Shown: positions 1 through 64,000 of the stretch, in pieces
Position numbering within the stretch: position 1 is the first letter of the stretch
Layout of the letters: every line of letters begins with the position of its first letter
NCBI RefSeq assembly: GCF_007859935.1
Contig: NZ_SJPO01000001.1
Coordinates: forward strand, 248,001 to 312,000
Direction: 5' to 3'
DNA: 64,000 nt
Origin: Posidoniimonas polymericola
GTDB taxonomy: Bacteria; Planctomycetota; Planctomycetia; Pirellulales; Lacipirellulaceae
The notes under the pieces: model-generated
What the model was told of the DNA's origin: nothing
The model's input: only the letters and a program-made list of their open reading frames with translations
Database searches by the model: none
Made by a program: the position numbers and the translations under genes

Positions 1-170
1 CCATGGGCCTGCCAGTCACGGCCGTCGCGCAGCAGTCGCAGAGCGAACTCGAGAAGATGCGATTTAATCAACCGCGGGCAGAGCAGACCGACCACGCTGG
101 TTCGGCGCCAGCCGCGAGCCCGGTTCACGCTTCGCTAGCCGCGCGACGCCCGCAGCAGGCAGTGGCGTAA
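1..170 (+). CDS. Possible 3' end of a gene cut by the left edge
   Basis: An open frame runs from the window edge (frame of position 3) to a TAA at 168-170, 55 codons. Its composition is rich in Gln, Ala and Ser, with a stretch QQSQSELEKMRF that reads like protein. There is no family I recognise, and the frame is short enough to arise by chance in GC-rich DNA. It would be the C-terminus of a protein encoded further left. From 171 to 366 I see no gene. Confidence 0.3.
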   Translation, partial: MGLPVTAVAQQSQSELEKMRFNQPRAEQTDHAGSAPAASPVHASLAARRPQQAVA

Positions 171-343
171 CGGCCACACCCTGGGTGGTGAATCCAGCTT
201 GGGCCCCGGGCGGCCAGGCTGGAGGCCGGCAGAACACCACGGCGCCAGCAGTCGTGCAAGTAGTTGCACCTGCTGTGCAGCCAGCTGCCCGCTCGACTAG
301 GAACTGCGACAGCCGCCCGACTTGGCGATGCTCCACGGGGCGG

Positions 344-373
344 GGCGCCCCCTAGAGCGGCGCCCCCTAGAGC
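344..373. repeat. Tandem duplication of a 15-bp unit over a stop codon
   Basis: The unit GGCGCCCCCTAGAGC occurs twice, back to back. The second copy supplies the TAG stop (complement of 367-369) and last codon of the LuxR-type gene; the first copy lies just downstream and repeats the stop. This looks like a recent replication slippage. Confidence 0.85.
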
Positions 374-900
374 ATTGAACCGACTAGGCCGTGCTGCACC
401 GCGAACAGCACGATCCCGGCAGTCCCCTTCACGCCGAGCTTCTGGCGGATGTTCTGCCGGTGGGTCTCGATGGTCGAGCTCTTCACGCCCAGCTCCGCGG
501 CGATCTCACCGCAGCTCATGTCGCGGCAGATCAGCTTGACTATCTCGGTCTCGCGGTCGCTGAGGTCGGCCGGTTCTGGCAGGCGGCAGGTGATCGCGAT
601 CGCGACCACCTCGTCGTCCGAGTGCATCATGCGGTCGGAGTGCTGCTCGACGGTCTCGAAGCGGGCGCGGAGCAGCTCGCCGTACTCCCCCCGCCAGGTG
701 CAGGTCTGGGGCTCCCCGGTAAACAGGCACTCGGAAAACACCGCGCGGATCCGGCGGGCTTCTGCCTCGTTGTTCAGGTGCTCGCCAATCGGGCAGCCCA
801 GCATCTTTGCCGGGTCGTACTGCAGGCTAGCCGAGCACTGGAAGAACGACACAAACCGGGCCTTGCGGTCGAAAGCCGACACATAGTGGATGTTTTGCAT
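367..900 (-). CDS. LuxR-family transcriptional regulator
   Basis: A 177-residue protein. Residues about 113-173 form a GerE/LuxR helix-turn-helix: LSDRETEIVKLI opens the domain, SSTIETHRQNIRQKLG is the recognition-helix region. The first 110 residues look like a small PAS-like sensor fold and lack the aspartate phospho-acceptor pattern of a receiver domain, so this is probably a single-component sensor rather than a partner of a histidine kinase. I chose the ATG at 900 because the upstream DNA reads GGGGGAATCGCT-ATG, a good ribosome site; an open frame continues further but is not protein-like. It is divergent from the Rrf2 gene, so both may be controlled from 901-1084. The ligand is unknown. 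Confidence 0.85.
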   Translation of the reverse strand: MQNIHYVSAFDRKARFVSFFQCSASLQYDPAKMLGCPIGEHLNNEAEARRIRAVFSECLFTGEPQTCTWRGEYGELLRARFETVEQHSDRMMHSDDEVVAIAITCRLPEPADLSDRETEIVKLICRDMSCGEIAAELGVKSSTIETHRQNIRQKLGVKGTAGIVLFAVQHGLVGSML

Positions 901-1084
901 AGCGATTCCCCCTAGCGCTCCCGGCGGCCTCCAAAAACTCGTGCGGAAAAGTGCGTGGCGCTGGCAGCCACCACGATACTCCATATCGCACGCGGGGCAT
1001 AGAAATGAAGGAGAACGAAACGGCGCCGCGGGGCGACGCCGACAGCTACCCCACCTCCTCTTTCCAGAGTATGAAGAAGTCCAA

Positions 1085-1603
1085 ATGAAGCTAACTAAGA
1101 CCGCCGAGTACGCCCTCACCGCGCTGCTGCAGCTCGCCGACTACTCGGGCGACGAGCCCGTCTCTTCGCACCGCCTGGCGCGCCGCGCCGCGCTCCCCGA
1201 ACGCTACTTTCTACAGGTGCTCCGGAGCCTGGTGACGCACGGGCTGCTGCAGTCGACCCGCGGCGTTGTCGGCGGTTACCGGCTCTGCGTGCCGCTGAAT
1301 GAGATCAGCCTGCTGCAGGTCATGGAGATCACCGACGGGCCCATCCGGACCAGCGTCGCGCCGTCGTCGGCGCTGCCGCCCCGCGTGATCGAGCGGATCA
1401 ATCGCACGCTGGCGGCGGTCGCCACCGCCGCCGAAGAGCAGCTGGCGGGGGTTAGTCTAGCCGACCTGACCGCCGAGCAGGACGCCCCCGACCAGACGGC
1501 GGGCCGCGCTGATGCCACCGCCACCCGCGAAGACGGCCCCGAGCCGACCGTGCGCGAGACGCACCTGCGCGGCTGCAACTGCGGGCAACGGTCGTCGGAG
1601 TAG
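1085..1603 (+). CDS. Rrf2-family transcriptional regulator
   Basis: A 172-residue protein that starts MKLTKTAEYALTALLQLA, the typical Rrf2 winged-helix N-terminus, followed by the wing region RGVVGGYRL. Members of the family sense iron-sulphur clusters, NO or cysteine status (IscR, NsrR, CymR). The central region where IscR and NsrR carry three cysteine ligands (about residues 85-110 here) has none; the only cysteines nearby are in the tail, GCNCG. So a classical Fe-S cluster is unlikely and another signal must be used. The start at 1085 matches the family N-terminus; the ribosome site is weak (AAGAAG). The target genes cannot be told from the context. Confidence 0.88.
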   Translation: MKLTKTAEYALTALLQLADYSGDEPVSSHRLARRAALPERYFLQVLRSLVTHGLLQSTRGVVGGYRLCVPLNEISLLQVMEITDGPIRTSVAPSSALPPRVIERINRTLAAVATAAEEQLAGVSLADLTAEQDAPDQTAGRADATATREDGPEPTVRETHLRGCNCGQRSSE

Positions 1604-1631
1604 GCGGCCTTCGTTGTTGGGCGCAAGATAA

Positions 1632-1656
1632 GGTCACGGCCGCGGGGGCCGTGACC
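1632..1656. terminator. Hairpin between two convergent genes
   Basis: GGTCACGGCC, a 5-nt loop, then GGCCGTGACC: a perfect 10-bp stem midway between the ends of the Rrf2 gene and the PDZ-protein gene. There is no T-run on either side, so it would be a poor intrinsic terminator, but position and symmetry fit a bidirectional one. Confidence 0.5.
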
Positions 1657-1693
1657 GAGGATTGATTGGGAGAGCGCGTCGAATGCAGCCCGC

Positions 1694-2815
1694 CTACTTG
1701 TCGGCGGGCACGTCCTCGGAAGAAGCTCCCTCGGCGGGAATCTCAACCTCGACCGCCGGGGCCGGGGGTTGGGGCGGTTCGAACGCCGGGGCAACGTCGT
1801 TTGCTGCCGGGGCCTCACCCGATTCTTCGCCGAGCCGGCTACGGAGCTGGTCGAGCTGACGCTCCAGCGCCTCCATGCGGCGACGCAGCCGCTCGTCACG
1901 CCGTCCGGCCCAGCGTTCGCCGAAGCCGTCGAACATCCCCTCGAGCTGCGGCAGCATGTCCTGCAGGTCGACGTTCACGTCGACGCCCTGACCGTTGATC
2001 AGGCCTTCGACCATCGGGCGCACCTCCTCGGGGAGCTGCTCGAGCGCCTCCGGGTCATCGGCGTCAACCTCCCAGGTCTTACCGTTCTGGTTCACGGTGA
2101 CGTGGGTCTGTCCGTTTTGGGTCTGCACCTGCACCGAGGTGTTGCCGGGCGCCTGGATGTCGACGTTCGCGCCGCCGACCGCAACGCCGGGGCCGAACAT
2201 GCGGAACTGGAACGGCCCTCCGTCGGCGCCGCCAAAGAACTGCTGCATGACCGCTTCGGGCCCAAGCCCCTCGGGCGCCGCCGGCCCGTTCGGCCCGACC
2301 GGTTGCGGCGGAGCGGCCGGCGCGGGGCGTTCGGCCGGCGTGACCGTTAGCTGCTCGTGACCGCCGGCGCGGAGCAGGTCGATCGTGATCTTGCCGTTGT
2401 CGGTCCCGCCGACCTCACGCACGACCTGGGCGAGGGCGCCCATCTCGGTGACCGGCTGGCCATTGGCGGACAGCAGGACGTCGAACTTCTTGATGCCGGC
2501 CTGGTCGGCGGGGCTGTCGGGCACGACCTCGCGGACCAGCACACCGGCGCCTTCGAGGCCCAGGTGCGCCCGCAGCTCTTCGCTGACGTCGCCGCCGAGG
2601 ATGCCGATCCAGTACGACGGACGTGCGGGCCGCACTTCGGTGGGGGCGACCGGCGGGGCAGGGGGCTCGTTCGGGGGCGTGGTGGCCGCCTCGGCCGGGT
2701 CCTCACCAACGCGGACGATCACCTCGCCCGGCTCCTGCGCCAGCGCGGCGGCGCCGACTCCGCAGGCGAGGGTTAGCGCCAGCACGCGGCTTCGATGGGC
2801 AAGTTGGAATCGCAT
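1694..2815 (-). CDS. Exported PDZ-domain protein
   Basis: A 373-residue protein with an N-terminal signal peptide (about 1-26, ending in the ALA-Q type cut). Residues about 65-160 form a PDZ domain: GVLVREVVPDSPADQAG is the peptide-groove region and DVLLSANGQPV follows. The rest is Pro/Gly-rich and carries a helical stretch with repeated RRDERLRRRMEALERQL, probably a coiled coil. There is no serine-protease domain, so this is not a DegP/HtrA enzyme. It probably binds protein tails in the periplasm. A strong ribosome site (AAGGAGAT) precedes the ATG at 2815. It is the third gene of a minus-strand set after an ECF sigma factor and an anti-sigma factor, which suggests a link with envelope stress. 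Confidence 0.85.
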   Translation of the reverse strand: MRFQLAHRSRVLALTLACGVGAAALAQEPGEVIVRVGEDPAEAATTPPNEPPAPPVAPTEVRPARPSYWIGILGGDVSEELRAHLGLEGAGVLVREVVPDSPADQAGIKKFDVLLSANGQPVTEMGALAQVVREVGGTDNGKITIDLLRAGGHEQLTVTPAERPAPAAPPQPVGPNGPAAPEGLGPEAVMQQFFGGADGGPFQFRMFGPGVAVGGANVDIQAPGNTSVQVQTQNGQTHVTVNQNGKTWEVDADDPEALEQLPEEVRPMVEGLINGQGVDVNVDLQDMLPQLEGMFDGFGERWAGRRDERLRRRMEALERQLDQLRSRLGEESGEAPAANDVAPAFEPPQPPAPAVEVEIPAEGASSEDVPADK

Positions 2816-2895
2816 GAGTATCTCCTTAACTTGGGGGATGGAATATTGAGAAGCCGTCGCTCTGCGCCGCGGGGTCGCGGCCTGGCGGGTCTCGT

Positions 2896-3582
2896 CTACA
2901 AGTAGTCGTCGCTCACGGGGGCGACCTGCAGGTCTTCGACCGGCACGACCAGCACGCGGCCGTTGTCCATATTGAGTGGCGCGTACCGCTGCCGGGACTG
3001 GAAGCGGTAGCCATGCTGCTCGTACTGCCGACGGACTTCCGGGGGGATTGCCGAACGGAACCGCACGCCAAGCTCCGAGTCGAGCTCGTCGGCGTCGACC
3101 AGCTTGGCCCGCAGCGAACGCCGCCCGCCGGACTCGTCCTTCGTCCAGAACGTCACGACATCGGGGTCGGGCTGGTCGACCCGCTGCTGCCGGTGAGCGA
3201 TCGCGGCGTCGACTTCCTCGGGGCCGGGGAGGGCCGTCATCGGCGGTTCCTCGCCGCCAGCCAGCAGCGGCGCGTCACCGGGCGCGGCGATGTCGTTGTT
3301 CAGCGAGCCCGCCAGGAACGCCACGCCGAGCAGCGTCGCCGCCAGCGCCAGCCAACCACCCGCGGCGAGCACGCTCCGCGGCCTGCGATCGACCGTCGCG
3401 CAGGCAGGCGATTCGCCGGTCAACGCCCGGAACTCTTCCCGCAGCACCTGCGACTCGACGAACGCCAACGCGCACCGCCGCCAGTCGGTGGGCGACGACT
3501 CGAGCGCCTGCAGCAGCTCACGCCGCTCGGCGGGCGAGAGCTCGCCATCGGCAAGTCGGTCGAGGTCTTGGTCGAGGATCAT
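2896..3582 (-). CDS. Putative membrane-bound anti-sigma factor
   Basis: A 228-residue protein. The first 60 residues resemble planctomycete anti-sigma N-termini: DQDLDRLADGELSPAER is the short helical motif and TDWRRCALAF follows. One membrane helix lies at about 71-93. The C-terminal 130 residues are polar and would be outside the inner membrane. The His-Cys zinc ligands of classical zf-HC2 anti-sigma factors are missing, so the identification rests on the helical motif, topology and the adjacent ECF sigma gene. The gene lies between the sigma factor (296-bp gap filled by repeats) and the PDZ protein (80-bp gap). Confidence 0.7.
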   Translation of the reverse strand: MILDQDLDRLADGELSPAERRELLQALESSPTDWRRCALAFVESQVLREEFRALTGESPACATVDRRPRSVLAAGGWLALAATLLGVAFLAGSLNNDIAAPGDAPLLAGGEEPPMTALPGPEEVDAAIAHRQQRVDQPDPDVVTFWTKDESGGRRSLRAKLVDADELDSELGVRFRSAIPPEVRRQYEQHGYRFQSRQRYAPLNMDNGRVLVVPVEDLQVAPVSDDYL

Positions 3583-3619
3583 AGGGGCGTGCTGAGTAGT
3601 GTCTGGGCTGACAGGAAGT

Positions 3620-3834
3620 TGGGAACACTAATGGCCACTAATGTCATGAACAGAAGTCACCTAGGCTGAAGAGCCACGAAAAGGCGCAAGAATGGACAAA
3701 AGAACCGGGGGTCTGGAGGGTGTCTGCGCGGCGGTCTCGCCGCGGCCAACCACGCTCGTGATTTTCGTGACTTCTCATGCCTTTTCGTGGCAGTATCTTC
3801 CGTTTGGGTGCATTAGCGTTCATTAGTGTTCCCC
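3620..3834. repeat. Nested inverted repeat in the sigma/anti-sigma gap
   Basis: Outer arms: GGGAACACTAATGGCCACTA near 3622 against the complement of CATTAGCGTTCATTAGTGTT near 3811. Inner arms: GCCACGAAAAGGCGCAAGAA at 3673 against the complement of TTCTCATGCCTTTTCGTGGC at 3772-3791. The gap holds nothing that looks like a gene. The inner motif recurs at 11217-11306 and 15496-15530, so this is a dispersed repeat family. Confidence 0.8.
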
Positions 3835-3878
3835 TTCAACCCGTCTTGCCTCTTCGCTCTAGTTCTTGGTTGGTGTTG

Positions 3879-4484
3879 CTAGTGGGTTTCGCTCAGGGTT
3901 GGGTCGGCCGCCATCAGGGCTCGCCGGAGCTTCGCCCGGGCGCGCTGCAGGCGGCCATCGACGGCGGCCTCGCTGACGCCCAGGTGCTCGGCCAGCTGCC
4001 GGTAGGTCCAGTCCTGCGTGTGCTTGAGCAGCAGCACCTCGGCGTCGCGTTTGGGCAGCACGGCCAGCGAACGGCGGACGAGCCGGCGCTGTTCGGCGGC
4101 CAGCAGCCAGTCGAGCGGGTCGGGTTGTTGGGGGTCTTGTTCCTCGTGTCGGACCTCGCTGCGGAACCGGTTGAGCAGCCCCCGCCGGCGGCCGAGCCGG
4201 CGGCGGTGCAGCAGCGACTCGGTCACCGCGACGCGGTACAGCCACGGCGCGACCCGCGTGGGGTCGCGGAGCTCGTGGCTTCGCTTCGCGGCGGCCAGCG
4301 CTACTTGCTGCATCACGTCCGCGACGCCGTCAGGCCCGCCGAGCCGAGCCAGCACGACGGTCCGCAGCCACGGCTGGTGCTCGGCCAACGCGGCCTGCCA
4401 GTCAATCTTCGGTGGTGTCGGTTGGGGGGCGGGTGGCATCGGCTCGGTTGGCTGCGGTGGGTCCTCATGCGGGGACCCCGCCAT
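3879..4484 (-). CDS. ECF-type RNA polymerase sigma factor
   Basis: A 201-residue sigma-70 family protein. Region 2 spans about 28-95 (ADVMQQVALAAAKRSHEL, then VAPWLYRVAVTESLLHRRR), region 4 about 133-190 (DWTYRQLAEHLGVSEAAVD, then GRLQRARAKLRRAL). A Pro-rich 25-residue N-terminus precedes region 2. There is no region 1.1 or 3, as expected of ECF factors. It should direct RNA polymerase to a small stress regulon, held inactive by the anti-sigma gene that follows on the same strand. The ATG at 4484 has a weak GGGAAG ribosome site. Confidence 0.88.
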   Translation of the reverse strand: MAGSPHEDPPQPTEPMPPAPQPTPPKIDWQAALAEHQPWLRTVVLARLGGPDGVADVMQQVALAAAKRSHELRDPTRVAPWLYRVAVTESLLHRRRLGRRRGLLNRFRSEVRHEEQDPQQPDPLDWLLAAEQRRLVRRSLAVLPKRDAEVLLLKHTQDWTYRQLAEHLGVSEAAVDGRLQRARAKLRRALMAADPTLSETH

Positions 4485-5094
4485 CGGGTGGCTTCCCTCA
4501 GGCGGCCCGCGTCCGGGACCGGCCGAGGCCTGCTATCGCCCTTACGCAGAGAAAGCTGCCGCTGGCCGGGTCGTCCGGCGCACATTTTGGGAAAAAAACC
4601 ATTTCGATCAGCTAGGTCGCGAGCCAGCAGCCGGCGAGCTACGCCTCGCCGGTCGCCGGCAGGTTGGGTTTTGTCCGCCACGAATCCCCGCGTCGCAATG
4701 TCAGTATCAGCCAGCAGGGCCGTTTCGTTCTGCGATAGCAGTCTCTGCCGCAGTTCTGGGCTCCACCTGGCTCACCGGGTTGAGTCCGGAATATCGCGCG
4801 GAGGGGACAAAACCCCTGTGCGTACCTTTCCTCGAGATTGGGCTCGCGCGCAGGGCCTGGTTCCGCCACCGCGCAGCACTCCCCGCGAGCTGCCGGCTTC
4901 CGCCGGCAGCTAGTTGGCAATGACCCGTACCGGAGTTGCTCTAGCGTTTCTCTTATTGGACCGCGCGGAGTGGCGCTTCTCTACGAAGAAACGATAGAAA
5001 GCCCCGCTAGCGGCGCGGTGGTCCTCCACCGAGAGGCCCCTCAGCCGCTGGGCGGTGGCCCACGGTGCTTGCGAGCGACCTGCAACCAGAAACG
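4485..5094. other. Intergenic region without a convincing gene
   Basis: About 610 bp between the start of the ECF sigma gene and the end of lgt. Open frames here have no family features. It holds the hairpin unit CCGGCGAG-CTACGC-CTCGCCGG near 4627-4648 (recurring near 37131 and 37209), a perfect 10-bp hairpin at 4888-4911, and near 5015 the unit GGCGCGGTGGTCCTCCACCG, which recurs near 15457. The promoter of the sigma operon should lie here but I cannot place it. Confidence 0.6.
4888..4911. repeat. Short perfect hairpin
   Basis: AGCTGCCGGC, loop TTCC, GCCGGCAGCT. A related hairpin with the same TTCC loop and CCGGC/GCCGG inner stem stands at 39622-39641, so this is another small palindrome family. 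Confidence 0.7.
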
Positions 5095-6342
5095 CTAGGC
5101 GGGTTGGGGTTCGGCCGGAGCAAGCGCGAGTCGCGCAGGCCGACGCAGCAGCACGACCCAGAACACCGCCACGCCAATCAACAGCCCGACGCTGACGTTC
5201 TGCGAGATGCTCAGCCCGGTGCCGAAGATGGCGGCCTCGTCGGTGCGGATGTCCTCGAGCAGGTACCGCGAGACCGGGTAGAGCGACAGCAGCAGGCCGA
5301 TCACCTCGCCGTCGCGGCGGCGGAACGCGTAGTAGGTCCAGGTCAGCCACGCCAGCAGGGCGGCGTTGACCGCGCTGTAGACCTGCGTCGGGTGTACGGG
5401 CAGGCTCTTGGCTTCGACCGTGACCTGCCGGCCGTCGCGGAGCGTCACCTCGACCTTCTGCCCCGACCAGTACGCGCGGCTCAGCACCCGCTGCGCCTGA
5501 GTCATGGTCGCGACCCGCCGGCCGTTGATCGACGCGACCTGGTCGCTCTCCGGGCGGCCGTCGATGCGGGCGCCGTCGACGATCAGCCGCGGCGGCCGCA
5601 CGGTGTCGTCAACGAGCAGCCGCAGCCCGCGCGGCAGCTCACCGGCGTAGAGCTGGTCCTGGTAGGCAGGGCTGCCAACGGGAAAGGTGACTGCCCACGG
5701 CCGGTCGCACTGGCCGCCGTAGCAGCAGCCGTTCAGCAGGCAGCCGATCCGCCCAAACGCGAGCCCGACCACCAGGCTCGGCGCGAGGATATCCGCCAGC
5801 GCCAGCACCGGCAGCTTGTGGCGCCAGCAGAACGCCATGAACGCCAGCGAGGCGCCGATCAGCGAGCCGTACACCACTAGGCCGCCCTCGGTGAACATCA
5901 GCATCTGGATGAGGTTGTTGGGGAAGGCGAGCGTGGCGAAGCGGTCCTCCCAGTACTCGATCACGTAGAACACCCGCGCGCCGAGGATGCCGCACACAAA
6001 CAGCCACCCCGCCAGCGAGTAGATGACATCGGGCGACAGCCCATTCTGGTGGGCGCGGTGCGCCGCCATGCCGATCCCGCAGACCGCCGCCAGCAGCAGC
6101 ATCAGGCCGTAGCCGCGGATCGGCAGGCCCTCGGGGAAGAGCCGCGGCAGCAGCACGATCACCGCCGCTGCCAGGAGCCCGACCGGCAGGAAGCCCCGCG
6201 CCTCGGCGGCCGGCATCCCGCGTCGTGTCTGCCAGTACAGCCACCCCCCTAGACCGATCACCCACAGCGCGAGCAGCACGCCAAAGCCGAACAGCGGAAC
6301 GCCGGCGATCTCGACCGGGATTCGAAACAACTCGCTCTGCAT
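5095..6342 (-). CDS. lgt: Prolipoprotein diacylglyceryl transferase with an inserted PDZ-like segment
   Basis: Lgt moves diacylglycerol from phosphatidylglycerol to the lipobox cysteine of prolipoproteins in the inner membrane. The 415-residue protein has about seven membrane helices and the signature GRIGCLLNGCCYG at 197-209, then HPTQVY at 317-322. The Asn of the proteobacterial GRIGNF form is a Cys here. In ordinary Lgt about 20-40 residues separate these two motifs; here about 90 residues (225-315) are inserted, ending in SINGRRVATM and KVEVTLRDGRQVTVEA, which resemble the second half of a PDZ domain. Total length exceeds the usual 260-300. The gene appears to stand alone. Confidence 0.88.
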   Translation of the reverse strand: MQSELFRIPVEIAGVPLFGFGVLLALWVIGLGGWLYWQTRRGMPAAEARGFLPVGLLAAAVIVLLPRLFPEGLPIRGYGLMLLLAAVCGIGMAAHRAHQNGLSPDVIYSLAGWLFVCGILGARVFYVIEYWEDRFATLAFPNNLIQMLMFTEGGLVVYGSLIGASLAFMAFCWRHKLPVLALADILAPSLVVGLAFGRIGCLLNGCCYGGQCDRPWAVTFPVGSPAYQDQLYAGELPRGLRLLVDDTVRPPRLIVDGARIDGRPESDQVASINGRRVATMTQAQRVLSRAYWSGQKVEVTLRDGRQVTVEAKSLPVHPTQVYSAVNAALLAWLTWTYYAFRRRDGEVIGLLLSLYPVSRYLLEDIRTDEAAIFGTGLSISQNVSVGLLIGVAVFWVVLLRRPARLALAPAEPQPA

Positions 6343-6637
6343 AATGCTGGATACAGGGAAGGGTCGGGGGGAACGGCAGGGGGAACGGCAAGCCGTTCCG
6401 CGTCGCTGAACGCCTCAAAGACAATTCATCAACAGGAGGCCGTAGAGGGAGCTGAGGGATGGGACTCTAAGTGCTCTGCTCTCTCTGCGGGCTCCTGCTC
6501 GTCCTGGCGCACGCCGGCAGCTTTTTCACAGCAGGAAACGAAGGGAACGAAGCATCGCCTAGGGCCGGGTTCTTCGTTCACTTCGTTGCCTTCTGCTCCC
6601 CCGTCCTGCGCGGTCCTGTTCCGACGCGACCGAGAGC

Positions 6638-7486
6638 CTAGCGGACGACAAGGTTATCGATCAATCGCGTCTTGCCGACCCGGGCGGCGACCGCGATTGC
6701 GGCCGGGCCGTCAACCGGGTCGATCGGTTCGAGCGTGCCGTCGCGGACGATGGCGATGTACTCCGGCGTGATGTCCGATTCTGCTAGCAGCGCCAGCATC
6801 GCGGTGCGGATGGCGGCGGCGTCGCGTTCGCCGCGGCTGCACATCTGCTCGGCCAACCTCAGGGACGCGTGCAGGGCGAGCGCCCGGCAGCGTTCCTCCG
6901 GCGACAAGTACGCGTTCCGCGAGCTCATCGCCAAGCCGTCGGGCTCGCGGACGATCGGGCAGATCACCAGCTCGATCGGCACGTTGAGGTCACGCACCAT
7001 GCGATCGATGACCAGGGTCTGCTGGTAGTCCTTGCGGCCGAAGTACGCGGCGTCGGCCGGCGCGAGCTGGAACAGCTTCATCACGACCGTCGCCACCCCC
7101 GCAAAATGGGTGGGGCGGGATTCCCCCTCCAGCGACCGCGCCACCCCGCCGACGTCGATCGTGGTTTCGCAGCCGGCGGGGTACATGGTCTCGACCGACG
7201 GCGCAAACACCAGCGTGCACCCGGCCGGGCCCAGCAGCCCCAGGTCGGCGTCTAGGTTGCGTGGGTACTGATCGAAGTCCTCGCCCGGAGCGAACTGCGT
7301 CGGGTTCACAAAGATGCTGGTGATCACGACGCCGCAATCCTGGCGGGCCGCGTCAACCAGGCTGAGGTGCCCGGCGTGCAGGGCGCCCATGGTCGGGACC
7401 AGCCCAATCCGCTGCCCGCCGCGCCGCTCGGCGGCGATCCGCTCGCGGAGCCGCGCGGGGGCGGTGATGACTTCGGGCGGTTTCAT
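6638..7486 (-). CDS. panC: Pantothenate synthetase
   Basis: PanC joins pantoate and beta-alanine with ATP to give pantothenate, the precursor of coenzyme A. The 282-residue length is normal. Visible motifs: LVPTMGALHAGHLSL at about 29-43 with the HIGH-type nucleotide-binding site, FVNPTQFAPGEDFDQYPR for pantoate, FGRKDYQQ, and the flexible loop MSSRNAYLSPEER. I start at the ATG at 7486, which gives the family N-terminus MKPPEVI; another ATG 42 nt upstream (7528) is possible, and neither has a clear ribosome site. It lies 62 bp after folK on the same strand, likely one transcript. Confidence 0.95.
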   Translation of the reverse strand: MKPPEVITAPARLRERIAAERRGGQRIGLVPTMGALHAGHLSLVDAARQDCGVVITSIFVNPTQFAPGEDFDQYPRNLDADLGLLGPAGCTLVFAPSVETMYPAGCETTIDVGGVARSLEGESRPTHFAGVATVVMKLFQLAPADAAYFGRKDYQQTLVIDRMVRDLNVPIELVICPIVREPDGLAMSSRNAYLSPEERCRALALHASLRLAEQMCSRGERDAAAIRTAMLALLAESDITPEYIAIVRDGTLEPIDPVDGPAAIAVAARVGKTRLIDNLVVR

Positions 7487-7548
7487 GGCGTGCTGGGCGT
7501 CGCTGCGGGGGAGTTCAGGGCCCTGCATTCTACGCGGCGGCGCCCGCC

Positions 7549-8271
7549 TCAGCCCAGCCCGGGCCAGACGCACTGGATCGCGGCGGTCAGGTCCTGCCGC
7601 AGGGCGTCGTGGGGGGCGTCCTCGGGCGTCCACAGCGTGGGGCCTGCTCCGATCAGCGGCGCCGGGTTGTCGTTGATCACCGACAGCCGCGGCGGCAACG
7701 CGTCGGGGTCGAAGTTTGTCACGACCTCCGGCCCGTTGGCGCCGACGCACCCGCGGGCCAGCTCGACCAACCAGGAGGGCCCGCCGAGCACCGCGAGCTT
7801 GTTCGCCCCGGCGGCACGCAGCTGATCCAGCTCGCCGAGCGGCCGACCGAGGAGCGGGTGGGTGGTCTCTCCGGCGATCTCGGCGGCCGGGATCATCACG
7901 AACGGGCGGAACGTCATCCGCGGGTGGGGCGTCTGGACGCCATTCTCGCTGCTAGCACGGTCGCCGTAGAGGAGCAGGTCGATGTCGAGGGTCCGGGCCT
8001 CCCAGCGGTCGCGGCGTTGGCGGCCGAACCGCTGTTCAACTTCGTGCAGCGCGTGCAGCAACTCGTGCGGCGGGAGTTCGGTCTCGATGGTGGCCGCGCC
8101 GTTGGTGAACCGCGGCTGATCGGCGGGGCCGCCGACCGGCGCCGACTCGATGAGCCGGCTCACGCGTTGCAGCCGCACTCCGGGCAGCACGCCAATCGCC
8201 TTGGCCGACTGCATCAGGGTGCTGAGCGCGTCTCCGAGATTGGCTCCGAGCGCTAGCAGGCATTGGGGCAT
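7549..8271 (-). CDS. folK: 2-amino-4-hydroxy-6-hydroxymethyldihydropteridine pyrophosphokinase
   Basis: HPPK transfers pyrophosphate from ATP to hydroxymethyl-dihydropterin in folate synthesis. The core covers residues 1 to about 150: LLALGANLGD at the start, the signature RRDRWEARTLDIDLLLYGD, and TPHPRMTFRPFVMIP. The protein has 240 residues, some 75 more than the usual 160, so it carries a C-terminal extension (from about LDQLRAAG to the end) with no family I recognise. The DNA before the ATG at 8271 is pyrimidine-rich without a ribosome site. An intrinsic terminator ends 30 nt upstream, so transcription must come by read-through or from a promoter overlapping the hairpin. Confidence 0.93.
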   Translation of the reverse strand: MPQCLLALGANLGDALSTLMQSAKAIGVLPGVRLQRVSRLIESAPVGGPADQPRFTNGAATIETELPPHELLHALHEVEQRFGRQRRDRWEARTLDIDLLLYGDRASSENGVQTPHPRMTFRPFVMIPAAEIAGETTHPLLGRPLGELDQLRAAGANKLAVLGGPSWLVELARGCVGANGPEVVTNFDPDALPPRLSVINDNPAPLIGAGPTLWTPEDAPHDALRQDLTAAIQCVWPGLG

Positions 8272-8301
8272 GGGGGGACTCGATGCAGAGGAGGGGGCGA
8301 T

Positions 8302-8335
8302 AAAAAAACGGCTGGCGCCACAAGGGGCGCCAGCC
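8302..8335 (-). terminator. Intrinsic terminator upstream of folK
   Basis: Read on the minus strand: GGCTGGCGCC, loop CCTTGT, GGCGCCAGCC, G, then seven T. The stem is perfect over 10 bp and the T-run is the longest in this window. It closes the transcript of the structured RNA candidate. Confidence 0.85.
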
Positions 8336-8507
8336 GCGTTTGATCAACCTCGGTCGCTATGAGTTTTCAGCACCCTGAGGGGGGCATCCCTGCACTGCGG
8401 ACAAGCCGCCAGTCGGCGTCCATGCAACGTCACCCCTCAAGTGAGCTGAAATTCCCAAGAGTGATCCATCGTGTGATCAATCAATCGATCAGTGTGATCA
8501 GCCAGGA
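8302..8507 (-). ncRNA. Candidate structured small RNA or folK leader
   Basis: On the minus strand a possible promoter is followed by about 205 nt without a gene, ending in a strong intrinsic terminator. The middle folds into a long interrupted helix. From the outside in (plus-strand coordinates): TTTCAGC 8365-8371 with GCTGAAA 8445-8451; CCTGAGGGG with CCCCTCAAG (one mismatch); TGCA with TGCA; GGAC with GTCC; GCCG with CGGC around loop CCAGT. Outside the helix TTGATCA and TGATCAA can close a larger bubble. The shape recalls 6S RNA, but I cannot assign a family. It could be a free small RNA, or a regulated leader of folK since the terminator lies only 30 nt before that start codon. Confidence 0.5.
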
Positions 8508-8513
8508 ACTGGA

Positions 8514-8541
8514 ATTCTCAGCAGTCTCGAGCGGGTGACAA
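8514..8541 (-). promoter_or_regulatory. Possible sigma-70 type promoter for the RNA candidate
   Basis: On the minus strand TTGTCA (complement of 8536-8541), 16-nt spacer, GAGAAT (complement of 8514-8519). Five of six and four of six positions match the usual consensus. Start of transcription would be near 8507. Confidence 0.4.
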
Positions 8542-9231
8542 GTTCATCACCTTGGTCATGGTTTCCTTGAAGCTGACGTATTCAACGGGCCGGTCGGATT
8601 GAGGGCGGCTGGGAGCGTCGCCTCGTGCGACGCAGCCGGAACAATCCGAAACCCCGAACAAATTGGAAGAAGCCGCTGGGCGCCTAGGGAGGACGTCGGC
8701 AGAGACTCGTCGTTTGGGAACATTGCTGTCTCGCCGGGGTGCGCCCGACACGAGCCTCGCAAAGCCGCCGAGGCGACTCCAACGCGTTGCAGCGATGGTC
8801 ACGTCGCGGGAATGAACAGCACCGGGAGCCCACACGCATGCTGCGTCTCTAGGCATCTACCAACCAGTCGCCGCACCGATTCCCATCACCCGACAATGCT
8901 TGCATCGATCGTTGATGATAAGCCAGATCTTTCCAGCTAAATCCACCAATCGGGAAGCAAGCCCGCACGAAGAAAACTGCCCACTTACACTCGGCGAGCG
9001 AACGCCCAACCGCGTTGCTCACCAGACTGAGACGAGTGTCGCGAAGTGGGGGGCGTGTGTCAAGCAGCTTTTCATTCTTCTTGCCGAAGCGCCGCGCCGC
9101 GCTAGGCAGACAGGGCTCTGCGCGTTCACTCTGACGCCGGCGCTTGCGCACGAGGAGCGCTGCGCGTACAATCCGGAGATCGATTTCTGGCGCCGCCGCG
9201 CGTCGTGTTCGCGACACGAAGAAAGGCTCCC
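8542..9231. other. Intergenic region before hemDE; no supported gene
   Basis: About 690 bp with open frames on both strands that show no protein-like features. It holds an elongated inverted-repeat structure at 8969-9081. The promoter of hemDE must lie in the right part. Confidence 0.55.
8969..9081. repeat. Long interrupted inverted repeat upstream of hemDE
   Basis: Paired segments from outside in: GAAG/CTTC, AAAA/TTTT, CTG/CAG, then CCCACTT (8980-8986) with AAGTGGG (9044-9050), ACACTCG (8987-8993) with CGAGTGT (9033-9039), then GAGC/GCTC and AACG/CGTT around a 7-nt loop. Two adjacent perfect 7-bp stems are unlikely by chance. It may be a leader RNA of hemDE, a separate RNA, or a dead mobile element; the strand is not clear. 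Confidence 0.5.
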
Positions 9232-11184
9232 TTGAGCACTCCCCCCGCCCCACAAGAATCGCTCTCGGTCGTTGCGCTGGAGAGCCGCCGCGCCGACGAT
9301 ATGCAGCGGATGATCGAGAAGCAGGGAGCGGTTGCCTACGTCAGCGCGTCGATGCGCGAGGCGCCCATCGAGGGCAACCGCGACGCGATTGAATTCGCGC
9401 ACCGACTGCTAGCAGGGCAGGTCGACGCGATGATCCTGCTGACCGGGGTCGGGGTTCGTTTCTTCATGCAGGCGGTTTCTCGCCACGTCGACCGGCAGCG
9501 GCTGATTGACGCGCTGTCGGACGTGCCGACCATCGCCCGCGGACCCAAGCCGGTCGCCGCGCTCAAGGAGCTCGGCGTCAAGCCGACCCTCCGTGTGCCC
9601 GAGCCGAACACCTGGCGCGAGCTGCTCAGCACGCTCGACCAGCAGATGCCGGTCGCCAACATGAAGGTCGGCCTGCAGGAGTACGGCGCCACGAACCCCA
9701 GCCTGATCGCGGGCCTCGAGGCCCGCGGGGCCACGGTCGACCTGCTGCGGATCTACAACTGGGAGCTGCCCGAGGACGTCGGCCCGCTGGAGGAGAACGT
9801 CCGCCGCCTGGCCCGCGGCGAGGCCGACGTGCTGATGATCACCTCGGCGCAGCAGATCGAGCACCTGATGCAGGTCGCCGAGCGGCTCGGCGAAGACGAG
9901 GCGCTCCGCGCCGCGCTCGGCGGCACGGTGGTCGCCTCGGTCGGCCCCACCACCTCCGACCGGCTCCGGGCGCTCGGCCTGCCGGTCGACTTCGAGCCGT
10001 CGCACCCCAAGATGGGCAACCTGGTCGTCGAGGCGCTCCGCGAGGCGCCCACGCTGCTCGCGCGCAAACGCGCGCTGCCGCGGCGATCGATCAGCGCCCG
10101 CACCTCGCCGCGTGAGGACCGCGCCGCCGAGCTGGTCGACGCCACCCGCAACCAGCCGTGGCACGACAGCCCATTCCTCAAGGCCTGCCGCCAAGAGCCG
10201 ACGCCCTACACGCCGATCTGGATGATGCGCCAAGCGGGCCGCTACATGCCCGAGTACCGCGCGGTCCGCGCCAAGACCGGATTCCTCGAGCTGTGCCGCA
10301 ACCCACAGCTCTGCAGCGAGGTCATGTGCACCGCGGTCGAGTACCTCGGCGTCGACGCGGCGATCATCTTCTCCGACCTGCTGCCGATCCTCGAGCCGAT
10401 GGGACTCGACCTCGAGTTTGCCCCCGGCGACGGGCCGGTGATCCACAACCCGGTCCGCGAGTCGGCCGACGTCGACCGCGTGCTCGACCTCTCTAGCGTC
10501 GAGTCGCTGCACTACGTCATCGAGACCGTCCGCCAGACCCGCGCCGACCTGCCCGACACAATCCCGCTGATCGGCTTCGCGGGCGCGCCGTTCACGCTCG
10601 CCAGCTACACCATCGAGGGGGGCGGCAGCCGCAACTATCTGCACACCAAGACCCTCATGTACCGCGACGAGGGCGCCTGGCGGACCCTCATGGAGCGGCT
10701 CGCCGACGCGGTCACCCTCTACCTCAACGCCCAGATCGACGCCGGCGCGCAGGCCGTGCAGCTGTTCGACAGCTGGGTCGGCTGCCTCTGCCCGGCCGAC
10801 TACACCCGCTACGTGCAGCCCTACGTCAAGCGGATCATCGACAACCTGACGCCCGGCGCGGCGGTGATCCACTTCGGTGCCGGCAACCCCGAGCTGCTCG
10901 GCCCCATTGCCGAAGCCGGCGGCGATGTGATCGGCGTCGACTGGCGGATCGACCTCGACGAGGCCTGGTCACGCGTTGGGCGCCGCGCGGTGCAGGGCAA
11001 CCTCGACCCCGCGAGCCTGCTCGGCAGCCTCGACTCGATCAAGCAGGGCGCCCAGCGGGTCCTCGACCAGGCCGCCGGCCGCCCCGGGCACATCTTCAAC
11101 CTCGGCCACGGCATCGTGCCGCCGACCCCGCCCGAGAACGCCCGCGCGCTGGTTGAGATGGTGCACGAATTGAGCGCGCGCTAA
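9232..11184 (+). CDS. hemE: Fused uroporphyrinogen-III synthase / uroporphyrinogen decarboxylase
   Basis: Two consecutive haem-pathway enzymes in one 650-residue chain. Residues 1 to about 270 resemble HemD, which closes hydroxymethylbilane to uroporphyrinogen III (ILLTGVGVRFF, LMITSAQQIEHLMQV, VVASVGPTTSDRLRALGL). A 35-residue charged linker follows. From about 307 on it is HemE, which removes four carboxyl groups to give coproporphyrinogen III: WMMRQAGRYMPEYR at about 330, FSDLLPILEPMGL, GFAGAPFTLASY, and HFGAGN. I start at TTG 9232 because AGAAAGG lies 6 nt before it; a GTG at 9205 is in frame but has no ribosome site. No other haem genes are adjacent. Confidence 0.9.
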   Translation: MSTPPAPQESLSVVALESRRADDMQRMIEKQGAVAYVSASMREAPIEGNRDAIEFAHRLLAGQVDAMILLTGVGVRFFMQAVSRHVDRQRLIDALSDVPTIARGPKPVAALKELGVKPTLRVPEPNTWRELLSTLDQQMPVANMKVGLQEYGATNPSLIAGLEARGATVDLLRIYNWELPEDVGPLEENVRRLARGEADVLMITSAQQIEHLMQVAERLGEDEALRAALGGTVVASVGPTTSDRLRALGLPVDFEPSHPKMGNLVVEALREAPTLLARKRALPRRSISARTSPREDRAAELVDATRNQPWHDSPFLKACRQEPTPYTPIWMMRQAGRYMPEYRAVRAKTGFLELCRNPQLCSEVMCTAVEYLGVDAAIIFSDLLPILEPMGLDLEFAPGDGPVIHNPVRESADVDRVLDLSSVESLHYVIETVRQTRADLPDTIPLIGFAGAPFTLASYTIEGGGSRNYLHTKTLMYRDEGAWRTLMERLADAVTLYLNAQIDAGAQAVQLFDSWVGCLCPADYTRYVQPYVKRIIDNLTPGAAVIHFGAGNPELLGPIAEAGGDVIGVDWRIDLDEAWSRVGRRAVQGNLDPASLLGSLDSIKQGAQRVLDQAAGRPGHIFNLGHGIVPPTPPENARALVEMVHELSAR

Positions 11185-11216
11185 CCCAGCGGCTGCCTCG
11201 CGCGGAGTGGACTGGG

Positions 11217-11306
11217 AATAGCCACAAAAAGGCACGAGAAGTCACAACAGGTTGGGCTGTCGCCGTCGGCGTTTTTTTGTGCCCTCTTGTGCCTTTTCGT
11301 GACTAT
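11217..11306. repeat. Long imperfect hairpin of the CACGAAAAGGCAC family
   Basis: AATAGCCACAAAAAGGCACG at 11218 pairs with the complement of CTTGTGCCTTTTCGTGACTA ending at 11305. The stem is about 30 bp with a loop of roughly 25 nt. It sits 35 bp after hemDE and could stop transcription; its left arm resembles the copies at 3673 and 15496. Confidence 0.75.
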
Positions 11307-11378
11307 CACTCGCAGCGCTGTTGCGCAGCGGGAGCTTCACGCAGAGCGGCCATGATTGATCCTGCACCAACAACGCAA

Positions 11379-11408
11379 CAAGCCGGCCACGCGGGCGCGG
11401 CCGGCTTG
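11379..11408 (-). terminator. Hairpin after the secreted PDZ gene
   Basis: CAAGCCGGCC, 10-nt loop, GGCCGGCTTG: a perfect 10-bp stem 38 bp past the end of the 11446 gene, with only a weak T-rich tail on the minus strand. A likely but not strong terminator. Confidence 0.5.
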
Positions 11409-11445
11409 CTGGTTCGAAAGTGCTCGGGTGAAAGCCCTCGCTCGA

Positions 11446-12009
11446 CTACAGGCCGATGCGGAAGCTGAAGCGGGGACGCGAGTCACGCTGGACCGGCGGC
11501 GCGACGGCGCCCTGGAAGCGGCCGCGGTAGCCGACCATGTGCGGGGCGACCTTCGGCGTAATCACCGGCGGGGCGGGGTGCGAAGGAACGACCACCTTCG
11601 GCGTGACCGGACCGATCGGGCCGCCGACAACCCGACCATAGGGGTCGAGGTCGATGTGACGCGTCACCCGGCGCCCGGTGTGGACGTCGCGGACACGCAG
11701 CACGATGTGACCGCCGTCGGCCATGGCCTGGGCCAGGGCGTCTTCCCACGAGCCGTGGTAGGACAGGCGTTGGTGGTTGAACCGCTCGATGAGGTCGCCC
11801 TCTTCCAGCCCCAGCTCGCAAGCAATGCCGCCGTGGTTAATGCGGACGACTACTTCGCCGTAGCCGTTGTTGTAGCTGTGCATGCCGAACCGGGGCAGCG
11901 GCGGTTCGCAGTAGTGGCCGTGGCTTGGGTGAGCGGCGTTGGCGGCGGCGGATAGGCCGACGACCGAGGTGATGGCGATCAGGGCGATGCGGAGTGGCTG
12001 GGCGAACAT
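11446..12009 (-). CDS. Secreted PDZ-like protein
   Basis: A 187-residue protein with a clear signal peptide (MFAQPLRIALIAITSVVGLS, then AAANA). Residues about 45-120 look like a PDZ domain: GGIACELGLEEGDLIERFN followed by VLRVRDVHTGR. The C-terminal 60 residues are Pro/Val/Arg-rich and probably disordered. No catalytic motif is visible. The start at 12009 is chosen for the signal peptide and a GAAAG ribosome site; the open frame upstream is not protein-like. Function unknown beyond peptide binding outside the cytoplasm. Confidence 0.8.
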   Translation of the reverse strand: MFAQPLRIALIAITSVVGLSAAANAAHPSHGHYCEPPLPRFGMHSYNNGYGEVVVRINHGGIACELGLEEGDLIERFNHQRLSYHGSWEDALAQAMADGGHIVLRVRDVHTGRRVTRHIDLDPYGRVVGGPIGPVTPKVVVPSHPAPPVITPKVAPHMVGYRGRFQGAVAPPVQRDSRPRFSFRIGL

Positions 12010-12282
12010 GGCGGGACTTTCTGTTTGCTGGTTGGCGGGGGCGAACGGTGGTAGGAGCCGTTCGCTGGGTTTCATGCCAACAAGCAATCGCAGTCGCCGC
12101 GCCAAAAGCCTTGGCCGGTGCGTCGAAATGGCTGTAAGTACCTTTTTGACAAGGGCTTACAGAAATGGGTCCGTCGCCGGCGCCTGGCTGTCGCGTCACC
12201 TTGCGGCCGTAATGTGTCATCTAGTTGATCCGTCGTATCGCGGAAGTGATACGATTGGATGACACCTGGCCGGTCAGGACTG

Positions 12283-12510
12283 CTACCCAGCCGAGGGGCG
12301 ACTCAAGAACCGGTAGGCCGAGAGGACCTCGTAGAGGTCGGCGCTAAGGGTGACCGCGTCGTCCTCGAAATCGTCTAACCATGTACGGTTGTTGAGGATA
12401 GCGTCTGCCAGCAAGGGCAGGGCCTCGCTCAGCGGGACGGTGACCGTCTCGCCGAGTGGCGCATCGGCCGCTTCCAAGGGGGCTTGGTAGATCTTCAGGT
12501 GACTCTTCAT
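12283..12510 (-). CDS. Small conserved-type protein, function unknown
   Basis: A 75-residue acidic protein (MKSHLKIYQAPLE..., then LSEALPLLADAILNNRTWLD and DFEDDAVTLSADLYEVLSAY). The pattern of a leader, a PLLADA helix and a FEDD turn resembles short proteins I have seen in other planctomycetes, but no function is known to me. The ATG at 12510 has AAGGA 11 nt upstream; an ATG at 12522 is in frame, but the AAGGA would then touch it. It has no membrane segment and no signal peptide. Confidence 0.75.
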   Translation of the reverse strand: MKSHLKIYQAPLEAADAPLGETVTVPLSEALPLLADAILNNRTWLDDFEDDAVTLSADLYEVLSAYRFLSRPSAG

Positions 12511-12932
12511 TATGCGATGCATCCTTGCAGCGTTTACGGCCCACCCTCGTATCGTTGGGCGTCGAGAAAACGCCCGCCGAACAGGTATCGGCAGTCGGGA
12601 CTGTGCCGCATGAGCCGGTTGTGTTGAAAATGCGAGAATGCCTCGCCGCGCGCCAAGCAGTGCCCAGAGGGCCCGCGCGTGCTTGACACGCTATCGCTTG
12701 GTTTCGGAGAATGGGTGCTTGTTTCGGCGCAAGGTCAGTCGCCGCCCAATCTTGCTATTGAACCTGGCTTGCTCCCGAACCTGGATGGCGTCGCCCCTCT
12801 GCTTTTCACCACGACTGTTCTGACGCAGGGCCCCGGGGCGTGCTCGCCCGACCGGGCCCCACCTCCCCGGCCCGCCAGGCCGCCGCGAGGCTGTCGCTAG
12901 CCGCACACCCCCACGCGCTACGAAAACACCCG
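12511..12932. other. Divergent intergenic region
   Basis: About 420 bp between the small 12283 gene and tex. I see no gene in it, only a possible promoter for tex. Confidence 0.5.
12683..12712 (+). promoter_or_regulatory. Possible sigma-70 type promoter for tex
   Basis: TTGACA at 12683-12688, an 18-nt spacer, then GAGAAT at 12707-12712. The -35 box is perfect; the -10 box matches four of six. The leader to the ATG at 12933 would be about 210 nt. Confidence 0.4.
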
Positions 12933-15446
12933 ATGGGCCCCAACGCCATCAACCTCAAGCCGATCGCCAACGAACTAGGCCTCGACGCCGCCGGCGTCGA
13001 GCAGACCGTGCAGTTGCTGGACGCCGGCAACACGGTCCCGTTCATCACCCGCTACCGCCGCGACGCCACCGGCGGCTTCGACGAGCAGCAGATCGAGGCC
13101 GTCCGCGACCGGGTGCACCGCGCCCGGCAACTCGAGGAGCGCCGCGAGACCATCCTCCGCTCGCTCAAAGCGCAGCGCAAGTTGAGCGACGACCTGCAGG
13201 AGCAGATCAGCCGCGCATCGTCGGTTGCGCAGCTCGAAGACCTCTACCTGCCGTTCAAGCCGAAGCGGCAGTCGCTGGCCGAAAAGGCGAAGAGCCAGGG
13301 CCTCGCGCCGCTGGCCGACGAGATCTTCCGCGCCGCCGACAGCTGCGCCGACCTCGACAAACGCGCCGCCGACTTCATCGACAAGGAGCAAGAAGTCCCC
13401 GACGCGGCCACCGCGCTGGTCGGCGCCGGGCACATCCTGGCAGAACGCTTCGCCGAGTCGTCCACGCTCCGCAAACGCGCCCGCAAGGTCATGCAGGACA
13501 GCGGCCAGCTCGTCAGCAAGGCGGTCGACGGCCTGGCCGAGAAGCGCAAGGCGACCTTCAAGGACTTCCTCGACTACCGCGAGAAGCTGAGCCGCGCGCC
13601 GACCCACCGCATCCTCGCCATCAACCGCGGCGAACGCGAGAAGGCGCTCAAGGTGAGCGTCGAGTGCGACGCCGCCGCGATCGAGCAGGCCGCCATCGAG
13701 CTGCTGGTCCCCGCGGAGCACGCCCACCGCGACTTCCTGGTCGGCTGCGTCCGCGACGCCGCGCGGCGGCTGCTGGTCCCCAGCCTGCAGCGTGAGGCCC
13801 GTCGCGCGCTCACCGAGAAGGCCGAGGAGCACTCGCTGACGGTCTTCGCCCGCAACCTCCGGAGGCTGCTGCTGCAGCCGCCGATCCGCGGCAAGCGCGT
13901 GCTCGCACTCGACCCGGGCTACAAGAACGGCTGCAAGCTCGCCGCGCTCGACGAGTTCGGCGGCCTGGTCGCGCACGACCTGATCCACCTGGTCGGCGGC
14001 GAAGACAAGCAGGCCGACGGCCGCAAGCGGCTCGCCGAGATGATCCGCGAGCACAGCGTCGAGCTGATCGCGATCGGCAACGGCCGCGCCTGCCGCCCGA
14101 GCGAGCAGCTGGTCGCCGAGCTGCTGGCCGACGAGCTCAAGGAGCACGACGCGCACTACGTCGTGGTCAACGAGGCGGGCGCCAGCGTCTACTCGACCAG
14201 CACGATCGGCCGCGAGGAGCTGCCGGAGCTCGACGCCTCGCACCGCAGCGCGGTGTCGATCGCCCGCCGGCTGCAGGACCCGCTCAGCGAGCTGGTGAAG
14301 ATCGACCCGGCCAGCCTGGGCGTCGGCCTGTACCAGCACGACTCACGCAACAAGCCGATGCGAGACACGCTCAACCAGGTGGTCGAGTCGTGCGTCAGCT
14401 TCGTCGGCGTCGACCTCAACAACGCCAGCCCGACCTTGCTCTCGCACGTGGCGGGACTCAACCCGCTGACCGCCCGCCGGGTGTACGAGCACCGCGTCGA
14501 GAAGGGCCCCTTCAAGAGCCGCCAGCAGCTGCTCGAGGTGAAGGGGGTCGGCGAGTCGGCCTTCGTCCAGTCGGCCGGCTTCCTCAAGGTCGAGGACGGC
14601 GAGAACCCGCTCGACGCCACCTGGGTGCACCCCGAGAGCTACGACGCCGCGGCCAAGCTGCTCGAGCTGGTCGGCGTCGACGCCGCCGAGCTCCGCACGC
14701 CGGCCGGGGGCGCCAAGTTCCAGGACGCGCTCGCCGAGCGCAACCGCGACGAGCTGGCCGAGTCGCTCGGCGTGGGCCGGCTATCGCTCGATCAACTGGT
14801 CGACTCGCTGTCGCGTCCCGGCCGCGACCTCCGCGACGACCGCCCGCCGCCCGTCTTCCGCCGCGACGTCGTGAAGATCGACGACCTGGAGATCGGCTCG
14901 GAGCTGGCGGGCGTGGTGCTGAACGTGGTCGACTTCGGCGCGTTCGTCGACATCGGCTTGTCGGAGAGCGGGCTGGTGCACGTCAGCCAGCTCAGCAGCG
15001 GCTACGTCCGCGACCCGCACACCGTGGTCGCCGTGGGCGACCGGGTCCGCGTGTGGGTCACCTCGATCGACGCCCAGCGCCGCCGCGTGGCGCTCACCAT
15101 GATCAAGCCCGGCACGCCCCAGGCCGAAGGGGGCCGCAAGGAGAAGTCGGGCGAGTCCGGCGGCGGCCGCCGCCAGCGTCCCAAACGCAAGTCGGGCGAG
15201 GCTGCGAGCCGGTCTGGCGATGGCCGCTCAGGCGACGGCAAGCCCTCCGGCCGCAAGCCACGCGGCAAGTCGGGCCGCGGCGACCGCCGCGTCGAGCGGG
15301 CCCCCGCCGGCCCGCGGGTCTTCGAGCAACGCGCCAAAAAGGAATCGAAGGCCCTCACCAAAGACATGGAAGAGGGCAAGGAAGCCATGCGCTCCTTCGG
15401 CGACCTGCTGCAGTTCCACAAGAAGAAGTCTTCGGACGATAAGTAG
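12933..15446 (+). CDS. tex: RNA-binding transcription accessory protein Tex
   Basis: An 837-residue Tex protein. It begins with the helical N-terminal domain, then a YqgF/RuvC-like nuclease fold near 322 (RVLALDPGYKNGCKLAALD), helix-hairpin-helix motifs at about 480-560 (VKGVGESAFVQSAGFLKV), and an S1 RNA-binding domain at about 652-725 (VVLNVVDFGAFVDIGL, SGLVHVSQL). After that comes a basic tail of about 100 residues rich in Gly, Lys, Arg and Ser, longer than in typical Tex. Tex binds nucleic acids and affects transcription in many bacteria. The start at 12933 gives the family N-terminus; no good ribosome site is visible. Probably a single-gene unit. Confidence 0.95.
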   Translation: MGPNAINLKPIANELGLDAAGVEQTVQLLDAGNTVPFITRYRRDATGGFDEQQIEAVRDRVHRARQLEERRETILRSLKAQRKLSDDLQEQISRASSVAQLEDLYLPFKPKRQSLAEKAKSQGLAPLADEIFRAADSCADLDKRAADFIDKEQEVPDAATALVGAGHILAERFAESSTLRKRARKVMQDSGQLVSKAVDGLAEKRKATFKDFLDYREKLSRAPTHRILAINRGEREKALKVSVECDAAAIEQAAIELLVPAEHAHRDFLVGCVRDAARRLLVPSLQREARRALTEKAEEHSLTVFARNLRRLLLQPPIRGKRVLALDPGYKNGCKLAALDEFGGLVAHDLIHLVGGEDKQADGRKRLAEMIREHSVELIAIGNGRACRPSEQLVAELLADELKEHDAHYVVVNEAGASVYSTSTIGREELPELDASHRSAVSIARRLQDPLSELVKIDPASLGVGLYQHDSRNKPMRDTLNQVVESCVSFVGVDLNNASPTLLSHVAGLNPLTARRVYEHRVEKGPFKSRQQLLEVKGVGESAFVQSAGFLKVEDGENPLDATWVHPESYDAAAKLLELVGVDAAELRTPAGGAKFQDALAERNRDELAESLGVGRLSLDQLVDSLSRPGRDLRDDRPPPVFRRDVVKIDDLEIGSELAGVVLNVVDFGAFVDIGLSESGLVHVSQLSSGYVRDPHTVVAVGDRVRVWVTSIDAQRRRVALTMIKPGTPQAEGGRKEKSGESGGGRRQRPKRKSGEAASRSGDGRSGDGKPSGRKPRGKSGRGDRRVERAPAGPRVFEQRAKKESKALTKDMEEGKEAMRSFGDLLQFHKKKSSDDK

Positions 15447-15495
15447 GTCGCAGTTTGTGGCGCGGTGGTCCTCCACCGTGGGGCGTCATGGTCTT

Positions 15496-15530
15496 GGCCA
15501 CGAAAAGGCACGAGAAGGCACAAAAAGCCA
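15496..15530. repeat. Copy of the CACGAAAAGGCAC repeat
   Basis: GGCCACGAAAAGGCACGAGA followed by AGGCACAAAAAGCCA. It matches the arms at 3673 and 11218. No partner in inverse orientation is close by, so this is a single arm. Confidence 0.7.
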
Positions 15531-15644
15531 GACGGCTGGGCGCCATTCCTACGCGCGACAGCGGGTAGGCAGCTTGAGGCGACGCCGCCAATCGCATGCT
15601 CACCCGCTGTTGCGTGTGAGCATGGCACCGGGCTGTTGGGGTAG

Positions 15645-15707
15645 CACCGATACTCGTTCGGTTTGCGGCTCGCCAGCAGGCTGGATTGGTTCGAACGAGT
15701 GTCGGTG
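15645..15707. repeat. 16-bp inverted repeat
   Basis: CACCGATACTCGTTCG at 15645-15660 and CGAACGAGTGTCGGTG at 15692-15707, one mismatch, loop of 31 nt. Upstream of it GCTCAC/GTGAGC form a smaller hairpin near 15600. Both lie in the gap before the 15780 gene. Confidence 0.65.
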
Positions 15708-15779
15708 TGCGCAGCACAAGAAGTGTTGCGGAGTTTCTGTCGCTTGCGCTGTACAAAGATTTAGGCAAGACGCGAGAAC

Positions 15780-16178
15780 ATGCCAAAGCACGGCAGCAAT
15801 CCGAGCGACGAGCTCCTGCAAAGCCTCTCCGGTCGGCGTTTCGACCAGATTCACTTCCGTGGTCTCGACGCCGTGGTGGTGCGAATGCCGGCGGACGCGG
15901 ATGAGCCGCCTCAGGCAGTCGTGGATCGGCACGCCAGCCAGCAGCCTCTGCGTTACTACCCGGTCGAGGGAGGGCACTTGGCGAGGTGGCCCCACACCGG
16001 CGGCGAGGTTCCCGAGGGGTGCACGCTCGAGGAGGGCGGCTGGAACCACGAGCACTGCGACGCATGCAACGGACACATCGACGCCGGCCACTCGTTCTGG
16101 CAAACGGCTGATGATCCTTGCGTCTGGCTGTGCGATTCGTGCTACGAAAAGCTGCCGGGCCTGACTGACGGCGGGTAG
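15780..16178 (+). CDS. Unknown protein with a CxxC...CxxC zinc-type site
   Basis: A 132-residue protein. The C-terminal half has HEHCDACNGHID, then WLCDSCYEKL: two CxxC pairs about 30 residues apart, plus histidines, which suggests a zinc-ribbon-like fold. The first half (residues 1-70) is acidic and has no family I know. There is no signal peptide or membrane helix, so it should be cytoplasmic. The start at 15780 has only a weak GCGAG ribosome site. It stands alone between repeat-rich gaps. Confidence 0.65.
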   Translation: MPKHGSNPSDELLQSLSGRRFDQIHFRGLDAVVVRMPADADEPPQAVVDRHASQQPLRYYPVEGGHLARWPHTGGEVPEGCTLEEGGWNHEHCDACNGHIDAGHSFWQTADDPCVWLCDSCYEKLPGLTDGG

Positions 16179-16225
16179 ACATGCGGCCGACTTGCGAGCC
16201 AATCACCTCCTGTCGCAAGCGACAC

Positions 16226-16282
16226 CGACAGCTGCCTGGTCGGCGTTTGAGAGCAGGCACGCCTTCTTGCGGGCAGCTGTCG
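16226..16282. repeat. 11-bp perfect inverted repeat
   Basis: CGACAGCTGCC at 16226-16236 and GGCAGCTGTCG at 16272-16282, loop of 35 nt. It lies after the 15780 gene, without a T-run. Confidence 0.6.
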
Positions 16283-16320
16283 CTGCCACCCAAAGTCAGC
16301 GCCGCCTGATCGCGAGTCGA

Positions 16321-16525
16321 AAAATGGGGACTGGCTCGACGCGCTAGCGAATAAAGAATCGTGGGGCCGTCGGGCCGTGTCGTGCCTGTCCCCTTTTTTC
16401 GACGGACCACCTGGGGGCGCTCTGAGCGAGCGGGCGCGCCCGAAAAGGGGACAGGCACTCGACCGCAGTCGCGCGGGTTCCAGGAAGTACGTCCGCCTTG
16501 CGGTCGCGAGCCAGTCCCCTATTCG
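16321..16525. repeat. Two nested palindromes (TGCCTGTCCCC type)
   Basis: Outer arms GGGGACTGGCTCG (16326-16338) and CGAGCCAGTCCCC (16507-16519); inner arms GTGCCTGTCCCCTTTT (16382-16397) and AAAAGGGGACAGGCAC (16443-16458), all perfect. No open frame of note lies inside. I recall such palindromes near REP-associated Y1 transposase genes in other bacteria, which would make this a non-autonomous unit; no transposase is present here. Confidence 0.75.
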
Positions 16526-16611
16526 AGCTCACCCCCACCCGTCAGCCCGGCTTATTCCCCCCGCCAAGGCGGGCTATACTTGAGGAATTCCTCACCCCCG
16601 TTCGAATCGCG

Positions 16612-17091
16612 ATGGATTTCCGAGACCGACTGCAGAAGGCCGCCAGCCGCGGCGCCCGCTCCCGCGCCGAGCGTGAGTTCGCCGAGGCCGCCGAGGCGCT
16701 CAGCGAGGAGGAGTGCAAGCGGCTGCATAGCCGGCTGCGGCTGTCGCTGACCGAGCACATCGAGAAGTGCCTGCACCAGCTGGCCGACAACTTCCCCGGC
16801 TTCAAGCCCGAGACCATCGTCGACGAACGCGGCTGGGGCTCGGCCGTCACCCGCGACGACGTGGCGATGTCCGGCGGCAAGCGGACCAACCTGTTCAGCC
16901 GCCTGCAGGTGCTGGTTGGCCCCTACAACGAGTTCAAGGTGCTCGACATCGCGGCCAAGGGGGCGGTGCACAACAAAGAGACCTTCGCCCGCAACCACCA
17001 CCAGCCGCTGGCCGAGGTCGACGAGGACCAGTTCCGCGAGCTGATCGAGATGTGGATCGTCGAGTACGCCGAGCTGTACGCGGCGCGGTAG
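16612..17091 (+). CDS. Conserved-type protein of unknown function
   Basis: A 159-residue soluble protein. It starts with a charged helical region (DRLQKAASRGARSRAERE, then EFAEAAEALSEEECKRL) and continues with LHQLADNFPGFKPETIVDER and VLVGPYNEFKVLDIAAKGAV, which look like an alpha/beta fold. I do not recognise a family. No membrane segment, signal or metal site is visible. The ATG at 16612 is the first Met that gives a protein-like N-terminus; there is no clear ribosome site. Confidence 0.75.
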   Translation: MDFRDRLQKAASRGARSRAEREFAEAAEALSEEECKRLHSRLRLSLTEHIEKCLHQLADNFPGFKPETIVDERGWGSAVTRDDVAMSGGKRTNLFSRLQVLVGPYNEFKVLDIAAKGAVHNKETFARNHHQPLAEVDEDQFRELIEMWIVEYAELYAAR

Positions 17092-17213
17092 GGGTTGCGC
17101 GTGGCCATCGGCTGCCACTCCCGCGATTCTTGCGGCGCACGTGCTCAGAAATGCTAGCGCAAAACTCGACATCCGCGGTGCGCCGAGTGATACTAGTGGT
17201 TTACGACTAGCCG

Positions 17214-17225
17214 CCCCCCCCCCCC
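17214..17225. repeat. Homopolymer of 12 C
   Basis: Twelve consecutive C upstream of the likely start of the PEP-CTERM repeat protein. Runs this long slip during replication and are error-prone in sequencing. It argues against translation starting at the GTG at 17141. Confidence 0.8.
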
Positions 17226-17299
17226 GGTCTCGCCACGCACGACTGCGTGGCCGCCCGCCCCAATTCATCTCCGACCAACGCAAGCGTCTGGGAGAGTTC

Positions 17300-18847
17300 T
17301 TGTTTACTCGTTCTGCATTGCTGATCATCGTGGCGCTGCTCTGGGTGGCTGCTCCGGTGGGAACCCTGCGTGCGCAGAGCACATGGTCGGGTGAGATCCT
17401 CCCCGATGATCCTTCTGAATGGTTTTATCAGGACCGCTATATTGAGGTCCAAGTGATTATTGGCTACTCCCAGTCCGGGTCGCTCACGGTGGCTGACGGA
17501 GATTCTTTTCGATCGAGTTGGGCGAGTCTCGGATACGGGACTGGTTCCCACGGCGAATTGTCGGTGACTGGCTCAGGCTCTCGCTATTGGCATAGCTTGC
17601 TCTACATCGGTTTCGAGGGAACGGGAAGCATGCACATCGCAGCGGGCGGCTACGTACTAAGCACGCACACTACAATCAGCGCTGCGGCCGGCGGATCCGG
17701 CGAAGTCGTAGTCTCTGGCAGCGGATCCGAGTGGGAGAATGAGAGCACCATCTCGGTTGGACGATTGGGGCGCGGATCGCTCACCATCGAGAACGGCGGG
17801 CAGGTCAAGAGCATGGCCGGCTACTTGGGCGATCAGGCTGGCAGCACTGGAGAGGCTGCGGTCACAGGAACGGGATCCCACTGGGATATCTTGCGAGACC
17901 TCCGAGTCGGCATCCAGGGCGACGCGTCTCTCACCGTAGCTGACGGCGGAGTGGTGACGACAAGGGGGCTGCACGCGTCACTTTCTGACTTGCACGGCGA
18001 TGGAACGATTGTGGCGTCAGGAGGCGCGGTGCTGGACGCCGACTTAGTCTTCAACGCTGCGACTGGCAACCAAGCCGCGCTTGGCTTCGGCGACGGTGGC
18101 GTGCTCTCGGTGACTGCCGACGGCTGGGCGCTTGGGGCGGGGTACCGAGGAAACGGGACCCTGGCCATTGCCGAAGGAGTCGCCATCTCGAGCTCCTATG
18201 GGGTACTCGGAAACTACGGTGGCTCGTCGGGCGATGCCGTTGTCGCAGGCAGCGGCTCAGAATGGAACATGTCTGAAACCTTGTGGATCGGCAGGCAGGG
18301 AACCGGTCTGTTAACCATCACCGAAGGCGGCATGGCAAGCGTCGGCGGAACTCTCACCATCGACGAGAACGGCGGCGACGACAGCCACGTCAACCTCGCC
18401 ACCGGCGGCATGCTCGCCCTCTTCGGCGAAGCCGACGCGTCGATCGTTGCGTTCCTTGGCCTCGTCAATGGAACCGACAGCATCCGCTACTGGGACGACG
18501 CCCTCGGCGACTGGTCGTTGATCACCAACGCCGTCGACGGCGACGACTACTCGCTCGAGTACCTCACCGAGGGCGAGCTGGCCGGCTACACGCTGCTGAC
18601 CGTCGGCGAGGCGCCGGCCGGGTTGGCGGGCGACTTCAACGGCGATGGCGTCGTCGACGCGGCCGACTATGTCGTCTGGCGGGACGGGTTGGGCGCGACC
18701 TACTCGCAGCCGGACTACGACCTCTGGCGGTCCAACTACGGGGCCACAACGCCGGTGGCCGAAGGAGCGACCGTTCCGGAGCCCGCGGCTTGGCTGCTGC
18801 TGTCGCTGCTCGCGCCGGGCCTGCGTGGCCGTGCGGGGCGGCGTTAG
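17300..18847 (+). CDS. Exported PEP-CTERM repeat protein with dockerin-type segment
   Basis: A protein of about 515 residues. A signal peptide (LFTRSALLIIVALLWVAA) follows the TTG at 17300, which has GGGAGAG just before it; the frame stays open to a GTG at 17141 but crosses the C-run and is not protein-like. The body contains at least six repeats of about 45 residues with GSGSEW and GSLTI-GG cores, as in the T5SS/PEP-CTERM-associated repeat family, which suggests a beta-solenoid. Then comes a dockerin-like EF-hand (GDFNGDGVVDAADYVVWRD) and a PEP-CTERM tail (VPEPAAWLLLSLLAPGL, then RGRAGRR). It should be sorted and anchored by an exosortase system. Role at the surface unknown. Confidence 0.85.
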   Translation: MFTRSALLIIVALLWVAAPVGTLRAQSTWSGEILPDDPSEWFYQDRYIEVQVIIGYSQSGSLTVADGDSFRSSWASLGYGTGSHGELSVTGSGSRYWHSLLYIGFEGTGSMHIAAGGYVLSTHTTISAAAGGSGEVVVSGSGSEWENESTISVGRLGRGSLTIENGGQVKSMAGYLGDQAGSTGEAAVTGTGSHWDILRDLRVGIQGDASLTVADGGVVTTRGLHASLSDLHGDGTIVASGGAVLDADLVFNAATGNQAALGFGDGGVLSVTADGWALGAGYRGNGTLAIAEGVAISSSYGVLGNYGGSSGDAVVAGSGSEWNMSETLWIGRQGTGLLTITEGGMASVGGTLTIDENGGDDSHVNLATGGMLALFGEADASIVAFLGLVNGTDSIRYWDDALGDWSLITNAVDGDDYSLEYLTEGELAGYTLLTVGEAPAGLAGDFNGDGVVDAADYVVWRDGLGATYSQPDYDLWRSNYGATTPVAEGATVPEPAAWLLLSLLAPGLRGRAGRR

Positions 18848-19063
18848 GCCAGTCCGCAGGTGTTGGTTGCTGCGGCGGGCCGCGGGCGGAAAGCTAAATT
18901 CTCGTGAGTCATTTGGTGGCCGGTTCTCGAGCCACCGATTAGTATAGAGGGTGTCCCAGGGAGCGCTCCGGAACCGCTCCTTGCCGGGGCGACGCGTTCG
19001 CCTCCTGCTCCTTCCCTGATCAACCGCGGCCGCGTTGCCAGGCTGCCCGAGGACCCTCGCGAG

Positions 19064-22000
19064 ATGACCCAGCGGCGTCGCCCCCCACTGTCGAACGGCT
19101 CGGGCCGGCGGCTCTCGTTCGAGTCGCTCGAGGGCCGGGCGATGCTCAGCCTGACGCACCTGTACACTTTCAACGACGGCACGGCCGACGACTCGGTGGG
19201 GACCGCCCACGGGACGCTGGTCAACGGCGCGGCCGTGCTCGACCAGAAGCTCGCGCTGCAGAACAGCGGCGTCACGAGCGGCGACTCGGCCAACGTGCAG
19301 TACGTGCAGCTGCCCGCCAACCTGCTGACCACTGCCGACGCAACCATTGAGTTCTGGTTCCAGGCCGGGCAGTCGGAGAACTGGACGCGGGTGTTCGACT
19401 TCGGCAACAAGGTCGGCGGAGCGGGCGACAGCTACTTGTTCTACTCGCAGCAGAGCGGCGCGGGCGACTCGCGCGCGACGCTGCACCCCAGCAGCGTCGC
19501 GGAGACGGTCGCCTCGAGCTCCACCACCGACGACGGCGCGCCGCACCAGGTGGCGGTGGTGATGGACGCCGCCAACGGCGCCTTCCGCCTGCACGTGGAC
19601 GGCCAGCTGGTCAGCTCGGTTCCAATGGGCCGGGGCTCCAATGGGTTGTCGATCAACGACACGCTCAACTTCCTGGGCCGCTCGCTGTTCGACGCCGACC
19701 CCGGTTTCACCGGCCTGATCGACGAGGTGCGGATCTACGACCACGCGCTGACCGCCGGCGAGATTACTGTCAGCGCCGCCGAGGGCCCGGCCGTCGTGCC
19801 GCTGCCCGGCGACTACGACCGCAGCGGCGTGGTGGACGCGGCGGACCGGGTGGTGTGGGTGACCAACTACGGCTCTGAGAGCAACCTCGAGGCCGACGGC
19901 AACGGCGACGGCCGGGTCGACGCCGCCGACTACGCCGTGTGGCGGGACAACCTCGGGCTGGGCGAGCCGACCCCGCCCAGCCAGGTGCTGGAGGACGAGT
20001 CGCTGACCGTGCCCAGCCTGTCGCGGTCGATCATCGAGCTGACCGGCCGGTCGGAGCTGCACCTCACCTCGGCGACCAACCCGCTGACCGCCGAGGTCCG
20101 GCTGAACTCGCCCGACGCGTGGCTGTTCTTCGAGAACGTCAAGCCGACGGAGGTGATGAGCGACTACCTGATGAACGTCCGGGTGAACGGCGCCGCCGCG
20201 TTCGCCGGCATCAACGTCCGGGTGGTGCAGCACGGGGTCGGCACGGTGGTCATCCCGCAGGACTACCGTTTTGTGCCGCTGGAGGTCTTCACCGGACCGC
20301 AGTTCACCGGCGACTCGGCCGAGCTGGACGTCTACACCTACTACAACACGCCGGCCACGCTGGGCGTGCTGCAGCAGAACGCCAGCTCGTTCGTGCTGAA
20401 GCGCGGCTACATGGCCACGATCGCCTCGGACGCGAACGCCCGCTACAGCCAGGTGTACGTCGCGCAGGACCACGACCTGGAGATCGCGCTGCTGCCCGAG
20501 CAGTTCGACAACCAGGTGCGGTTTATCCGCGTGCTGCCGTGGCGGTGGGTGGCGAAGAAGGGCGCGTCGGACATCGGCCCGGAAACGCTCGACGCGTCCT
20601 GGTTCTACAACTGGAACAACAGCGAGGACTCGACGCTCGACTACGAGTACGTGCCGATCCGCCAGCAGCGGTGGTGGCCCGCCTACCCGACCAACAAGGA
20701 GGAGGTCACGCACCTGCTCGGCTACAACGAGCCCAACAACCCGGTCGAGGACGCGTACACGTCGCTCGGCAACGGCTCGGTCGACACGGCGATCGCGGTC
20801 TGGCCCGAGCTGCTCCAGAGCGGCCTGCGGGTCGGCTCGCCCGCGGTGACCGACGGCGGCAAGGCGTGGCTCTACGAGTTCATGGACAAGGCGATCGCCG
20901 CCGACCTGCGGGTCGACTACATCGCGATCCACAACTACCAGGCCGGCCAGTCGGCGGCGTCGCTCAAGTCCTGGCTCCAGGACGTCTACGACCGCTACCA
21001 CCTGCCGATCTGGATCACCGAGTTCAACAACGGCGCCAACTGGACCGGCGGCGCCGACCCGACCTACGCGCAGAACGCTCAGTGGGTGGCCGACATCACC
21101 GAGATGATGGACACGACTCCGTGGATCGAACGCTACTCGATCTACAGCCGTGTCGAGGCGGTCCGCGAGATGACCTACTCCGACGGCAGCCTCACGCCCG
21201 CCGGCCAGGTGTACCACAACAACGACTCGCCGATTGGCTACGTGCAGGAGATCCCCGCAAACCATCCGACCTCCGGCCGCAGCATCGCCAGCTACGCCTT
21301 CGACGACGACGCCCACGACCAGTCCGGATACGGCTACAACGGCTACGTGGCGGGCGTTCCGCGGTACGCGACCGACCCGACGCAGGGCCAGGTCATCGAC
21401 CTGGGCGGCGACAGCCACGTGCAGCTGCCCGAGGGCGTGGCCAGCGGCGACGGCTTTACCTTCGCCGGCTGGGTCAACTGGGACGGCGGCGGCAACTGGC
21501 AGCGGATCTTCGACTTCGGCAACGACACCTCGTCCTACATGTTCCTGACGCCGTCCAACGGCTCGTCGATGCGGTTTGCGATCAAGGACGGCGGCGGCGA
21601 GCAGACCGTCCAGACCGCCACGCTGCCCGTTGATCAGTGGACGCACGTCGCGGTGACGCTCGGCGGCGGCTCCGCGAAGCTGTATGTCAACGGCGCCCTG
21701 GTGGCCACGAACAACTCGCTCACCATCACCCCGAGCGACTTCGCGCCGACCAACAACTACCTAGGCAAGTCGCAGTTCACGAACGACCCGCTGCTCAATG
21801 GCCAGCTGAACGACGTGCTCGTCACCGACTACGCCCTGACCGCCACGCAGATCGCCGGGCTGATGGCGAACACCCCGCCGGTGTTCGCGGCCGCCGAGGT
21901 GAATCTCGGCCCGGCGCCGATCGACACCCCGTTCAGCGGCTCGCTGGCCGGCCTGGCGACCGACGCCGACCCGGGCGACTCGGTCACCTACGCCAAGGCC

Positions 22001-22405
22001 AACGGCCCCGCGTGGCTCACGGTCGCCGCCAACGGCGCGCTTTCAGGCACACCGACCGACCCCGGGCTCGCGACGCAGGAGTTTGTCGTCGCGGCGACCG
22101 ACTCCCGCGGCGCGGTGAGCTACACGGTGGTGACCATCCCGCTGCAGGGGGCAGTCGGGCGCGGGCCGGTGCTCGCGTTCTCGGCCGACGAGCAAGCCGA
22201 CGCGCCGCAGGCCATAATCGACGCCCCCATCGCCGCCGCCGCCCAGGTCGACCTTAACCTGCTGCTGACGCTCGACCATCTAGACGCAACTGACGATGCG
22301 TGGGCCTCACTAGCTGAGCCGGTCGCCGCGGGCGCGGAGATTGACGAGGCGGCTCAGGCAGACCTGAACGCCGCGCAGTTTGATGGCGCGTTCGCCAGCC
22401 TGTAG
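19064..22405 (+). CDS. Large secreted glycoside hydrolase (GH128/Asl1-like) with LamG and dockerin-type modules
   Basis: A 1113-residue protein. It opens with the planctomycete extracellular N-terminal motif (RRLSFESLEGRAMLSL). Next are a LamG/concanavalin-like domain (about 30-230), a dockerin-like pair of EF-hands (about 245-300, GDYDRSGVVDAAD and GNGDGRVDAADYAVWRD), an unassigned beta-rich region (300-470), and a TIM-barrel of the Asl1/GH128 type (about 480-720) with LGYNEPNNP near 551 and IWITEFNNG near 648. Those two Glu fit acid/base and nucleophile. A second LamG domain (740-935) and an Ig-like He_PIG domain (945-1030) follow. GH128 enzymes cut beta-1,3-glucans, so the likely substrate is an algal or fungal glucan. 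No PEP-CTERM tail. Confidence 0.85.
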   Translation: MTQRRRPPLSNGSGRRLSFESLEGRAMLSLTHLYTFNDGTADDSVGTAHGTLVNGAAVLDQKLALQNSGVTSGDSANVQYVQLPANLLTTADATIEFWFQAGQSENWTRVFDFGNKVGGAGDSYLFYSQQSGAGDSRATLHPSSVAETVASSSTTDDGAPHQVAVVMDAANGAFRLHVDGQLVSSVPMGRGSNGLSINDTLNFLGRSLFDADPGFTGLIDEVRIYDHALTAGEITVSAAEGPAVVPLPGDYDRSGVVDAADRVVWVTNYGSESNLEADGNGDGRVDAADYAVWRDNLGLGEPTPPSQVLEDESLTVPSLSRSIIELTGRSELHLTSATNPLTAEVRLNSPDAWLFFENVKPTEVMSDYLMNVRVNGAAAFAGINVRVVQHGVGTVVIPQDYRFVPLEVFTGPQFTGDSAELDVYTYYNTPATLGVLQQNASSFVLKRGYMATIASDANARYSQVYVAQDHDLEIALLPEQFDNQVRFIRVLPWRWVAKKGASDIGPETLDASWFYNWNNSEDSTLDYEYVPIRQQRWWPAYPTNKEEVTHLLGYNEPNNPVEDAYTSLGNGSVDTAIAVWPELLQSGLRVGSPAVTDGGKAWLYEFMDKAIAADLRVDYIAIHNYQAGQSAASLKSWLQDVYDRYHLPIWITEFNNGANWTGGADPTYAQNAQWVADITEMMDTTPWIERYSIYSRVEAVREMTYSDGSLTPAGQVYHNNDSPIGYVQEIPANHPTSGRSIASYAFDDDAHDQSGYGYNGYVAGVPRYATDPTQGQVIDLGGDSHVQLPEGVASGDGFTFAGWVNWDGGGNWQRIFDFGNDTSSYMFLTPSNGSSMRFAIKDGGGEQTVQTATLPVDQWTHVAVTLGGGSAKLYVNGALVATNNSLTITPSDFAPTNNYLGKSQFTNDPLLNGQLNDVLVTDYALTATQIAGLMANTPPVFAAAEVNLGPAPIDTPFSGSLAGLATDADPGDSVTYAKANGPAWLTVAANGALSGTPTDPGLATQEFVVAATDSRGAVSYTVVTIPLQGAVGRGPVLAFSADEQADAPQAIIDAPIAAAAQVDLNLLLTLDHLDATDDAWASLAEPVAAGAEIDEAAQADLNAAQFDGAFASL

Positions 22406-22441
22406 GGACCAAGGCAGGTCCCGCAAAGTCGCTCTAGTCTT

Positions 22442-25096
22442 CTAGTCGTCGAAGTTCTTGGTCTCGATGGTCCAGTCGGCCGACTTGCTGAGTTTGCTCT
22501 GCTCGCCGACAAACCACTGAGAGGCTTCGTTGTCGCCTTTGAGCTGCCAGTCGAGCCAGGCGCGGGCGACGCCGGTGAACTCGCCGCCGTGGGGCTTGGC
22601 GTAGGTGCCGGCGTGGCCGACATCGAGGTTGGCCATCACGATCGGGACGTGTTCCACGCGGCGGAAGTCGTCCATCGCGTTGTTGTAGGCGATGTCGGAC
22701 GGGCCGCCCATCAGGTACAGCACCGGCGCGTGAAAGTCCTTCAGCCGGTCCTTGGTGAGCGCCGGCATCGCCGGCATCGGGGACGGATCGGGCAGCACGC
22801 CGCTGTTGCAGACTACCGTGGTCGAGACCCGCGGGTCGCCCGAGATCTCGATCGCCTGCAGGCCGCCGCACGACATGCCCATCGCCGCGACCTGCGTCGC
22901 GTCGACTCGGCCGTAGTACTCGCTCTCGGTTGCTTGATTCTCGGCCAGGATCCAGTCGAGGGCCTTCAGCAGCTGGTCCGAGCTGGTCCGCTGCCGCGAG
23001 CTTTCGTCTCGGTGCTCGATCTGGTCGAGCAGGCCGATGGCGAGAACCAGGTAGCCGTGCGAGGCGATCTCGTTGAGGAAGTTCTTGTGCTCCTGGGTCG
23101 TGTTGGCGCAGGCGCCGTTCCCCCACAGCAGGATCGGCAGCTTCTGGTCGGCGCCGAACGGCGACAGGTCGCGGGGCCGGAAGAGCGTCATGCCGGGCAG
23201 CGCGTTGTCCTCGGTGGCCACGGCAGGGTAGGGGCCCGTGCCGCCCTGCTCGATCACCACGACCGCTGGCTTCTTCGTTGCGGAGGACTGCGTCGGCTTC
23301 GGCGCCAGCGGGCGCAGGTGCTTGGCGAAGAACTGCTCGATCGCCGGGGCGGTGGTCTCGAGGCTCTCGCCGTACGCGACGCCGTGCCGGCCCCCTTCGA
23401 TCCGGAGGTACTCGATCTCGGCTCCCGCGGCCCTCATCTTCTCGACAAAGTCGTCGGTGAGGCTGGCCCGCACGATGCGGTCGTCGCTTCCCTGGATGAG
23501 CAGCAGCGGCGGGGTGTCGGCCGCGAGGTAGCCGATCGGCCACCACTCGGGCTTCGCCATGGGGACGTCGCGGCCCAGTTCGGTAGGCGGCGACCCGGCG
23601 GCCGCGGCGTTGACCACGCTTGAGTACTCGTCCCAGCCGCCATCGCCCTCCAGGCGGGCCGACTCGGGCGCCATCGCCAGCATCAGGGCCAGGTGCGCGC
23701 CCGCGGAGTGGCCGTACGCGCCGATACGATTCGGGTCGACGTGGTGCTCCTCGGCGTGGGCCCGCAGCCAGCGGACAGCGCACTTCACGTCCTCGATGCA
23801 GGCGGGGAACGGGGCCTCGTCGAGCAACCGGTACTCCACGTTGATCGTGACGTAGCCGAGCTTGGCGTAGTCGGTCATCATCTTTTGGAACACGTCGACC
23901 GACTTCGACCCCGCCCTCCAGCCGCCGCCGTGCACAATCACCAGCGCGGGCCGTGGCTCTTCGGTCCGATCGGCGGGCTCGGCCAGATCGAGCCGCCAGG
24001 CGTCGCTGTCGCCCGCGCGGTAGGCGATGTCGCGGGTGATCTCGATGGCGGCCGCCTGGGGTTCGGGCGTGGCGGGCGGCGCTTCGCCGGCGACGAACGC
24101 GGGGTAGATGTCGATCTTGTCGGTCGTCGCGCCGCCGCGGTCGAACAGCCCACCCCACTGCGGCGAGGTCGCCTCCCAGATGAACGTGCCCCAGCCCAGC
24201 TGGTCGGGCAGGTCCCGCACGATCTCGTTCACCTCCCGGCGGTGCTCCTGGTACTCGACCACGACGATCGGCTTGCGGTACCGCTGGGCGAGGTCGGTCA
24301 GGTTGTCCTCAAGCTGCTGGAGCGTCCCGTGGTGTTTGGGGTAGTACGACTGGCCGATGACGTCGAACTCGACATCGTGACTGAGGACGAGGTCGAAGAA
24401 GCGGACCGAGCGGCCGTTGTCGCCGCCCAGGGCGGGGTGCACCATGATCTTGATGTTCGGATCGGCCGCCCGGACCGCCTCGCTGGCGCGGCGGAGCAGC
24501 AGGCCAAACGCGCCGGGCGAGTTCTTGATCTGCCCCTGCGGCCACAGGAACCCGTTGTGGATCTCGTTGCCGATCTGCACCATCTCCGGCGCGACGCCGG
24601 CTTCCTGGAACCGCTGAAGGACGACGCTGGTGTACTCGGACACCTTGTCCGCGAGCTCGTCGTCGCTGAGCCCCTGCCAGGCGGCCGGCGTGAACTGCTT
24701 GCCGGGGTCGGCCCAGGTGTCGCTGTAGTGGAAGTCGAGCAGGAGCTTCATGCCCGCCGCCTCGACGCGTTTGGCCATCGCCAGGGTCTGCTCGAGGCCG
24801 CAGTGCCCTTGCTTGGAGTACCCGTTCTCGGCCGTGGGGTCGACAAACAACCGCAGGCGGATCCAGTTGAACTGGTGGTCGGCCAGGATCTCGAGGACAT
24901 CCTTCTCAACACCCTGGTCGGAAAACTTAGTCCCCCGTTCCTCCTGCGATGGCGCCCAGGAGATGTCGGCCCCAATCAGCGGACGCTCGTCGTCTGGGAC
25001 GCCGGCGCCGCTTGAATCTGCCCGCGCGCCCTCCATTAGCCCGGGGGCCAAGAGAATACCAACGGCCAACGCCGTCTTGCTTACGAGTTGGTGCAT
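22442..25096 (-). CDS. Secreted three-domain enzyme: GH53 galactanase plus two alpha/beta-hydrolase esterases
   Basis: An 884-residue exported protein (signal peptide 1-26). Residues 38-345 form a GH53 endo-beta-1,4-galactanase: IGADISW, LLLDFHYSDTWADPGKQ, GNEIHNG with Glu178 as likely acid/base and VVVEY with Glu281 as likely nucleophile. Residues 355-595 form an esterase of the BD-FAE type: HGGGW oxyanion motif at 389-393, Ser464 in GHSAG, Asp and His later (QGSDD, GRHG). Residues 605-880 form a second hydrolase with Ser742 in GMSCGG and His828. Together they fit removal of esters and cleavage of arabinogalactan side chains of pectin. Fusion of all three is unusual. It converges on the GH128-like gene. 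Confidence 0.88.
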   Translation of the reverse strand: MHQLVSKTALAVGILLAPGLMEGARADSSGAGVPDDERPLIGADISWAPSQEERGTKFSDQGVEKDVLEILADHQFNWIRLRLFVDPTAENGYSKQGHCGLEQTLAMAKRVEAAGMKLLLDFHYSDTWADPGKQFTPAAWQGLSDDELADKVSEYTSVVLQRFQEAGVAPEMVQIGNEIHNGFLWPQGQIKNSPGAFGLLLRRASEAVRAADPNIKIMVHPALGGDNGRSVRFFDLVLSHDVEFDVIGQSYYPKHHGTLQQLEDNLTDLAQRYRKPIVVVEYQEHRREVNEIVRDLPDQLGWGTFIWEATSPQWGGLFDRGGATTDKIDIYPAFVAGEAPPATPEPQAAAIEITRDIAYRAGDSDAWRLDLAEPADRTEEPRPALVIVHGGGWRAGSKSVDVFQKMMTDYAKLGYVTINVEYRLLDEAPFPACIEDVKCAVRWLRAHAEEHHVDPNRIGAYGHSAGAHLALMLAMAPESARLEGDGGWDEYSSVVNAAAAGSPPTELGRDVPMAKPEWWPIGYLAADTPPLLLIQGSDDRIVRASLTDDFVEKMRAAGAEIEYLRIEGGRHGVAYGESLETTAPAIEQFFAKHLRPLAPKPTQSSATKKPAVVVIEQGGTGPYPAVATEDNALPGMTLFRPRDLSPFGADQKLPILLWGNGACANTTQEHKNFLNEIASHGYLVLAIGLLDQIEHRDESSRQRTSSDQLLKALDWILAENQATESEYYGRVDATQVAAMGMSCGGLQAIEISGDPRVSTTVVCNSGVLPDPSPMPAMPALTKDRLKDFHAPVLYLMGGPSDIAYNNAMDDFRRVEHVPIVMANLDVGHAGTYAKPHGGEFTGVARAWLDWQLKGDNEASQWFVGEQSKLSKSADWTIETKNFDD

Positions 25097-25424
25097 GCCT
25101 CGCTCCGTGTGCGCTAAGAGAAGATCAGCGGCGTCGCGGGTAACAGACGCGCCGCGACGCCTAGCTTAGCACGTGCCGGGGCGTGATGGTTGGCGGGGCA
25201 CGCTTTTCCGGCGGAGAGAAGTCGCACCGGCGCAGCGTCCGCAGCACCGCAGTTGCAACTGGCAGGGCAATCGCTGCACTCCTCAGCCGCTGCGGGGCTT
25301 GCCGGCGGCGGGGCGAAATGCCGGCTAACAAAAAAACCGGGCGCCGGAGGGCAGGTTCCGGCGCCCGGGGTGTCGCCACACGAATGGCAACGGGCTTGCA
25401 TCAAGTTTGGGAAGGACTGGTTGC
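25097..25424. other. Intergenic region with a terminator
   Basis: About 330 bp between the GH53 gene start and the end of the 25425 gene, both on the minus strand. The left part should hold the GH53 promoter. The only clear element is the terminator at 25330-25368. Confidence 0.6.
25330..25368 (-). terminator. Intrinsic terminator of the 25425 gene
   Basis: On the minus strand CCGGGCGCCGGA, 8-nt loop, TCCGGCGCCCGG, then seven T. A 12-bp perfect stem, about 57 bp past the stop codon. Confidence 0.88.
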
Positions 25425-26141
25425 TCAGCCAACTTCGACCGGGTACTGCACCTCGTAGATCAGGCCGCGGACGAACTTCTGGGCGTCGGCGTAGTCGGAG
25501 GCCTCCATGTCGGTGAGCTCTTCCTTCAGGTCCTGCTTGAGCTGCTCGGTGAGCTTCAGGATCCGGCCGGCGAACGGGTCGTCGCTGCCGGCGCCGTAGC
25601 GGGAACGCTGGCGGAACAGGAAGTCGAGCTGGCTGCGGGTCGCGGCGAACTGATCGTCCCGCAGCGGCGCCGGCCAAGACAGCTTGCCGGTGTTGCGGTT
25701 GAACTGGTCGGAGTCGAGCGTGTAGGTGTCGCGGTAGTAGGTCGCCTGACGCTGGGTCAGCAGCTCCTTGCCGAGCGAGTCACGCTCGATCTCGCGGGCG
25801 CGTTCGTTCTCGCGGTGCTGGCGCCACAGGTACTTCTTGCGGTAGAGGGTCTCGGTCTTCTTGACGTCGTTCTCGTAGGCGAGGGTCTGGGCCTGCTGGT
25901 TGAGGATGTTGGCCTGGGCGTCGTTGACGCGGTAGCGGCCGAGGGCGTCGATCACCTGTGCCCGCCCCCGCAGGGCGCCCTCCAACGCGGTGGACGAGTG
26001 ACGGGGCCCAACCGTGTAGGCCGGCCCGACGCTGACCGGCTGGTAGTACGAGCCAGTCGTCTGGGCGGCGGCCGGCAGCGTGCAGGCGGCGGCAATCAGG
26101 GCGGTCAGGGAAGCGGTGGAGATGTGGCGAGCGGCGGACAT
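25425..26141 (-). CDS. Exported helical protein of unknown function
   Basis: A 238-residue protein with a signal peptide (MSAARHISTASLTALIAAAC, cut near AAAQ). The mature part is almost wholly alpha-helical and charged (ANILNQQAQTLAYENDVKKT, RQHRENERAREIERDSLGKE), suggesting a coiled coil or helical bundle in the periplasm. AGGAG lies 9 nt before the ATG at 26141, which settles the start. I know no family; similar secreted helical proteins are common in Pirellulales. It is divergent from the small 26452 gene and ends in a strong terminator, so it is a single-gene unit. Confidence 0.82.
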   Translation of the reverse strand: MSAARHISTASLTALIAAACTLPAAAQTTGSYYQPVSVGPAYTVGPRHSSTALEGALRGRAQVIDALGRYRVNDAQANILNQQAQTLAYENDVKKTETLYRKKYLWRQHRENERAREIERDSLGKELLTQRQATYYRDTYTLDSDQFNRNTGKLSWPAPLRDDQFAATRSQLDFLFRQRSRYGAGSDDPFAGRILKLTEQLKQDLKEELTDMEASDYADAQKFVRGLIYEVQYPVEVG

Positions 26142-26451
26142 GACTCGGACTCCTGCGGGCGAAGATTTGAGGTTTGAGGCGGTGGGCGTTCGTGCTCGTT
26201 GACTCCTACGCCGGAACAGACAGACTGTTACGCAATCAGGGCGCCATTTATTCAAACAGCTAGAATTCCCGGGAAACACCCCTTCGGGGGTGTCCCCGCG
26301 GTGGGACAAAGCGTCTCAGAGCGAGACGCCCGTTCGCGATGCGAGACACTCCTGCCCGCGTCGGCGCCCTTTGGCGGTCGGCGGTTGGGTGGTTAAACTG
26401 GGGGGACCTTCCTGAATGACCGCCCCCCCCGGACGACCCCCGAGCCCACCG

Positions 26452-26643
26452 ATGACGACGCTGCTATCCGTGCTGGCCCAGGCCTCGCTGTACCGCCTGC
26501 CGTTGGCCTCGCTCCCGCTGCTGGCTCAGGAGGAGGAGACCGCCTCCTACGGCGTGGCGTTCCTGCTGCTGGTGCTCTGCCTGATTGGCGGCGTGATGGC
26601 CGCCGTGCGGGCCGACAAACGCGAGACCGACGTCAAGCGTTAG
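26452..26643 (+). CDS. Small single-span membrane protein
   Basis: A 63-residue protein: a hydrophobic N-terminus (MTTLLSVLAQASLYRLPLAS), a short acidic linker EEE, one membrane helix (YGVAFLLLVLCLIGGVMAAV) and a basic tail RADKRETDVKR. The arrangement is that of a small inner-membrane protein with its tail in the cytoplasm. An ATG at 26416 is in frame and would add 12 Pro-rich residues. Function unknown. Confidence 0.6.
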   Translation: MTTLLSVLAQASLYRLPLASLPLLAQEEETASYGVAFLLLVLCLIGGVMAAVRADKRETDVKR

Positions 26644-26697
26644 ATCGCACGCTGCCTGCCGGTGGCGTCGTGTGCGGCCGAATAACGTGTGCGGCCA

Positions 26698-26735
26698 AAT
26701 AAAAAGAGCCCCCGGCTCGCGCCGAGGGCTCTTAG
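26698..26735 (-). terminator. Intrinsic terminator of the aminotransferase gene
   Basis: On the minus strand AGAGCCCTCGGC, loop GCGA, GCCGGGGGCTCT, then TTTTTATTT. It lies 28 bp past the stop codon. Confidence 0.88.
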
Positions 26736-26762
26736 CGTATGCAGTAGTCGGCTGCGACGCGG

Positions 26763-27914
26763 CTAGGCGGCGTCGCGTTTCTGGTTGGTGCGGGCCTCGG
26801 CTGCGAACGCGGTGACCGCTTCGATCACCTCGGTCTGCTCGGCCTTGGTCAGCTCGGGGAAGACCGGCAGCGAGAGCACCTCGCGAGCGGCCTGCTCGGT
26901 GTGCGGCAGGTCGCCTTCCTTGTAGCCGAGTTCGGCGAAGCACTTCTGCAGGTGCAGCGGAACCGGGTAGTAGACCGCCGAGCCGATCTGGCGTTCCGCC
27001 AGGTACTGCTGCAGCGCGTCGCGGGCGCCGTCCTCGACACGCACCGTGTACTGGTTCCAGACGCTGCGGCGGCCCTGGGCCACGCCGGGCACGCCGAGGA
27101 CGTCGCACAGGCCGAGCTTCTTGAAGCGTTCGTTGTAGCGGAGGGCGTGCTTCTCGCGGGCCTCGGCGTACGAGTCGAGGCAGCGGAACTTCACGCCGAT
27201 CGCGGCCGCCTGGACGGTGTCGAGCCGGCTGTTGAGTCCGACCATGTGGTGGTAGTAGCGGGGCTCCTGGCCGTGGTCGCACAGCACACGCATCTTGCTG
27301 GCGAGCTCGGCGTCGTTGGTGGTGATGATGCCGCCGTCGCCCATGCCGCCAAGGTTCTTGGTGGGGTAGAAGCTGAAGCAGCCGATCGTGCCCAACGCGC
27401 CGACCCGCTGGCCCCCCTCGGTGGCGCCGATCGCCTGGGCCGCGTCCTCGATGACGTGCAGGTTGTGCTTCTTGGCGATCCGGTTGAGCGCGGTCATGTC
27501 GGCCGCCTGGCCGAACAGGTGCACCGGCATGATCGCCTTGGTGTGCGGCGTGATGCGGCGCTCGACGTCCTCGGGCGACAGGTTGTACGTGCCGGGGACG
27601 ATGTCCGCGAACACCGGCGTCGCGCCGACACGCCACACGCTGCCGGCGGTGGCGAAGAACGTGAAGCTCGGCAGGATCACCTCGTCGCCCGGGCCGATGT
27701 CAAGAGCCATCAGCGCGACCAGCAGGGCGTCGGTGCCGGAGGCGCAGCCAATGGCGTGCTCGGTCCCGCAGTAGGCCGCGATGTCCTCCTCCAGCTGCTT
27801 CACGGCGGGGCCCTTCAGGAAGGCGCCGGACTTGCAAACCTCGGTGATCGCGGCGGTGATTTCATCCATCAGAGGTTGGTTCTGACGGTTAATATCGAGC
27901 ATCGGAACGGACAT
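26763..27914 (-). CDS. DegT/DnrJ/EryC1/StrS-family aminotransferase
   Basis: A 383-residue PLP enzyme of the sugar aminotransferase type (fold type I). Landmarks: GCASGTDALLVALMA at 56-70 for phosphate binding, DEVILPSFTFFATA, VIEDAAQAIGA with Asp157 binding the pyridine nitrogen, and SFYPTKNLGGMGDGG with Lys186 as the Schiff-base lysine. Such enzymes transfer an amino group from glutamate to a keto-sugar nucleotide for surface polysaccharides or secondary metabolites. No sugar-nucleotide genes surround it, so the substrate cannot be inferred. It stands alone with its own terminator. Confidence 0.93.
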   Translation of the reverse strand: MSVPMLDINRQNQPLMDEITAAITEVCKSGAFLKGPAVKQLEEDIAAYCGTEHAIGCASGTDALLVALMALDIGPGDEVILPSFTFFATAGSVWRVGATPVFADIVPGTYNLSPEDVERRITPHTKAIMPVHLFGQAADMTALNRIAKKHNLHVIEDAAQAIGATEGGQRVGALGTIGCFSFYPTKNLGGMGDGGIITTNDAELASKMRVLCDHGQEPRYYHHMVGLNSRLDTVQAAAIGVKFRCLDSYAEAREKHALRYNERFKKLGLCDVLGVPGVAQGRRSVWNQYTVRVEDGARDALQQYLAERQIGSAVYYPVPLHLQKCFAELGYKEGDLPHTEQAAREVLSLPVFPELTKAEQTEVIEAVTAFAAEARTNQKRDAA

Positions 27915-28066
27915 CAGAGAATCCCCTTGTGGGTCGATAGGCGGTGGGCCGGAAAGCGGGGTCCGGGTTGGCAGCGACGGTGCTCCGCCATGATGGCCAG
28001 GAGATTAGGCCGAACGCCGATAACGGTCAACGCCGAACTCTGCGTAAATAACGGCCACGGCTAGTA

Positions 28067-28480
28067 TTAGTCTCGGTAAAGCTGGAACTCGCTGAGGTGG
28101 ATGTTGTCGATGTGCAGCTCCGGCAGCGAGTGTTTCAACCGCAATTGAATGCGGCGGCGCAGCATCTGGAGTTCGGGGTCCTGAAGCTCCTCGAGCGAGG
28201 CCAGCCGCGCCGCCGTGATCACCTGATCACGCACGCGGTGCGCACGCGATGCTAGCGTCCGCGAGAACTCGGCGGCGTTCTCCTCGGTCACGCTGGCGTG
28301 CACCGTGAAGATCAGCCGCAGCGTGATGTCCTCGATCGGCTGGTAGTCCTTCAGCACGAACGAGCCGAGCTCGAAGCCGACCATCGCCGGTTCCTCGGGC
28401 GGCTCCTTGTCGGCGCCGCGCGCGGCGGGCTGGGGCAGGCACAGGGCAAGGCAAACAGCTGTGGCGAATACCGGTTTCAT
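28067..28480 (-). CDS. Exported FliL-like protein
   Basis: A 137-residue protein with a signal peptide (MKPVFATAVCLALCLPQPAA). The mature domain, VGFELGSFVLKDYQPIEDIT to the C-terminal LHIDNIHLSEFQLYRD, has the layout of a FliL-type domain: a strand with FELGSFVL, a long helix (EELQDPELQMLRRRIQLRL) and a final strand. FliL sits at the flagellar stator, but no flagellar genes are near. The C-terminus aligns by eye with the next two proteins, suggesting paralogues. It starts 30 bp after the lipoprotein gene on the same strand, so the two form an operon. Confidence 0.75.
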   Translation of the reverse strand: MKPVFATAVCLALCLPQPAARGADKEPPEEPAMVGFELGSFVLKDYQPIEDITLRLIFTVHASVTEENAAEFSRTLASRAHRVRDQVITAARLASLEELQDPELQMLRRRIQLRLKHSLPELHIDNIHLSEFQLYRD

Positions 28481-28510
28481 GTCGCTACTTCGTGGGGCGG
28501 GGTGGCTTCG

Positions 28511-28999
28511 TTACAGCGGGTCGGTGATGACGTCGGTGATGACCAGCCGCCGCAGCAGGTGGCCCTCGAAGATCGGCTGGACGGCGTCGAGCGCCCGCGA
28601 GCGGAACGCGTTGAGCTGCGGGTCGAGCAGCTCGCCGATGGTCGAGTTGCGGCAGGTGGTCATCACGCGGTCGTTGAGCGTGCTCGAGTTCCTCTCCACC
28701 AGGCGCCTGGCGGAGGACGCCTCGTGCGGGTCGACCAGCGCGTCGAGGTGGAATCGGAACAGCACGGCGTTCTTGTACCGGGTGTTGGATTCGTCGTCGA
28801 CGTAGGCGACCGGCACCGGCACCTCGAAGTCGCCGATCGCCACCTCGACCAGCTCCTCGGAGATCCGGCCGACCTCCTGCTCGTCGATCGTGAAGGTGAC
28901 CTTCTCGTCCCCGCCGCAGCCGACCAGCGCAGCGAGCGCGCAGGCCAAACCCAAGTTCGGTCTGCAACGCTGGTTCGGCTTGTGCCGACGGGAACGCAC
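28511..28999 (-). CDS. FliL-like lipoprotein
   Basis: A 162-residue predicted lipoprotein: basic start, hydrophobic stretch LGLACALAALVG and lipobox cysteine in LVGC. The body (ISEELVEVAIGDFEVPVPVA to LVITDVITDPL) follows the same plan as the 28067 protein: a short strand GDFEVPVP, helix GELLDPQLNAFRSRALDA and a final strand. I choose GTG 28999 since it places a basic n-region before the lipobox; the frame continues but overlaps the leader of the divergent 29143 gene. Operon with 28067. Confidence 0.75.
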   Translation of the reverse strand: MRSRRHKPNQRCRPNLGLACALAALVGCGGDEKVTFTIDEQEVGRISEELVEVAIGDFEVPVPVAYVDDESNTRYKNAVLFRFHLDALVDPHEASSARRLVERNSSTLNDRVMTTCRNSTIGELLDPQLNAFRSRALDAVQPIFEGHLLRRLVITDVITDPL

Positions 29000-29142
29000 G
29001 GCGGGGGCTCGCTGGGGTGTGGGAAAGTCGCTCTCAAGGTTACGTCGCCGCCCGGCCGCACGACGAGCTATCCTTGGAGAGAGGGCGCCCGCCGCGGCAA
29101 GACCAGCCGACCGAGGCGCCGAACCTGCCGGATCTGACGACC

Positions 29143-29586
29143 ATGACGACCAGTTCCACAACCCGAACGGCCGTTGCCGCCGCTGCGCTGCTGCTGCCCG
29201 CCGCGGGGTGCTACGACGCCGCCGCCATGATTGAGCGCGTCCGCAACGACGCCATCCAGTCCCGCCTCGAGGAGATCGACCTCGGCGACTTCCACGTCAC
29301 GCTGCCCCGCGACGAGACCAACAGCGAGACCACCGAGGTCTTTGTCGATGTCTACGGCCGCGCCGTGCGGTACCGGCTGGCGGACATCGAAACCAAGCTC
29401 GAAGAGGAAGACTACTCCTACCGCCAGAACATGCTGCTCGCGGTCCGGAGCACCTCGAACGAAGAACTCGCCGAGCCGGGCCTCGGCACGCTCCGCAAGC
29501 GGCTGTTCGAGGTCGTCAACACCACACTGGCGGACACGCCGGTCGAACAGGTCGGGATCGAGTACATCCGCCTGGTGCGTCACTAG
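29143..29586 (+). CDS. FliL-like lipoprotein, divergent paralogue
   Basis: A 147-residue predicted lipoprotein: TTSSTTRTAVAAAALLLPAA and Cys in AAGC. The body IDLGDFHVTLPRDETNSETT, then SNEELAEPGLGTLRKRLFEV and final strand VEQVGIEYIRLVRH, has the same plan as the two genes across the divergent gap. The start at the ATG 29143 gives the signal peptide. The three genes together look like a duplicated family facing a shared 143-bp control region. Confidence 0.78.
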   Translation: MTTSSTTRTAVAAAALLLPAAGCYDAAAMIERVRNDAIQSRLEEIDLGDFHVTLPRDETNSETTEVFVDVYGRAVRYRLADIETKLEEEDYSYRQNMLLAVRSTSNEELAEPGLGTLRKRLFEVVNTTLADTPVEQVGIEYIRLVRH

Positions 29587-29714
29587 CACGCCGCGACCGC
29601 TCGTCTGACACCGCACGTGCCCGACCCTGTCGGCCGTTGGCCCAGGGCGTGTTTGAATCGACCGGCCGGGCCGCCTATCCTAGAGGGCTCCCCCGCCACC
29701 CCGCCGAGCCGACT

Positions 29715-30866
29715 GTGCCCGCTTCCGATGACCGCTTCCAGCAGCTTGCCCTGCACGCCGACGACGCAACCGAGATGCTCGAGCGGCTCGCCGAACGCTG
29801 CCTCGCAGAGCGGGACTGGGGCACGCTGTTCGAGGCCCGGCTGATGCAGGCCCGGCGCCGGCTCGGGCTGCCGATCGACTGCCGGCTGCTCTCCGACCAG
29901 TCGGCCGAGGTCCGTGACCAGCTCGAGCAGGCGTACCACGCCGCGTGCGTCGAGGCGGCCGACGGGATGATCGCCGCCGACCGCTTAGTCGACGCCTGGC
30001 CGTACCTCCGCGCGGCGGGCGAGCAGCAGCGGATGGCCGACGCGCTGGCCGCCGTGCGCCCCACCGACCAGACCGCCGAAGAGCTCATCCAGCTCGCCCT
30101 GCACGAAGGGGTGAACCCGGCCGTCGGCTTCCGCTGGCTGCTAGACCACTACGGTACGTGCAACGCGGTCACGACGCTCGACGGCCTGGCCGGCTACTTC
30201 GAGCCGGACGAGCTGCGGCCCTGTGCCGAGATCCTCGTGGGCTGGATGCACCGCGAGCTGACCGAGAGCGTCGCGGCCCACATCGAACGGGAGGAGGGCC
30301 AGCGGCCGGTTGGCAAGTTCACCGATTGGCTGCCGACGCGGCCCTGGTTGTTCGAGCACGAGCTGTCGCACGTCGACGCGTCGCACCTCGGTTCGACCGT
30401 GCGGCTGAGCCGGCTGCTCACCGAACCGGCGATCGTCCGCCTAGCACTCGATCTCGCCGAGTACGGGGCCCGGCTGCACGAGTCGCAGCGGTTCCCCCAG
30501 CCCCCACCGTTCGAGGACGTGTACACCGCGCACGCGCTCTGGCTGCACGCGGCGCTGGGCGAGCAGGCCGACCAGGCGGCCGCGTACTTCCGCGGGCAGG
30601 TCGACTCCCACCCCGACGAGTACAGCCGCCCGGCGTGCGTCGAAGCGTACGTCGACCTGCTGAGCCGGATCGGCCGCGAGTCCCAGGCGCTCGGCGAGCT
30701 GGACGAGCTTGTCGCGGCCGACGAGCCGCTGCCCTCGGGCGTGCCGACGCCGCTCGAGCTGGCGCGGGCCTCGGGCGACTGGCCGGCCTACGACCGCTTG
30801 GTGCAGAGCCGCGGCGACGCCGTGGGGTACGCGGCGGGGCTGATTGCCCGCCGCGAGGCGCCTTAG
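29715..30866 (+). CDS. Large cytoplasmic helical protein, function unknown
   Basis: A 383-residue protein made of helix pairs (LQQLALHADDATEMLERLAE-like start, GFRWLLDHYGTCNAVTTLDG, YTAHALWLHAALGEQADQAA), which suggests a TPR-like or alpha-alpha solenoid. There is no signal peptide, membrane helix or catalytic motif. I start at GTG 29715 because the 26 upstream codons are not protein-like. Start is uncertain. It follows the FliL-like gene by 128 bp on the same strand and may share a function with it. Confidence 0.72.
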   Translation: MPASDDRFQQLALHADDATEMLERLAERCLAERDWGTLFEARLMQARRRLGLPIDCRLLSDQSAEVRDQLEQAYHAACVEAADGMIAADRLVDAWPYLRAAGEQQRMADALAAVRPTDQTAEELIQLALHEGVNPAVGFRWLLDHYGTCNAVTTLDGLAGYFEPDELRPCAEILVGWMHRELTESVAAHIEREEGQRPVGKFTDWLPTRPWLFEHELSHVDASHLGSTVRLSRLLTEPAIVRLALDLAEYGARLHESQRFPQPPPFEDVYTAHALWLHAALGEQADQAAAYFRGQVDSHPDEYSRPACVEAYVDLLSRIGRESQALGELDELVAADEPLPSGVPTPLELARASGDWPAYDRLVQSRGDAVGYAAGLIARREAP

Positions 30867-30884
30867 AGATCGCCGTGAGGCGCC

Positions 30885-32537
30885 CTAGCGATCGCCGCGT
30901 GGCGGCCTGCCGTTTGCCTCGTCAGGTCGGGGACCGCCGTTCCGCATGCCATAGCGTTGAGGATCATTGCGTTGCGGACCATCACGTTGAGGGCCATCAC
31001 GGGGAGGGCCATCACGGGGAGGACCGCCGCGGTCCATCCGGTCGCCCAGCATCCGGTCACCCAGCATCCGGGCCATGTCCTCAAGCGTCCGCGGATCGAC
31101 CCCGCCCAGCTCACGCTCGACGTACAACCGGCGGAGCCGCTCGTCCATCTGATCGCGTGGCAACGCCAACAGCTCCATCCGCTCGTTGTCGGTCAGCGAC
31201 TCGCTGGCGAAGAAGTCCTCCATGCTGCCGGGGTTAATCTCCGCGGTCGCGAGCTCGAGCAGCCACTGCCGGATCTTGCCGGCGCGGCGTTCGGGCGAGT
31301 CGTCCGCCAAGCCCTCTTGCACCGGCTCGCTCAGGCCCGCGGTGAGCTCCCCGTCAATAATCTCCCACACCCGGCGGGCCTCGGCGCGGTGCTCTTGGGG
31401 GATGCCAGGCCAGGGGCGGTTGCTGCCGCGCCCTGGGTTGAACGCTACCTGGGGGACCAAAGCCACCAGCAGCGAAGGCTGCGAGGCCATGACCTGATCG
31501 AAGCGTTCGCTCCACTTCCGGATCCAGCCGACAGGGGAGTCGTTGCCGGCGCGCTTCTCCCAGTCGTCGAGTCGCTGGTCGCGTGACCGTTGGAGGTCCT
31601 TGAGGAGTTGCCGCAGCTCCGGCCGCTCCGCCACCTCGGCGACGGCCGCGCGGAGCGTCCGCTCGTCCTCGGCGGTCAGGTCCCGCCGCGAGCGGTTCAC
31701 CTCCTGCCGCCGCAGTTCGACAATCCGGTCGACCCGCTTGGCCGGGTCGTCGAGCTGACGCAGCTCGAGCCGCGTGTTGGGCGTCTGCCGCGACGCCCAA
31801 TCGGCGTACGCCATCGCGACGCGGTGCAAACGATCGGGGGGCAGCTCGGCGGCGGCGTAGGTCTGGTAGCGCTCGCGGAGCTGGGCCTGCTTGCTCTGGG
31901 ACATCGCGAGGAACTGCCGCTCGGCGGTCTGCAGGCGGTCCTGCGCGACGCCGGTCAGGGCGGCGACCCGCGCGCGGCGCTCGGGCGAGGTCTCGTTTGC
32001 CATCTCGGTCCAGGCGTCGGCCGACTGCTCGACCTCGTCGCCCGCGTGGCGGTCGACCAGGCTCGGCTGGCGGGCGGCCAGCAGCGTCAGGAACTCGGCG
32101 TCGGCGTTCTGCGTCAGCGGTTCGATGCCCCACAGCACGGGCAGGTCGTGGGCGAGCTGCCGATCCGGCGCGGTCACGACGCCACGCATCACGAAGAACC
32201 CGGCGACCACCGCCGCGGCGGCGAGGGCCGTCGCGCCCCACTTGCGGCGGCGCTTGACCACCGGCATGGCGGCGGTGAGCTCGGCCACCTCACGTTCTGC
32301 TTCGACCGCGACCATCTCGATCGTTGTGCGGGAAAAGTTCTCGCTTGGGGTCTCCTGCGGCAGGTCGTCTAGCGCGTTCCACGTCTTCTCGAGCGACTGC
32401 ATCTCGCGCCGCAGCTCGGCGTCCTCGCCGATGCGACGCTCGACCTCCCGCGCCTCCTCGGCCGACAGCTCGCCGTCGAGGTACGCGACCAGCAGCTCGC
32501 GGGTCGGGTCGTCGGTTTCTGGGGAAGGAGTGGACAA
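30885..32537 (-). CDS. Long membrane-anchored anti-sigma factor with a repetitive tail
   Basis: A 550-residue protein. The N-terminus (TRELLVAYLDGELSAEEARE, then VERRIGEDAELRREMQSLEK) is the classic anti-sigma helical motif; the zinc ligands of zf-HC2 proteins are absent. One membrane helix lies at about 98-120 (KWGATALAAAAVVAGFFVM). The following 360 residues form a helical periplasmic domain. The last 65 residues are low-complexity with repeated MLGDRM and RDGP units, encoded by tandem repeats in the DNA near 30950-31070. It is the second gene after an ECF sigma factor on the same strand and should hold that factor at the membrane. Confidence 0.8.
   Translation of the reverse strand: MSTPSPETDDPTRELLVAYLDGELSAEEAREVERRIGEDAELRREMQSLEKTWNALDDLPQETPSENFSRTTIEMVAVEAEREVAELTAAMPVVKRRRKWGATALAAAAVVAGFFVMRGVVTAPDRQLAHDLPVLWGIEPLTQNADAEFLTLLAARQPSLVDRHAGDEVEQSADAWTEMANETSPERRARVAALTGVAQDRLQTAERQFLAMSQSKQAQLRERYQTYAAAELPPDRLHRVAMAYADWASRQTPNTRLELRQLDDPAKRVDRIVELRRQEVNRSRRDLTAEDERTLRAAVAEVAERPELRQLLKDLQRSRDQRLDDWEKRAGNDSPVGWIRKWSERFDQVMASQPSLLVALVPQVAFNPGRGSNRPWPGIPQEHRAEARRVWEIIDGELTAGLSEPVQEGLADDSPERRAGKIRQWLLELATAEINPGSMEDFFASESLTDNERMELLALPRDQMDERLRRLYVERELGGVDPRTLEDMARMLGDRMLGDRMDRGGPPRDGPPRDGPQRDGPQRNDPQRYGMRNGGPRPDEANGRPPRGDR
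30950..31070. repeat. Tandem repeats inside the anti-sigma gene
   Basis: Units of about 15 bp related to GGGAGGGCCATCACG, in frame, code for repeated RDGP-type tetrapeptides, with a longer MLGDRM duplication next to them. Number of copies likely varies between strains. Confidence 0.7.
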
Positions 32538-32610
32538 GTGCGTGGTGGTAGGTGGTTCGTGTTCGCGTTAAGAGTCTGTTTCTATCAACCGTCGCGGCTC
32601 CGCCGCGCGT

Positions 32611-33246
32611 CTAACTATCGACTTTCTGTCCGTGGTCCATGTACGGGGTGAGCGCCTCGCGGAGTTTGCCCCGCGCCCGCGCGAGCAGCGACTTGATCGC
32701 CTGCGGCGTCATCTCCATGATCTGGCCGATCTCCTCGTAGCTCAGGTGTTCGAACTTGGCGAGCAGCACGGCCAGGCGTTGCCGCTCGTTGAGGGTCTCG
32801 ATGGCGGCCAGCACCGCCTCTTGCATCTCGGACTTGTCGAGCTGCCGGGTCGGCATCAGGGCGCTGGCCGCCGTGGCCGAGGCCGCGATCGGGTTGAAGC
32901 TGCTCTCGTCCGGCGCCGCCGTGACATTGACCTCCTTGCGGCGGGACAGCGTCCGCAGCGCGTTCGAGGCGACATTGTTGGCGATCGTGAACAACCAGGT
33001 GGAAAACTTCGAGCCCGGCACGTACCGCTTGCGGGCCCGGTAGACCCGCAGGAACACGTCCTGGGCCAGGTCCTCGGCCATGTCCCGTCGGCTGGTCAGG
33101 TGCACCATCAGCGACACCAGTCGGTTTTGGTACCGCTGCACCAACTCCTCAAACGCGGCCGCGTCGTCGTCGCGCACGCGCAGCATCAAACGCACGTCCG
33201 GGTCGGAGTGCGTGTAGCGCTGGATCGTGCTGTCGCTGATCGACAA
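32611..33246 (-). CDS. ECF-type RNA polymerase sigma factor (RpoE-like)
   Basis: A 211-residue sigma factor. Region 2 spans about 24-95 (FEELVQRYQNRLVSLMVHL, DMAEDLAQDVFLRVYRARK and FSTWLFTIANNVASNALR), region 4 about 140-200 (LNERQRLAVLLAKFEHLSYE, EIGQIMEMTPQAIKSLLARA). This is a close fit to the RpoE-like ECF groups. There is no ATG at the family N-terminus; I choose TTG 33246 because GGAG lies 6 nt upstream and the conserved DSDPDVRLM-like lead-in is kept. A farther TTG at 33279 is possible. It begins an operon with the long anti-sigma gene. Confidence 0.92.
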   Translation of the reverse strand: MSISDSTIQRYTHSDPDVRLMLRVRDDDAAAFEELVQRYQNRLVSLMVHLTSRRDMAEDLAQDVFLRVYRARKRYVPGSKFSTWLFTIANNVASNALRTLSRRKEVNVTAAPDESSFNPIAASATAASALMPTRQLDKSEMQEAVLAAIETLNERQRLAVLLAKFEHLSYEEIGQIMEMTPQAIKSLLARARGKLREALTPYMDHGQKVDS

Positions 33247-33377
33247 TGGGTGCTCCGGCGTGTGGTGGCCCGACAGCAACGGGCACGGCGTGCCGGGCGG
33301 CGGGGAGGGGGCTGCAGCCTATTTTAAGCGCCGCCCCGACCGCCAACCAGCTTGCCTGGCCCCGTTTGCAGGCCTGA

Positions 33378-33410
33378 GAAAATAAACCCCGCGAGACGCC
33401 GCGGGTTCTT
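33378..33410 (-). terminator. Intrinsic terminator of the 33490 gene
   Basis: On the minus strand AACCCGCG, loop GCGTCT, CGCGGGGTTT, then ATTTT. It lies about 80 bp past the stop codon. Confidence 0.7.
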
Positions 33411-33489
33411 CCGGCTGTGCCCCCAAAAAGACCGCTCGGCGTGGGCTAGCGATGCCGCCGCGAGTCCGCCACGCGGGCCCTGGGGCCGG

Positions 33490-33774
33490 CTACTGGGCGT
33501 CTGAGAACCGCCGCCGGTAGAGCCACCGCTCCCACCAGTGGGCGTGACGCAGGTTCGGGTCTTCCGCCGCCACGGTGTGCTGCTTGCCCCGGCGGGTCGA
33601 CAATTGGACCTGGCCGTCCTCCAGCCGCTCCTGGACCACCCAGAACTTGTCGACGACGTACGAGTAGGTCTCGCCGCGGGGGGCCGCGGAGACCTCCTTC
33701 GCTCGGGGGCCCGGCGAGGTGCTGTGTTTCTGCTTGCGGTAGACCACCCAATCTCCAGGCACAAATGGCTTCAC
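33490..33774 (-). CDS. Small conserved-type protein, function unknown
   Basis: A 94-residue basic protein: FVPGDWVVYRKQKHSTSPGP opens it, then SYVVDKFWVVQERLEDGQVQ and HAHWWERWLYRRRF. The GDWVVYRK start and strand pattern suggest a small SH3-like barrel, but I know no family. The start is a GTG at 33774 with GAGG 6 nt before it. No membrane segment. It is followed by a good terminator, so it is transcribed alone. Confidence 0.75.
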   Translation of the reverse strand: MKPFVPGDWVVYRKQKHSTSPGPRAKEVSAAPRGETYSYVVDKFWVVQERLEDGQVQLSTRRGKQHTVAAEDPNLRHAHWWERWLYRRRFSDAQ

Positions 33775-33842
33775 AGCATCCTCGTCACGGAATGGGCACG
33801 GGTTACCACGGCAGGGGAGGGCCCGATATACTCTTGCCCAGG

Positions 33843-33868
33843 TTAACGCCTTAACGAAATCTTAACAA
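33843..33868 (+). promoter_or_regulatory. Pho-box-like direct repeat
   Basis: TTAAC occurs at 33843, 33851 and 33862. The last two form an 11-bp direct repeat, CTTAACGAAAT-CTTAACAAT, with the period and A/T spacer of known PhoB boxes (CTGTCATAAATCTGTCA type). It ends 20 bp before the start codon of a phosphate transporter, so control by phosphate starvation is likely. Confidence 0.5.
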
Positions 33869-33887
33869 TGCTAGTGGACGCGGACCG

Positions 33888-35606
33888 TTGAACGTTGCTT
33901 CTCTCATTCAGCTTATCAGCGAACTCGTTGGCGGACTCGGGATATTCCTGCTCGGCATGAAACACATGTCCGAGGGGATGCAGGCGGTTGCCGGCGCCAG
34001 CCTGCGTCGGATGATCAGCACGGTCACTGGCAATCGGTTCTTCGCGATCCTCGTCGGCGTCATCGTGACCTGCGTCGTGCAGTCGAGTTCGATCACCACG
34101 GTCATGGTAGTCGGCTTCGTCAACAGCGGCGTGATGAGCCTGGCCCAGGCGGTCGGCGTCATTATGGGCGCCAACATCGGCACCACCATCACCGGCTGGA
34201 TCCTGGTGCTGAAGATCGGCAAGTACGGCCTGCCGATCCTTGGCGTGGCGGCGTTTGGCTACCTCTTCTCCCGCAGCGACCGCTGGCGGTACTGGGCCAT
34301 GGCGATCATGGGCATCGGCATGGTGTTCTTCGGCCTGGAGCTCATGAAGGACGCCTGCGCCATCATCAAGGAAACCCCCGAGTTCGAGACCTGGTTCCGC
34401 GCCTTCCGCGCAGACAGCTACCTCGGCGTGCTCAAGTGCGCTATGATCGGCTGCGTCCTCACGACCCTGGTGCAGTCCTCCTCCGCCACGCTCGCCATCA
34501 CGGTCTCGCTCGCCACCCAGGGTGTCATCTCGTACCAGACCGCCGCCGCGCTGGTGCTGGGCGAGAACATCGGCACCACCATCACGGCGCTCTTGGCGTC
34601 GCTCGGCGCGACAACCAACGCTCGGCGGGCCGCCTACTTCCACGTGCTGTTCAACTTGGTTGGCGTGTTCTGGATCACGCTAGTGTTCTTTCCCTACATC
34701 CGGCTGGTGCAGTGGGTCGTCCGCCTAGTCCTCCGCTTGGTCTTTGGGGTGGACGTCGGCTCGGACGTTGGCGAGGCGGTGCTGGTGGACGGCCAGGCGA
34801 CCTACCCGCACACCACGGCCGTCATTGCCGCGACGCACAGCATCTTCAACATCGCCAACGTGCTGCTGTTCCTGCCGTTCGTGCCGATGCTGGTGCGGAT
34901 GCTCGAGCGGGTGATCCCCTCCAAGGACTTCAAGGAGAAGCCGCACCTCACCGACCTCGACGTGCGGATGCTCGACACGCCGAACCTCGCCATCGAGCAG
35001 TCACGCAACGAGCTCGAGCGGATGGGCGACGGCTGCGAGAAGATGATGGGCTGGCTGATGGAGCTCCGCGAGCAGGACGAGCCCGACAAGAACCTCGCCA
35101 ACCGGCTCCGACGCCGCGAGAAGGTGCTCGATTCGATCCAGGACGAGATCTCCGAGTTCATCACCAAGCTGCTCTCGGGCAGCGCCCCGCACAGCGTCGC
35201 GGACGAGGCGTGCCGGCAGCTCCGCATGGCCGACGAGTTCGAGTCGATCAGCGACTACCTGGTCGACCTCGACAAGTTCGACCGCAAGCTCCGCCGCGAC
35301 AGCTTCCGCTTCACGCCCGCCCACCGCGAGGGCCTGAACGCCATCAACCGGGAGCTGCACGAGCACCTCACGGCCATCAACGCGGCCTTGAAGGTCGCCA
35401 ACAGCAACATCTACGTCGAGGCAGCGCCCGTCGCCAAGCGGATCCGCACGCACATCAAGCAGTTCCGCCGCGAGCACCTCGAGGACGTCACGATCGGCGG
35501 CGTGCCGCCGCTGGTCAACGTGGCGCTGCTGGCGTCGCTCAACGCCTACTCCCGCGTGCTCGACCACGCGCAGAACATCGCCGAGGCGATCGCGGGGGAG
35601 AGCTAG
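33888..35606 (+). CDS. Na+/phosphate cotransporter with C-terminal PhoU-like domain
   Basis: A 572-residue inner-membrane protein of the NptA/YjbB (PNaS) family. Two inverted halves carry the signature QSSS (65-68 in VVQSSSITTV and about 196-199 in LVQSSSATLA), with GANIGTTITG and GENIGTTITA after them. Eight or more membrane helices end near 340. A helical PhoU-like domain fills about 350-560 (ELERMGDGCEKMMGWLMELR, ADEFESISDYLVDLDKFD). Family members take up phosphate with sodium. The start is TTG 33888; no ribosome site is obvious. A Pho-box-like repeat lies just upstream. Confidence 0.93.
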   Translation: MNVASLIQLISELVGGLGIFLLGMKHMSEGMQAVAGASLRRMISTVTGNRFFAILVGVIVTCVVQSSSITTVMVVGFVNSGVMSLAQAVGVIMGANIGTTITGWILVLKIGKYGLPILGVAAFGYLFSRSDRWRYWAMAIMGIGMVFFGLELMKDACAIIKETPEFETWFRAFRADSYLGVLKCAMIGCVLTTLVQSSSATLAITVSLATQGVISYQTAAALVLGENIGTTITALLASLGATTNARRAAYFHVLFNLVGVFWITLVFFPYIRLVQWVVRLVLRLVFGVDVGSDVGEAVLVDGQATYPHTTAVIAATHSIFNIANVLLFLPFVPMLVRMLERVIPSKDFKEKPHLTDLDVRMLDTPNLAIEQSRNELERMGDGCEKMMGWLMELREQDEPDKNLANRLRRREKVLDSIQDEISEFITKLLSGSAPHSVADEACRQLRMADEFESISDYLVDLDKFDRKLRRDSFRFTPAHREGLNAINRELHEHLTAINAALKVANSNIYVEAAPVAKRIRTHIKQFRREHLEDVTIGGVPPLVNVALLASLNAYSRVLDHAQNIAEAIAGES

Positions 35607-35624
35607 CGGTACGGGCGCCGCCAA

Positions 35625-36218
35625 CTACGGCGCCGACGCAAGCTCGCCGGTCATGTGCAGGTGGTTGTGGTCGATGTAGACCACGTACGCGCCGTCCCTA
35701 CGCCAGAAGCGGCGGCCGAAGTACACGGTGCACTTGAAGTGGGCGTGGTGCTGCTGCGCCGGCCCGATCATCGGGTACACTCGTACCGGGTCCACGAAGT
35801 CGGCGATCTTCTCCCGGACGATCCGCACGTTGCTTGTCGGCGCGCGGCGCCCCTTGGGAAGTGCCTTCTCAAGCGCCCGAAGGATCTCTGCATCGCTCGG
35901 GGGCGGCAAGATCGTCACCCGCTCGCCAGAGGTGATTGGCCCCAGGACCGGGATCCGTTTCGCCGAGGCCCCGCGCGGCGGCTGCCACCAGGCGACGACG
36001 CCCAGCAGCAGCGAGGTCGCGGTGAGCAGAATCAGCAGACCACGGGTGTCGAACCGGAGCCAGCGTCGGCGGGGTTGGGCAGTCACCTCCCCAGGCAAAC
36101 GCTGCTTCAACTCGTCAACCCGTTCCTGAAGGTCGGCAATCTGCGCCTCCAGCTCTGCGATCATCCCCTCGGTGCGTTGCTGTTCGGCAGGGGCAACGGC
36201 GGGGGGGTCCCGAACCAA
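35625..36218 (-). CDS. Membrane protein with coiled coil, function unknown
   Basis: A 197-residue protein: coiled coil at about 19-43 (ELEAQIADLQERVDELKQRL), one membrane helix at about 60-78 (LLILLTATSLLLGVVAWW) and an extracytoplasmic part containing EKIADFVDPVRVYPMIGPAQ and HHAHFKCTVYFGR. The VDPVRVYPMIGPAQ sequence with HH and a Cys recurs, as I recall, in planctomycete proteins of unknown role. Start TTG 36218 has GGAGG 11 nt upstream; ATG 36164 is an alternative. It is convergent with the phosphate transporter. Confidence 0.78.
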   Translation of the reverse strand: MVRDPPAVAPAEQQRTEGMIAELEAQIADLQERVDELKQRLPGEVTAQPRRRWLRFDTRGLLILLTATSLLLGVVAWWQPPRGASAKRIPVLGPITSGERVTILPPPSDAEILRALEKALPKGRRAPTSNVRIVREKIADFVDPVRVYPMIGPAQQHHAHFKCTVYFGRRFWRRDGAYVVYIDHNHLHMTGELASAP

Positions 36219-36285
36219 GGCTAACGTTTCCTCCCAAAGCGTAGTGCAGCCGTCAAGCAGTGTTTGATCTCTGGTAGTCGCTGCC

Positions 36286-37035
36286 CTACAGCAAACTATC
36301 CAGCAGCAGCCGGATCTTCCGCATCTCGCCCTCGTGGTCGACGTCTTCCATCGGGGTCATGTTGACCGACAACGCGCGGTTGTACTTGGCGGCGCCCAGC
36401 TGGCTGACCAGCTTGCCGTAGTCGACCTCGCCCTGGCCGACCCGGACCTGCAGCTCGTTCTTGCTGGTGTCGCGCAGGTGCACGTGCTGCACGTGGTCGA
36501 TCAGCTTGTCGTAGCCGCGGTTCTGGTTCGGGCCGTAGATCATGCAGCTCGGGTCGAGCGTCAGTTTGAGGCCCGGCACGTTGTTGCAGAACATCAGCGC
36601 GGTGTCGACGTCCTGGCTCATGCGGTCGACCTGCGTCTTGAGCGAAACCACCGCGCCCTCGAGCGAGGCCATCGCCGACAGCTTCCGCAGCCGCTCGACC
36701 TCCTCGTTGAACGGGGCGCCCAGCTCGGCCGACGGCACCACCATCGTCACGACCTTGATCGCCTTGGCCAGCTTGCAGCACGCGCTGAACTGCTCGTAGT
36801 AGGCGGGGCCTTCGGCGTCGATGTTGATCGACAGCGCGGCCACCGTCATGCGGTGCGTCGCCCGGCACAGGTTGATCGCCCGCTCCAGGTCCGCTAGCAC
36901 CTCCGAGGGCTTCAGCCAGCCGTCCTGCTCGTGGATGGCCAGTTCCACCACCGTGTATTCCAGGTCGACGAGCCGCGACAGCGCCTCTTTTGAGCTGAGG
37001 TCGGGGAAACACTCTGTCGAAGCACAAACAAACAC
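36286..37035 (-). CDS. Sugar phosphate isomerase/epimerase-like TIM-barrel protein
   Basis: A 249-residue protein of the xylose isomerase-like / AP endonuclease 2 superfamily. Helices and strands alternate as in a TIM barrel: VVELAIHEQDGWLKP, VVTMVVPSAELGAPFNEEVE, LKLTLDPSCMIYG with a likely metal-binding Asp, VQHVHLRDTS with His ligands and VDYGKLVSQL. Such proteins epimerise or isomerise keto-sugars with a divalent metal. Start is GTG 37035 with AAGGAG 7 nt upstream. The partner genes of a sugar pathway are not present here, so the substrate is unknown. Confidence 0.85.
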   Translation of the reverse strand: MFVCASTECFPDLSSKEALSRLVDLEYTVVELAIHEQDGWLKPSEVLADLERAINLCRATHRMTVAALSINIDAEGPAYYEQFSACCKLAKAIKVVTMVVPSAELGAPFNEEVERLRKLSAMASLEGAVVSLKTQVDRMSQDVDTALMFCNNVPGLKLTLDPSCMIYGPNQNRGYDKLIDHVQHVHLRDTSKNELQVRVGQGEVDYGKLVSQLGAAKYNRALSVNMTPMEDVDHEGEMRKIRLLLDSLL

Positions 37036-37130
37036 GAGAGACTCCTTCCAAGGGGGCCGCCATCCGGCGCGTTACAGCCCGCCTACTTTAACGACCTTAC
37101 GCGAAGCTCTGCAATGGCGATAGCAGCCCA

Positions 37131-37234
37131 CAATAGCCGGCGAGCTACGCCTCGGCGGATGCCCCGGCGCCGATCCTCCTGTCGGGCAACCTCAACACCG
37201 GGTTCCCCGGCGAGGCGTAGCTCGCCGGCTATTC
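37131..37234. repeat. Inverted pair of the CCGGCGAGCTACGCCTCG palindrome
   Basis: ATAGCCGGCGAGCTACGCCT near 37131 and the reverse complement AGGCGTAGCTCGCCGGCTAT near 37214. Each copy carries a hairpin-like GGCGAG/CTCG core. The same unit stands near 4627. It separates the isomerase-like gene from mutY. Confidence 0.8.
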
Positions 37235-37299
37235 TGGTACCGCCTTCCAACGCGGCTCTGGCTCTGGCATGCTAGCTTAGGTCACCTGGTCCTCACCCT

Positions 37300-38412
37300 A
37301 TGCCGCTTGTTATGCCCGTCACGGACGACGCCCCCACGATTGCAGCGCCCCGCAAGCGGGCGGTCCGCCGCCGGCTGAAGGGCTGGTTCGCCGCCCACGC
37401 CCGCGACCTGCCGTGGCGCGAGAACCGCGACCCGTACCGCGTCTGGCTCAGCGAGATCATGCTGCAGCAGACCCAGGTCGAAACGGTCAAACCGTACTTC
37501 GCCCGCTTCCTCGCGGCATTCCCCACCGTCCACGACCTGGCCGCCGCTCCGGAGCAGCAGGTGCTGCGGCTGTGGGAGGGCCTCGGCTACTACCGCCGCG
37601 CCCGCGGCCTGCACGCCGCCGCCAAGGTGCTGGTCAGTGAGCACAACGGCCAGTTCCCCCGCGACCTCGCCGCCCTCCAAAACCTGCCGGGCGTCGGCCG
37701 CTACACGGCGGGCGCGATCGCGTCGATCGCGTTCGACCTGCCCGCGCCGATCCTCGAGGCGAACACCATCCGGCTGTTCACCCGGCTCACCGCCTACCGC
37801 GGCGATCCGACCTCCACGCCGGGGCAGAAGTACCTCTGGCGGGTGGCCGAGGCGCTGGTGCCGCCGGAGGGCGCCTCGCAGTTCAACCAGGCCGTGATGG
37901 AGCTCGGCGCGTTGGTCTGCACGCCGAAGGCCCCGAAGTGTGACGCGTGCCCGCTCGCCAAGCAGTGCGAGGCCAATCTGCAGGACGCCGTGGAGCTGCT
38001 GCAGCCAACCACCAAGAAGCTGAAATTCGTCGACGTCAACGAGGCCGCCGTGGTGGTCTACAAGGGCGAGCAGGTGCTGGTCCGCCAGTGCGGCCCCGGC
38101 GAGCGGTGGAGCGGCCTGTGGGATTTTCCAAGGTTTGCGGTCGAGAGCGAAGGGCCGCTGTTCGCGCAGGACGAGCTGACCAAGAAGGTCGCTGAGCAGA
38201 CCGGCGTCGAGGTCCGTGGCGCTTCGCACCTCAAGACGCTCAAGCACGGGGTCACCAAGCACCGCATCACGCTCGACTGCTACACCGCCAAGCGAACCGC
38301 TGGCCGGTTGAAGTCCACCGCCGACAGCCCCACGCGGTGGATCGACCCGGCCGAGCTAGGCGAGCTGCCGCTAAGTGTGACGGGGCGGAAGATTGCGAAG
38401 CTGATTGGGTAG
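37300..38412 (+). CDS. mutY: A/G-specific adenine glycosylase
   Basis: MutY removes adenine mispaired with 8-oxoguanine. The 370-residue protein has SEIMLQQTQVETVKPYF with catalytic Glu52, helix-hairpin-helix NLPGVGRYTAGAIASIAF at 128-145, and the [4Fe-4S] site C207-x6-C214-x2-C217-x5-C223. The C-terminal half (about 235-365) is the NUDIX-like 8-oxoG recognition domain. Oddly, the strictly expected catalytic Asp of the HhH-GPD fold (LDGNV in Escherichia coli) is a Glu here: PILEANTIRLFTRL, Glu153. The protein otherwise looks intact. The start at 37300 has no clear ribosome site; Met5 is an alternative. Confidence 0.93.
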   Translation: MPLVMPVTDDAPTIAAPRKRAVRRRLKGWFAAHARDLPWRENRDPYRVWLSEIMLQQTQVETVKPYFARFLAAFPTVHDLAAAPEQQVLRLWEGLGYYRRARGLHAAAKVLVSEHNGQFPRDLAALQNLPGVGRYTAGAIASIAFDLPAPILEANTIRLFTRLTAYRGDPTSTPGQKYLWRVAEALVPPEGASQFNQAVMELGALVCTPKAPKCDACPLAKQCEANLQDAVELLQPTTKKLKFVDVNEAAVVVYKGEQVLVRQCGPGERWSGLWDFPRFAVESEGPLFAQDELTKKVAEQTGVEVRGASHLKTLKHGVTKHRITLDCYTAKRTAGRLKSTADSPTRWIDPAELGELPLSVTGRKIAKLIG

Positions 38413-38743
38413 TGGTCGTGGGACCTTGAATGGGTAGGAGCCACCTCGCGGCCGGCTGGCCGAGAGCAAGACTGCGGTTGTCCTCTTTGCTTTGGGGATG
38501 TAAGGGCGACGACCGGTTGCCTGGCCGAGTGCGTTCCACCGAGCCTCTCGCTAGGCAGCCTCTCGACCAGGTTGGCTCCTGCCATGCCAAGGTTGGCGGT
38601 GGATGGGGCCAAGAACCAACCAAAGCGACGAGTTTTCCAATTGCTTGCATCCGGTCGATCGGCGCCGCCGTATCATAGGCGTACTTGAAGGACTGCAATC
38701 CGCGGGCTCCCACCAGCTCCCCCTCCACGCTAATGAGACAACT

Positions 38744-39475
38744 ATGAGCTTCCCAATTCAACTATTCACTGCGTGCATGGTCGCCGTCGCCGCATCGGTG
38801 GCGTCCGCCCAAACGACTATCGTGGCCCCCAATGGCTTCGCGATGACCGATGGCTCGGCCATCGCCGACGGTCCGATCGATGACGCCGGCGATCGCTTTC
38901 AGCAGGTCTACAGCGGCAGCTTCTTCGGTGGGCCCGTCCTTATCACGGAAATCCAGTTCCGCGCAGCGAACCCGGAAAACAGTTTCCGTCCGAACTCGAT
39001 CACCGCCAGCGACGTCCTCGTCACCCTATCGACAACGTTGAGCGAGGCCAGTGCCGCCGGCATCGCCAGCGCCTTCGATGACAATGTTGGCAGTGACGTC
39101 CAGACCGTGCTGACCGGCATGCTCACTCTCGACCGCGGCGGCTCTAACGCGACCGGCCCGCAGCCTTTCGAGTACGGCTTCGTCCTCGACACGCCGTTCG
39201 CTTTCGACCCGTCGTTTGGCAACCTGCTGCTGGACGTCAGTGTTCCATCCTCGGCAAGCATCGCTCTCGGCTCGGGCTTCGGCGCACTCGAGAGCTTTGA
39301 CGCTGTGGTCGATCAGCCCGACATCGATGGCATCGCCAGCAAGACAGGAAACTTCGGCGCCACCTCGACCGGTCTTGTAACGCAGTTCACGACTGTCCCG
39401 GTCCCCGAGCCTGGTAGCGGCGTCACCCTGCTAGGCGCCGGCGCCTTCGTGTTGTTCCGCAGGCTCTCTAGGTAG
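38744..39475 (+). CDS. Exported PEP-CTERM protein
   Basis: A 243-residue protein. The signal peptide (MSFPIQLFTACMVAVAASVA) precedes the cut at SAQ. The mature part is Ser/Thr/Asp/Gly-rich and beta-strand-like (VLITEIQFRAANPENSF, LLLDVSVPSSASIALGSGFG). The tail is a PEP-CTERM signal: VPEPGSGVTLLGAGAFVL then FRRLSR. It should be handled by an exosortase and anchored outside. The ATG at 38744 gives the signal peptide; an open frame upstream is not protein-like. Its role is unknown. Confidence 0.85.
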   Translation: MSFPIQLFTACMVAVAASVASAQTTIVAPNGFAMTDGSAIADGPIDDAGDRFQQVYSGSFFGGPVLITEIQFRAANPENSFRPNSITASDVLVTLSTTLSEASAAGIASAFDDNVGSDVQTVLTGMLTLDRGGSNATGPQPFEYGFVLDTPFAFDPSFGNLLLDVSVPSSASIALGSGFGALESFDAVVDQPDIDGIASKTGNFGATSTGLVTQFTTVPVPEPGSGVTLLGAGAFVLFRRLSR

Positions 39476-39856
39476 TCCGTTTATCAACCCGCGTGACCGA
39501 GTCGCACCCTTTCTAGTCGCTCGGAATCAGGGAAGCGTCGGGCGCCCTCCCGCGTTCGGGTGGGAACCGCTCCGCACGCACGTTCCGTCAGTATGAGCTG
39601 CCCCGCCGGCGGGCCGGAACCCCACCGGCTTCCGCCGGTGGCTGCTCGGCTAGGCCGTGAGTTGCGATGCCGCTAGGAAGGTTGGCGGCAACCGATTGGA
39701 GTTCACGCTCCAGCGCGCTATCAGTTCGGTCAGCAGCATACCCACGGCTGTTGCACCGGGTGACTGCGTGGCCATGCTTGTTGGGGGCCGCCTCTACTCC
39801 CGGCCTAAACTCGACGTGGGCATCACGCATGGCTAGTGAGGGGAGTTGGGATCGCG
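39476..39856. other. Intergenic region between convergent genes
   Basis: About 380 bp without a supported gene. It contains the hairpin at 39622-39641 and a GC-rich stretch around it. Confidence 0.55.
39622..39641. repeat. Short perfect hairpin
   Basis: CCACCGGC, loop TTCC, GCCGGTGG. Same TTCC loop and inner stem as 4888-4911. Confidence 0.65.
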
Positions 39857-40417
39857 CTATCCCTCAGCTGCCTCAAGCACCATCCGGTCGTATTCTCTCA
39901 GATCCACAGCTTCCGGCTCGTCGAACCAACTTCGGACCATCACGAGCAGTCGAACGGCCCGGCTTGGTTCTTCGAGCTTCGACCGATCGCCGTTAATCCA
40001 GTTCATCAGGAAGTAGACTCTGGTCGTGTTGGCATGTCGGCCAGCGGTCACCGTTAGGGTGCTCTCGCTGCCATCGTGCACCCGTTGTCCGTACTGGCTC
40101 TCTAAGTCGAAGAATCTTGCTTCAATCAAGGCTGTGCGAAACTCAGCCAACTGCTTGTTCGATAGCAGCAACCTCCTGCGAGTACGTTTTGGGAAAGTGT
40201 CGACTGTGAGTTCCGCTTGTCCAGCCGAGTTCACGCTCAGGTGCCAGGAACTCCCTTTTGAAAACCGACCGATTTGGCTGACGGATAGCGTGAGGGGGGC
40301 GCCCTCCAACTGCGTGGCGGTTACGCCAGAGGGACGAGGCTCGGCGGCATCCAAGGGCGCGATCGCCACTAGCGTAAAAACGAATGCCATGAGGCTGAGG
40401 GTCACGTGATTGAGCAT
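39857..40417 (-). CDS. Exported protein of unknown function
   Basis: A 186-residue protein with a signal peptide (MLNHVTLSLMAFVFTLVAIA, cut near LDAAE). The mature part has strands SSWHLSVNSAGQAELTVDTF, a basic turn KRTRRRLLLS and a helix KQLAEFRTALIEARFFDLES, followed by TLTVTAGRHANTTRVYF. I do not recognise a family; the layout resembles small exported alpha/beta domains. GC content is lower than in its neighbours. No partner genes are adjacent. Confidence 0.72.
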   Translation of the reverse strand: MLNHVTLSLMAFVFTLVAIAPLDAAEPRPSGVTATQLEGAPLTLSVSQIGRFSKGSSWHLSVNSAGQAELTVDTFPKRTRRRLLLSNKQLAEFRTALIEARFFDLESQYGQRVHDGSESTLTVTAGRHANTTRVYFLMNWINGDRSKLEEPSRAVRLLVMVRSWFDEPEAVDLREYDRMVLEAAEG

Positions 40418-40974
40418 CGCTCTACCTACTGGTTGAATGTCCGAGGGAAGTCACGGCGGGGGAAGCGAGGACACAAGCGGGCGCCCTCCATTGGGGAGTT
40501 TGCCATCCCAAATGGTGATGGGACCGCCGGCCCAGCCTCTTAGATACCGGAAAGGCGCCAGTAGTTCCCAGCAAAGATCACAATCCGTGTTTCTCTGCCC
40601 ACTCGGCCGTCCAGCTATAGATCCTGACGTGGTGAATCACTAGTCTCGACTCACCAGGCGTTCGCTTGCTGAGTTCGCAACCGCCCCACGAATCCGACAT
40701 CCAGGTGATCGTGGGGACAATCGTCGAGTTCGACCGCCTCGCGGAGGAGAGTCAGTGAACGGATCAGATGATCGAGACCCGCAGCATCTGCGTGCACAAA
40801 TCATTGGACCCGAGGATCTGTAGCGAAGCTCAGGACGTGTTCTGGCTTCGGCAGGTCGTGTGTGAGATGCGAGTTGGGTTGATGGTGATCCGCCGCTTAC
40901 GCACGACAGGCGAGCGTTCCTCGTGGTTCACCCCCACCCCGGCCCTCCCCCAGCGGGGGAGGGAGTGGATGGCC
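40418..40974. other. Intergenic region without a convincing gene
   Basis: About 560 bp, lower in GC than the surroundings. Several short frames are open but none has family features or a good start. One plus-strand frame ending at a TGA near 40757 (...VIVGTIVEFDRLAEESQ) reads like protein and might be a gene remnant. A G/C-rich palindrome lies near 40928-40962. Confidence 0.45.
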
Positions 40975-42003
40975 TTACGCCGCACCCGCCTGATCGATAT
41001 GCACATCCAGCTGCGGGAACGGGATCTCGATCCCCTCGCGGTCGAGCGCGACCTTGATGTCGCGGAGCAGTTGCTGCTTGAGCGCCAGGAAGTCGGCCGT
41101 GGGAGCCCACACGCGGACCGTCCAGTCGACGCTCGACGCGCCCAGGCCCTGCAGCACGACCGCCGGGTCCTTGCCGGGGTAGACCCCTTCGATGCCGGCG
41201 GCGACCTGCTCGAGCACCGCCCGGGTCTGGTCGATGTCGGCCGAGTAGCTGACGCCCACATCGCCGTCGACGCGGCGGTAGGAGTGGTAGGTGATGTTCT
41301 CGATCACCGAGCCGAAGATCTCGCCGTTGGGGATGATGATCCGCTTGTGGTCGAACGTGTCCATCGACGTGGTGAAGATCGAGATCTCGTCGATCACGCC
41401 GAGCTGCCCCGCCACGTTGACCGCGTCGCCGACCTTGAACGGGCGGAACAACAGCAGCATCGCGCCGGCCGCGAAGTTGGACAACGTCCCCTGGAACGCG
41501 AGGCCCACGGCCAGGCCCGCGGCGCCGATCAGCGCGGCGAAGCTGGTGGTCTCGACGCCGAAGTAGCTGAGGCTCATCAAACCGGCCAGCAGCAGCACCA
41601 GCCACCGCGCGAGCCGCGACAGGAACTTGGTCAGCGTGACGTCGAACCGCAGCCGGCCGAGCGCGCGGTCCACTAGCATCGACAGCCAGCCGGCCAGCGT
41701 CCAGGCGATGTAGAAGACGATCAGCGCCAGGCCGATCCGCGCGCCCCACTGCACCAGGTAGTAGGCCGCGATGTCCTTCCACTCGCCGGCGTCGAGCGCC
41801 CCCCAGTTGAGCTTCATCAGGTCGGTGTAGGTCTGGGGCGACAGACCCGGGGGAGGGGTCATCAGCTTCTCTCCACCAGCGGCGGCGGCCGCCGCGGCGT
41901 CGACGGCGCTGGCCGCGGGTGGCGTTGTGCCCGCTTGCACCGTTTGCGCTGCTGGCTGCTGAACCGGAGGCTGTTGGGCTTGGGCGAGAAGCAGCGATAG
42001 CAT
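40975..42003 (-). CDS. Small-conductance mechanosensitive channel (MscS family)
   Basis: A 342-residue protein. The N-terminus is hydrophobic then Ala/Pro/Gln-rich (signal-like MLSLLLAQAQQPPVQQPAAQ), followed by TM helices at about 85-110 and 130-150. The pore helix and beta domain are clear: AALIGAAGLAVGLAFQGTLS, NFAAGAMLLLFRPFKVGDAV, then DTFDHKRIIIPNGEIFG, the hallmark of MscS. It opens under membrane tension to release solutes during osmotic downshock. ATG 42003 gives a sensible N-terminus. It is transcribed towards 40418. Confidence 0.93.
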   Translation of the reverse strand: MLSLLLAQAQQPPVQQPAAQTVQAGTTPPAASAVDAAAAAAAGGEKLMTPPPGLSPQTYTDLMKLNWGALDAGEWKDIAAYYLVQWGARIGLALIVFYIAWTLAGWLSMLVDRALGRLRFDVTLTKFLSRLARWLVLLLAGLMSLSYFGVETTSFAALIGAAGLAVGLAFQGTLSNFAAGAMLLLFRPFKVGDAVNVAGQLGVIDEISIFTTSMDTFDHKRIIIPNGEIFGSVIENITYHSYRRVDGDVGVSYSADIDQTRAVLEQVAAGIEGVYPGKDPAVVLQGLGASSVDWTVRVWAPTADFLALKQQLLRDIKVALDREGIEIPFPQLDVHIDQAGAA

Positions 42004-42169
42004 GACGGACTCCGGGCGGGCGGTGGTAGCAGAGGGATCGCGACTCGCGCGACTTCTAGCAAACCGCCTATTCGTCCGCAATGCGAACGCCCGCCCTCCG
42101 AAGTCCCCCTCCCCGGCTAGGAGAGGGGCTAGGAGAGGGGGCGCCCCGGGTACCCGCTTTGCGCTACAG

Positions 42170-42262
42170 CCGACAGATTACATCTGTCGGAGAGCCCGGG
42201 GAAAGCTTTTTCAGCGGGCGAGCCGCAAGGTGGCGCCTCCGACGGATGTAATCCGTCGGCTA
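42170..42262. repeat. Pair of CCGACRGAT palindromes
   Basis: CCGACAGAT-TAC-ATCTGTCGG at 42170-42190 and CCGACGGAT-GTA-ATCCGTCGG at 42239-42259 (then CTA). Each is a perfect 9-bp hairpin; arms differ by A/G balanced by T/C. The loops TAC and GTA show the two copies are in opposite orientation. Same family: 47681-47704, 47738-47761, 51674-51712. Confidence 0.88.
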
Positions 42263-42365
42263 CTGGGGGCACGCCGGGCACGGACGGCCGGAGCTCCCTC
42301 CGCTGCCGTATCCGCGCAAGGAGGGCCTGGCGGCCCACGCTAGAGAGTGGCGGAGCGGCCTGCGG

Positions 42366-43622
42366 CTACAGCGCGTGCTGGTCGCCCGCGGCGCTGGAGC
42401 CGGTCGGGTTGGTGTTGAGGTCCGGCGAGCCGGCCAGGGCGGCCTGCAGGGCCGACAGCTGCTGGGCCGTGCGGAGGTTGGCGGCGAGGGTCTGCGTCAG
42501 CAGGTCCTTCGCGCGGTTGACCTGGCCCTCGACCGCGGCCAGGTGGTCGGTGATCGCCTTCAGGTCACGCTGGACGCCGGCCAGGTCGTGCTTGAGCTTG
42601 CGCTGCTCTTCCTGGCGGAACTCGCCGAGCTTCTTCGCGCCCTCGAGGGCGGCCAGGGTCTGCTGCAGGTTGGACTGCAGCGACAGGCCCTCGCTCCGCA
42701 GCTCGCGCTGCCGCTTGGCCTGCTCCTGGAACTCGAACGCGTAGTCACGCAGCTCGCGGTAGTAGATCTTCTGCTGGGCCGAGTCGATCGACTCCGGGCC
42801 GACCAGGTTGCCGTCCTGGTCGATGCCCATCACGCGGCGGGGCGGGTCGTCCGGCTGGACCGGGCCGCCGTGCCGCAGGTACTCCTCGACGCTCCCCTCC
42901 GGGAGGATCGCACGGAGCTGCTGCTCGCTCATGCCGGCAAACATCTTGTGGGTGTCGACCGGCATCGACTCGTGCAGCGTCCACGGGCGGCCGTCGGCGG
43001 CGCTGTCGAAGTAGCGGTCGAGGTCGTCGGGGTGCATCTGCAGGACCGGCTCGAGCCGCAGCTGACGCGGCGACGCCTGGACCACGCGGAACTCGCCGAT
43101 GTACGCCGCGCCCTGCGACGGGTCGCCCTGCTCGAACGCGTACAGGATGGCGCCCTGGGTGATGTTCAGCGGGGGCGCGTCGTCCGACACCGCGACGTTC
43201 ACCGTAAACGACTGCTGGTCCGGCGCGCCGAGCGGGCGGACGTTGTCCCACAGCCGGCCGCGGACACGGTTGACCATCCGCAGCTGGTGCTCGAGGTCGC
43301 CGATGCTCTTGATCTCTTCGGCGTTCTCGTCGAGCCCGAGCGGCTCGGCCAGCCGGGCGACCATGCCGCCGTTCTCGGTGCCGCGGTTGATGGCTTCGAT
43401 CCGAGACTCTACCTCTTCAAGCGACGCGAGCGCGTCGGTCTCGGTCTTCTGATACTTGGCCCGGACCGACAGCACGCGGTAGCCGAGGTTCGAGAAGCCG
43501 ACGGTAGAGAACACCAGGCCGACCACCACCAGCACGTGCGCCCAATGCCACACCTTGCTGGCGAGAATCGCCAGGGCGATGCTTGCGATCAGGACAACAA
43601 CGACGACTATCAGGCCGATCAT
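42366..43622 (-). CDS. Membrane-anchored coiled-coil protein, function unknown
   Basis: A 418-residue protein with two N-terminal membrane helices (IGLIVVVVVLIASIALAILA and AHVLVVVGLVFSTVGFSNL), a long extracytoplasmic part, and coiled coils at about 55-80 and 290-400 (EFQEQAKRQRELRSEGLSLQ, SNLQQTLAALEGAKKL). The middle (GAILYAFEQGDPSQGAAYIG) looks like a beta-rich domain. I have seen similar planctomycete proteins without a known role. The start at 43622 puts the TM helix first; start and length fit. Confidence 0.78.
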   Translation of the reverse strand: MIGLIVVVVVLIASIALAILASKVWHWAHVLVVVGLVFSTVGFSNLGYRVLSVRAKYQKTETDALASLEEVESRIEAINRGTENGGMVARLAEPLGLDENAEEIKSIGDLEHQLRMVNRVRGRLWDNVRPLGAPDQQSFTVNVAVSDDAPPLNITQGAILYAFEQGDPSQGAAYIGEFRVVQASPRQLRLEPVLQMHPDDLDRYFDSAADGRPWTLHESMPVDTHKMFAGMSEQQLRAILPEGSVEEYLRHGGPVQPDDPPRRVMGIDQDGNLVGPESIDSAQQKIYYRELRDYAFEFQEQAKRQRELRSEGLSLQSNLQQTLAALEGAKKLGEFRQEEQRKLKHDLAGVQRDLKAITDHLAAVEGQVNRAKDLLTQTLAANLRTAQQLSALQAALAGSPDLNTNPTGSSAAGDQHAL

Positions 43623-43670
43623 ACGCGAAAATCCCGGGTCCGAGCCGCCCCCGCTGGGGCGACGCGACTA

Positions 43671-43715
43671 CGAGGTTGGGGAATGCGAGGTTGGGGAATG
43701 CGAAGTTTAGGCAAT
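43671..43715. repeat. Three tandem 15-bp units
   Basis: CGAGGTTGGGGAATG twice in perfect form (43671-43685, 43686-43700), then a degraded third copy CGAAGTTTAGGCAAT. Confidence 0.8.
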
Positions 43716-43830
43716 CCGTGAACCTTGATCTTAAATGCCGCCGGGCCAAAGATCAACGAAACGGAGCTACCCAGATTGCCACAAATCCTTGCGATTGTGA
43801 CGGTTACACGCCCTGCCCGAGCAGGATGTC

Positions 43831-43853
43831 CCCCTCCCCTGAAGGGGGAGGGG
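43831..43853. repeat. Short CCCCTCCCC palindrome
   Basis: CCCCTCCCC-TGAAGG-GGGAGGGG-like hairpin. Related G/C-rich palindromes occur near 40928, 42100, 60436 and 60547. Confidence 0.6.
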
Positions 43854-44008
43854 CTAGGGGAGGGGCAGAGTTCCCCGCTAGTTGGCGTGGTCCTGTACGA
43901 GCAACCCCGGGCAGGGTCATACCCTAGACCGACACCCAACCCGCAGAGATTGGGCCTGACGGCCCACGCTACGGGTGGCCGTGGTTCGAAGCCAGTGGGG
44001 CTGGCCGG

Positions 44009-44206
44009 CTACCGCACGGCGTCGAAGTGGTGGCCCTTGCCGACGGCCTTGCCGAGCTGGCCGGCGGACTCGATTAGCTGCACCATCGCGTCGCCGGCCG
44101 CCTTCTGGGCGTCGAGCGACTTCTTGGCGAGCGCAAAGCCAATCTGGCTCTGCGTCTGCGACTGCTTGGCGGCGATCACACTACTGATGGCGGCGTCGGT
44201 GCTCAT
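44009..44206 (-). CDS. YjfB-like small protein (putative motility family)
   Basis: A 65-residue protein starting MSTDAAISSVIAAKQSQTQS, then IGFALAKKSLDAQKAAGDAM and VQLIESAG. It fits the short YjfB family by its N-terminus, repeated helix and size (about 60 residues); that family is annotated as putative motility proteins. Start ATG 44206 has GAGGA 4 nt upstream. There are no flagellar genes nearby. It would be a small cytoplasmic helical protein. Confidence 0.7.
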   Translation of the reverse strand: MSTDAAISSVIAAKQSQTQSQIGFALAKKSLDAQKAAGDAMVQLIESAGQLGKAVGKGHHFDAVR

Positions 44207-44339
44207 ACGGTCCTCTATCGGCTCGGGGAGGAAGATTGCCCCTAACCGTAGCACCGAATTCGGCCGCCGAGCGGTGTGGCTTGCCGCTCAAGTTGTCGCA
44301 ACCGGCACAATCGGGCCGCGCTGTGCCGGATGAACAGGA

Positions 44340-44478
44340 GGCCGCAGAGGAAGCAGAGGAGCAGGATAGGAGGTAGGCCGGCAACAAGCGCCAGCGCCGT
44401 TCCGGCGCTTGCGGACCGAACTGCCGGAACCGCGCTGGCGCTTGTTGCCGGCCTACCCGTTCTCTGCTCTCTCTGCGC
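44340..44478. repeat. Long inverted repeat, 26-bp perfect core
   Basis: Left arm 44372-44397 (GGTAGGCCGGCAACAAGCGC, then CAGCGC) is the exact complement of 44432-44457. Inner CGTTCCGGC/GCCGGAACC and outer CAGAGGAAGCAGAG/CTCTGCTCTCTCTG nearly pair as well. A related copy is at 47785-47844. Confidence 0.88.
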
Positions 44479-44518
44479 CCTCATGTTCGCAACCTGCGTC
44501 GCCTAGTAGGCAGCTCCG

Positions 44519-47182
44519 CTATTCCTCCCGCAGATCAGGATAAACGTCAGGCCAGTTGAAAACCTCCTCGCCGTTGCGGGTCAGCATGGCCCGCAGCAGC
44601 TTGGGGTCGGTGTCGGTTGGCGTGTCGCGGACGGAGCCGTCGGCTAGCGCCCGCAGGAAGAAGCCGTTGTAGTGACCGCCGAATTCCGGCAGGGGGCCGT
44701 CTGCGGGGATCTCGATATCCTCCGGCTTCGTCCACGGGATGTCACGTTTGGCCTCAACAATCAAGATGGTCTTCGAGGTGCCGTCGGTGACCTCGCGGAT
44801 CCTTACGGCCTGCTCGCCGGGGAACATCGTTTGTTTGCCGACCGGCACAAAGTAGGAAGCGTAGTCCGATGTGGTTGCGCTCGGGTCGATCATCACAGGC
44901 ACCAGCGTGTTGGCGATCTTCATGTTCGCCTCGCTGTCCCACGGCTCGTCAAACCTGTACAGGTCGTACAAGGCCTGCTCATCAAGGAACGGCAGAATCG
45001 CCACCCGCCAGCTGTGGGGGTGCGGGCTGCGTTTCTTCTCGTTCGTCTCCGGATCCACGTACTCGTAGTTGAGGGCCGCCGGGTAGTGCCCGTAGGTGCT
45101 CTCGTAGTTGAGCATCGCGAGCCCCAACTGCTTGAGGTTGTTGGCGCTCTGCGAACGCCGGGCCGCGACCCGCGCGGCGGTGACCGCTGGCAAAAGCGTG
45201 CTGGCGAGCTCGCCAATCTCCGCGACCGACTCGTCGGGCTGGTACACGACGCGGGCGTCGGCGCCGTCGGCCTTGATTTCGAGACCGGCCAGGGCGCTGC
45301 CCAGCACGCTCACCGCCTGATCGTACATCGCGCGTTGCTCGTCCGGCACGGCGGCGAAGGGCTGCTGGATGGCGTTCTGGCCCAGCACCCGCATCGCGTC
45401 CAGCATCGCGACGACCTGCTTAGCCGAATCCTCGCTGTCGGTCTCGGCGGTGAGCTGGAGCCGAGCGTTCTCGTCGATTGAGAGCGAGCCGGTGATGCGC
45501 TGAATCTTCTCTAGCGTCGGCGCGATCAACGCCGCCTGGCGGTTCTCCTGCATCTCCTGCCGCAGGCCAGTCGCTAAGACCTGCTGGTTGTCGATCCAGA
45601 GATTAAGGGCGGCTGGCTCGTCGCCCCAAGCCGCGGCGCAGGCCGGTACTGGGTTCTCAAGCGGCGGCGCCTGGTTGACCGTGTAATCGCAGACCAGCGT
45701 GGTGTCGTCAAGCAGCACGACCTGTGCAACGTTGTTTCTCCAAGCACGCCGCGTTTCTCTCGACTCTTCCTCGAACCCGAGGTGGCTGAGGGCGGCGGTC
45801 ACTTTCTTGAGTGCTTCTGTGTTGAGAGTCCTGATTGCCAGTCGGGGCGCGTGGCGGCCTGTTGAAGGCACGGCGAGAAGGATTTCAGAGATTTCGTTGA
45901 GGCTTAGGTTCACGTCACGGAATCGGTCGCGGACGGCATCCGACTCCAGAAGACGCGCCATCTCGGGTTCGTGCGCAACTCGAGCGACGTTAACGGACAA
46001 AACCACCATCGAGTCCTTGGGCGCCAGCGTCAGCGGGATGGGCTCGCTGTTGTTGAGGTCCACGACGTCGTAGACCGCCGGTTCCTCCGCCACGCCCGCC
46101 GGCGGCCGCAGCCCGGCCACGCCTACCGCAACCAGCGCCAGCGTCGCCGCGGCGGTCCACTTCAGTCCGGCGGCCGGGCGGCCGTTGAGCGTTGCAAGCG
46201 GTGAGCGGAGCATCTCGACTCTCCTCATGAGCAGGGAACGAGTGGGGAACAAGGTCCGCGCGGGGCCGGCGACCCGCTGCGGCGGGGTTGCCAGGGCGAG
46301 CGCGGCGAGCGTCTGCAGGTACTGCTGGCTGCCGCCGGTGAGCCGGGCGGCCGCGGCGTCGGCGGCCAGTTCTTGTTCGAGCTGCAGCCGCGCGGCCAGC
46401 CAGCGCACCAGCGGGTTGTAGAAGTGCACCGCCACCGCCAGCCGGGCGACCACCCAGCCCAGGTAGTCGCGGCCGGCGATGTGGGCCAGTTCGTGCGCGA
46501 GCACCGCGCGGAGTTCATCGCTGGACCACTTCTGCCAGCCAGCCGGCAGCAAGATCTGCGGCCGGCGCCAGCCAATGGTCGCCGGCGTCGACAGTGAATG
46601 AGACTCCCGCACCGCCACCCGAGCGTCGACCGCCAGGTCGTCTCTCAACCGGCCAAGCTCAGCCAGCAGCTCTTCGTCCTCAATTGCCGAGCTCCCCCGC
46701 GAAAGCCGCCGCACACTCACCAGCCCAACCGCGAGCCGCAGCAGGCTGAACACCGCGCCGGCGATCGCGGCCAGCACAAGCCACGACCACTGCGAGTTTC
46801 TGGTTGGATTGATGGGCTGCTGCTCGGTCAACGCGGTGGTGAACTCCCGGGCGTAGTCCGACAGGGTGAACTGCTGGAGCGTGGGGGGGGCGAAGTCCTG
46901 CGGCGGGTCCTCCCCCACGTCTGCGGCCGTGGGTTGCTCGGCCGCGGCCGCCAACGGCATCGCGCCGACGCTGTTGTCTGGTTTGGCCGTCAGCTCCCAC
47001 CGCGGCCAGGGGCTGCCGGCCAGCAGGGTCAGGCCGAGCGTCAGCACCATGCCCCACAGCAGGGCGGCCACGGCGGCCCGGGCGCCGAGCCGCCGGGCGA
47101 CGGCGTACATGGCGAGCATCGCGAGCGAGAAGACCGCGACCTGCAACGCGCAGCGGACCAGCACCGAATCGAGCGGAGTCAT
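44519..47182 (-). CDS. M56 (BlaR1-type) membrane peptidase fused to a DUF1559-like domain
   Basis: An 887-residue protein. The first 340 residues are an M56 metallopeptidase: TM helices near 1-55 and 135-160, zinc motif HELAH at 230-234, EQELAADAAAARL with the third ligand region, and a TM near 335. In BlaR1 this part cuts the repressor. A middle region (360-650) is a soluble domain without a family. From about 665 the sequence SANNLKQLGLAMLNYESTYG, then HYPAALN and VPGEQAVRIREVTDGTSKTI-like text, is DUF1559, a pilin-related planctomycete domain. The gene overlaps blaI by 4 bp (ATGA), so the two are co-translated. It should act as a signal-responsive sensor outside the cell. Confidence 0.9.
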   Translation of the reverse strand: MTPLDSVLVRCALQVAVFSLAMLAMYAVARRLGARAAVAALLWGMVLTLGLTLLAGSPWPRWELTAKPDNSVGAMPLAAAAEQPTAADVGEDPPQDFAPPTLQQFTLSDYAREFTTALTEQQPINPTRNSQWSWLVLAAIAGAVFSLLRLAVGLVSVRRLSRGSSAIEDEELLAELGRLRDDLAVDARVAVRESHSLSTPATIGWRRPQILLPAGWQKWSSDELRAVLAHELAHIAGRDYLGWVVARLAVAVHFYNPLVRWLAARLQLEQELAADAAAARLTGGSQQYLQTLAALALATPPQRVAGPARTLFPTRSLLMRRVEMLRSPLATLNGRPAAGLKWTAAATLALVAVGVAGLRPPAGVAEEPAVYDVVDLNNSEPIPLTLAPKDSMVVLSVNVARVAHEPEMARLLESDAVRDRFRDVNLSLNEISEILLAVPSTGRHAPRLAIRTLNTEALKKVTAALSHLGFEEESRETRRAWRNNVAQVVLLDDTTLVCDYTVNQAPPLENPVPACAAAWGDEPAALNLWIDNQQVLATGLRQEMQENRQAALIAPTLEKIQRITGSLSIDENARLQLTAETDSEDSAKQVVAMLDAMRVLGQNAIQQPFAAVPDEQRAMYDQAVSVLGSALAGLEIKADGADARVVYQPDESVAEIGELASTLLPAVTAARVAARRSQSANNLKQLGLAMLNYESTYGHYPAALNYEYVDPETNEKKRSPHPHSWRVAILPFLDEQALYDLYRFDEPWDSEANMKIANTLVPVMIDPSATTSDYASYFVPVGKQTMFPGEQAVRIREVTDGTSKTILIVEAKRDIPWTKPEDIEIPADGPLPEFGGHYNGFFLRALADGSVRDTPTDTDPKLLRAMLTRNGEEVFNWPDVYPDLREE

Positions 47183-47565
47183 TGCTTGCCCCCTTCATCG
47201 AGGATGTCTTTGAGCACCTGCCGCTCCTTGGCCGACAGCTTCTTCCCGTCCAACAGCCGCACCAGCAGCTCCTCACGCGAGCCGCCGAACACCCGCTTCA
47301 CCATGTCAGTGACCAACCGGCCGGATACCTCGTCGAACGAGCGAAGCGGCTGGTAGACGAACGGGCGCTGCGTGCCGGTCTGCTTGAGGAACTTCTTCTC
47401 GACCAGGATCTTGATAAGCGTCGCGACCGTGGTGTACGCCAGGTCGCGGCCCGAGTTGGCCAACGCGTCCCGGGCGTCGACCGCGGTCTGGGGGCCCTGG
47501 TCCCAGAAGACGTGCATCAGCTCGAGCTCACGCTCGGTCAGCTCGCTGGCCTTTGGCCTCGCCAT
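47179..47565 (-). CDS. BlaI/MecI-family transcriptional repressor
   Basis: A 128-residue winged-helix protein (ELTERELELMHVFWDQGPQT, then YTTVATLIKILVEKKFL) with the C-terminal helical dimerisation part KERQVLKDILDEGG. The family represses beta-lactamase and other M56-controlled operons until cut by the sensor protease. GAGGAG precedes ATG 47565. The next gene overlaps by 4 bp and is the M56 protein. A tandem repeat over the promoter (47602-47629) is the likely operator. No beta-lactamase or penicillin-binding protein is nearby, so the signal is probably different from beta-lactams. Confidence 0.92.
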   Translation of the reverse strand: MARPKASELTERELELMHVFWDQGPQTAVDARDALANSGRDLAYTTVATLIKILVEKKFLKQTGTQRPFVYQPLRSFDEVSGRLVTDMVKRVFGGSREELLVRLLDGKKLSAKERQVLKDILDEGGKQ

Positions 47566-47601
47566 GGCGGGGGCTCCTCGGCGGTAGAGAAGTGGATGTT
47601 T

Positions 47602-47645
47602 GGTTTGTTAGATTTGGTTTTATAGATTTGCGGGTGGCGAGTCAA
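47602..47645 (-). promoter_or_regulatory. Promoter and candidate BlaI operator
   Basis: On the minus strand TTGACT (complement of 47640-47645), then TATAAA (complement of 47619-47624) after 15 nt, or TAAAAC after 17 nt. Two adjacent 14-bp units, AAATCTATAAAACC (47616-47629) and AAATCTAACAAACC (47602-47615), differ at two positions and cover the -10 and transcript start. This is the ideal place for a repressor. Confidence 0.55.
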
Positions 47646-47680
47646 GGAAAAACTTGTTGGTGGACCCACGGCGGCCCCAA

Positions 47681-47761
47681 TAGCCGACGGATTACATCCG
47701 TCGGACGCCCCAGTGATTGCCCCGTTTGGCAGGGCATCCGATGGATGTAATCCATCGGCTA
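47681..47761. repeat. Inverted pair of the TAGCCGAYRGAT palindrome
   Basis: TAGCCGACGGATTACATCCG-TCGG at 47681-47704 and CCGATGGATGTAATCCATCG-GCTA at 47738-47761. Each is a hairpin with a 3-nt loop, and the outer TAGCCGA/TCGGCTA ends pair with each other. Confidence 0.88.
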
Positions 47762-47784
47762 CCGGTCAATTCGCGAAGGCCGGA

Positions 47785-47844
47785 ACAAGCGCAGCGCCGT
47801 TCCGGCAGACAGAATCGCAAGTGCCGGAACGGCGCTGCGCTTGT
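47785..47844. repeat. 23-bp perfect inverted repeat
   Basis: ACAAGCGCAGCGCCGTTCCG-GCA at 47785-47807 is the exact complement of 47822-47844, loop 14 nt. It shares the ACAAGCGC...AGCGCCGTTCCGGC core with 44372-44457. Confidence 0.88.
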
Positions 47845-48272
47845 TGCCGGCCTACCGACTTCAATGAAGCACGGGCGCTTCGCCCGTGGGGTTGTTGGGA
47901 TCGGCGCCGCCGAGGCGACCGTCCTAAGCGGTCGTTTGATAGGCTCAATTTCTCAACACTTTGTCGTAGAAAGGAGCCACCAACCGCGGTCCAATGAGGG
48001 GTTGGTCGCGACGGTCGGCCGAGGGCGGCGGGGCGGTGCTTGGATTGTGCCGCGTTTGGTACGCTTACCGTGGGCGTGAGGGACAAAAACCCTCACCCCC
48101 AGCGGCGGTGAATCGTCGTAAGTAGTTCTGGAGCAAGCAATTGCTAAGATTGCGGGACGGGACTCCGCTGGGTTCTGTCCCCTCCGATCGAATAATCGGA
48201 CACTACCCGCCTGGCGACGCGGCCCGGGCCAGGCGGTCGGAGCTCATTCAAAAACCATCAGGCGAGGCGGCC
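47845..48272. other. Region between the palindromes and glpK
   Basis: About 430 bp. Short frames are present but not protein-like. It should carry the glpK promoter; I cannot place one with confidence. Confidence 0.45.
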
Positions 48273-49760
<1,488 letters not shown>

Positions 49761-49782
49761 ATAGTCGTGTTGTAGTGGGGCG

Positions 49783-49883
49783 GGGTGCCGGGGGCGCTCC
49801 GCGACAGCGGAAGCCCCCGACCGCGTGCAAGTAGCGGCCTGTACGTCATCGGGGGCTTCCCTGCGGGAGCGCCCCCGGCACCC
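49783..49883. repeat. Long inverted repeat after glpK
   Basis: GGGTGCCGGGGGCGCTCC at 49783-49800 pairs with the end of the element, and GGAAGCCCCCGA at 49809-49820 pairs with TCGGGGGCTTCC at 49849-49860. The two stems (18 and 12 bp) are broken by a small bubble. Confidence 0.8.
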
Positions 49884-49914
49884 GTCGAGAGGGAGGCAAC
49901 AGATGTCAAGTTCT

Positions 49915-50075
49915 TGGCCGAAGGCCATATTCACCGTAGCCTAGGGCAACGCCCTAGGTGACGTAGAGCGTGAAACCATTTGGCTGAAGGCCAAATTCAA
50001 TGAGGAGGCGAGGTTGAGGCCGACCTAGGGCGTTGCCCTGGGCTACGTTGAGGTTGGCCGTTGGCCAACGAAATG
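49915..50075. repeat. Mosaic of short palindromes before glpD
   Basis: CCTAGGGC-AAC-GCCCTAGG at 49940-49958 and its inverse CCTAGGGC-GTT-GCCCTGGG at 50024-50042. Around them are TTGGCC-GAA-GGCCA, TTTGGCT-GAA-GGCCAAA and TTGGCC-GTT-GGCCAA units. The arrangement resembles BIME-type mosaic elements. Confidence 0.85.
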
Positions 50076-50101
50076 ACAATGGTTCGATCCGACCTAAGCA
50101 C

Positions 50102-51682
50102 GTGAAGCAACTCAACCTCATCACGAAACAATCGGACCGCACGACGCAGGTCGAGCGGTTGGCCGAGCTGCAGCCGTTGGACATCGCGGTGATCGGCGGC
50201 GGCGCGACCGGCGTGGGGATTGCGCTCGACGCGGCGGCCAGGGGATTCAAGGTCGCGCTCTTCGAGCGGGACGACTTCGGCCACGGCACCTCGAGCCGCA
50301 GCACCAAGCTGGTGCACGGCGGCGTGCGGTACCTGGAGCAGGGCAACGTCGGCCTGGTCCGCGAGGCGCTGCATGAACGCGGGCTGCTGCTGAAGAACGC
50401 GCCGCACGTGGTGCACCCGCTGCCGACCATCGTGCCGCTCTACCAGTGGTGGGAGGGGCCGTACTACACCGCCGGCATGAAGGCCTACGACCTGCTGGCC
50501 GGCAAGCTCGGCATCGAGCGTTCGCGGTGGCTGTCGAAAGCCAAGACCCTGGAGCTCGCCCCGACGCTGCCGCGCGACAAGGTGCGGGGCGGCGTGCGGT
50601 ACTTCGACGGGCAGTTCGACGACACGCGGCTCTTGGTCCACCTGGTGCAGACCGCCATCCTGCACGACGCGGTCTGCCTGAACTACGCCGAGGTCCGCGA
50701 GATTGTCCACCAGCAGGGGAGGGCGTGCGGCGTGGTCGCCGTCGACCGTGAGACCGGCGGCGAGCTGCGCGTCGATGCGCGGGTGGTGATCAACGCCGCC
50801 GGACCGTTCTGCGACGACGTCCGCCGACTGGAGGAGACGCCCGACAGCCCGCTCTCTGCCCGCTGGATCGCCGCCAGCCAGGGGGCGCACGTCGTGCTGC
50901 CGCAGCGGTTCCTGCCGGGCGATTCGGCGATCATCGTGCCCCGCACGCCGGACGGGCGGGTGGTGTTCGCGATCCCGTGGCTCGGCCGGGTGCTGGTCGG
51001 CACGACCGACATCCCGCTCGACCACTCGCCGCGTGAGCCGCTGGCGATGCCGGCCGAGGTCGACTACCTGCTGGAGACCGTCGCCGATTACCTCGACCCC
51101 GCGCCGACGCGGGCCGACGTGCTGTCGACGTTCGCCGGCGTGCGGCCCTTGGTCCAGGCCGACCCCGACGCCGCCACCAGCAAGCTGAGCCGGGAGCACG
51201 AGGTCCGCGCCTCGAAGACCGGTCTGTTGTCGGTCATCGGCGGCAAGTGGACGACCTACCGCCGGATGGCCGAGGACGCGGTCGACCAGGCGATCGAGGC
51301 GGGCGACCTCCCCAAGCGGCCCTCGCCCACGGCCGAGCTGCCGATCTTCGGCGCTACGCGCCGCGCGGTCAGCCCGCACGACTGGCCCGGCGTCGGCGAG
51401 CTGATGGCCGAGTCGCCGGAGCTCTCGGAACTGCTCTCGCCCGACCTGCCGTACACGGAGGCCCACGTCGTGTGGGCGGCGCGGGGCGAGCAGGCCCGCA
51501 CGGTCGAGGACGTGCTGAGCCGCCGCACGCGGGCGCTGCTGCTCGACGCGCAGGCCGCGTCGGACTGCGCGCCGCGGGTGGCCGAGCTGCTAGCAGCCGA
51601 GCTCGGCCGCGACGCGGCCTGGCAGAGCGAGCAGATTGCTTCGTTTCAGGCGTTGGCAAGGAGGCACGTGGTTGTTAGGTAG
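50102..51682 (+). CDS. glpD: Glycerol-3-phosphate dehydrogenase (FAD, quinone-linked)
   Basis: GlpD oxidises glycerol-3-phosphate to dihydroxyacetone phosphate and passes electrons to quinone at the inner membrane. The 526-residue protein has IAVIGGGATGVGIALDAAAR at 28-47 for FAD, SSRSTKLVHGGVRYLEQGN, FAIPWLGRVLVGTTDI and LSVIGGKWTTYRRMAEDAVD. The C-terminal 110 residues are the typical cap domain. I choose GTG 50102; ATG or GTG starts further up would run into the palindromes. The stop codon lies within the 51674-51712 palindrome. Confidence 0.95.
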   Translation: MKQLNLITKQSDRTTQVERLAELQPLDIAVIGGGATGVGIALDAAARGFKVALFERDDFGHGTSSRSTKLVHGGVRYLEQGNVGLVREALHERGLLLKNAPHVVHPLPTIVPLYQWWEGPYYTAGMKAYDLLAGKLGIERSRWLSKAKTLELAPTLPRDKVRGGVRYFDGQFDDTRLLVHLVQTAILHDAVCLNYAEVREIVHQQGRACGVVAVDRETGGELRVDARVVINAAGPFCDDVRRLEETPDSPLSARWIAASQGAHVVLPQRFLPGDSAIIVPRTPDGRVVFAIPWLGRVLVGTTDIPLDHSPREPLAMPAEVDYLLETVADYLDPAPTRADVLSTFAGVRPLVQADPDAATSKLSREHEVRASKTGLLSVIGGKWTTYRRMAEDAVDQAIEAGDLPKRPSPTAELPIFGATRRAVSPHDWPGVGELMAESPELSELLSPDLPYTEAHVVWAARGEQARTVEDVLSRRTRALLLDAQAASDCAPRVAELLAAELGRDAAWQSEQIASFQALARRHVVVR

Positions 51683-51712
51683 CCGACAGATGTAATCTGT
51701 CGGCTACCTAAC
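51674..51712. repeat. Perfect palindrome over the glpD stop codon
   Basis: GTTAGGTAGCCGACAGAT, loop GTA, ATCTGTCGGCTACCTAAC. Arms are perfect over 18 bp. The TAG at 51680-51682 ends glpD. The core belongs to the CCGAYRGAT family. It can fold as a transcript-end hairpin. Confidence 0.92.
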
Positions 51713-51844
51713 GAATACACGGTGCTAGCACCGCCGCGGACTGCTCTGGGACCAGCCAGCAGGTTCTCCTAGACTCCCGGCCCTGTGTTTTGCGCGCCGG
51801 GTGTGCGCTGTTCGTTTTCCCCTCCGCTCACGCGGGAGGTCTGC

Positions 51845-52666
51845 ATGCGTTCGTTGGCGATCATGAATCAGAAGGGTGGCGTCGGGAAGACGACCACCAC
51901 GGTCAACCTGGCGGCCGGGCTCGCCCGGTCGGGGTGGCGTGTCGGGATTCTCGACATGGACCCGCAGGCGCACGCGTCGCTGCACCTGGGGGTCGACCCG
52001 CAGCGGCCGCTGACCACCATGTACGACGTGCTGAACAGCGAGGCCCCGCTGGCCGAGGCCTGGCAGGACGCCGGCGAGCGGCTCCGCGTCGCGCCCGCAC
52101 ACATCGACCTCGCCGCGGTCGAGGTCGAGCTGGCGGGCGTGGTCGGGCGCGAGGTGATCCTGCGCGACAAGCTGGCCACCTGCGCGGACCAGTTCGACTA
52201 CATCCTGATCGACTGCCCGCCGTCGCTCGGCGTGCTGACGATCAACGCGCTGACCGCCGTGGACCACGTCTACCTGCCGCTGCAGCCGCACTTCCTGGCG
52301 CTGCACGGCCTGAGCAAGCTGATGCAGACCATCGCCCTGGTCGCCGACCGGCTGAACAGCCGGCTGCAGATGGCGGGCGTGGTGATGTGCATGTACGACT
52401 CCGGCACCAAGCTGGCGGCCGAGGTCACCGCGGACGTCGACCAGTACTTCCAGGCGCTCCGCGGCAAGGGCGGGGTGTGGGAGGGGGTCCGCCTGTTCGA
52501 GACCCGCATCCGCCGCAACATCCGCCTGGCCGAGGCGCCCTCGTTCGGGCAGTCGATCTTCGGCTACGCCCCCGACTCGCCCGGCGCCGAGGACTACGGC
52601 GCCCTGACCGGCGAGCTGCTGGCCTACTACGCCGGCCGCGACCTGATGCGCAGCGCGGCGGCTTAG
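51845..52666 (+). CDS. ParA/Soj-type ATPase
   Basis: A 273-residue protein. Deviant Walker A KGGVGKTTTT at 10-19, DMDPQAHASLHLG as A', YILIDCPPSLGVLTINAL as Walker B, and the C-terminal RRNIRLAEAPSFGQSIF as in Soj. Such proteins bind DNA or membranes as ATP dimers and position cargo (chromosome, plasmid or protein). No parB or parS-like site is visible here, so it is an orphan. GGAGG lies 5 nt before ATG 51845. It precedes the BBP7-like gene by 304 bp. Confidence 0.92.
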   Translation: MRSLAIMNQKGGVGKTTTTVNLAAGLARSGWRVGILDMDPQAHASLHLGVDPQRPLTTMYDVLNSEAPLAEAWQDAGERLRVAPAHIDLAAVEVELAGVVGREVILRDKLATCADQFDYILIDCPPSLGVLTINALTAVDHVYLPLQPHFLALHGLSKLMQTIALVADRLNSRLQMAGVVMCMYDSGTKLAAEVTADVDQYFQALRGKGGVWEGVRLFETRIRRNIRLAEAPSFGQSIFGYAPDSPGAEDYGALTGELLAYYAGRDLMRSAAA

Positions 52667-52969
52667 GCCCGCGATTGTTTCCAGCTGAGTGCTGCGTTGC
52701 TAGCACTCTCTATCGCCTGCTAAGGTTTGCCGGCTACGCGCTCGGCGGGGCCGTGGGCGACCTTTTCTTGTTTGCTGGATGTGCGTGCGCGGTCCGTCTG
52801 ATCCGACTGGGAAGGCGGCGAATACCCCGTTCTGGGCGTCCCAACTGGACGATGATTCCCGTGAAGCGCGACTCTAGCCTGCGGAGCCCACGGAAGGTGC
52901 GCCGCCGGATGTCTGCGTCCTGGATACACCGTGTCCCATGGCCGGGACGCACAGACCGGAGATTCACGG
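52667..52969. other. Intergenic region before the BBP7-like gene
   Basis: About 300 bp, no gene. GGAG at 52957-52960 is the likely ribosome site of the next gene. Confidence 0.5.
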
Positions 52970-54892
52970 ATGAGAATTCAAAACCCACTACAGCGAGCCA
53001 TCTGGGCCGCGGCGATGATGTGCTCCGCGCCGATGGCGCTGGCCGCGCCCTTCGCCATCACGCAATCGCCCGCTCAGCAGCCGGCCTACGGCTACCAGCC
53101 GCAGGTCGCGCAGCAGCCCCAGGCGGCGCCCGCCTATGGCTACCCGGCCCCGCAGGCCAACGCCGCCGCGCCGGGCTACGCTGCCGCCCCGGGTTATGCC
53201 GCGGCTCCGGGCTACGCGGCTGCTCAGCCGGCGTACCCGCAGCAGGGCTACGCCCCGCAGGCCCAGGCCCCGACGGCCTACCCGCAGCAGCGGTACGCCT
53301 ACCGCGGGGCGCCGTCGCAGGAGCTGCCGACCCCGAACGAGTCGATCACCCCCGCGCCTGTTCAGGCCGAGGCGCCGACCTACCAGCCGGCGGAGACCTA
53401 CAGCTACCCAGCCGCCAGCGTGACGCCGGCCTCCGCGCCCGCGGCTGACTGCAACTGCAACGGCGGCTCGGCCGCCCCCGCCACGACCTGGGAGGGCTAC
53501 TCCTCGGGCTCGTGCGACTCGTCGAGCGCCTACGGCTCGTGCTACACCGGCGGCGGCTACGCCGGTGGATTCGAAGCCTGCGGCCCCTCGCGGCAGTGGT
53601 TCGGCGGCGTGTACGGCCTGTACATGACCCGCACCCAGCCCGATGGGTTCCAGACCTCGGTGCTCGTCGACGGCGCGCCGAACGACTACTACCCGATGCC
53701 GACCGACATCACTGTGTACAGCGATCAGGCCGACGTCGGCTACGCCGCGGGCATCGAGACCCGCATCGGCAGCACCTTCGGCTATGCCGGCTGCGGCTGC
53801 AACGCGTACCAGCCGTACGCCTGGGAAGTCGGCTACTGGGGCCTGGAGGAGGACTCGTCGTTCACCGAGGTGAGCGACACCTTCGGCGGCACCACGCGGA
53901 TGTACGGCCGCATCAACTACGCCGGCATCCAGTACGACCGTGACGGCGTCGGCGGCGGTGCGTATGGCTACCGCCCGGTGAACGAGTACTACGACTACCA
54001 GGTGCCGGTCAACCAGACGGGCAACACCAACAACGTCCGAGTGCTGGCGAACCGCGTCACTCAGCGGTTCAAGGCCCAGAACATCGAGATCAACTTCTGG
54101 CGGTTCGGCGCCCCGGCGGCCTGCGGCTCGGTCGCGATGGCGGGCGTTGGCTCGTGCGGCGGATCTTCGTACGGCGCCGGGTCCTGCGGGACCGGCGCTT
54201 GCGGCTCGGGGTCGTGCGGCGATGGTTCTTGCGGCGCCGGTTCGTGTGGGACCAGCGGCTGCGACCTGACGCCGTGCTGCTCAACCGGCCAACGGTTCTT
54301 CTTCAGCGGACTGGCCGGCGTGCGGTTCATGCAGTTCGACGAGTTCTTCCGCAACGCGGTGTTCTTCACGCTGGACGACGGCGCCGGCGGCGTGGTCGGC
54401 GGCGAGCCGGGCCTGTACCCCGACAACATGCCGGCCGACGACAACGTGCTGTTCCACGACATTGACGTCGCCAACGACCTGGTCGGCTTCCAGCTCGGCG
54501 GCAGCATGAACTACCTGGTCGGCTGCAAGTGGTCGCTGTTCTGCGACACCAACTTCGGCATCTACGCCAACGACGCCGACGTCTACCAGCGGGTCTACAG
54601 CCCCGGCGGCGGCGACGTGGTCTATGTCAACGGCGGCGCCGCGGTTGCCGCTCGCAACAGCAAGCAGGACGTCGCGTTCCTGGGTGAGGCCCGCGTCGGC
54701 TTCGGCTACCAGATGAGCTGCCACTGGCGTGCGACCGCCGCCTGGCGTGTGATCGCCGCTAGCGGTGTGGCCCTCGCCGGCAACCAGATCCCGTCGGCCG
54801 GCTTCGTCAACAGCGCGACCGTCCGCGACATCAACACCGACGGCTCGCTGGTCCTGCACGGCCTGCAGGCGGGCGTCGAATGCAAGTACTAA
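52970..54892 (+). CDS. BBP7-type outer-membrane beta-barrel protein
   Basis: A 640-residue exported protein. Signal peptide about 1-25. Residues 35-110 form a Pro/Gln/Ala/Tyr-rich low-complexity part with four copies of AAPGYAAAPGYA-type units. After a Cys-poor linker comes the barrel body: WFGGVYGLYMTRTQ, then GYAAGIETRIGSTFGYAG. Near residues 385-440 a Cys/Gly/Ser-rich insert (GSCGGSSYGAGSCGTGACGS, GSCGDGSCGAGSCG) interrupts the barrel strands. The C-terminal strands end in GLQAGVECKY. Planctomycete BBP7 proteins are thought to sit in the outer membrane. The ATG 52970 is supported by GGAG; it ends with a strong terminator. Confidence 0.88.
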   Translation: MRIQNPLQRAIWAAAMMCSAPMALAAPFAITQSPAQQPAYGYQPQVAQQPQAAPAYGYPAPQANAAAPGYAAAPGYAAAPGYAAAQPAYPQQGYAPQAQAPTAYPQQRYAYRGAPSQELPTPNESITPAPVQAEAPTYQPAETYSYPAASVTPASAPAADCNCNGGSAAPATTWEGYSSGSCDSSSAYGSCYTGGGYAGGFEACGPSRQWFGGVYGLYMTRTQPDGFQTSVLVDGAPNDYYPMPTDITVYSDQADVGYAAGIETRIGSTFGYAGCGCNAYQPYAWEVGYWGLEEDSSFTEVSDTFGGTTRMYGRINYAGIQYDRDGVGGGAYGYRPVNEYYDYQVPVNQTGNTNNVRVLANRVTQRFKAQNIEINFWRFGAPAACGSVAMAGVGSCGGSSYGAGSCGTGACGSGSCGDGSCGAGSCGTSGCDLTPCCSTGQRFFFSGLAGVRFMQFDEFFRNAVFFTLDDGAGGVVGGEPGLYPDNMPADDNVLFHDIDVANDLVGFQLGGSMNYLVGCKWSLFCDTNFGIYANDADVYQRVYSPGGGDVVYVNGGAAVAARNSKQDVAFLGEARVGFGYQMSCHWRATAAWRVIAASGVALAGNQIPSAGFVNSATVRDINTDGSLVLHGLQAGVECKY

Positions 54893-54958
54893 GCTGAGAT
54901 TGGTCTGTTGATATTGCTCTGAGGACGCACTTGAGCCCTGTGTCCTGTGTCACTGAAA

Positions 54959-54993
54959 GCGGCCCGGCAGCCACCATGCCGGGCCGCTTTTTT
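54959..54993 (+). terminator. Intrinsic terminator of the BBP7-like gene
   Basis: GCGGCCCGGCA, loop GCCACCA, TGCCGGGCCGC, then six T. Perfect 11-bp stem, 66 bp after the stop codon. Confidence 0.92.
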
Positions 54994-55027
54994 GCTTGCG
55001 CGGCGCGGTAGAAAAGAGCTCACTGAG

Positions 55028-55093
55028 GCAGCCCACCCCGCCAGGGGTGGAACTGTGCACGGGTTCGATCCCACCCCTGGCGGGGTGGGCTGC
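55028..55093. repeat. 23-bp perfect inverted repeat
   Basis: GCAGCCCACCCCGCCAGGGG-TGG at 55028-55050 is the exact complement of 55071-55093, loop of 20 nt containing GGGTTCGATCCC-like text. It lies between the terminator and the end of the TPR gene. Confidence 0.92.
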
Positions 55094-55128
55094 TCATCGT
55101 CGACTCTCAGCTAGCAGCTAACCGCGAC

Positions 55129-55644
55129 TTACACGATCACGCCGGTCAGCATCTTGAAGCCGGGGTCGTCGCGGAGGGGCTCGAAGTCGGACTCGTGGTC
55201 GATGAGGTCGAGGAAGTTGCTGTCGAGCTTGAGCGCCTCGGCCAGGTGGTTGAGCGCGGGGCGGCGCTCGCAGGCGAGGCTCCAGTAGCACGCCAGGTTG
55301 TAGTGCAAGAGCGCGTCGTTTGGCGCGTAGCTGAGTCCACGGTCGAGTGACTCGATCGCGCGGCGGAGCTGGCCGGTCCGCTTGTAGCACCAGCCGAGCG
55401 CCAGCCAGACGTGCAGGTCGTCGGGGTTGATCTCGGCGCTGCGACGCAGCGGGATCAACGCCTCGCGGCAGCGCGACAGCTCGCGGAGCGACTCGCCCAT
55501 CAGGAAGCAGGCGCGTGAGCTGCTGTGGGTCAGCTTGCCGCGGCGCTGCAGCTCGCCCAGGGCGTGGGCGTGCATGCCGAGCTCGAGGTATCCCTCGGCG
55601 GCGGCGATAGTTTTTTTGAGACGGATTTTGTCGGCGGTTGCCAC
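55129..55644 (-). CDS. TPR-repeat protein
   Basis: A 171-residue soluble protein made of tetratricopeptide repeats: CFLMGESLRELSRCREALIP, LHVWLALGWCYKRTGQLRRA, LHYNLACYWSLACERRPALN. Four to five helix pairs are visible, ending in LDSNFLDLIDHESDFEPLRD. TPR proteins act as docking modules; the partner is unknown. The start is a GTG at 55644 without a strong ribosome site. It has no signal peptide or TM helix. Confidence 0.88.
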   Translation of the reverse strand: MATADKIRLKKTIAAAEGYLELGMHAHALGELQRRGKLTHSSSRACFLMGESLRELSRCREALIPLRRSAEINPDDLHVWLALGWCYKRTGQLRRAIESLDRGLSYAPNDALLHYNLACYWSLACERRPALNHLAEALKLDSNFLDLIDHESDFEPLRDDPGFKMLTGVIV

Positions 55645-56107
55645 GGGGTCGTCCCTGGGATTTCGCGTGCGTGAGCGGGGCGGATGTCCTTCTCCTTCTT
55701 AGCCGCGATCCTCCCTGACGCTGCCCGAATTGTATCCGTGTTCGCCGAGCGGCCCAACAATCGGGCGCAAAAGTCGCGCCGCAAGTTGTTGGGGCGTCTG
55801 GACTAAGCAACGCAATTTCGACCTTGCTGGCTGTGCCGCAAGCAGCGCTTCGGCAAGCTCGATGGCGCGGCGCTAAGACGCACTTGGGCGATTTCTCGCA
55901 TGTTGACCTTTCGAGACACCTGGGTTGGTCGGCCGTTGAGAAAACGCCACACCGATGTCGGCGGGCGCCGACGCGCCCTTGCTCTAGGTGGTTGGTGCGG
56001 CTGGGGTTAGGCCAAACCGGGGCCACCGCCGCCGGGGCGTGGCGCGGGCATTGCGAACTGGGGGAGCAGCTCTTCTGCCCGCCGCTCTCGCAGCCCCCCG
56101 ACCCCTC
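55645..56107. other. Intergenic region without a supported gene
   Basis: About 460 bp between divergent genes. Short open frames are present but without family features. Promoters for both flanking genes should be here. Confidence 0.5.
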
Positions 56108-56446
56108 GTGCGTACCACCCTGTTTATCGTCGTCCTGATGATGGCCGGAGCCGCCCTGGCGTCTCGCTGGCCGGTGACCTCGGATCAGACGCCCGCGTCG
56201 CTCGAGTGGGTGCGGACCGTGGATGGCTGGGAGCGGTCGGCGCACCTAATCCCGGTGGCCGAGCACGGCCCGACGATGCACCCGCTGACGCTGGCCGCGC
56301 TGCAAGTGCTGGCCGCCGGTGTGGCGTTGGCGGCCGGCTGGAGTGCGGCCGCCGCTAGTGAGGACGACCTCGCGGCAAAGCCCGCCGCCGCGATCTCGCA
56401 GCGGCGCCGCGCAAAAGCGCCCCGTGGCGCCGCCCAGGCCGGTTGA
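56108..56446 (+). CDS. Small membrane protein with RTVDGWE motif
   Basis: A 112-residue protein with two membrane helices (LFIVVLMMAGAALASRW and LAALQVLAAGVALAAGWSA), an external loop PASLEWVRTVDGWERSAHLI and a basic tail. The WVRTVDGWE and MHPLTLAALQ text resembles planctomycete small membrane proteins of unknown role. I choose GTG 56108, which puts the first helix at the N-terminus; upstream codons are basic and not convincing. Confidence in start is low. Confidence 0.7.
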   Translation: MRTTLFIVVLMMAGAALASRWPVTSDQTPASLEWVRTVDGWERSAHLIPVAEHGPTMHPLTLAALQVLAAGVALAAGWSAAAASEDDLAAKPAAAISQRRRAKAPRGAAQAG

Positions 56447-56462
56447 ACCGCGGCAGCACGCG

Positions 56463-56810
56463 CTAGCCCCGCGAGTCGAGCTCCCGCAGCAGTTCTTCCA
56501 TCCGGTCGATCTGCTGTTGGCTCCTGGCGCACAGCTCCTGCAGCACGACAATCTTGTTGTCGAGCTGCGCCCGCAGCTCGCGGCCGGCGTCGTGCAGCTC
56601 GACCTTCTGCCGCTCGATCATCGCCGACGAGTCGGAGTACGCGCCCGACCACTGGCTGGTGGGTCGGGGTTGCCGGGCGATGGGCGAGTCGTCGTACCGG
56701 CGGCGGCGGCCGAAGTAGCGGTAGCTCCGCCGCAGCAGGATGCTGGTCAGCAGCGCGCAGCCCGCCGCGAACATGATGCTGGCGACCAGGGTGTTGGCGA
56801 GCAGGAGCAT
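56463..56810 (-). CDS. Membrane-anchored coiled-coil protein
   Basis: A 115-residue protein: one membrane helix at the N-terminus (LLLANTLVASIMFAAGCALL), a basic linker RRSYRYFGRRRRYDD and a coiled coil at about 60-112 (MIERQKVELHDAGRELRAQL, ELCARSQQQIDRMEELLREL). No family known to me. It ends 16 bp from the end of the 56108 gene in convergent orientation. Confidence 0.75.
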   Translation of the reverse strand: MLLLANTLVASIMFAAGCALLTSILLRRSYRYFGRRRRYDDSPIARQPRPTSQWSGAYSDSSAMIERQKVELHDAGRELRAQLDNKIVVLQELCARSQQQIDRMEELLRELDSRG

Positions 56811-56856
56811 GCCGCGATTCTCGCTGAGAGCCGGCCCGCCGGGAACAGCAGGCCTA

Positions 56857-58035
56857 TCAAGATTGCGCTCGGCTGAAAGCCGCCGCCGCGGCCAGCGAAA
56901 CCTGTGCTAGCGTCACGCCATGCTCGTGGGCGGCCGCGTTACAATCGTCGTATTCGGGAGTGAACCTCTCGCCGCCGGTTGGCAGGGCAGCCACCACGCC
57001 GCCCACTTTGCCGTACTCGGTGTCGACCTCCGCCCGGCGGCGGGGGAGCACCATCCGGGGGACGGTCTGCCGCCGCAGCCCCAGGGCCGTGGTGTTGGCG
57101 AAGATCACCCCGGCCAGCTTGTCGGCCTGGTGCGGCCGCGCCTGGACCGACAGCAGCACGCCGGGCCGCAGCTTCTTCATCTGGATCGGCGTCAGGCAGA
57201 CGTCAAGCGCGCCGGCCTCCCAGAGCCGCTCGACACAGGCGCCGATTGCCTCGCCGGTGGCGTCGTCCAGGTTGGTCTCGAGCAGGGTGATCGCGTCCGC
57301 CCCGCCGGCCGCGGCCGGCTCGGCCGCCTCGCCGACCAACAGCCGCACCAGGTTCGGGTGGTCGAAGTCCTTCTGGCCCGAGCCGTAGCCGATCGCCTCG
57401 ATGGTCATGGCGGGCAGCGGCCCGAAGCCCTCGACCAGCGTCGACACGATCGCCGCGCCGGTCGGCGTGGTGAGCTCGCCCTCGGGCGCGAACGCCGCCA
57501 GCGGGATCCCCTTGAGCAACTCGGCGGTGGCGGGCGCGGGGATCGCGCAGCGGCCGTGGGCGATCTGCACGAAGCCCGTGCCGGTCGGGATCGGCGAGGC
57601 GTAGATCTTCTCGACCCCCAAGAGGTCCCAGCCGATCGCCGCGCCGACGATGTCCGCGATCGAGTCGACCGCGCCGACCTCGTGGAAGTGCACCTTCTCG
57701 ATGGTCGAGCCGTGCACGCGGGCCTCGGCCTCGGCCAGGCGGGTGAAGATCCGGGTGGCGAGGTCGCGCTGCCGCTCGGTGAGCGTGCTGCGGTCGATCA
57801 TCGCGGTGATGTGGTGCAGGTGCCGGTGGGCGTGCTCCGGCTCGTGCTCGACCCTGATCTGCGTGGCGCGGAAGCCGCGCTTCTTGACGGTCTCCTTCAC
57901 CAGCCGGCAGCTCGGCAGGCCGAGCGAGTCGACTCCCGCCTGGATGGCTCCGAGGTCGACCCCCGCGTCGACCAACGCGCCGAGGGTCATATCGCCGCTG
58001 ATGCCGCTGGCGCAGTCGAGGTAGGCAATGTTCAT
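56857..58035 (-). CDS. larC: Nickel-pincer cofactor biosynthesis protein LarC
   Basis: LarC inserts nickel into the pincer nucleotide cofactor first found in lactate racemase. The 392-residue protein starts MNIAYLDCASGISGDMTLGA, keeps HHITAMIDR, VHFHEVGAVDSIADIVGAA, GTGFVQIAHGRCAIPAPA and TNLDDATGEAIGACVERLWE. In Lactobacillus plantarum larC is read by a frameshift; here one frame covers the entire protein. No larB, larE or larA is adjacent. So either the other genes are elsewhere or this LarC serves another pincer enzyme. ATG 58035 is well supported. Confidence 0.93.
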   Translation of the reverse strand: MNIAYLDCASGISGDMTLGALVDAGVDLGAIQAGVDSLGLPSCRLVKETVKKRGFRATQIRVEHEPEHAHRHLHHITAMIDRSTLTERQRDLATRIFTRLAEAEARVHGSTIEKVHFHEVGAVDSIADIVGAAIGWDLLGVEKIYASPIPTGTGFVQIAHGRCAIPAPATAELLKGIPLAAFAPEGELTTPTGAAIVSTLVEGFGPLPAMTIEAIGYGSGQKDFDHPNLVRLLVGEAAEPAAAGGADAITLLETNLDDATGEAIGACVERLWEAGALDVCLTPIQMKKLRPGVLLSVQARPHQADKLAGVIFANTTALGLRRQTVPRMVLPRRRAEVDTEYGKVGGVVAALPTGGERFTPEYDDCNAAAHEHGVTLAQVSLAAAAAFSRAQS

Positions 58036-58120
58036 AAGGGATCGTTCAACGTGGTCGCAGTTTGGCTCGGGGCGCCGCCGAGCGACGCGTCAGCAGACCA
58101 TTGTGAACGGTCGACCGCGT

Positions 58121-58996
58121 TTAGTCGACGTCCTCGCTCTTGATCCGCCGCAGCTGCTGCAGGACCGAGTCCATCGAGGCGTGGCGATCGGCGGGCTCTG
58201 CCTGGATGCACTTCATGATGATCGCCTCGAGCTCGGGGCGGATTTTCGGGTAGTACTGAGAGAGCGGCGGCGGTTCGCTGGCGCCGTGCGACATCGCGGC
58301 CAGGCCGTCGGAGCCCCGCACCCACGGCAGCTCGAACGCGAACATCTCGTACATCGACGCGCCGAACGCGAAGATGTCGAGCCGCTGGTCGGTCGCGCGG
58401 CGGCGGACCACCTCCGGCGCCATGTAGTTCGGCGTGCCGGTGCGGTTGCCGGGCTGCTGGAACGGCGGCGTCGCCGGCACCGTCAGCCCAAAGTCGATCA
58501 GCTTGAGCGACTTGCCGTCCTTCGCGCACACAAAGTTGCGGGGGCAGACGTCGCGGTGGATGTAGCCCGCCTGGTGCACGGCGTCGAGCGCCTCGGCCGC
58601 CTGCGTCATCAGCGCGAGCCGGTTGCCGTCGAGGATCGGGTTGCGGCCGATGATGCACGAGTTGAGCCCCGGCCCATCGAGGAACTCCATGACGATAAAC
58701 TGCTCGCCCTTGGTCGTCATGCCGAACGAGTGGGTCACGACAATCCGCGGGTGGATCATCTGCATCGAGATCTCGCCCTCGGACGGTTTGCTGAGCCCCT
58801 TGAAGCGGGCCTCGAGCTGCTCGGTCTTCTTCTTGTCGAGGATCTTCAGCCCGACAATCTGACCGCTCTTCCGATCGCGGGCCATGTGGAAGTCGGACAT
58901 GGTGCCCGACACGGCGGCGCGGAGGATCTCGTAACGCCTCTCGATGTCGACCTTGCCCGAATCGAGCATCGACTTAAACAGCTGGCCTATGCCCAT
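58121..58996 (-). CDS. Protein kinase with an atypical catalytic loop
   Basis: A 291-residue eukaryotic-type kinase domain without membrane helix. Lys51 in VGLKIL is the ATP-binding lysine, the catalytic loop is HRDVCPRNF (Asp149, Asn154), the metal motif is IDFGLT (168-170 DFG), and the activation segment ends in GTPNYMAPEVV. The glycine-rich loop is degraded (AVSGTMSDFHMA), and the Lys of the HRDxK Ser/Thr signature is a Cys, with Arg before Asn as in HRDLAARN-type tyrosine kinases. It may still be active, or a tyrosine-type or pseudo-kinase. Its substrate is unknown. It precedes larC by 85 bp on the same strand. Confidence 0.88.
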   Translation of the reverse strand: MGIGQLFKSMLDSGKVDIERRYEILRAAVSGTMSDFHMARDRKSGQIVGLKILDKKKTEQLEARFKGLSKPSEGEISMQMIHPRIVVTHSFGMTTKGEQFIVMEFLDGPGLNSCIIGRNPILDGNRLALMTQAAEALDAVHQAGYIHRDVCPRNFVCAKDGKSLKLIDFGLTVPATPPFQQPGNRTGTPNYMAPEVVRRRATDQRLDIFAFGASMYEMFAFELPWVRGSDGLAAMSHGASEPPPLSQYYPKIRPELEAIIMKCIQAEPADRHASMDSVLQQLRRIKSEDVD

Positions 58997-59153
58997 CGTT
59001 TCTCTGCGTGCGCCCCGTGGTGAGATTCTGCTCCTGCTCCACTATATCTTGCGGGCCGCAGGCGGGCTATCGAAACGCTCCGAGCCCGCCGGGCCGCGGG
59101 GGCTACAGTGGGCGTTTTTCCGAGGGATTTGCGGGTCGGACGGCCGGGCGGGC

Positions 59154-60380
59154 CTAACCGCCGGTCCTCGAGCGGACTTCCGACCCGTCCCGCACGCGGT
59201 CGCTGGGGTGCAGGATCACCCGGTCCGACTCCGCCAGGCCCTCCAGCACCTCGGCCTGCAGGTCGTTCTGCTTGCCGACCGACACCCGCGTCTGGCGGGC
59301 CCGGCCCTCCTCGATCTTGAACACCACCCACTCGCCGGCCGAGCGGAACAGCGCGCTGGTCGGCACGATCAGGGCGTCCCCGGCGCTGGCCGTGACGATG
59401 CGGGCCTCGACGCGGAAGCCGTCGCCCAATTGCTGGCGGGCCGCCGGCGGGTCGACCAGGTCGACAATCACGTTCACCCGTTGTTCTTCGACGCCGAGGG
59501 TCGAGATCTTGGTAAAGCCGGCCGGCTCGACCAGCCGCACCCGGCCCTCGAGCGGGGACTCGCCGCCCCAGTGCTCGAGCAGCACCCGCGCGCCGGGCTC
59601 GATCCGCACCGCGTCGCTCGACAGGACATCGATTTCGACCTCCAGGTCGGTCGGGTCGCCAAGCTCGAGGAGCGACGCGCCGGCCGTGACCACGGCGGCG
59701 CTCTCCTGGAACACCCGCAGCACCCGCCCGTCGATCGGCGAGCGGATGGCGAAGTTCCAGCCGTTGTCGGACGCGTCGTCGGCCTCGGGGTTGTCGCTCG
59801 GACGCGTGCGGAGCAGGGCGGCCTTCGCCTGCTCAAGCTCGAACTCCGCAATCTCCTGCGAGTAGCGCGACGCCCGCAGCTCCTCGCTGGCGGCTCGGTA
59901 GGAGGTCTCAATCTTCTCGAACTCTTCGCGGGTCACCCCCTTCGAGTCGAGCAGCTTGCGGTACCGCTCGAGGTCGCGTTCGGCCTGCGCCTGCCGCAGC
60001 CGGGCCTGCTCGAGCACCGGCTCGACCCGCTTGAGCGACGCCGCGGCCGCCTGCTCCCGGGCCTCGGCCTGGGCGATCGCGCGGGCGTCGAGTAATTCCG
60101 GGTCACGCGGCTCGACCACCGCCAGCACGGTCTGGTCGGCGGTGACCGAGTCGCCCGGGTCGAGGTCGATCCGCAGCAGCCGCCCCGACAGCGGCGTGCT
60201 CACCACGTACTTCTCCCGGATGCGGGTCTTGCCGTCCTCGTCGACGGTGACCAACAGCGACCCTCGCCCGATAGTCGCCATGTCGACGTCCACCGGCTCC
60301 GGCATGAACGCAAACGCCAACCCCCCGACGACCGCCAAGCCGACGACGAGGAAGAACAGTTTGCTGAGCCAGTTGGTCAT
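59154..60380 (-). CDS. HlyD-family periplasmic adaptor (membrane fusion protein)
   Basis: A 408-residue protein: N-terminal membrane helix (LFFLVVGLAVVGGLAFAFM), first lipoyl half near 50-85 (VSTPLSGRLLRIDLDPGDSV), a long coiled-coil hairpin at about 100-200 (AEAREQAAAASLKRVEPVLE, SYRAASEELRASRYSQEIAE), the second lipoyl half (NFAIRSPIDGRVLRVFQESA) and beta-barrel parts (DLEVEIDVLSSDAVRIEPGA). It links an inner-membrane transporter to the outside. It follows the permease gene on the same strand by 214 bp of palindromic repeats and belongs to the same system. Confidence 0.92.
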   Translation of the reverse strand: MTNWLSKLFFLVVGLAVVGGLAFAFMPEPVDVDMATIGRGSLLVTVDEDGKTRIREKYVVSTPLSGRLLRIDLDPGDSVTADQTVLAVVEPRDPELLDARAIAQAEAREQAAAASLKRVEPVLEQARLRQAQAERDLERYRKLLDSKGVTREEFEKIETSYRAASEELRASRYSQEIAEFELEQAKAALLRTRPSDNPEADDASDNGWNFAIRSPIDGRVLRVFQESAAVVTAGASLLELGDPTDLEVEIDVLSSDAVRIEPGARVLLEHWGGESPLEGRVRLVEPAGFTKISTLGVEEQRVNVIVDLVDPPAARQQLGDGFRVEARIVTASAGDALIVPTSALFRSAGEWVVFKIEEGRARQTRVSVGKQNDLQAEVLEGLAESDRVILHPSDRVRDGSEVRSRTGG

Positions 60381-60435
60381 AGTGGGGCTATTGGCTATTG
60401 GCTATCCAGAGCAAGCCGCGAAGCGGCGCGCTGTT

Positions 60436-60575
60436 CCCCTCCCCTGAAGAGGGAGAGGGCAAGATGATCCGTTAGGCAACGCGCTCCTGAGTTAATACCT
60501 TAGTTCGAAGCTCTGACTTGCTGGTCCACCGCACTGGTGGTTCTAACCCCTTCCCCCTGCCGGGGAGGGGGGACC
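60436..60575. repeat. G/C-rich palindromes between permease and adaptor genes
   Basis: CCCCTCCCCTGAAGAGGGAG and, farther on, CCCCTTCCCCCTGCCGGGGA are members of the same short family as 43831-43853. Confidence 0.55.
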
Positions 60576-60594
60576 CTTGGGCCCACCTGTTCGA

Positions 60595-62964
60595 CTAGTC
60601 CCGCGCCTTCAACACCGCGATCAAATCCAAGTGGTCCAAACTCCGTCGCACCAAGAGCCCCGACAGGGTCGCCGCGGTCAGCACCACGCCCGACGCGATT
60701 CCGTAGGTCGACCGCTCCACGACCAGCGGGAAGCGGAAGGCCTCCATCTGGTTCATCATCAGGTTGAGCGCCGTGGCGAAGCCGTAGCCCATCATCCAGC
60801 CGAGCGGCATGGCGAGCAGCGTCAGCAGGCCGAGCTCGCCTAGCAGGATCGCCGAGATCTCGCCGCGTGTGAAGCCCACGACGCGGAGGGTGGCCAGCTC
60901 GCGGCTCCGCTCGCTCTGGGCGATCCGCGCGCTGTTGTACACCACGCCGACCGCGATCACGCACGCGAAGAACAGGTTGATCTTCTTCATCGTGCCGAGG
61001 TTCTTGGCGAGCGTGTCCTGGAAACTCTCGATCGCGCTCGACTTGAGCGTCACCCCGGTCAGCTTAGGGGTGTCCTTCAAGGTGGCGTAGGTCTGCTGCT
61101 CCAGGGCCGGGTCGGTCAGCAGGTACGCGCCGGTCACCCGCGGGCCCTGCCGCATCAGGGCGTTGAGAGCGCGGAGGTCCATGTACGCATTGAGGCCCTG
61201 CAGGTCCTCCATCAGCGAGACCACCGGCAGGTCGGCCGTGGGGCGTTTGCCCTCGAGGGTCTCGATGCGGACCGTCTGGCCGACCTCGATGCCCAGCCGT
61301 CGGGCCAACGAGGCCGACAGCGTCACGCCGCCGGGGGGCGGCTGGTACATCGCGCCGGACGAGTCCGCCATGCGGTACAGCGTGCCCCCCTGCGGCAGCC
61401 CCATCAGCGCGACGCGGCGACTGCGGGGGCCGTGCCGCAGCCGCGCGGCCACCATCCGCACCGGCTCGGCCCGGATCACGCCCGGCACGTGCCGCAGGTC
61501 GTGCAGGATGTCGGTTGAGCCGGCCTCAAGCGTGTTGACGGTGATGTCGTACCGCTGCACGCGGAAGAATTGGTGGTCGAGCGTGTAGTCCATCGAGTCC
61601 TGGATAAACTGCCCCACGACGATGATCGCCACCGACAGGGCGATCGCCACGATCGATAGCGCGCTCTTCAGCGGCCGCCGCTCGATTTGCCGCAAGACCA
61701 TCCGGGCGGAGCTCGGCAGCAGCCTGCCCAGGCCGAGCCGCTCGAGCAGCGTGGGCCCGAAGCTGGCGGGCGGCTCGGGCCGCATCGCCTCGGCCGGCGG
61801 CACGCGGACCGCGCGGCTCACAGCGCCGACGGCGCCAATCAGCGCCGCGCCCGCCGCCACCGAGACCGCCGTGGCGATGACCGACGGCCGCACGCGGATC
61901 ACCAGCTCGGGGTACTGGTACAACTCGGCGATCATGACCGTGAAGGTGTGCCCGAGGAACCAACCGCCGAATATGCCGATCACCGAGCCGACCGCGATGA
62001 TCGCCATCACGAACTTCAGGTAGTGCCAGCCAATCGCCACGTTGCTGTAGCCGAACGCCTTGAGGGCGGCGATCTGCTCACGCTGCAGCGCCAGCAGCCG
62101 CGCCAGCACCACGTTCAGCAGGAACGCGGCGACCGCCAGGAAGATCGACGGCGCCACCAGCCCGGTGGTCTTGAGACCTTGGATGTCGCTCTCCAGGAGC
62201 ATGTGCGACAGCTGGTCCTCGCGTCCGTACGCGCCGAGCCCGCCGTACGGCTCCAGCAGCTGGTCCAGGCGGAAGATCACCTCACGGGCCTGGGCGCCGC
62301 GCATCAGCCCGATCGACAGATCATTGAACGCGCCCTCCATATCGAACGCCATCTCGAGCGCCTCGCGGTTCATCCAGAACACGCCGAAGTGCTCGGGGTC
62401 GGGCACAATGTCGCCCGGCTTGACCTGGAACACGTACTCGGGCGACAGCACCACGCCGACGATCCGCAGCTCCTTCTTGCGGCCGTTGATGATAGCGGTG
62501 ACCGAGTCGCCCACGGTCAGGCCGTTGGCCTCGGTGAACTTCTCGCTGGCGAGGATCTCGTCGTCGCGGTTCGGCTCGAGCCGCCGGCCGCGCCGCAGGT
62601 AGACGCGGTTGAGGCTCGGCTCGCCGGAGACCGGCATCGAGATCAGCTGGCCCACGGCCGGCTCGTCCATGCCGGGCACGTCGAGGTTGACCATCTCAAC
62701 GACGCGGGTCTCGACGCGGGCGACGCCGGGGATGGCGGCGGCGCGCTGGCGGATTGCCTCCGGCGCGCGCTTCACCGCGGCGAAGACGTCGGCGAAGTAG
62801 TAGCGGTCGTAGAAGCTCGCCCGGGTGGTCTCGAGCGAGTACAGCATGGTCCGCGAGTTGATGAAGGTCGCCACGCCGGCGGACACGACCAGCGCGATCA
62901 TCAACGCCTGGCCCCACATGCCAGCGAGGTCGCGGATCAGCTTGCGGTCGAGGGCGGAGATCAT
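60595..62964 (-). CDS. FtsX-type ABC transporter permease
   Basis: A 789-residue inner-membrane permease with two FtsX-like halves. Starts with a TM helix (LMIALVVSAGVATFINSRTM), a large periplasmic domain, then three TM helices (IFLAVAAFLLNVVLARLLAL, FVMAIIAVGSVIGIFGGWFL, VSVAAGAALIGAVGAVSRAV). The second half repeats this pattern (SIVAIALSVAIIVVGQFIQD, LFFACVIAVGVVYNSARIAQ) and ends with LDHLDLIAVLKARD. I place the start at ATG 62964, giving the family N-terminus MISALDRKLIRDLAGM. An ATPase of the MacB/LolD type is needed but is not in this window. With the HlyD gene it forms a DevBC-like pair. Confidence 0.92.
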   Translation of the reverse strand: MISALDRKLIRDLAGMWGQALMIALVVSAGVATFINSRTMLYSLETTRASFYDRYYFADVFAAVKRAPEAIRQRAAAIPGVARVETRVVEMVNLDVPGMDEPAVGQLISMPVSGEPSLNRVYLRRGRRLEPNRDDEILASEKFTEANGLTVGDSVTAIINGRKKELRIVGVVLSPEYVFQVKPGDIVPDPEHFGVFWMNREALEMAFDMEGAFNDLSIGLMRGAQAREVIFRLDQLLEPYGGLGAYGREDQLSHMLLESDIQGLKTTGLVAPSIFLAVAAFLLNVVLARLLALQREQIAALKAFGYSNVAIGWHYLKFVMAIIAVGSVIGIFGGWFLGHTFTVMIAELYQYPELVIRVRPSVIATAVSVAAGAALIGAVGAVSRAVRVPPAEAMRPEPPASFGPTLLERLGLGRLLPSSARMVLRQIERRPLKSALSIVAIALSVAIIVVGQFIQDSMDYTLDHQFFRVQRYDITVNTLEAGSTDILHDLRHVPGVIRAEPVRMVAARLRHGPRSRRVALMGLPQGGTLYRMADSSGAMYQPPPGGVTLSASLARRLGIEVGQTVRIETLEGKRPTADLPVVSLMEDLQGLNAYMDLRALNALMRQGPRVTGAYLLTDPALEQQTYATLKDTPKLTGVTLKSSAIESFQDTLAKNLGTMKKINLFFACVIAVGVVYNSARIAQSERSRELATLRVVGFTRGEISAILLGELGLLTLLAMPLGWMMGYGFATALNLMMNQMEAFRFPLVVERSTYGIASGVVLTAATLSGLLVRRSLDHLDLIAVLKARD

Positions 62965-63069
62965 GCGAGGGGTGGGCAAAGGGTTGCGAACCACCCCGAT
63001 TCTACCGCCGCTTGCCGCAGCCTGTCTGTACCAGGGCGGGGCGCGCACCCGCTCAAATCAGTCCGCGTT

Positions 63070-63984
63070 CTATCGTTTCAAGGCCTCCTGCCGCTCGGCT
63101 TTGAAGTCGCCGACACGCTGGTTGCGTTCCGCGTCGGTTTCATGGGAACCGCGGAGCGTGTGCTCGCGGATCTCGACCGCGGGGAAGCGTTGGCAGAGTT
63201 GCTCGTACTCGCCCCGGGTGATCGAAGCCTCGACGATGACGAGTCGCTTGAGGCTTGGGATTGCGGCGAGGGCCCGCTCGAGGTCCTCCATGACGATCGC
63301 GTGGCCGCTGATACTGAGTTCCTCCAGCGGCAGCGGCGCCAGTGCGGCGAGGTCGGTTGGGCCGATTAGGTCGGGGTCCGCCGCGGCGTCGAGCCACTGC
63401 TGTAGCGCGTCGCCCGGCGGCGAATACATGCGGTAGTTGAGTGTCTTCAGCCGGCCGAACCGCGAAAGCTGCGCGACCGCCGCCTTCGGCAATGGCGACG
63501 CCAGCCTCAGCTCTTCGATATAGGGGAGCTCCGCAAGCCGGTTCAACTCGCCCTGCCAGTCCTCGCTCGACGAGAGGACGGCCGTGGTCACGTGGTTCAG
63601 CAGCGGCACGTAGTCCGGGTGACCCGCCAGCCGTTGCAGCCACTCGGGACCGGTGTACGTGCGGTAGACGCTAAAACGGTTGAGGGCCGCTCCCTGATTG
63701 AGGTCGGCTTCCAGCCGGGCTTCCTGGTCACGCAGTTCGGCGTGTTGGTGATGCCACGCGAGCGCGACGGCGCAAATTGTGAACGCGGCGAGCACGTCGA
63801 TCAAACGGAAGCGGAACAGACCTCCGCGGCTGCGGAGCCACCACTCCACGACCGCGCCGACCCCGCCCACCACAAGGGCGAATGTCACTAGGTCGACGAG
63901 CAAGTTTCCGGGGTGCACACCCCATCGGTCGCCTGTCAGGGGCCAGGTGTGGTAATTGCTCCAGCGGACATAGTGCATCGGCAC
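63070..63984 (-). CDS. Leucine-rich-repeat-like membrane protein, perhaps cut by the right edge
   Basis: A protein of at least 304 residues: two N-terminal membrane helices (LLVDLVTFALVVGGVGAVVE and LIDVLAAFTICAVALAWHH), then a soluble domain with leucine-rich units (YIEELRLASPLPKAAVAQLS, LPLEELSISGHAIVMEDLER, IPSLKRLVIVEASITRGEYE). Planctomycetes carry many such proteins of unknown role. The GTG at 63984 and ATG at 63978 are possible starts, but the frame remains open to the end of the window, so the true N-terminus may lie beyond. It ends about 106 bp from the start of the permease gene. Confidence 0.78.
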   Translation of the reverse strand: MPMHYVRWSNYHTWPLTGDRWGVHPGNLLVDLVTFALVVGGVGAVVEWWLRSRGGLFRFRLIDVLAAFTICAVALAWHHQHAELRDQEARLEADLNQGAALNRFSVYRTYTGPEWLQRLAGHPDYVPLLNHVTTAVLSSSEDWQGELNRLAELPYIEELRLASPLPKAAVAQLSRFGRLKTLNYRMYSPPGDALQQWLDAAADPDLIGPTDLAALAPLPLEELSISGHAIVMEDLERALAAIPSLKRLVIVEASITRGEYEQLCQRFPAVEIREHTLRGSHETDAERNQRVGDFKAERQEALKR

Positions 63985-64000
63985 GCCGTTGCACGTTGTG

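Follow-up and report, generated by a model that had tools for sequence, protein, structure and literature searches.

The region upstream of folK in Posidoniimonas polymericola holds one copy of an order-wide RNA gene, predicted here by sequence comparison, that has not been catalogued before. At least 85 of 98 genomes of the order carry the gene, essentially once each; it has its own conserved promoter and is absent from Rfam. We regard the existence of this family, and the membership in it of the copy in our window (the whole 64,000-nucleotide stretch of DNA that was analysed), as very probable. The reading that we favour, with a probability of about 0.6, is that of a single-copy non-coding RNA gene whose product would be independent and trans-acting, rather than a leader of folK. 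To our knowledge, very few RNA regulators are known in Planctomycetota, and the family provides planctomycete researchers with a concrete gene.

The segment 8560-8290 of the minus strand folds with a minimum free energy of -118.6 kcal/mol versus -90.1 +/- 5.6 kcal/mol for dinucleotide shuffles (z = -5.1), and none of 200 shuffles folded as well. No Rfam family matched the window or the related loci, whether gathering scores or permissive thresholds were applied, and in 20 loci searched at E values up to 10 there was no match to 6S RNA, the THF riboswitch or any other riboswitch. The initial annotation had proposed an undescribed structured RNA unlike any known riboswitch, and these results, together with the family models described below that find its core, bear this out. 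Its account of the immediate surroundings of folK was also accurate: the stretch from 8541 to 8302 is free of genes between a promoter-like pair and an intrinsic terminator, the T-run of that terminator stops 30 nt short of the folK start codon, the ATG at 8271, which has no Shine-Dalgarno sequence ahead of it. The proposed TTTCAGC/GCTGAAA pair closes a near-continuous helix and reads TATCAGC/GCTGATA in the sister genome G001, a compensatory change.

A DNA-level search with the whole segment in 98 relatives returned G001 as the only convincing relative. There the sequence occupies the same position, between a divergent hemD-hemE gene and folK, and the alignment retains ATGACCAAGGTGAT, GTCACCCGCTYGAG, TTGAGGGGTGACG...ATGGACG, CAGGGATG, CCCCTCA and the terminator. 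In the window and at L032, and in this genus only, minus-strand positions 8559-8526 carry a Shine-Dalgarno-like AAGGA followed by ATGACCAAGGTGAT... and a possible short peptide, MTKV..SPA. In the folds of both the window and G001 the 3' part of this stretch is able to base-pair with the P1 5' strand CTTGAGGGGTGAC (8441-8429); GTCACCCGCTYGAG lies beside the possible peptide, and its potential pairing with the P1 5' strand would compete with P1. The arrangement could be a genus-specific switch. A general P1-competing sequence, an idea prompted by GTCACCCGCTCGAG, was rejected as a family trait (7.9 nt versus 8.0 nt in shuffles).

The wider family was recognised by eye in the folK upstream regions of 30 relatives, in which an element resembling UUGGGGGGCGACGACUG..GGAUCGAC..GUCGGCGAC....GUCGUGG..CNGGAUGUCCCCUCCAA recurs and is followed by a T-run. 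Two covariance models were built, R1 from 19 elements and R2 from 77, both with the genus Posidoniimonas left out. At E <= 0.1, R1 found the core in 85 of the 98 Pirellulales genomes, nearly always as a single copy, and R2 recovered further members (for example, in G073, G120 and G142). The core of G001 scored 25.6 bits with R1 and 29.7 bits with R2; R1 gave 18.6 bits in the window, at 8443-8369. The window's member is divergent. Its R2 score exceeds that of the best other match listed in its genome (18.9 bits) but corresponds to E ~0.02 when scaled to the whole genome, and the genome-wide R2 search did not list it. Its membership therefore rests also on G001 and on synteny.

No convincing members were found outside Pirellulales; matches in the remaining orders of its class and phylum occurred at about chance level, and four of these (L145-L148), near chance frequency and with neither promoter nor folK, were set aside as false matches. 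The order-level R1 search showed no family of core copies associated with other folate genes. Possible second copies of the core were seen at G052:C17:164-241 (L153; 46.7 bits with R2) and in G093:C209 (L134; only 25 bits). G007 contains about 30 weak R2 matches, many of about 98 bases and some present on both strands at a single site, which suggests a dispersed palindromic repeat family resembling the core. Neither core nor promoter was seen upstream of folK at L150 (genome G059, which we take to be Thermogutta terrifontis, a species with published RNA-seq); in a few lineages such as this one the RNA appears to have been lost or to have diverged beyond recognition.

Covariation supports helices P1 and P3 of the structure. 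The conserved 3' domain is predicted to consist of a closing helix P1, a helix P2 with a GAUCGA-type loop, a helix P3 and a GGAUG junction. In a 77-sequence alignment, P1 and P3 are paired in 90-92% of cells, and double changes are found in all six pairs of P1 and all five pairs of P3. The number of double-change cells is 83-100 versus 28-44 in shuffles, none of 500 shuffles reached the real value, and controls with slid structures showed covariation far below that of the real structure in whole-structure counts. This alignment was fitted to a model containing P1 and P3 and is hence biased towards them; the covariation of both helices was already present in an earlier MAFFT alignment with an independently predicted structure. 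Conservation of the stems in relatives, which the initial annotation had put forward as a check on its RNA, is thus found for P1 and P3. Helix P2 (CGAC/GUCG around the GGAUCGAC loop) is paired in 84% of cells, shows little covariation and is conserved mainly in sequence. L082 (G029) carries a second copy of CGCTCAAGGGGGGCGACC, the region of the P1 5' strand, about 40 nt upstream of the core, so that two partners are possible for the P1 3' strand.

Table 1. Features of the window around the predicted RNA gene, in order along the minus strand from the upstream gene to panC.
Feature	Position	Strand	Remark
hemD-hemE fusion	9205..11184	+	Divergent, upstream; Pfam PF02602 and PF01208
Conserved promoter AGCTGCTTGACACACGCCCCCCACTTCGCGACACTC	9034..9069	-	-35 TTGACA at 9063-9058, -10 GACACT at 9040-9035, spacer 17
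Predicted 5' part of transcript	8452..9028	-	Little conserved from genus to genus; of unusual length in this genus
ATGACCAAGGTGATGAAC...GTCACCCGCTCGAG	8526..8559	-	Conserved in G001 (alignment)
TTGTCA-N16-GAGAAT	8514..8541	-	Sole sigma70-like match within 7500-9300
Outer helix, 5' strand TTTCAGC	8445..8451	-	Pairs with 8371-8365; seen only in the genus Posidoniimonas
Conserved RNA core, predicted three-helix junction	8367..8443	-	R2 22.7 bits, E 2.3e-4 in 64 kb
P1, 5' strand TGAGGGG	8433..8439	-	Pairs with CCCCTCA at 8382-8376
P2 loop counterpart	8412..8422	-	Family GGAUCGAC, window GGACGCCGAC; alignment and R2 match
P3 hairpin GCGG-CUUGU-CCGC	8397..8409	-	Window fold
GGAUG	8385..8389	-	Conserved, links P3 to P1 3' strand; alignment, window fold and R2 match
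Outer helix, 3' strand GCTGAAA	8365..8371	-	Partner of 8451-8445; the pair closes a near-continuous helix
Intrinsic terminator	8302..8337	-	12-pair stem 8337-8308 and T7 8308-8302; separate terminator past the core, as in several related genera
folK (HPPK)	7549..8271	-	Pfam PF01288, E 2.6e-33; usual gene downstream of the RNA
panC	6638..7486	-	Pfam PF02569; next after folK

Most members carry a shared motif upstream of the core and on the same strand, AGTTGCTTGACA-N16-CAMAATG, and the family promoter consensus is GCTTGACA-N16/17-CAMAAT. A position matrix for this promoter gave at least 11 bits in 74 members (maximum up to 50), and the opposite strand never exceeded 6.6 bits. In the window its best match on either strand of the 64 kb (22.1 bits) is the promoter at 9069-9034, which G001 and most family members have in the same place and on the same strand. 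Because the matrix had been seeded from the family loci themselves, an independent scan was made with an exact promoter-only pattern over 84,980 species, with one genome each. It returned 20 matches, 16 of them in Planctomycetota. R2 placed the core downstream on the same strand in all 15 planctomycete matches with enough flanking DNA (L178 was too short) and near none of the other four, which lie in Clostridia, Lachnospiraceae and Corynebacterium. The conserved promoter lies about 520 nt further upstream than the TTGTCA/GAGAAT pair to which the initial annotation had assigned this role. That particular pair is not supported as the promoter: it is present in the window, yet it is not conserved, because its -10 box, GAGAAT, is deleted in G001. 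Immediately 5' of the core there is no clear AT peak that would mark a promoter.

Transcription is predicted to start near 9028, which would give a transcript of about 725 nt in the window; the family median is 354 nt from predicted start to core end, and some members are predicted to span only ~90-130 nt. The interval 8541-8302, formerly taken for the whole RNA, would be its 3' part. The distance from promoter to core is mostly 200-450 nt and typically about 320 nt, with 88 nt at L118 and 626 nt in the window. In Lacipirellula limnantheis I41 (NZ_CP036339.1; L183), for example, the promoter is at 2992-2963 and the core at 2643-2564, both on the minus strand. Comparison across members shows a dedicated conserved promoter of sigma70 type, followed by a sequence-variable 5' part and then by the structured 3' domain. 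Genera such as g29 and g43 show good conservation of the 5' part among their own members; in most members of the family it does not fold with unusual stability. A coding role for it was discarded, as every reading frame is broken by indels within genera. In most members the 3' domain ends straight in the U-tract of an intrinsic terminator: P1 is followed directly by a U-tract in 72 of 89 hits, an arrangement that is usual rather than defining. In the window and G001 there is no direct U-tract; P1 is lengthened by the outer helix, and the terminator follows separately.

The RNA has kept close company with folK. Of 84 order-level loci, 76 have folK as the adjacent downstream gene in the same orientation, at a distance of 7-412 nt from the core (97 nt in the window). 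Among loci with long flanks this link is about as tight as that between folK and panC (44 versus 36 loci), and we interpret this to indicate a lasting tie to folK. The gene upstream is less constant, with hemDE as neighbour confined to the window's own family in the same set of loci. FolK of the window is 240 amino acids long, of which only residues 6-133 form the HPPK domain; the C-terminal ~105 residues have no Pfam match. In about ten genomes the gap between the U-tract and the start of folK is 7-30 nt, which leaves no room for a separate folK promoter. For these genomes read-through from the RNA promoter would be the simplest source of folK mRNA, and the RNA gene is probably often read through into folK.

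Elsewhere the RNA and its promoter stand apart from folK. At L094 and L096, from one genus, both are kept and folK is found beyond hemDE; at L094 the RNA is followed by a convergent cytidylate-kinase-like gene. Both also persist at L095, where folK is not adjacent and dtxR/feoA-feoB is inserted, at L097, where a uracil-DNA-glycosylase gene follows the RNA and folK is not adjacent, and at L101 and L141, again with folK not adjacent. Several of the cases lacking folK are fragmentary assemblies. In 17 of 67 loci, the window among them, the core is separated from folK by a second terminator. At L077, L086, L099 and L113 a near-identical second terminator (GGGGCTTGTGG...CCACAAGCCCC-T5) is found past the core, comparable to 8337-8302 in the window.

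These patterns bear on the choice, posed by the initial annotation, between a free RNA and a folK-panC leader. The main rival of an independent RNA gene is a cis-acting attenuator or riboswitch specific to folK-panC, in which a ligand or protein bound to the three-helix junction would stabilise P1, the terminator together with its U-tract, and so shut off folK. Arguing for it, the folK linkage is tight across about 20 families that differ in the upstream gene, and is closer than would be required of a purely independent RNA; folK follows closely on the U-tract in some ten genomes; and at L118, with its short promoter distance, the core ends 9 nt before folK. Counter to this, the RNA and its promoter occur without folK in several lineages, some of them without any close same-strand gene downstream, extra terminators separate the RNA from folK, and we found no general pairing that competes with P1, no match to a riboswitch at E values up to 10 and no family of core copies ahead of further folate genes. 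A cis leader is not expected to persist without folK or where additional terminators cut it off from folK. For this reason the free RNA gene fits better, and we consider the attenuator unlikely, albeit a serious competitor. Alternatively, the RNA could have no function of its own and only form an elaborate terminator or insulator bordering the folK operon, given that P1 and the U-tract are a terminator in most members. This is very improbable: the conserved GAUCGA and GGAUG motifs and helices P2 and P3 are not needed for termination, the dedicated promoter is conserved, and the RNA survives where neighbouring genes differ. Under the preferred reading of an independent gene, the RNA would act in trans, probably through a putative protein partner bound to the conserved 3' domain, and folK would be expressed in part by read-through, as with ygfA behind 6S RNA in Escherichia coli.

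One candidate for such a partner is RNA polymerase, in which case the RNA would be a functional counterpart of 6S or Ms1 RNA. According to PMC5673643, citing Wehner 2014, 6S RNA is not found in Pirellula, Rhodopirellula and Thermogutta, and the 6S model (RF00013) matched none of 44 genomes of the window's family in a search whose control rang in only 5 of 14 known genomes. The RNA is single-copy, has a strong promoter and a predicted median length of ~350 nt. In gamma-proteobacteria 6S RNA is likewise cotranscribed with a folate-metabolism gene, ygfA, for reasons that are not known (PMC2848244), and synteny was used to extend Ms1 RNA, a binder of core RNA polymerase, across the Actinobacteria, a group that largely lacks 6S (PMC9130861). 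Against this, even the search up to E 10 gave no 6S match, some members are predicted to be far shorter than the median, and consensus folds in six genera or small groups, in which the true ends are not fixed, show no common 6S-like rod with a central bubble. The likeness to 6S RNA in the initial annotation thus extends to layout only. By analogy, the RNA might be the missing global polymerase-binding regulator in a new architecture, its folK link paralleling the unexplained 6S-ygfA link; we consider this doubtful, and less plausible than the attenuator. The 6S-ygfA and Ms1 precedents nevertheless make a polymerase-binding role worth testing. If the RNA does bind RNA polymerase, it would fill the 6S gap reported in this phylum; if its role is to regulate the making of folate, it would represent a new folate switch.

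Known RNAs offer several partial likenesses. SRP RNA, RNase P RNA and tmRNA were rejected as identities of the RNA, since all three are encoded elsewhere in the window's genome (G000). Planctomycetes go unmentioned in a survey that covered the structured RNAs of 26 bacterial genomes (PMC8632094). The Rhodopirellula-1 candidate motif is named in a 2010 list for Planctomycetes and Proteobacteria, without an Rfam accession (PMC2864571; Weinberg 2010); our RNA was not found outside Pirellulales, and there is a small chance that the RNA was discovered before under that name. CsrB/RsmZ-type RNAs also end in a terminator, and the Pirellulales core has two nearly invariant GGA motifs, but GGA is not enriched outside the core (312 seen versus 375 expected), and the idea of a CsrA sponge was dropped. 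With the THF riboswitch (RF01831) and other riboswitches the RNA shares a junction-type structure before a folate gene and a terminator at its end; it differs in matching none of their models, in persisting without folK and in having its own distant promoter. Like Ms1, it occurs throughout a group in which 6S is largely absent, and its gene neighbourhood is conserved (PMC9130861), although phylum and neighbours are different, there is no Rfam match and polymerase binding is conjectured for the Pirellulales RNA. A further parallel in arrangement is ssrS-ygfA (PMC2848244). Both RNA genes are single-copy, have their own promoter and precede a folate-metabolism gene in the same orientation, so that the puzzling placement of an RNA beside a folate gene is repeated here, whereas the rod with a central bubble that typifies 6S RNA (RF00013) is replaced by a conserved three-helix junction near the 3' end.
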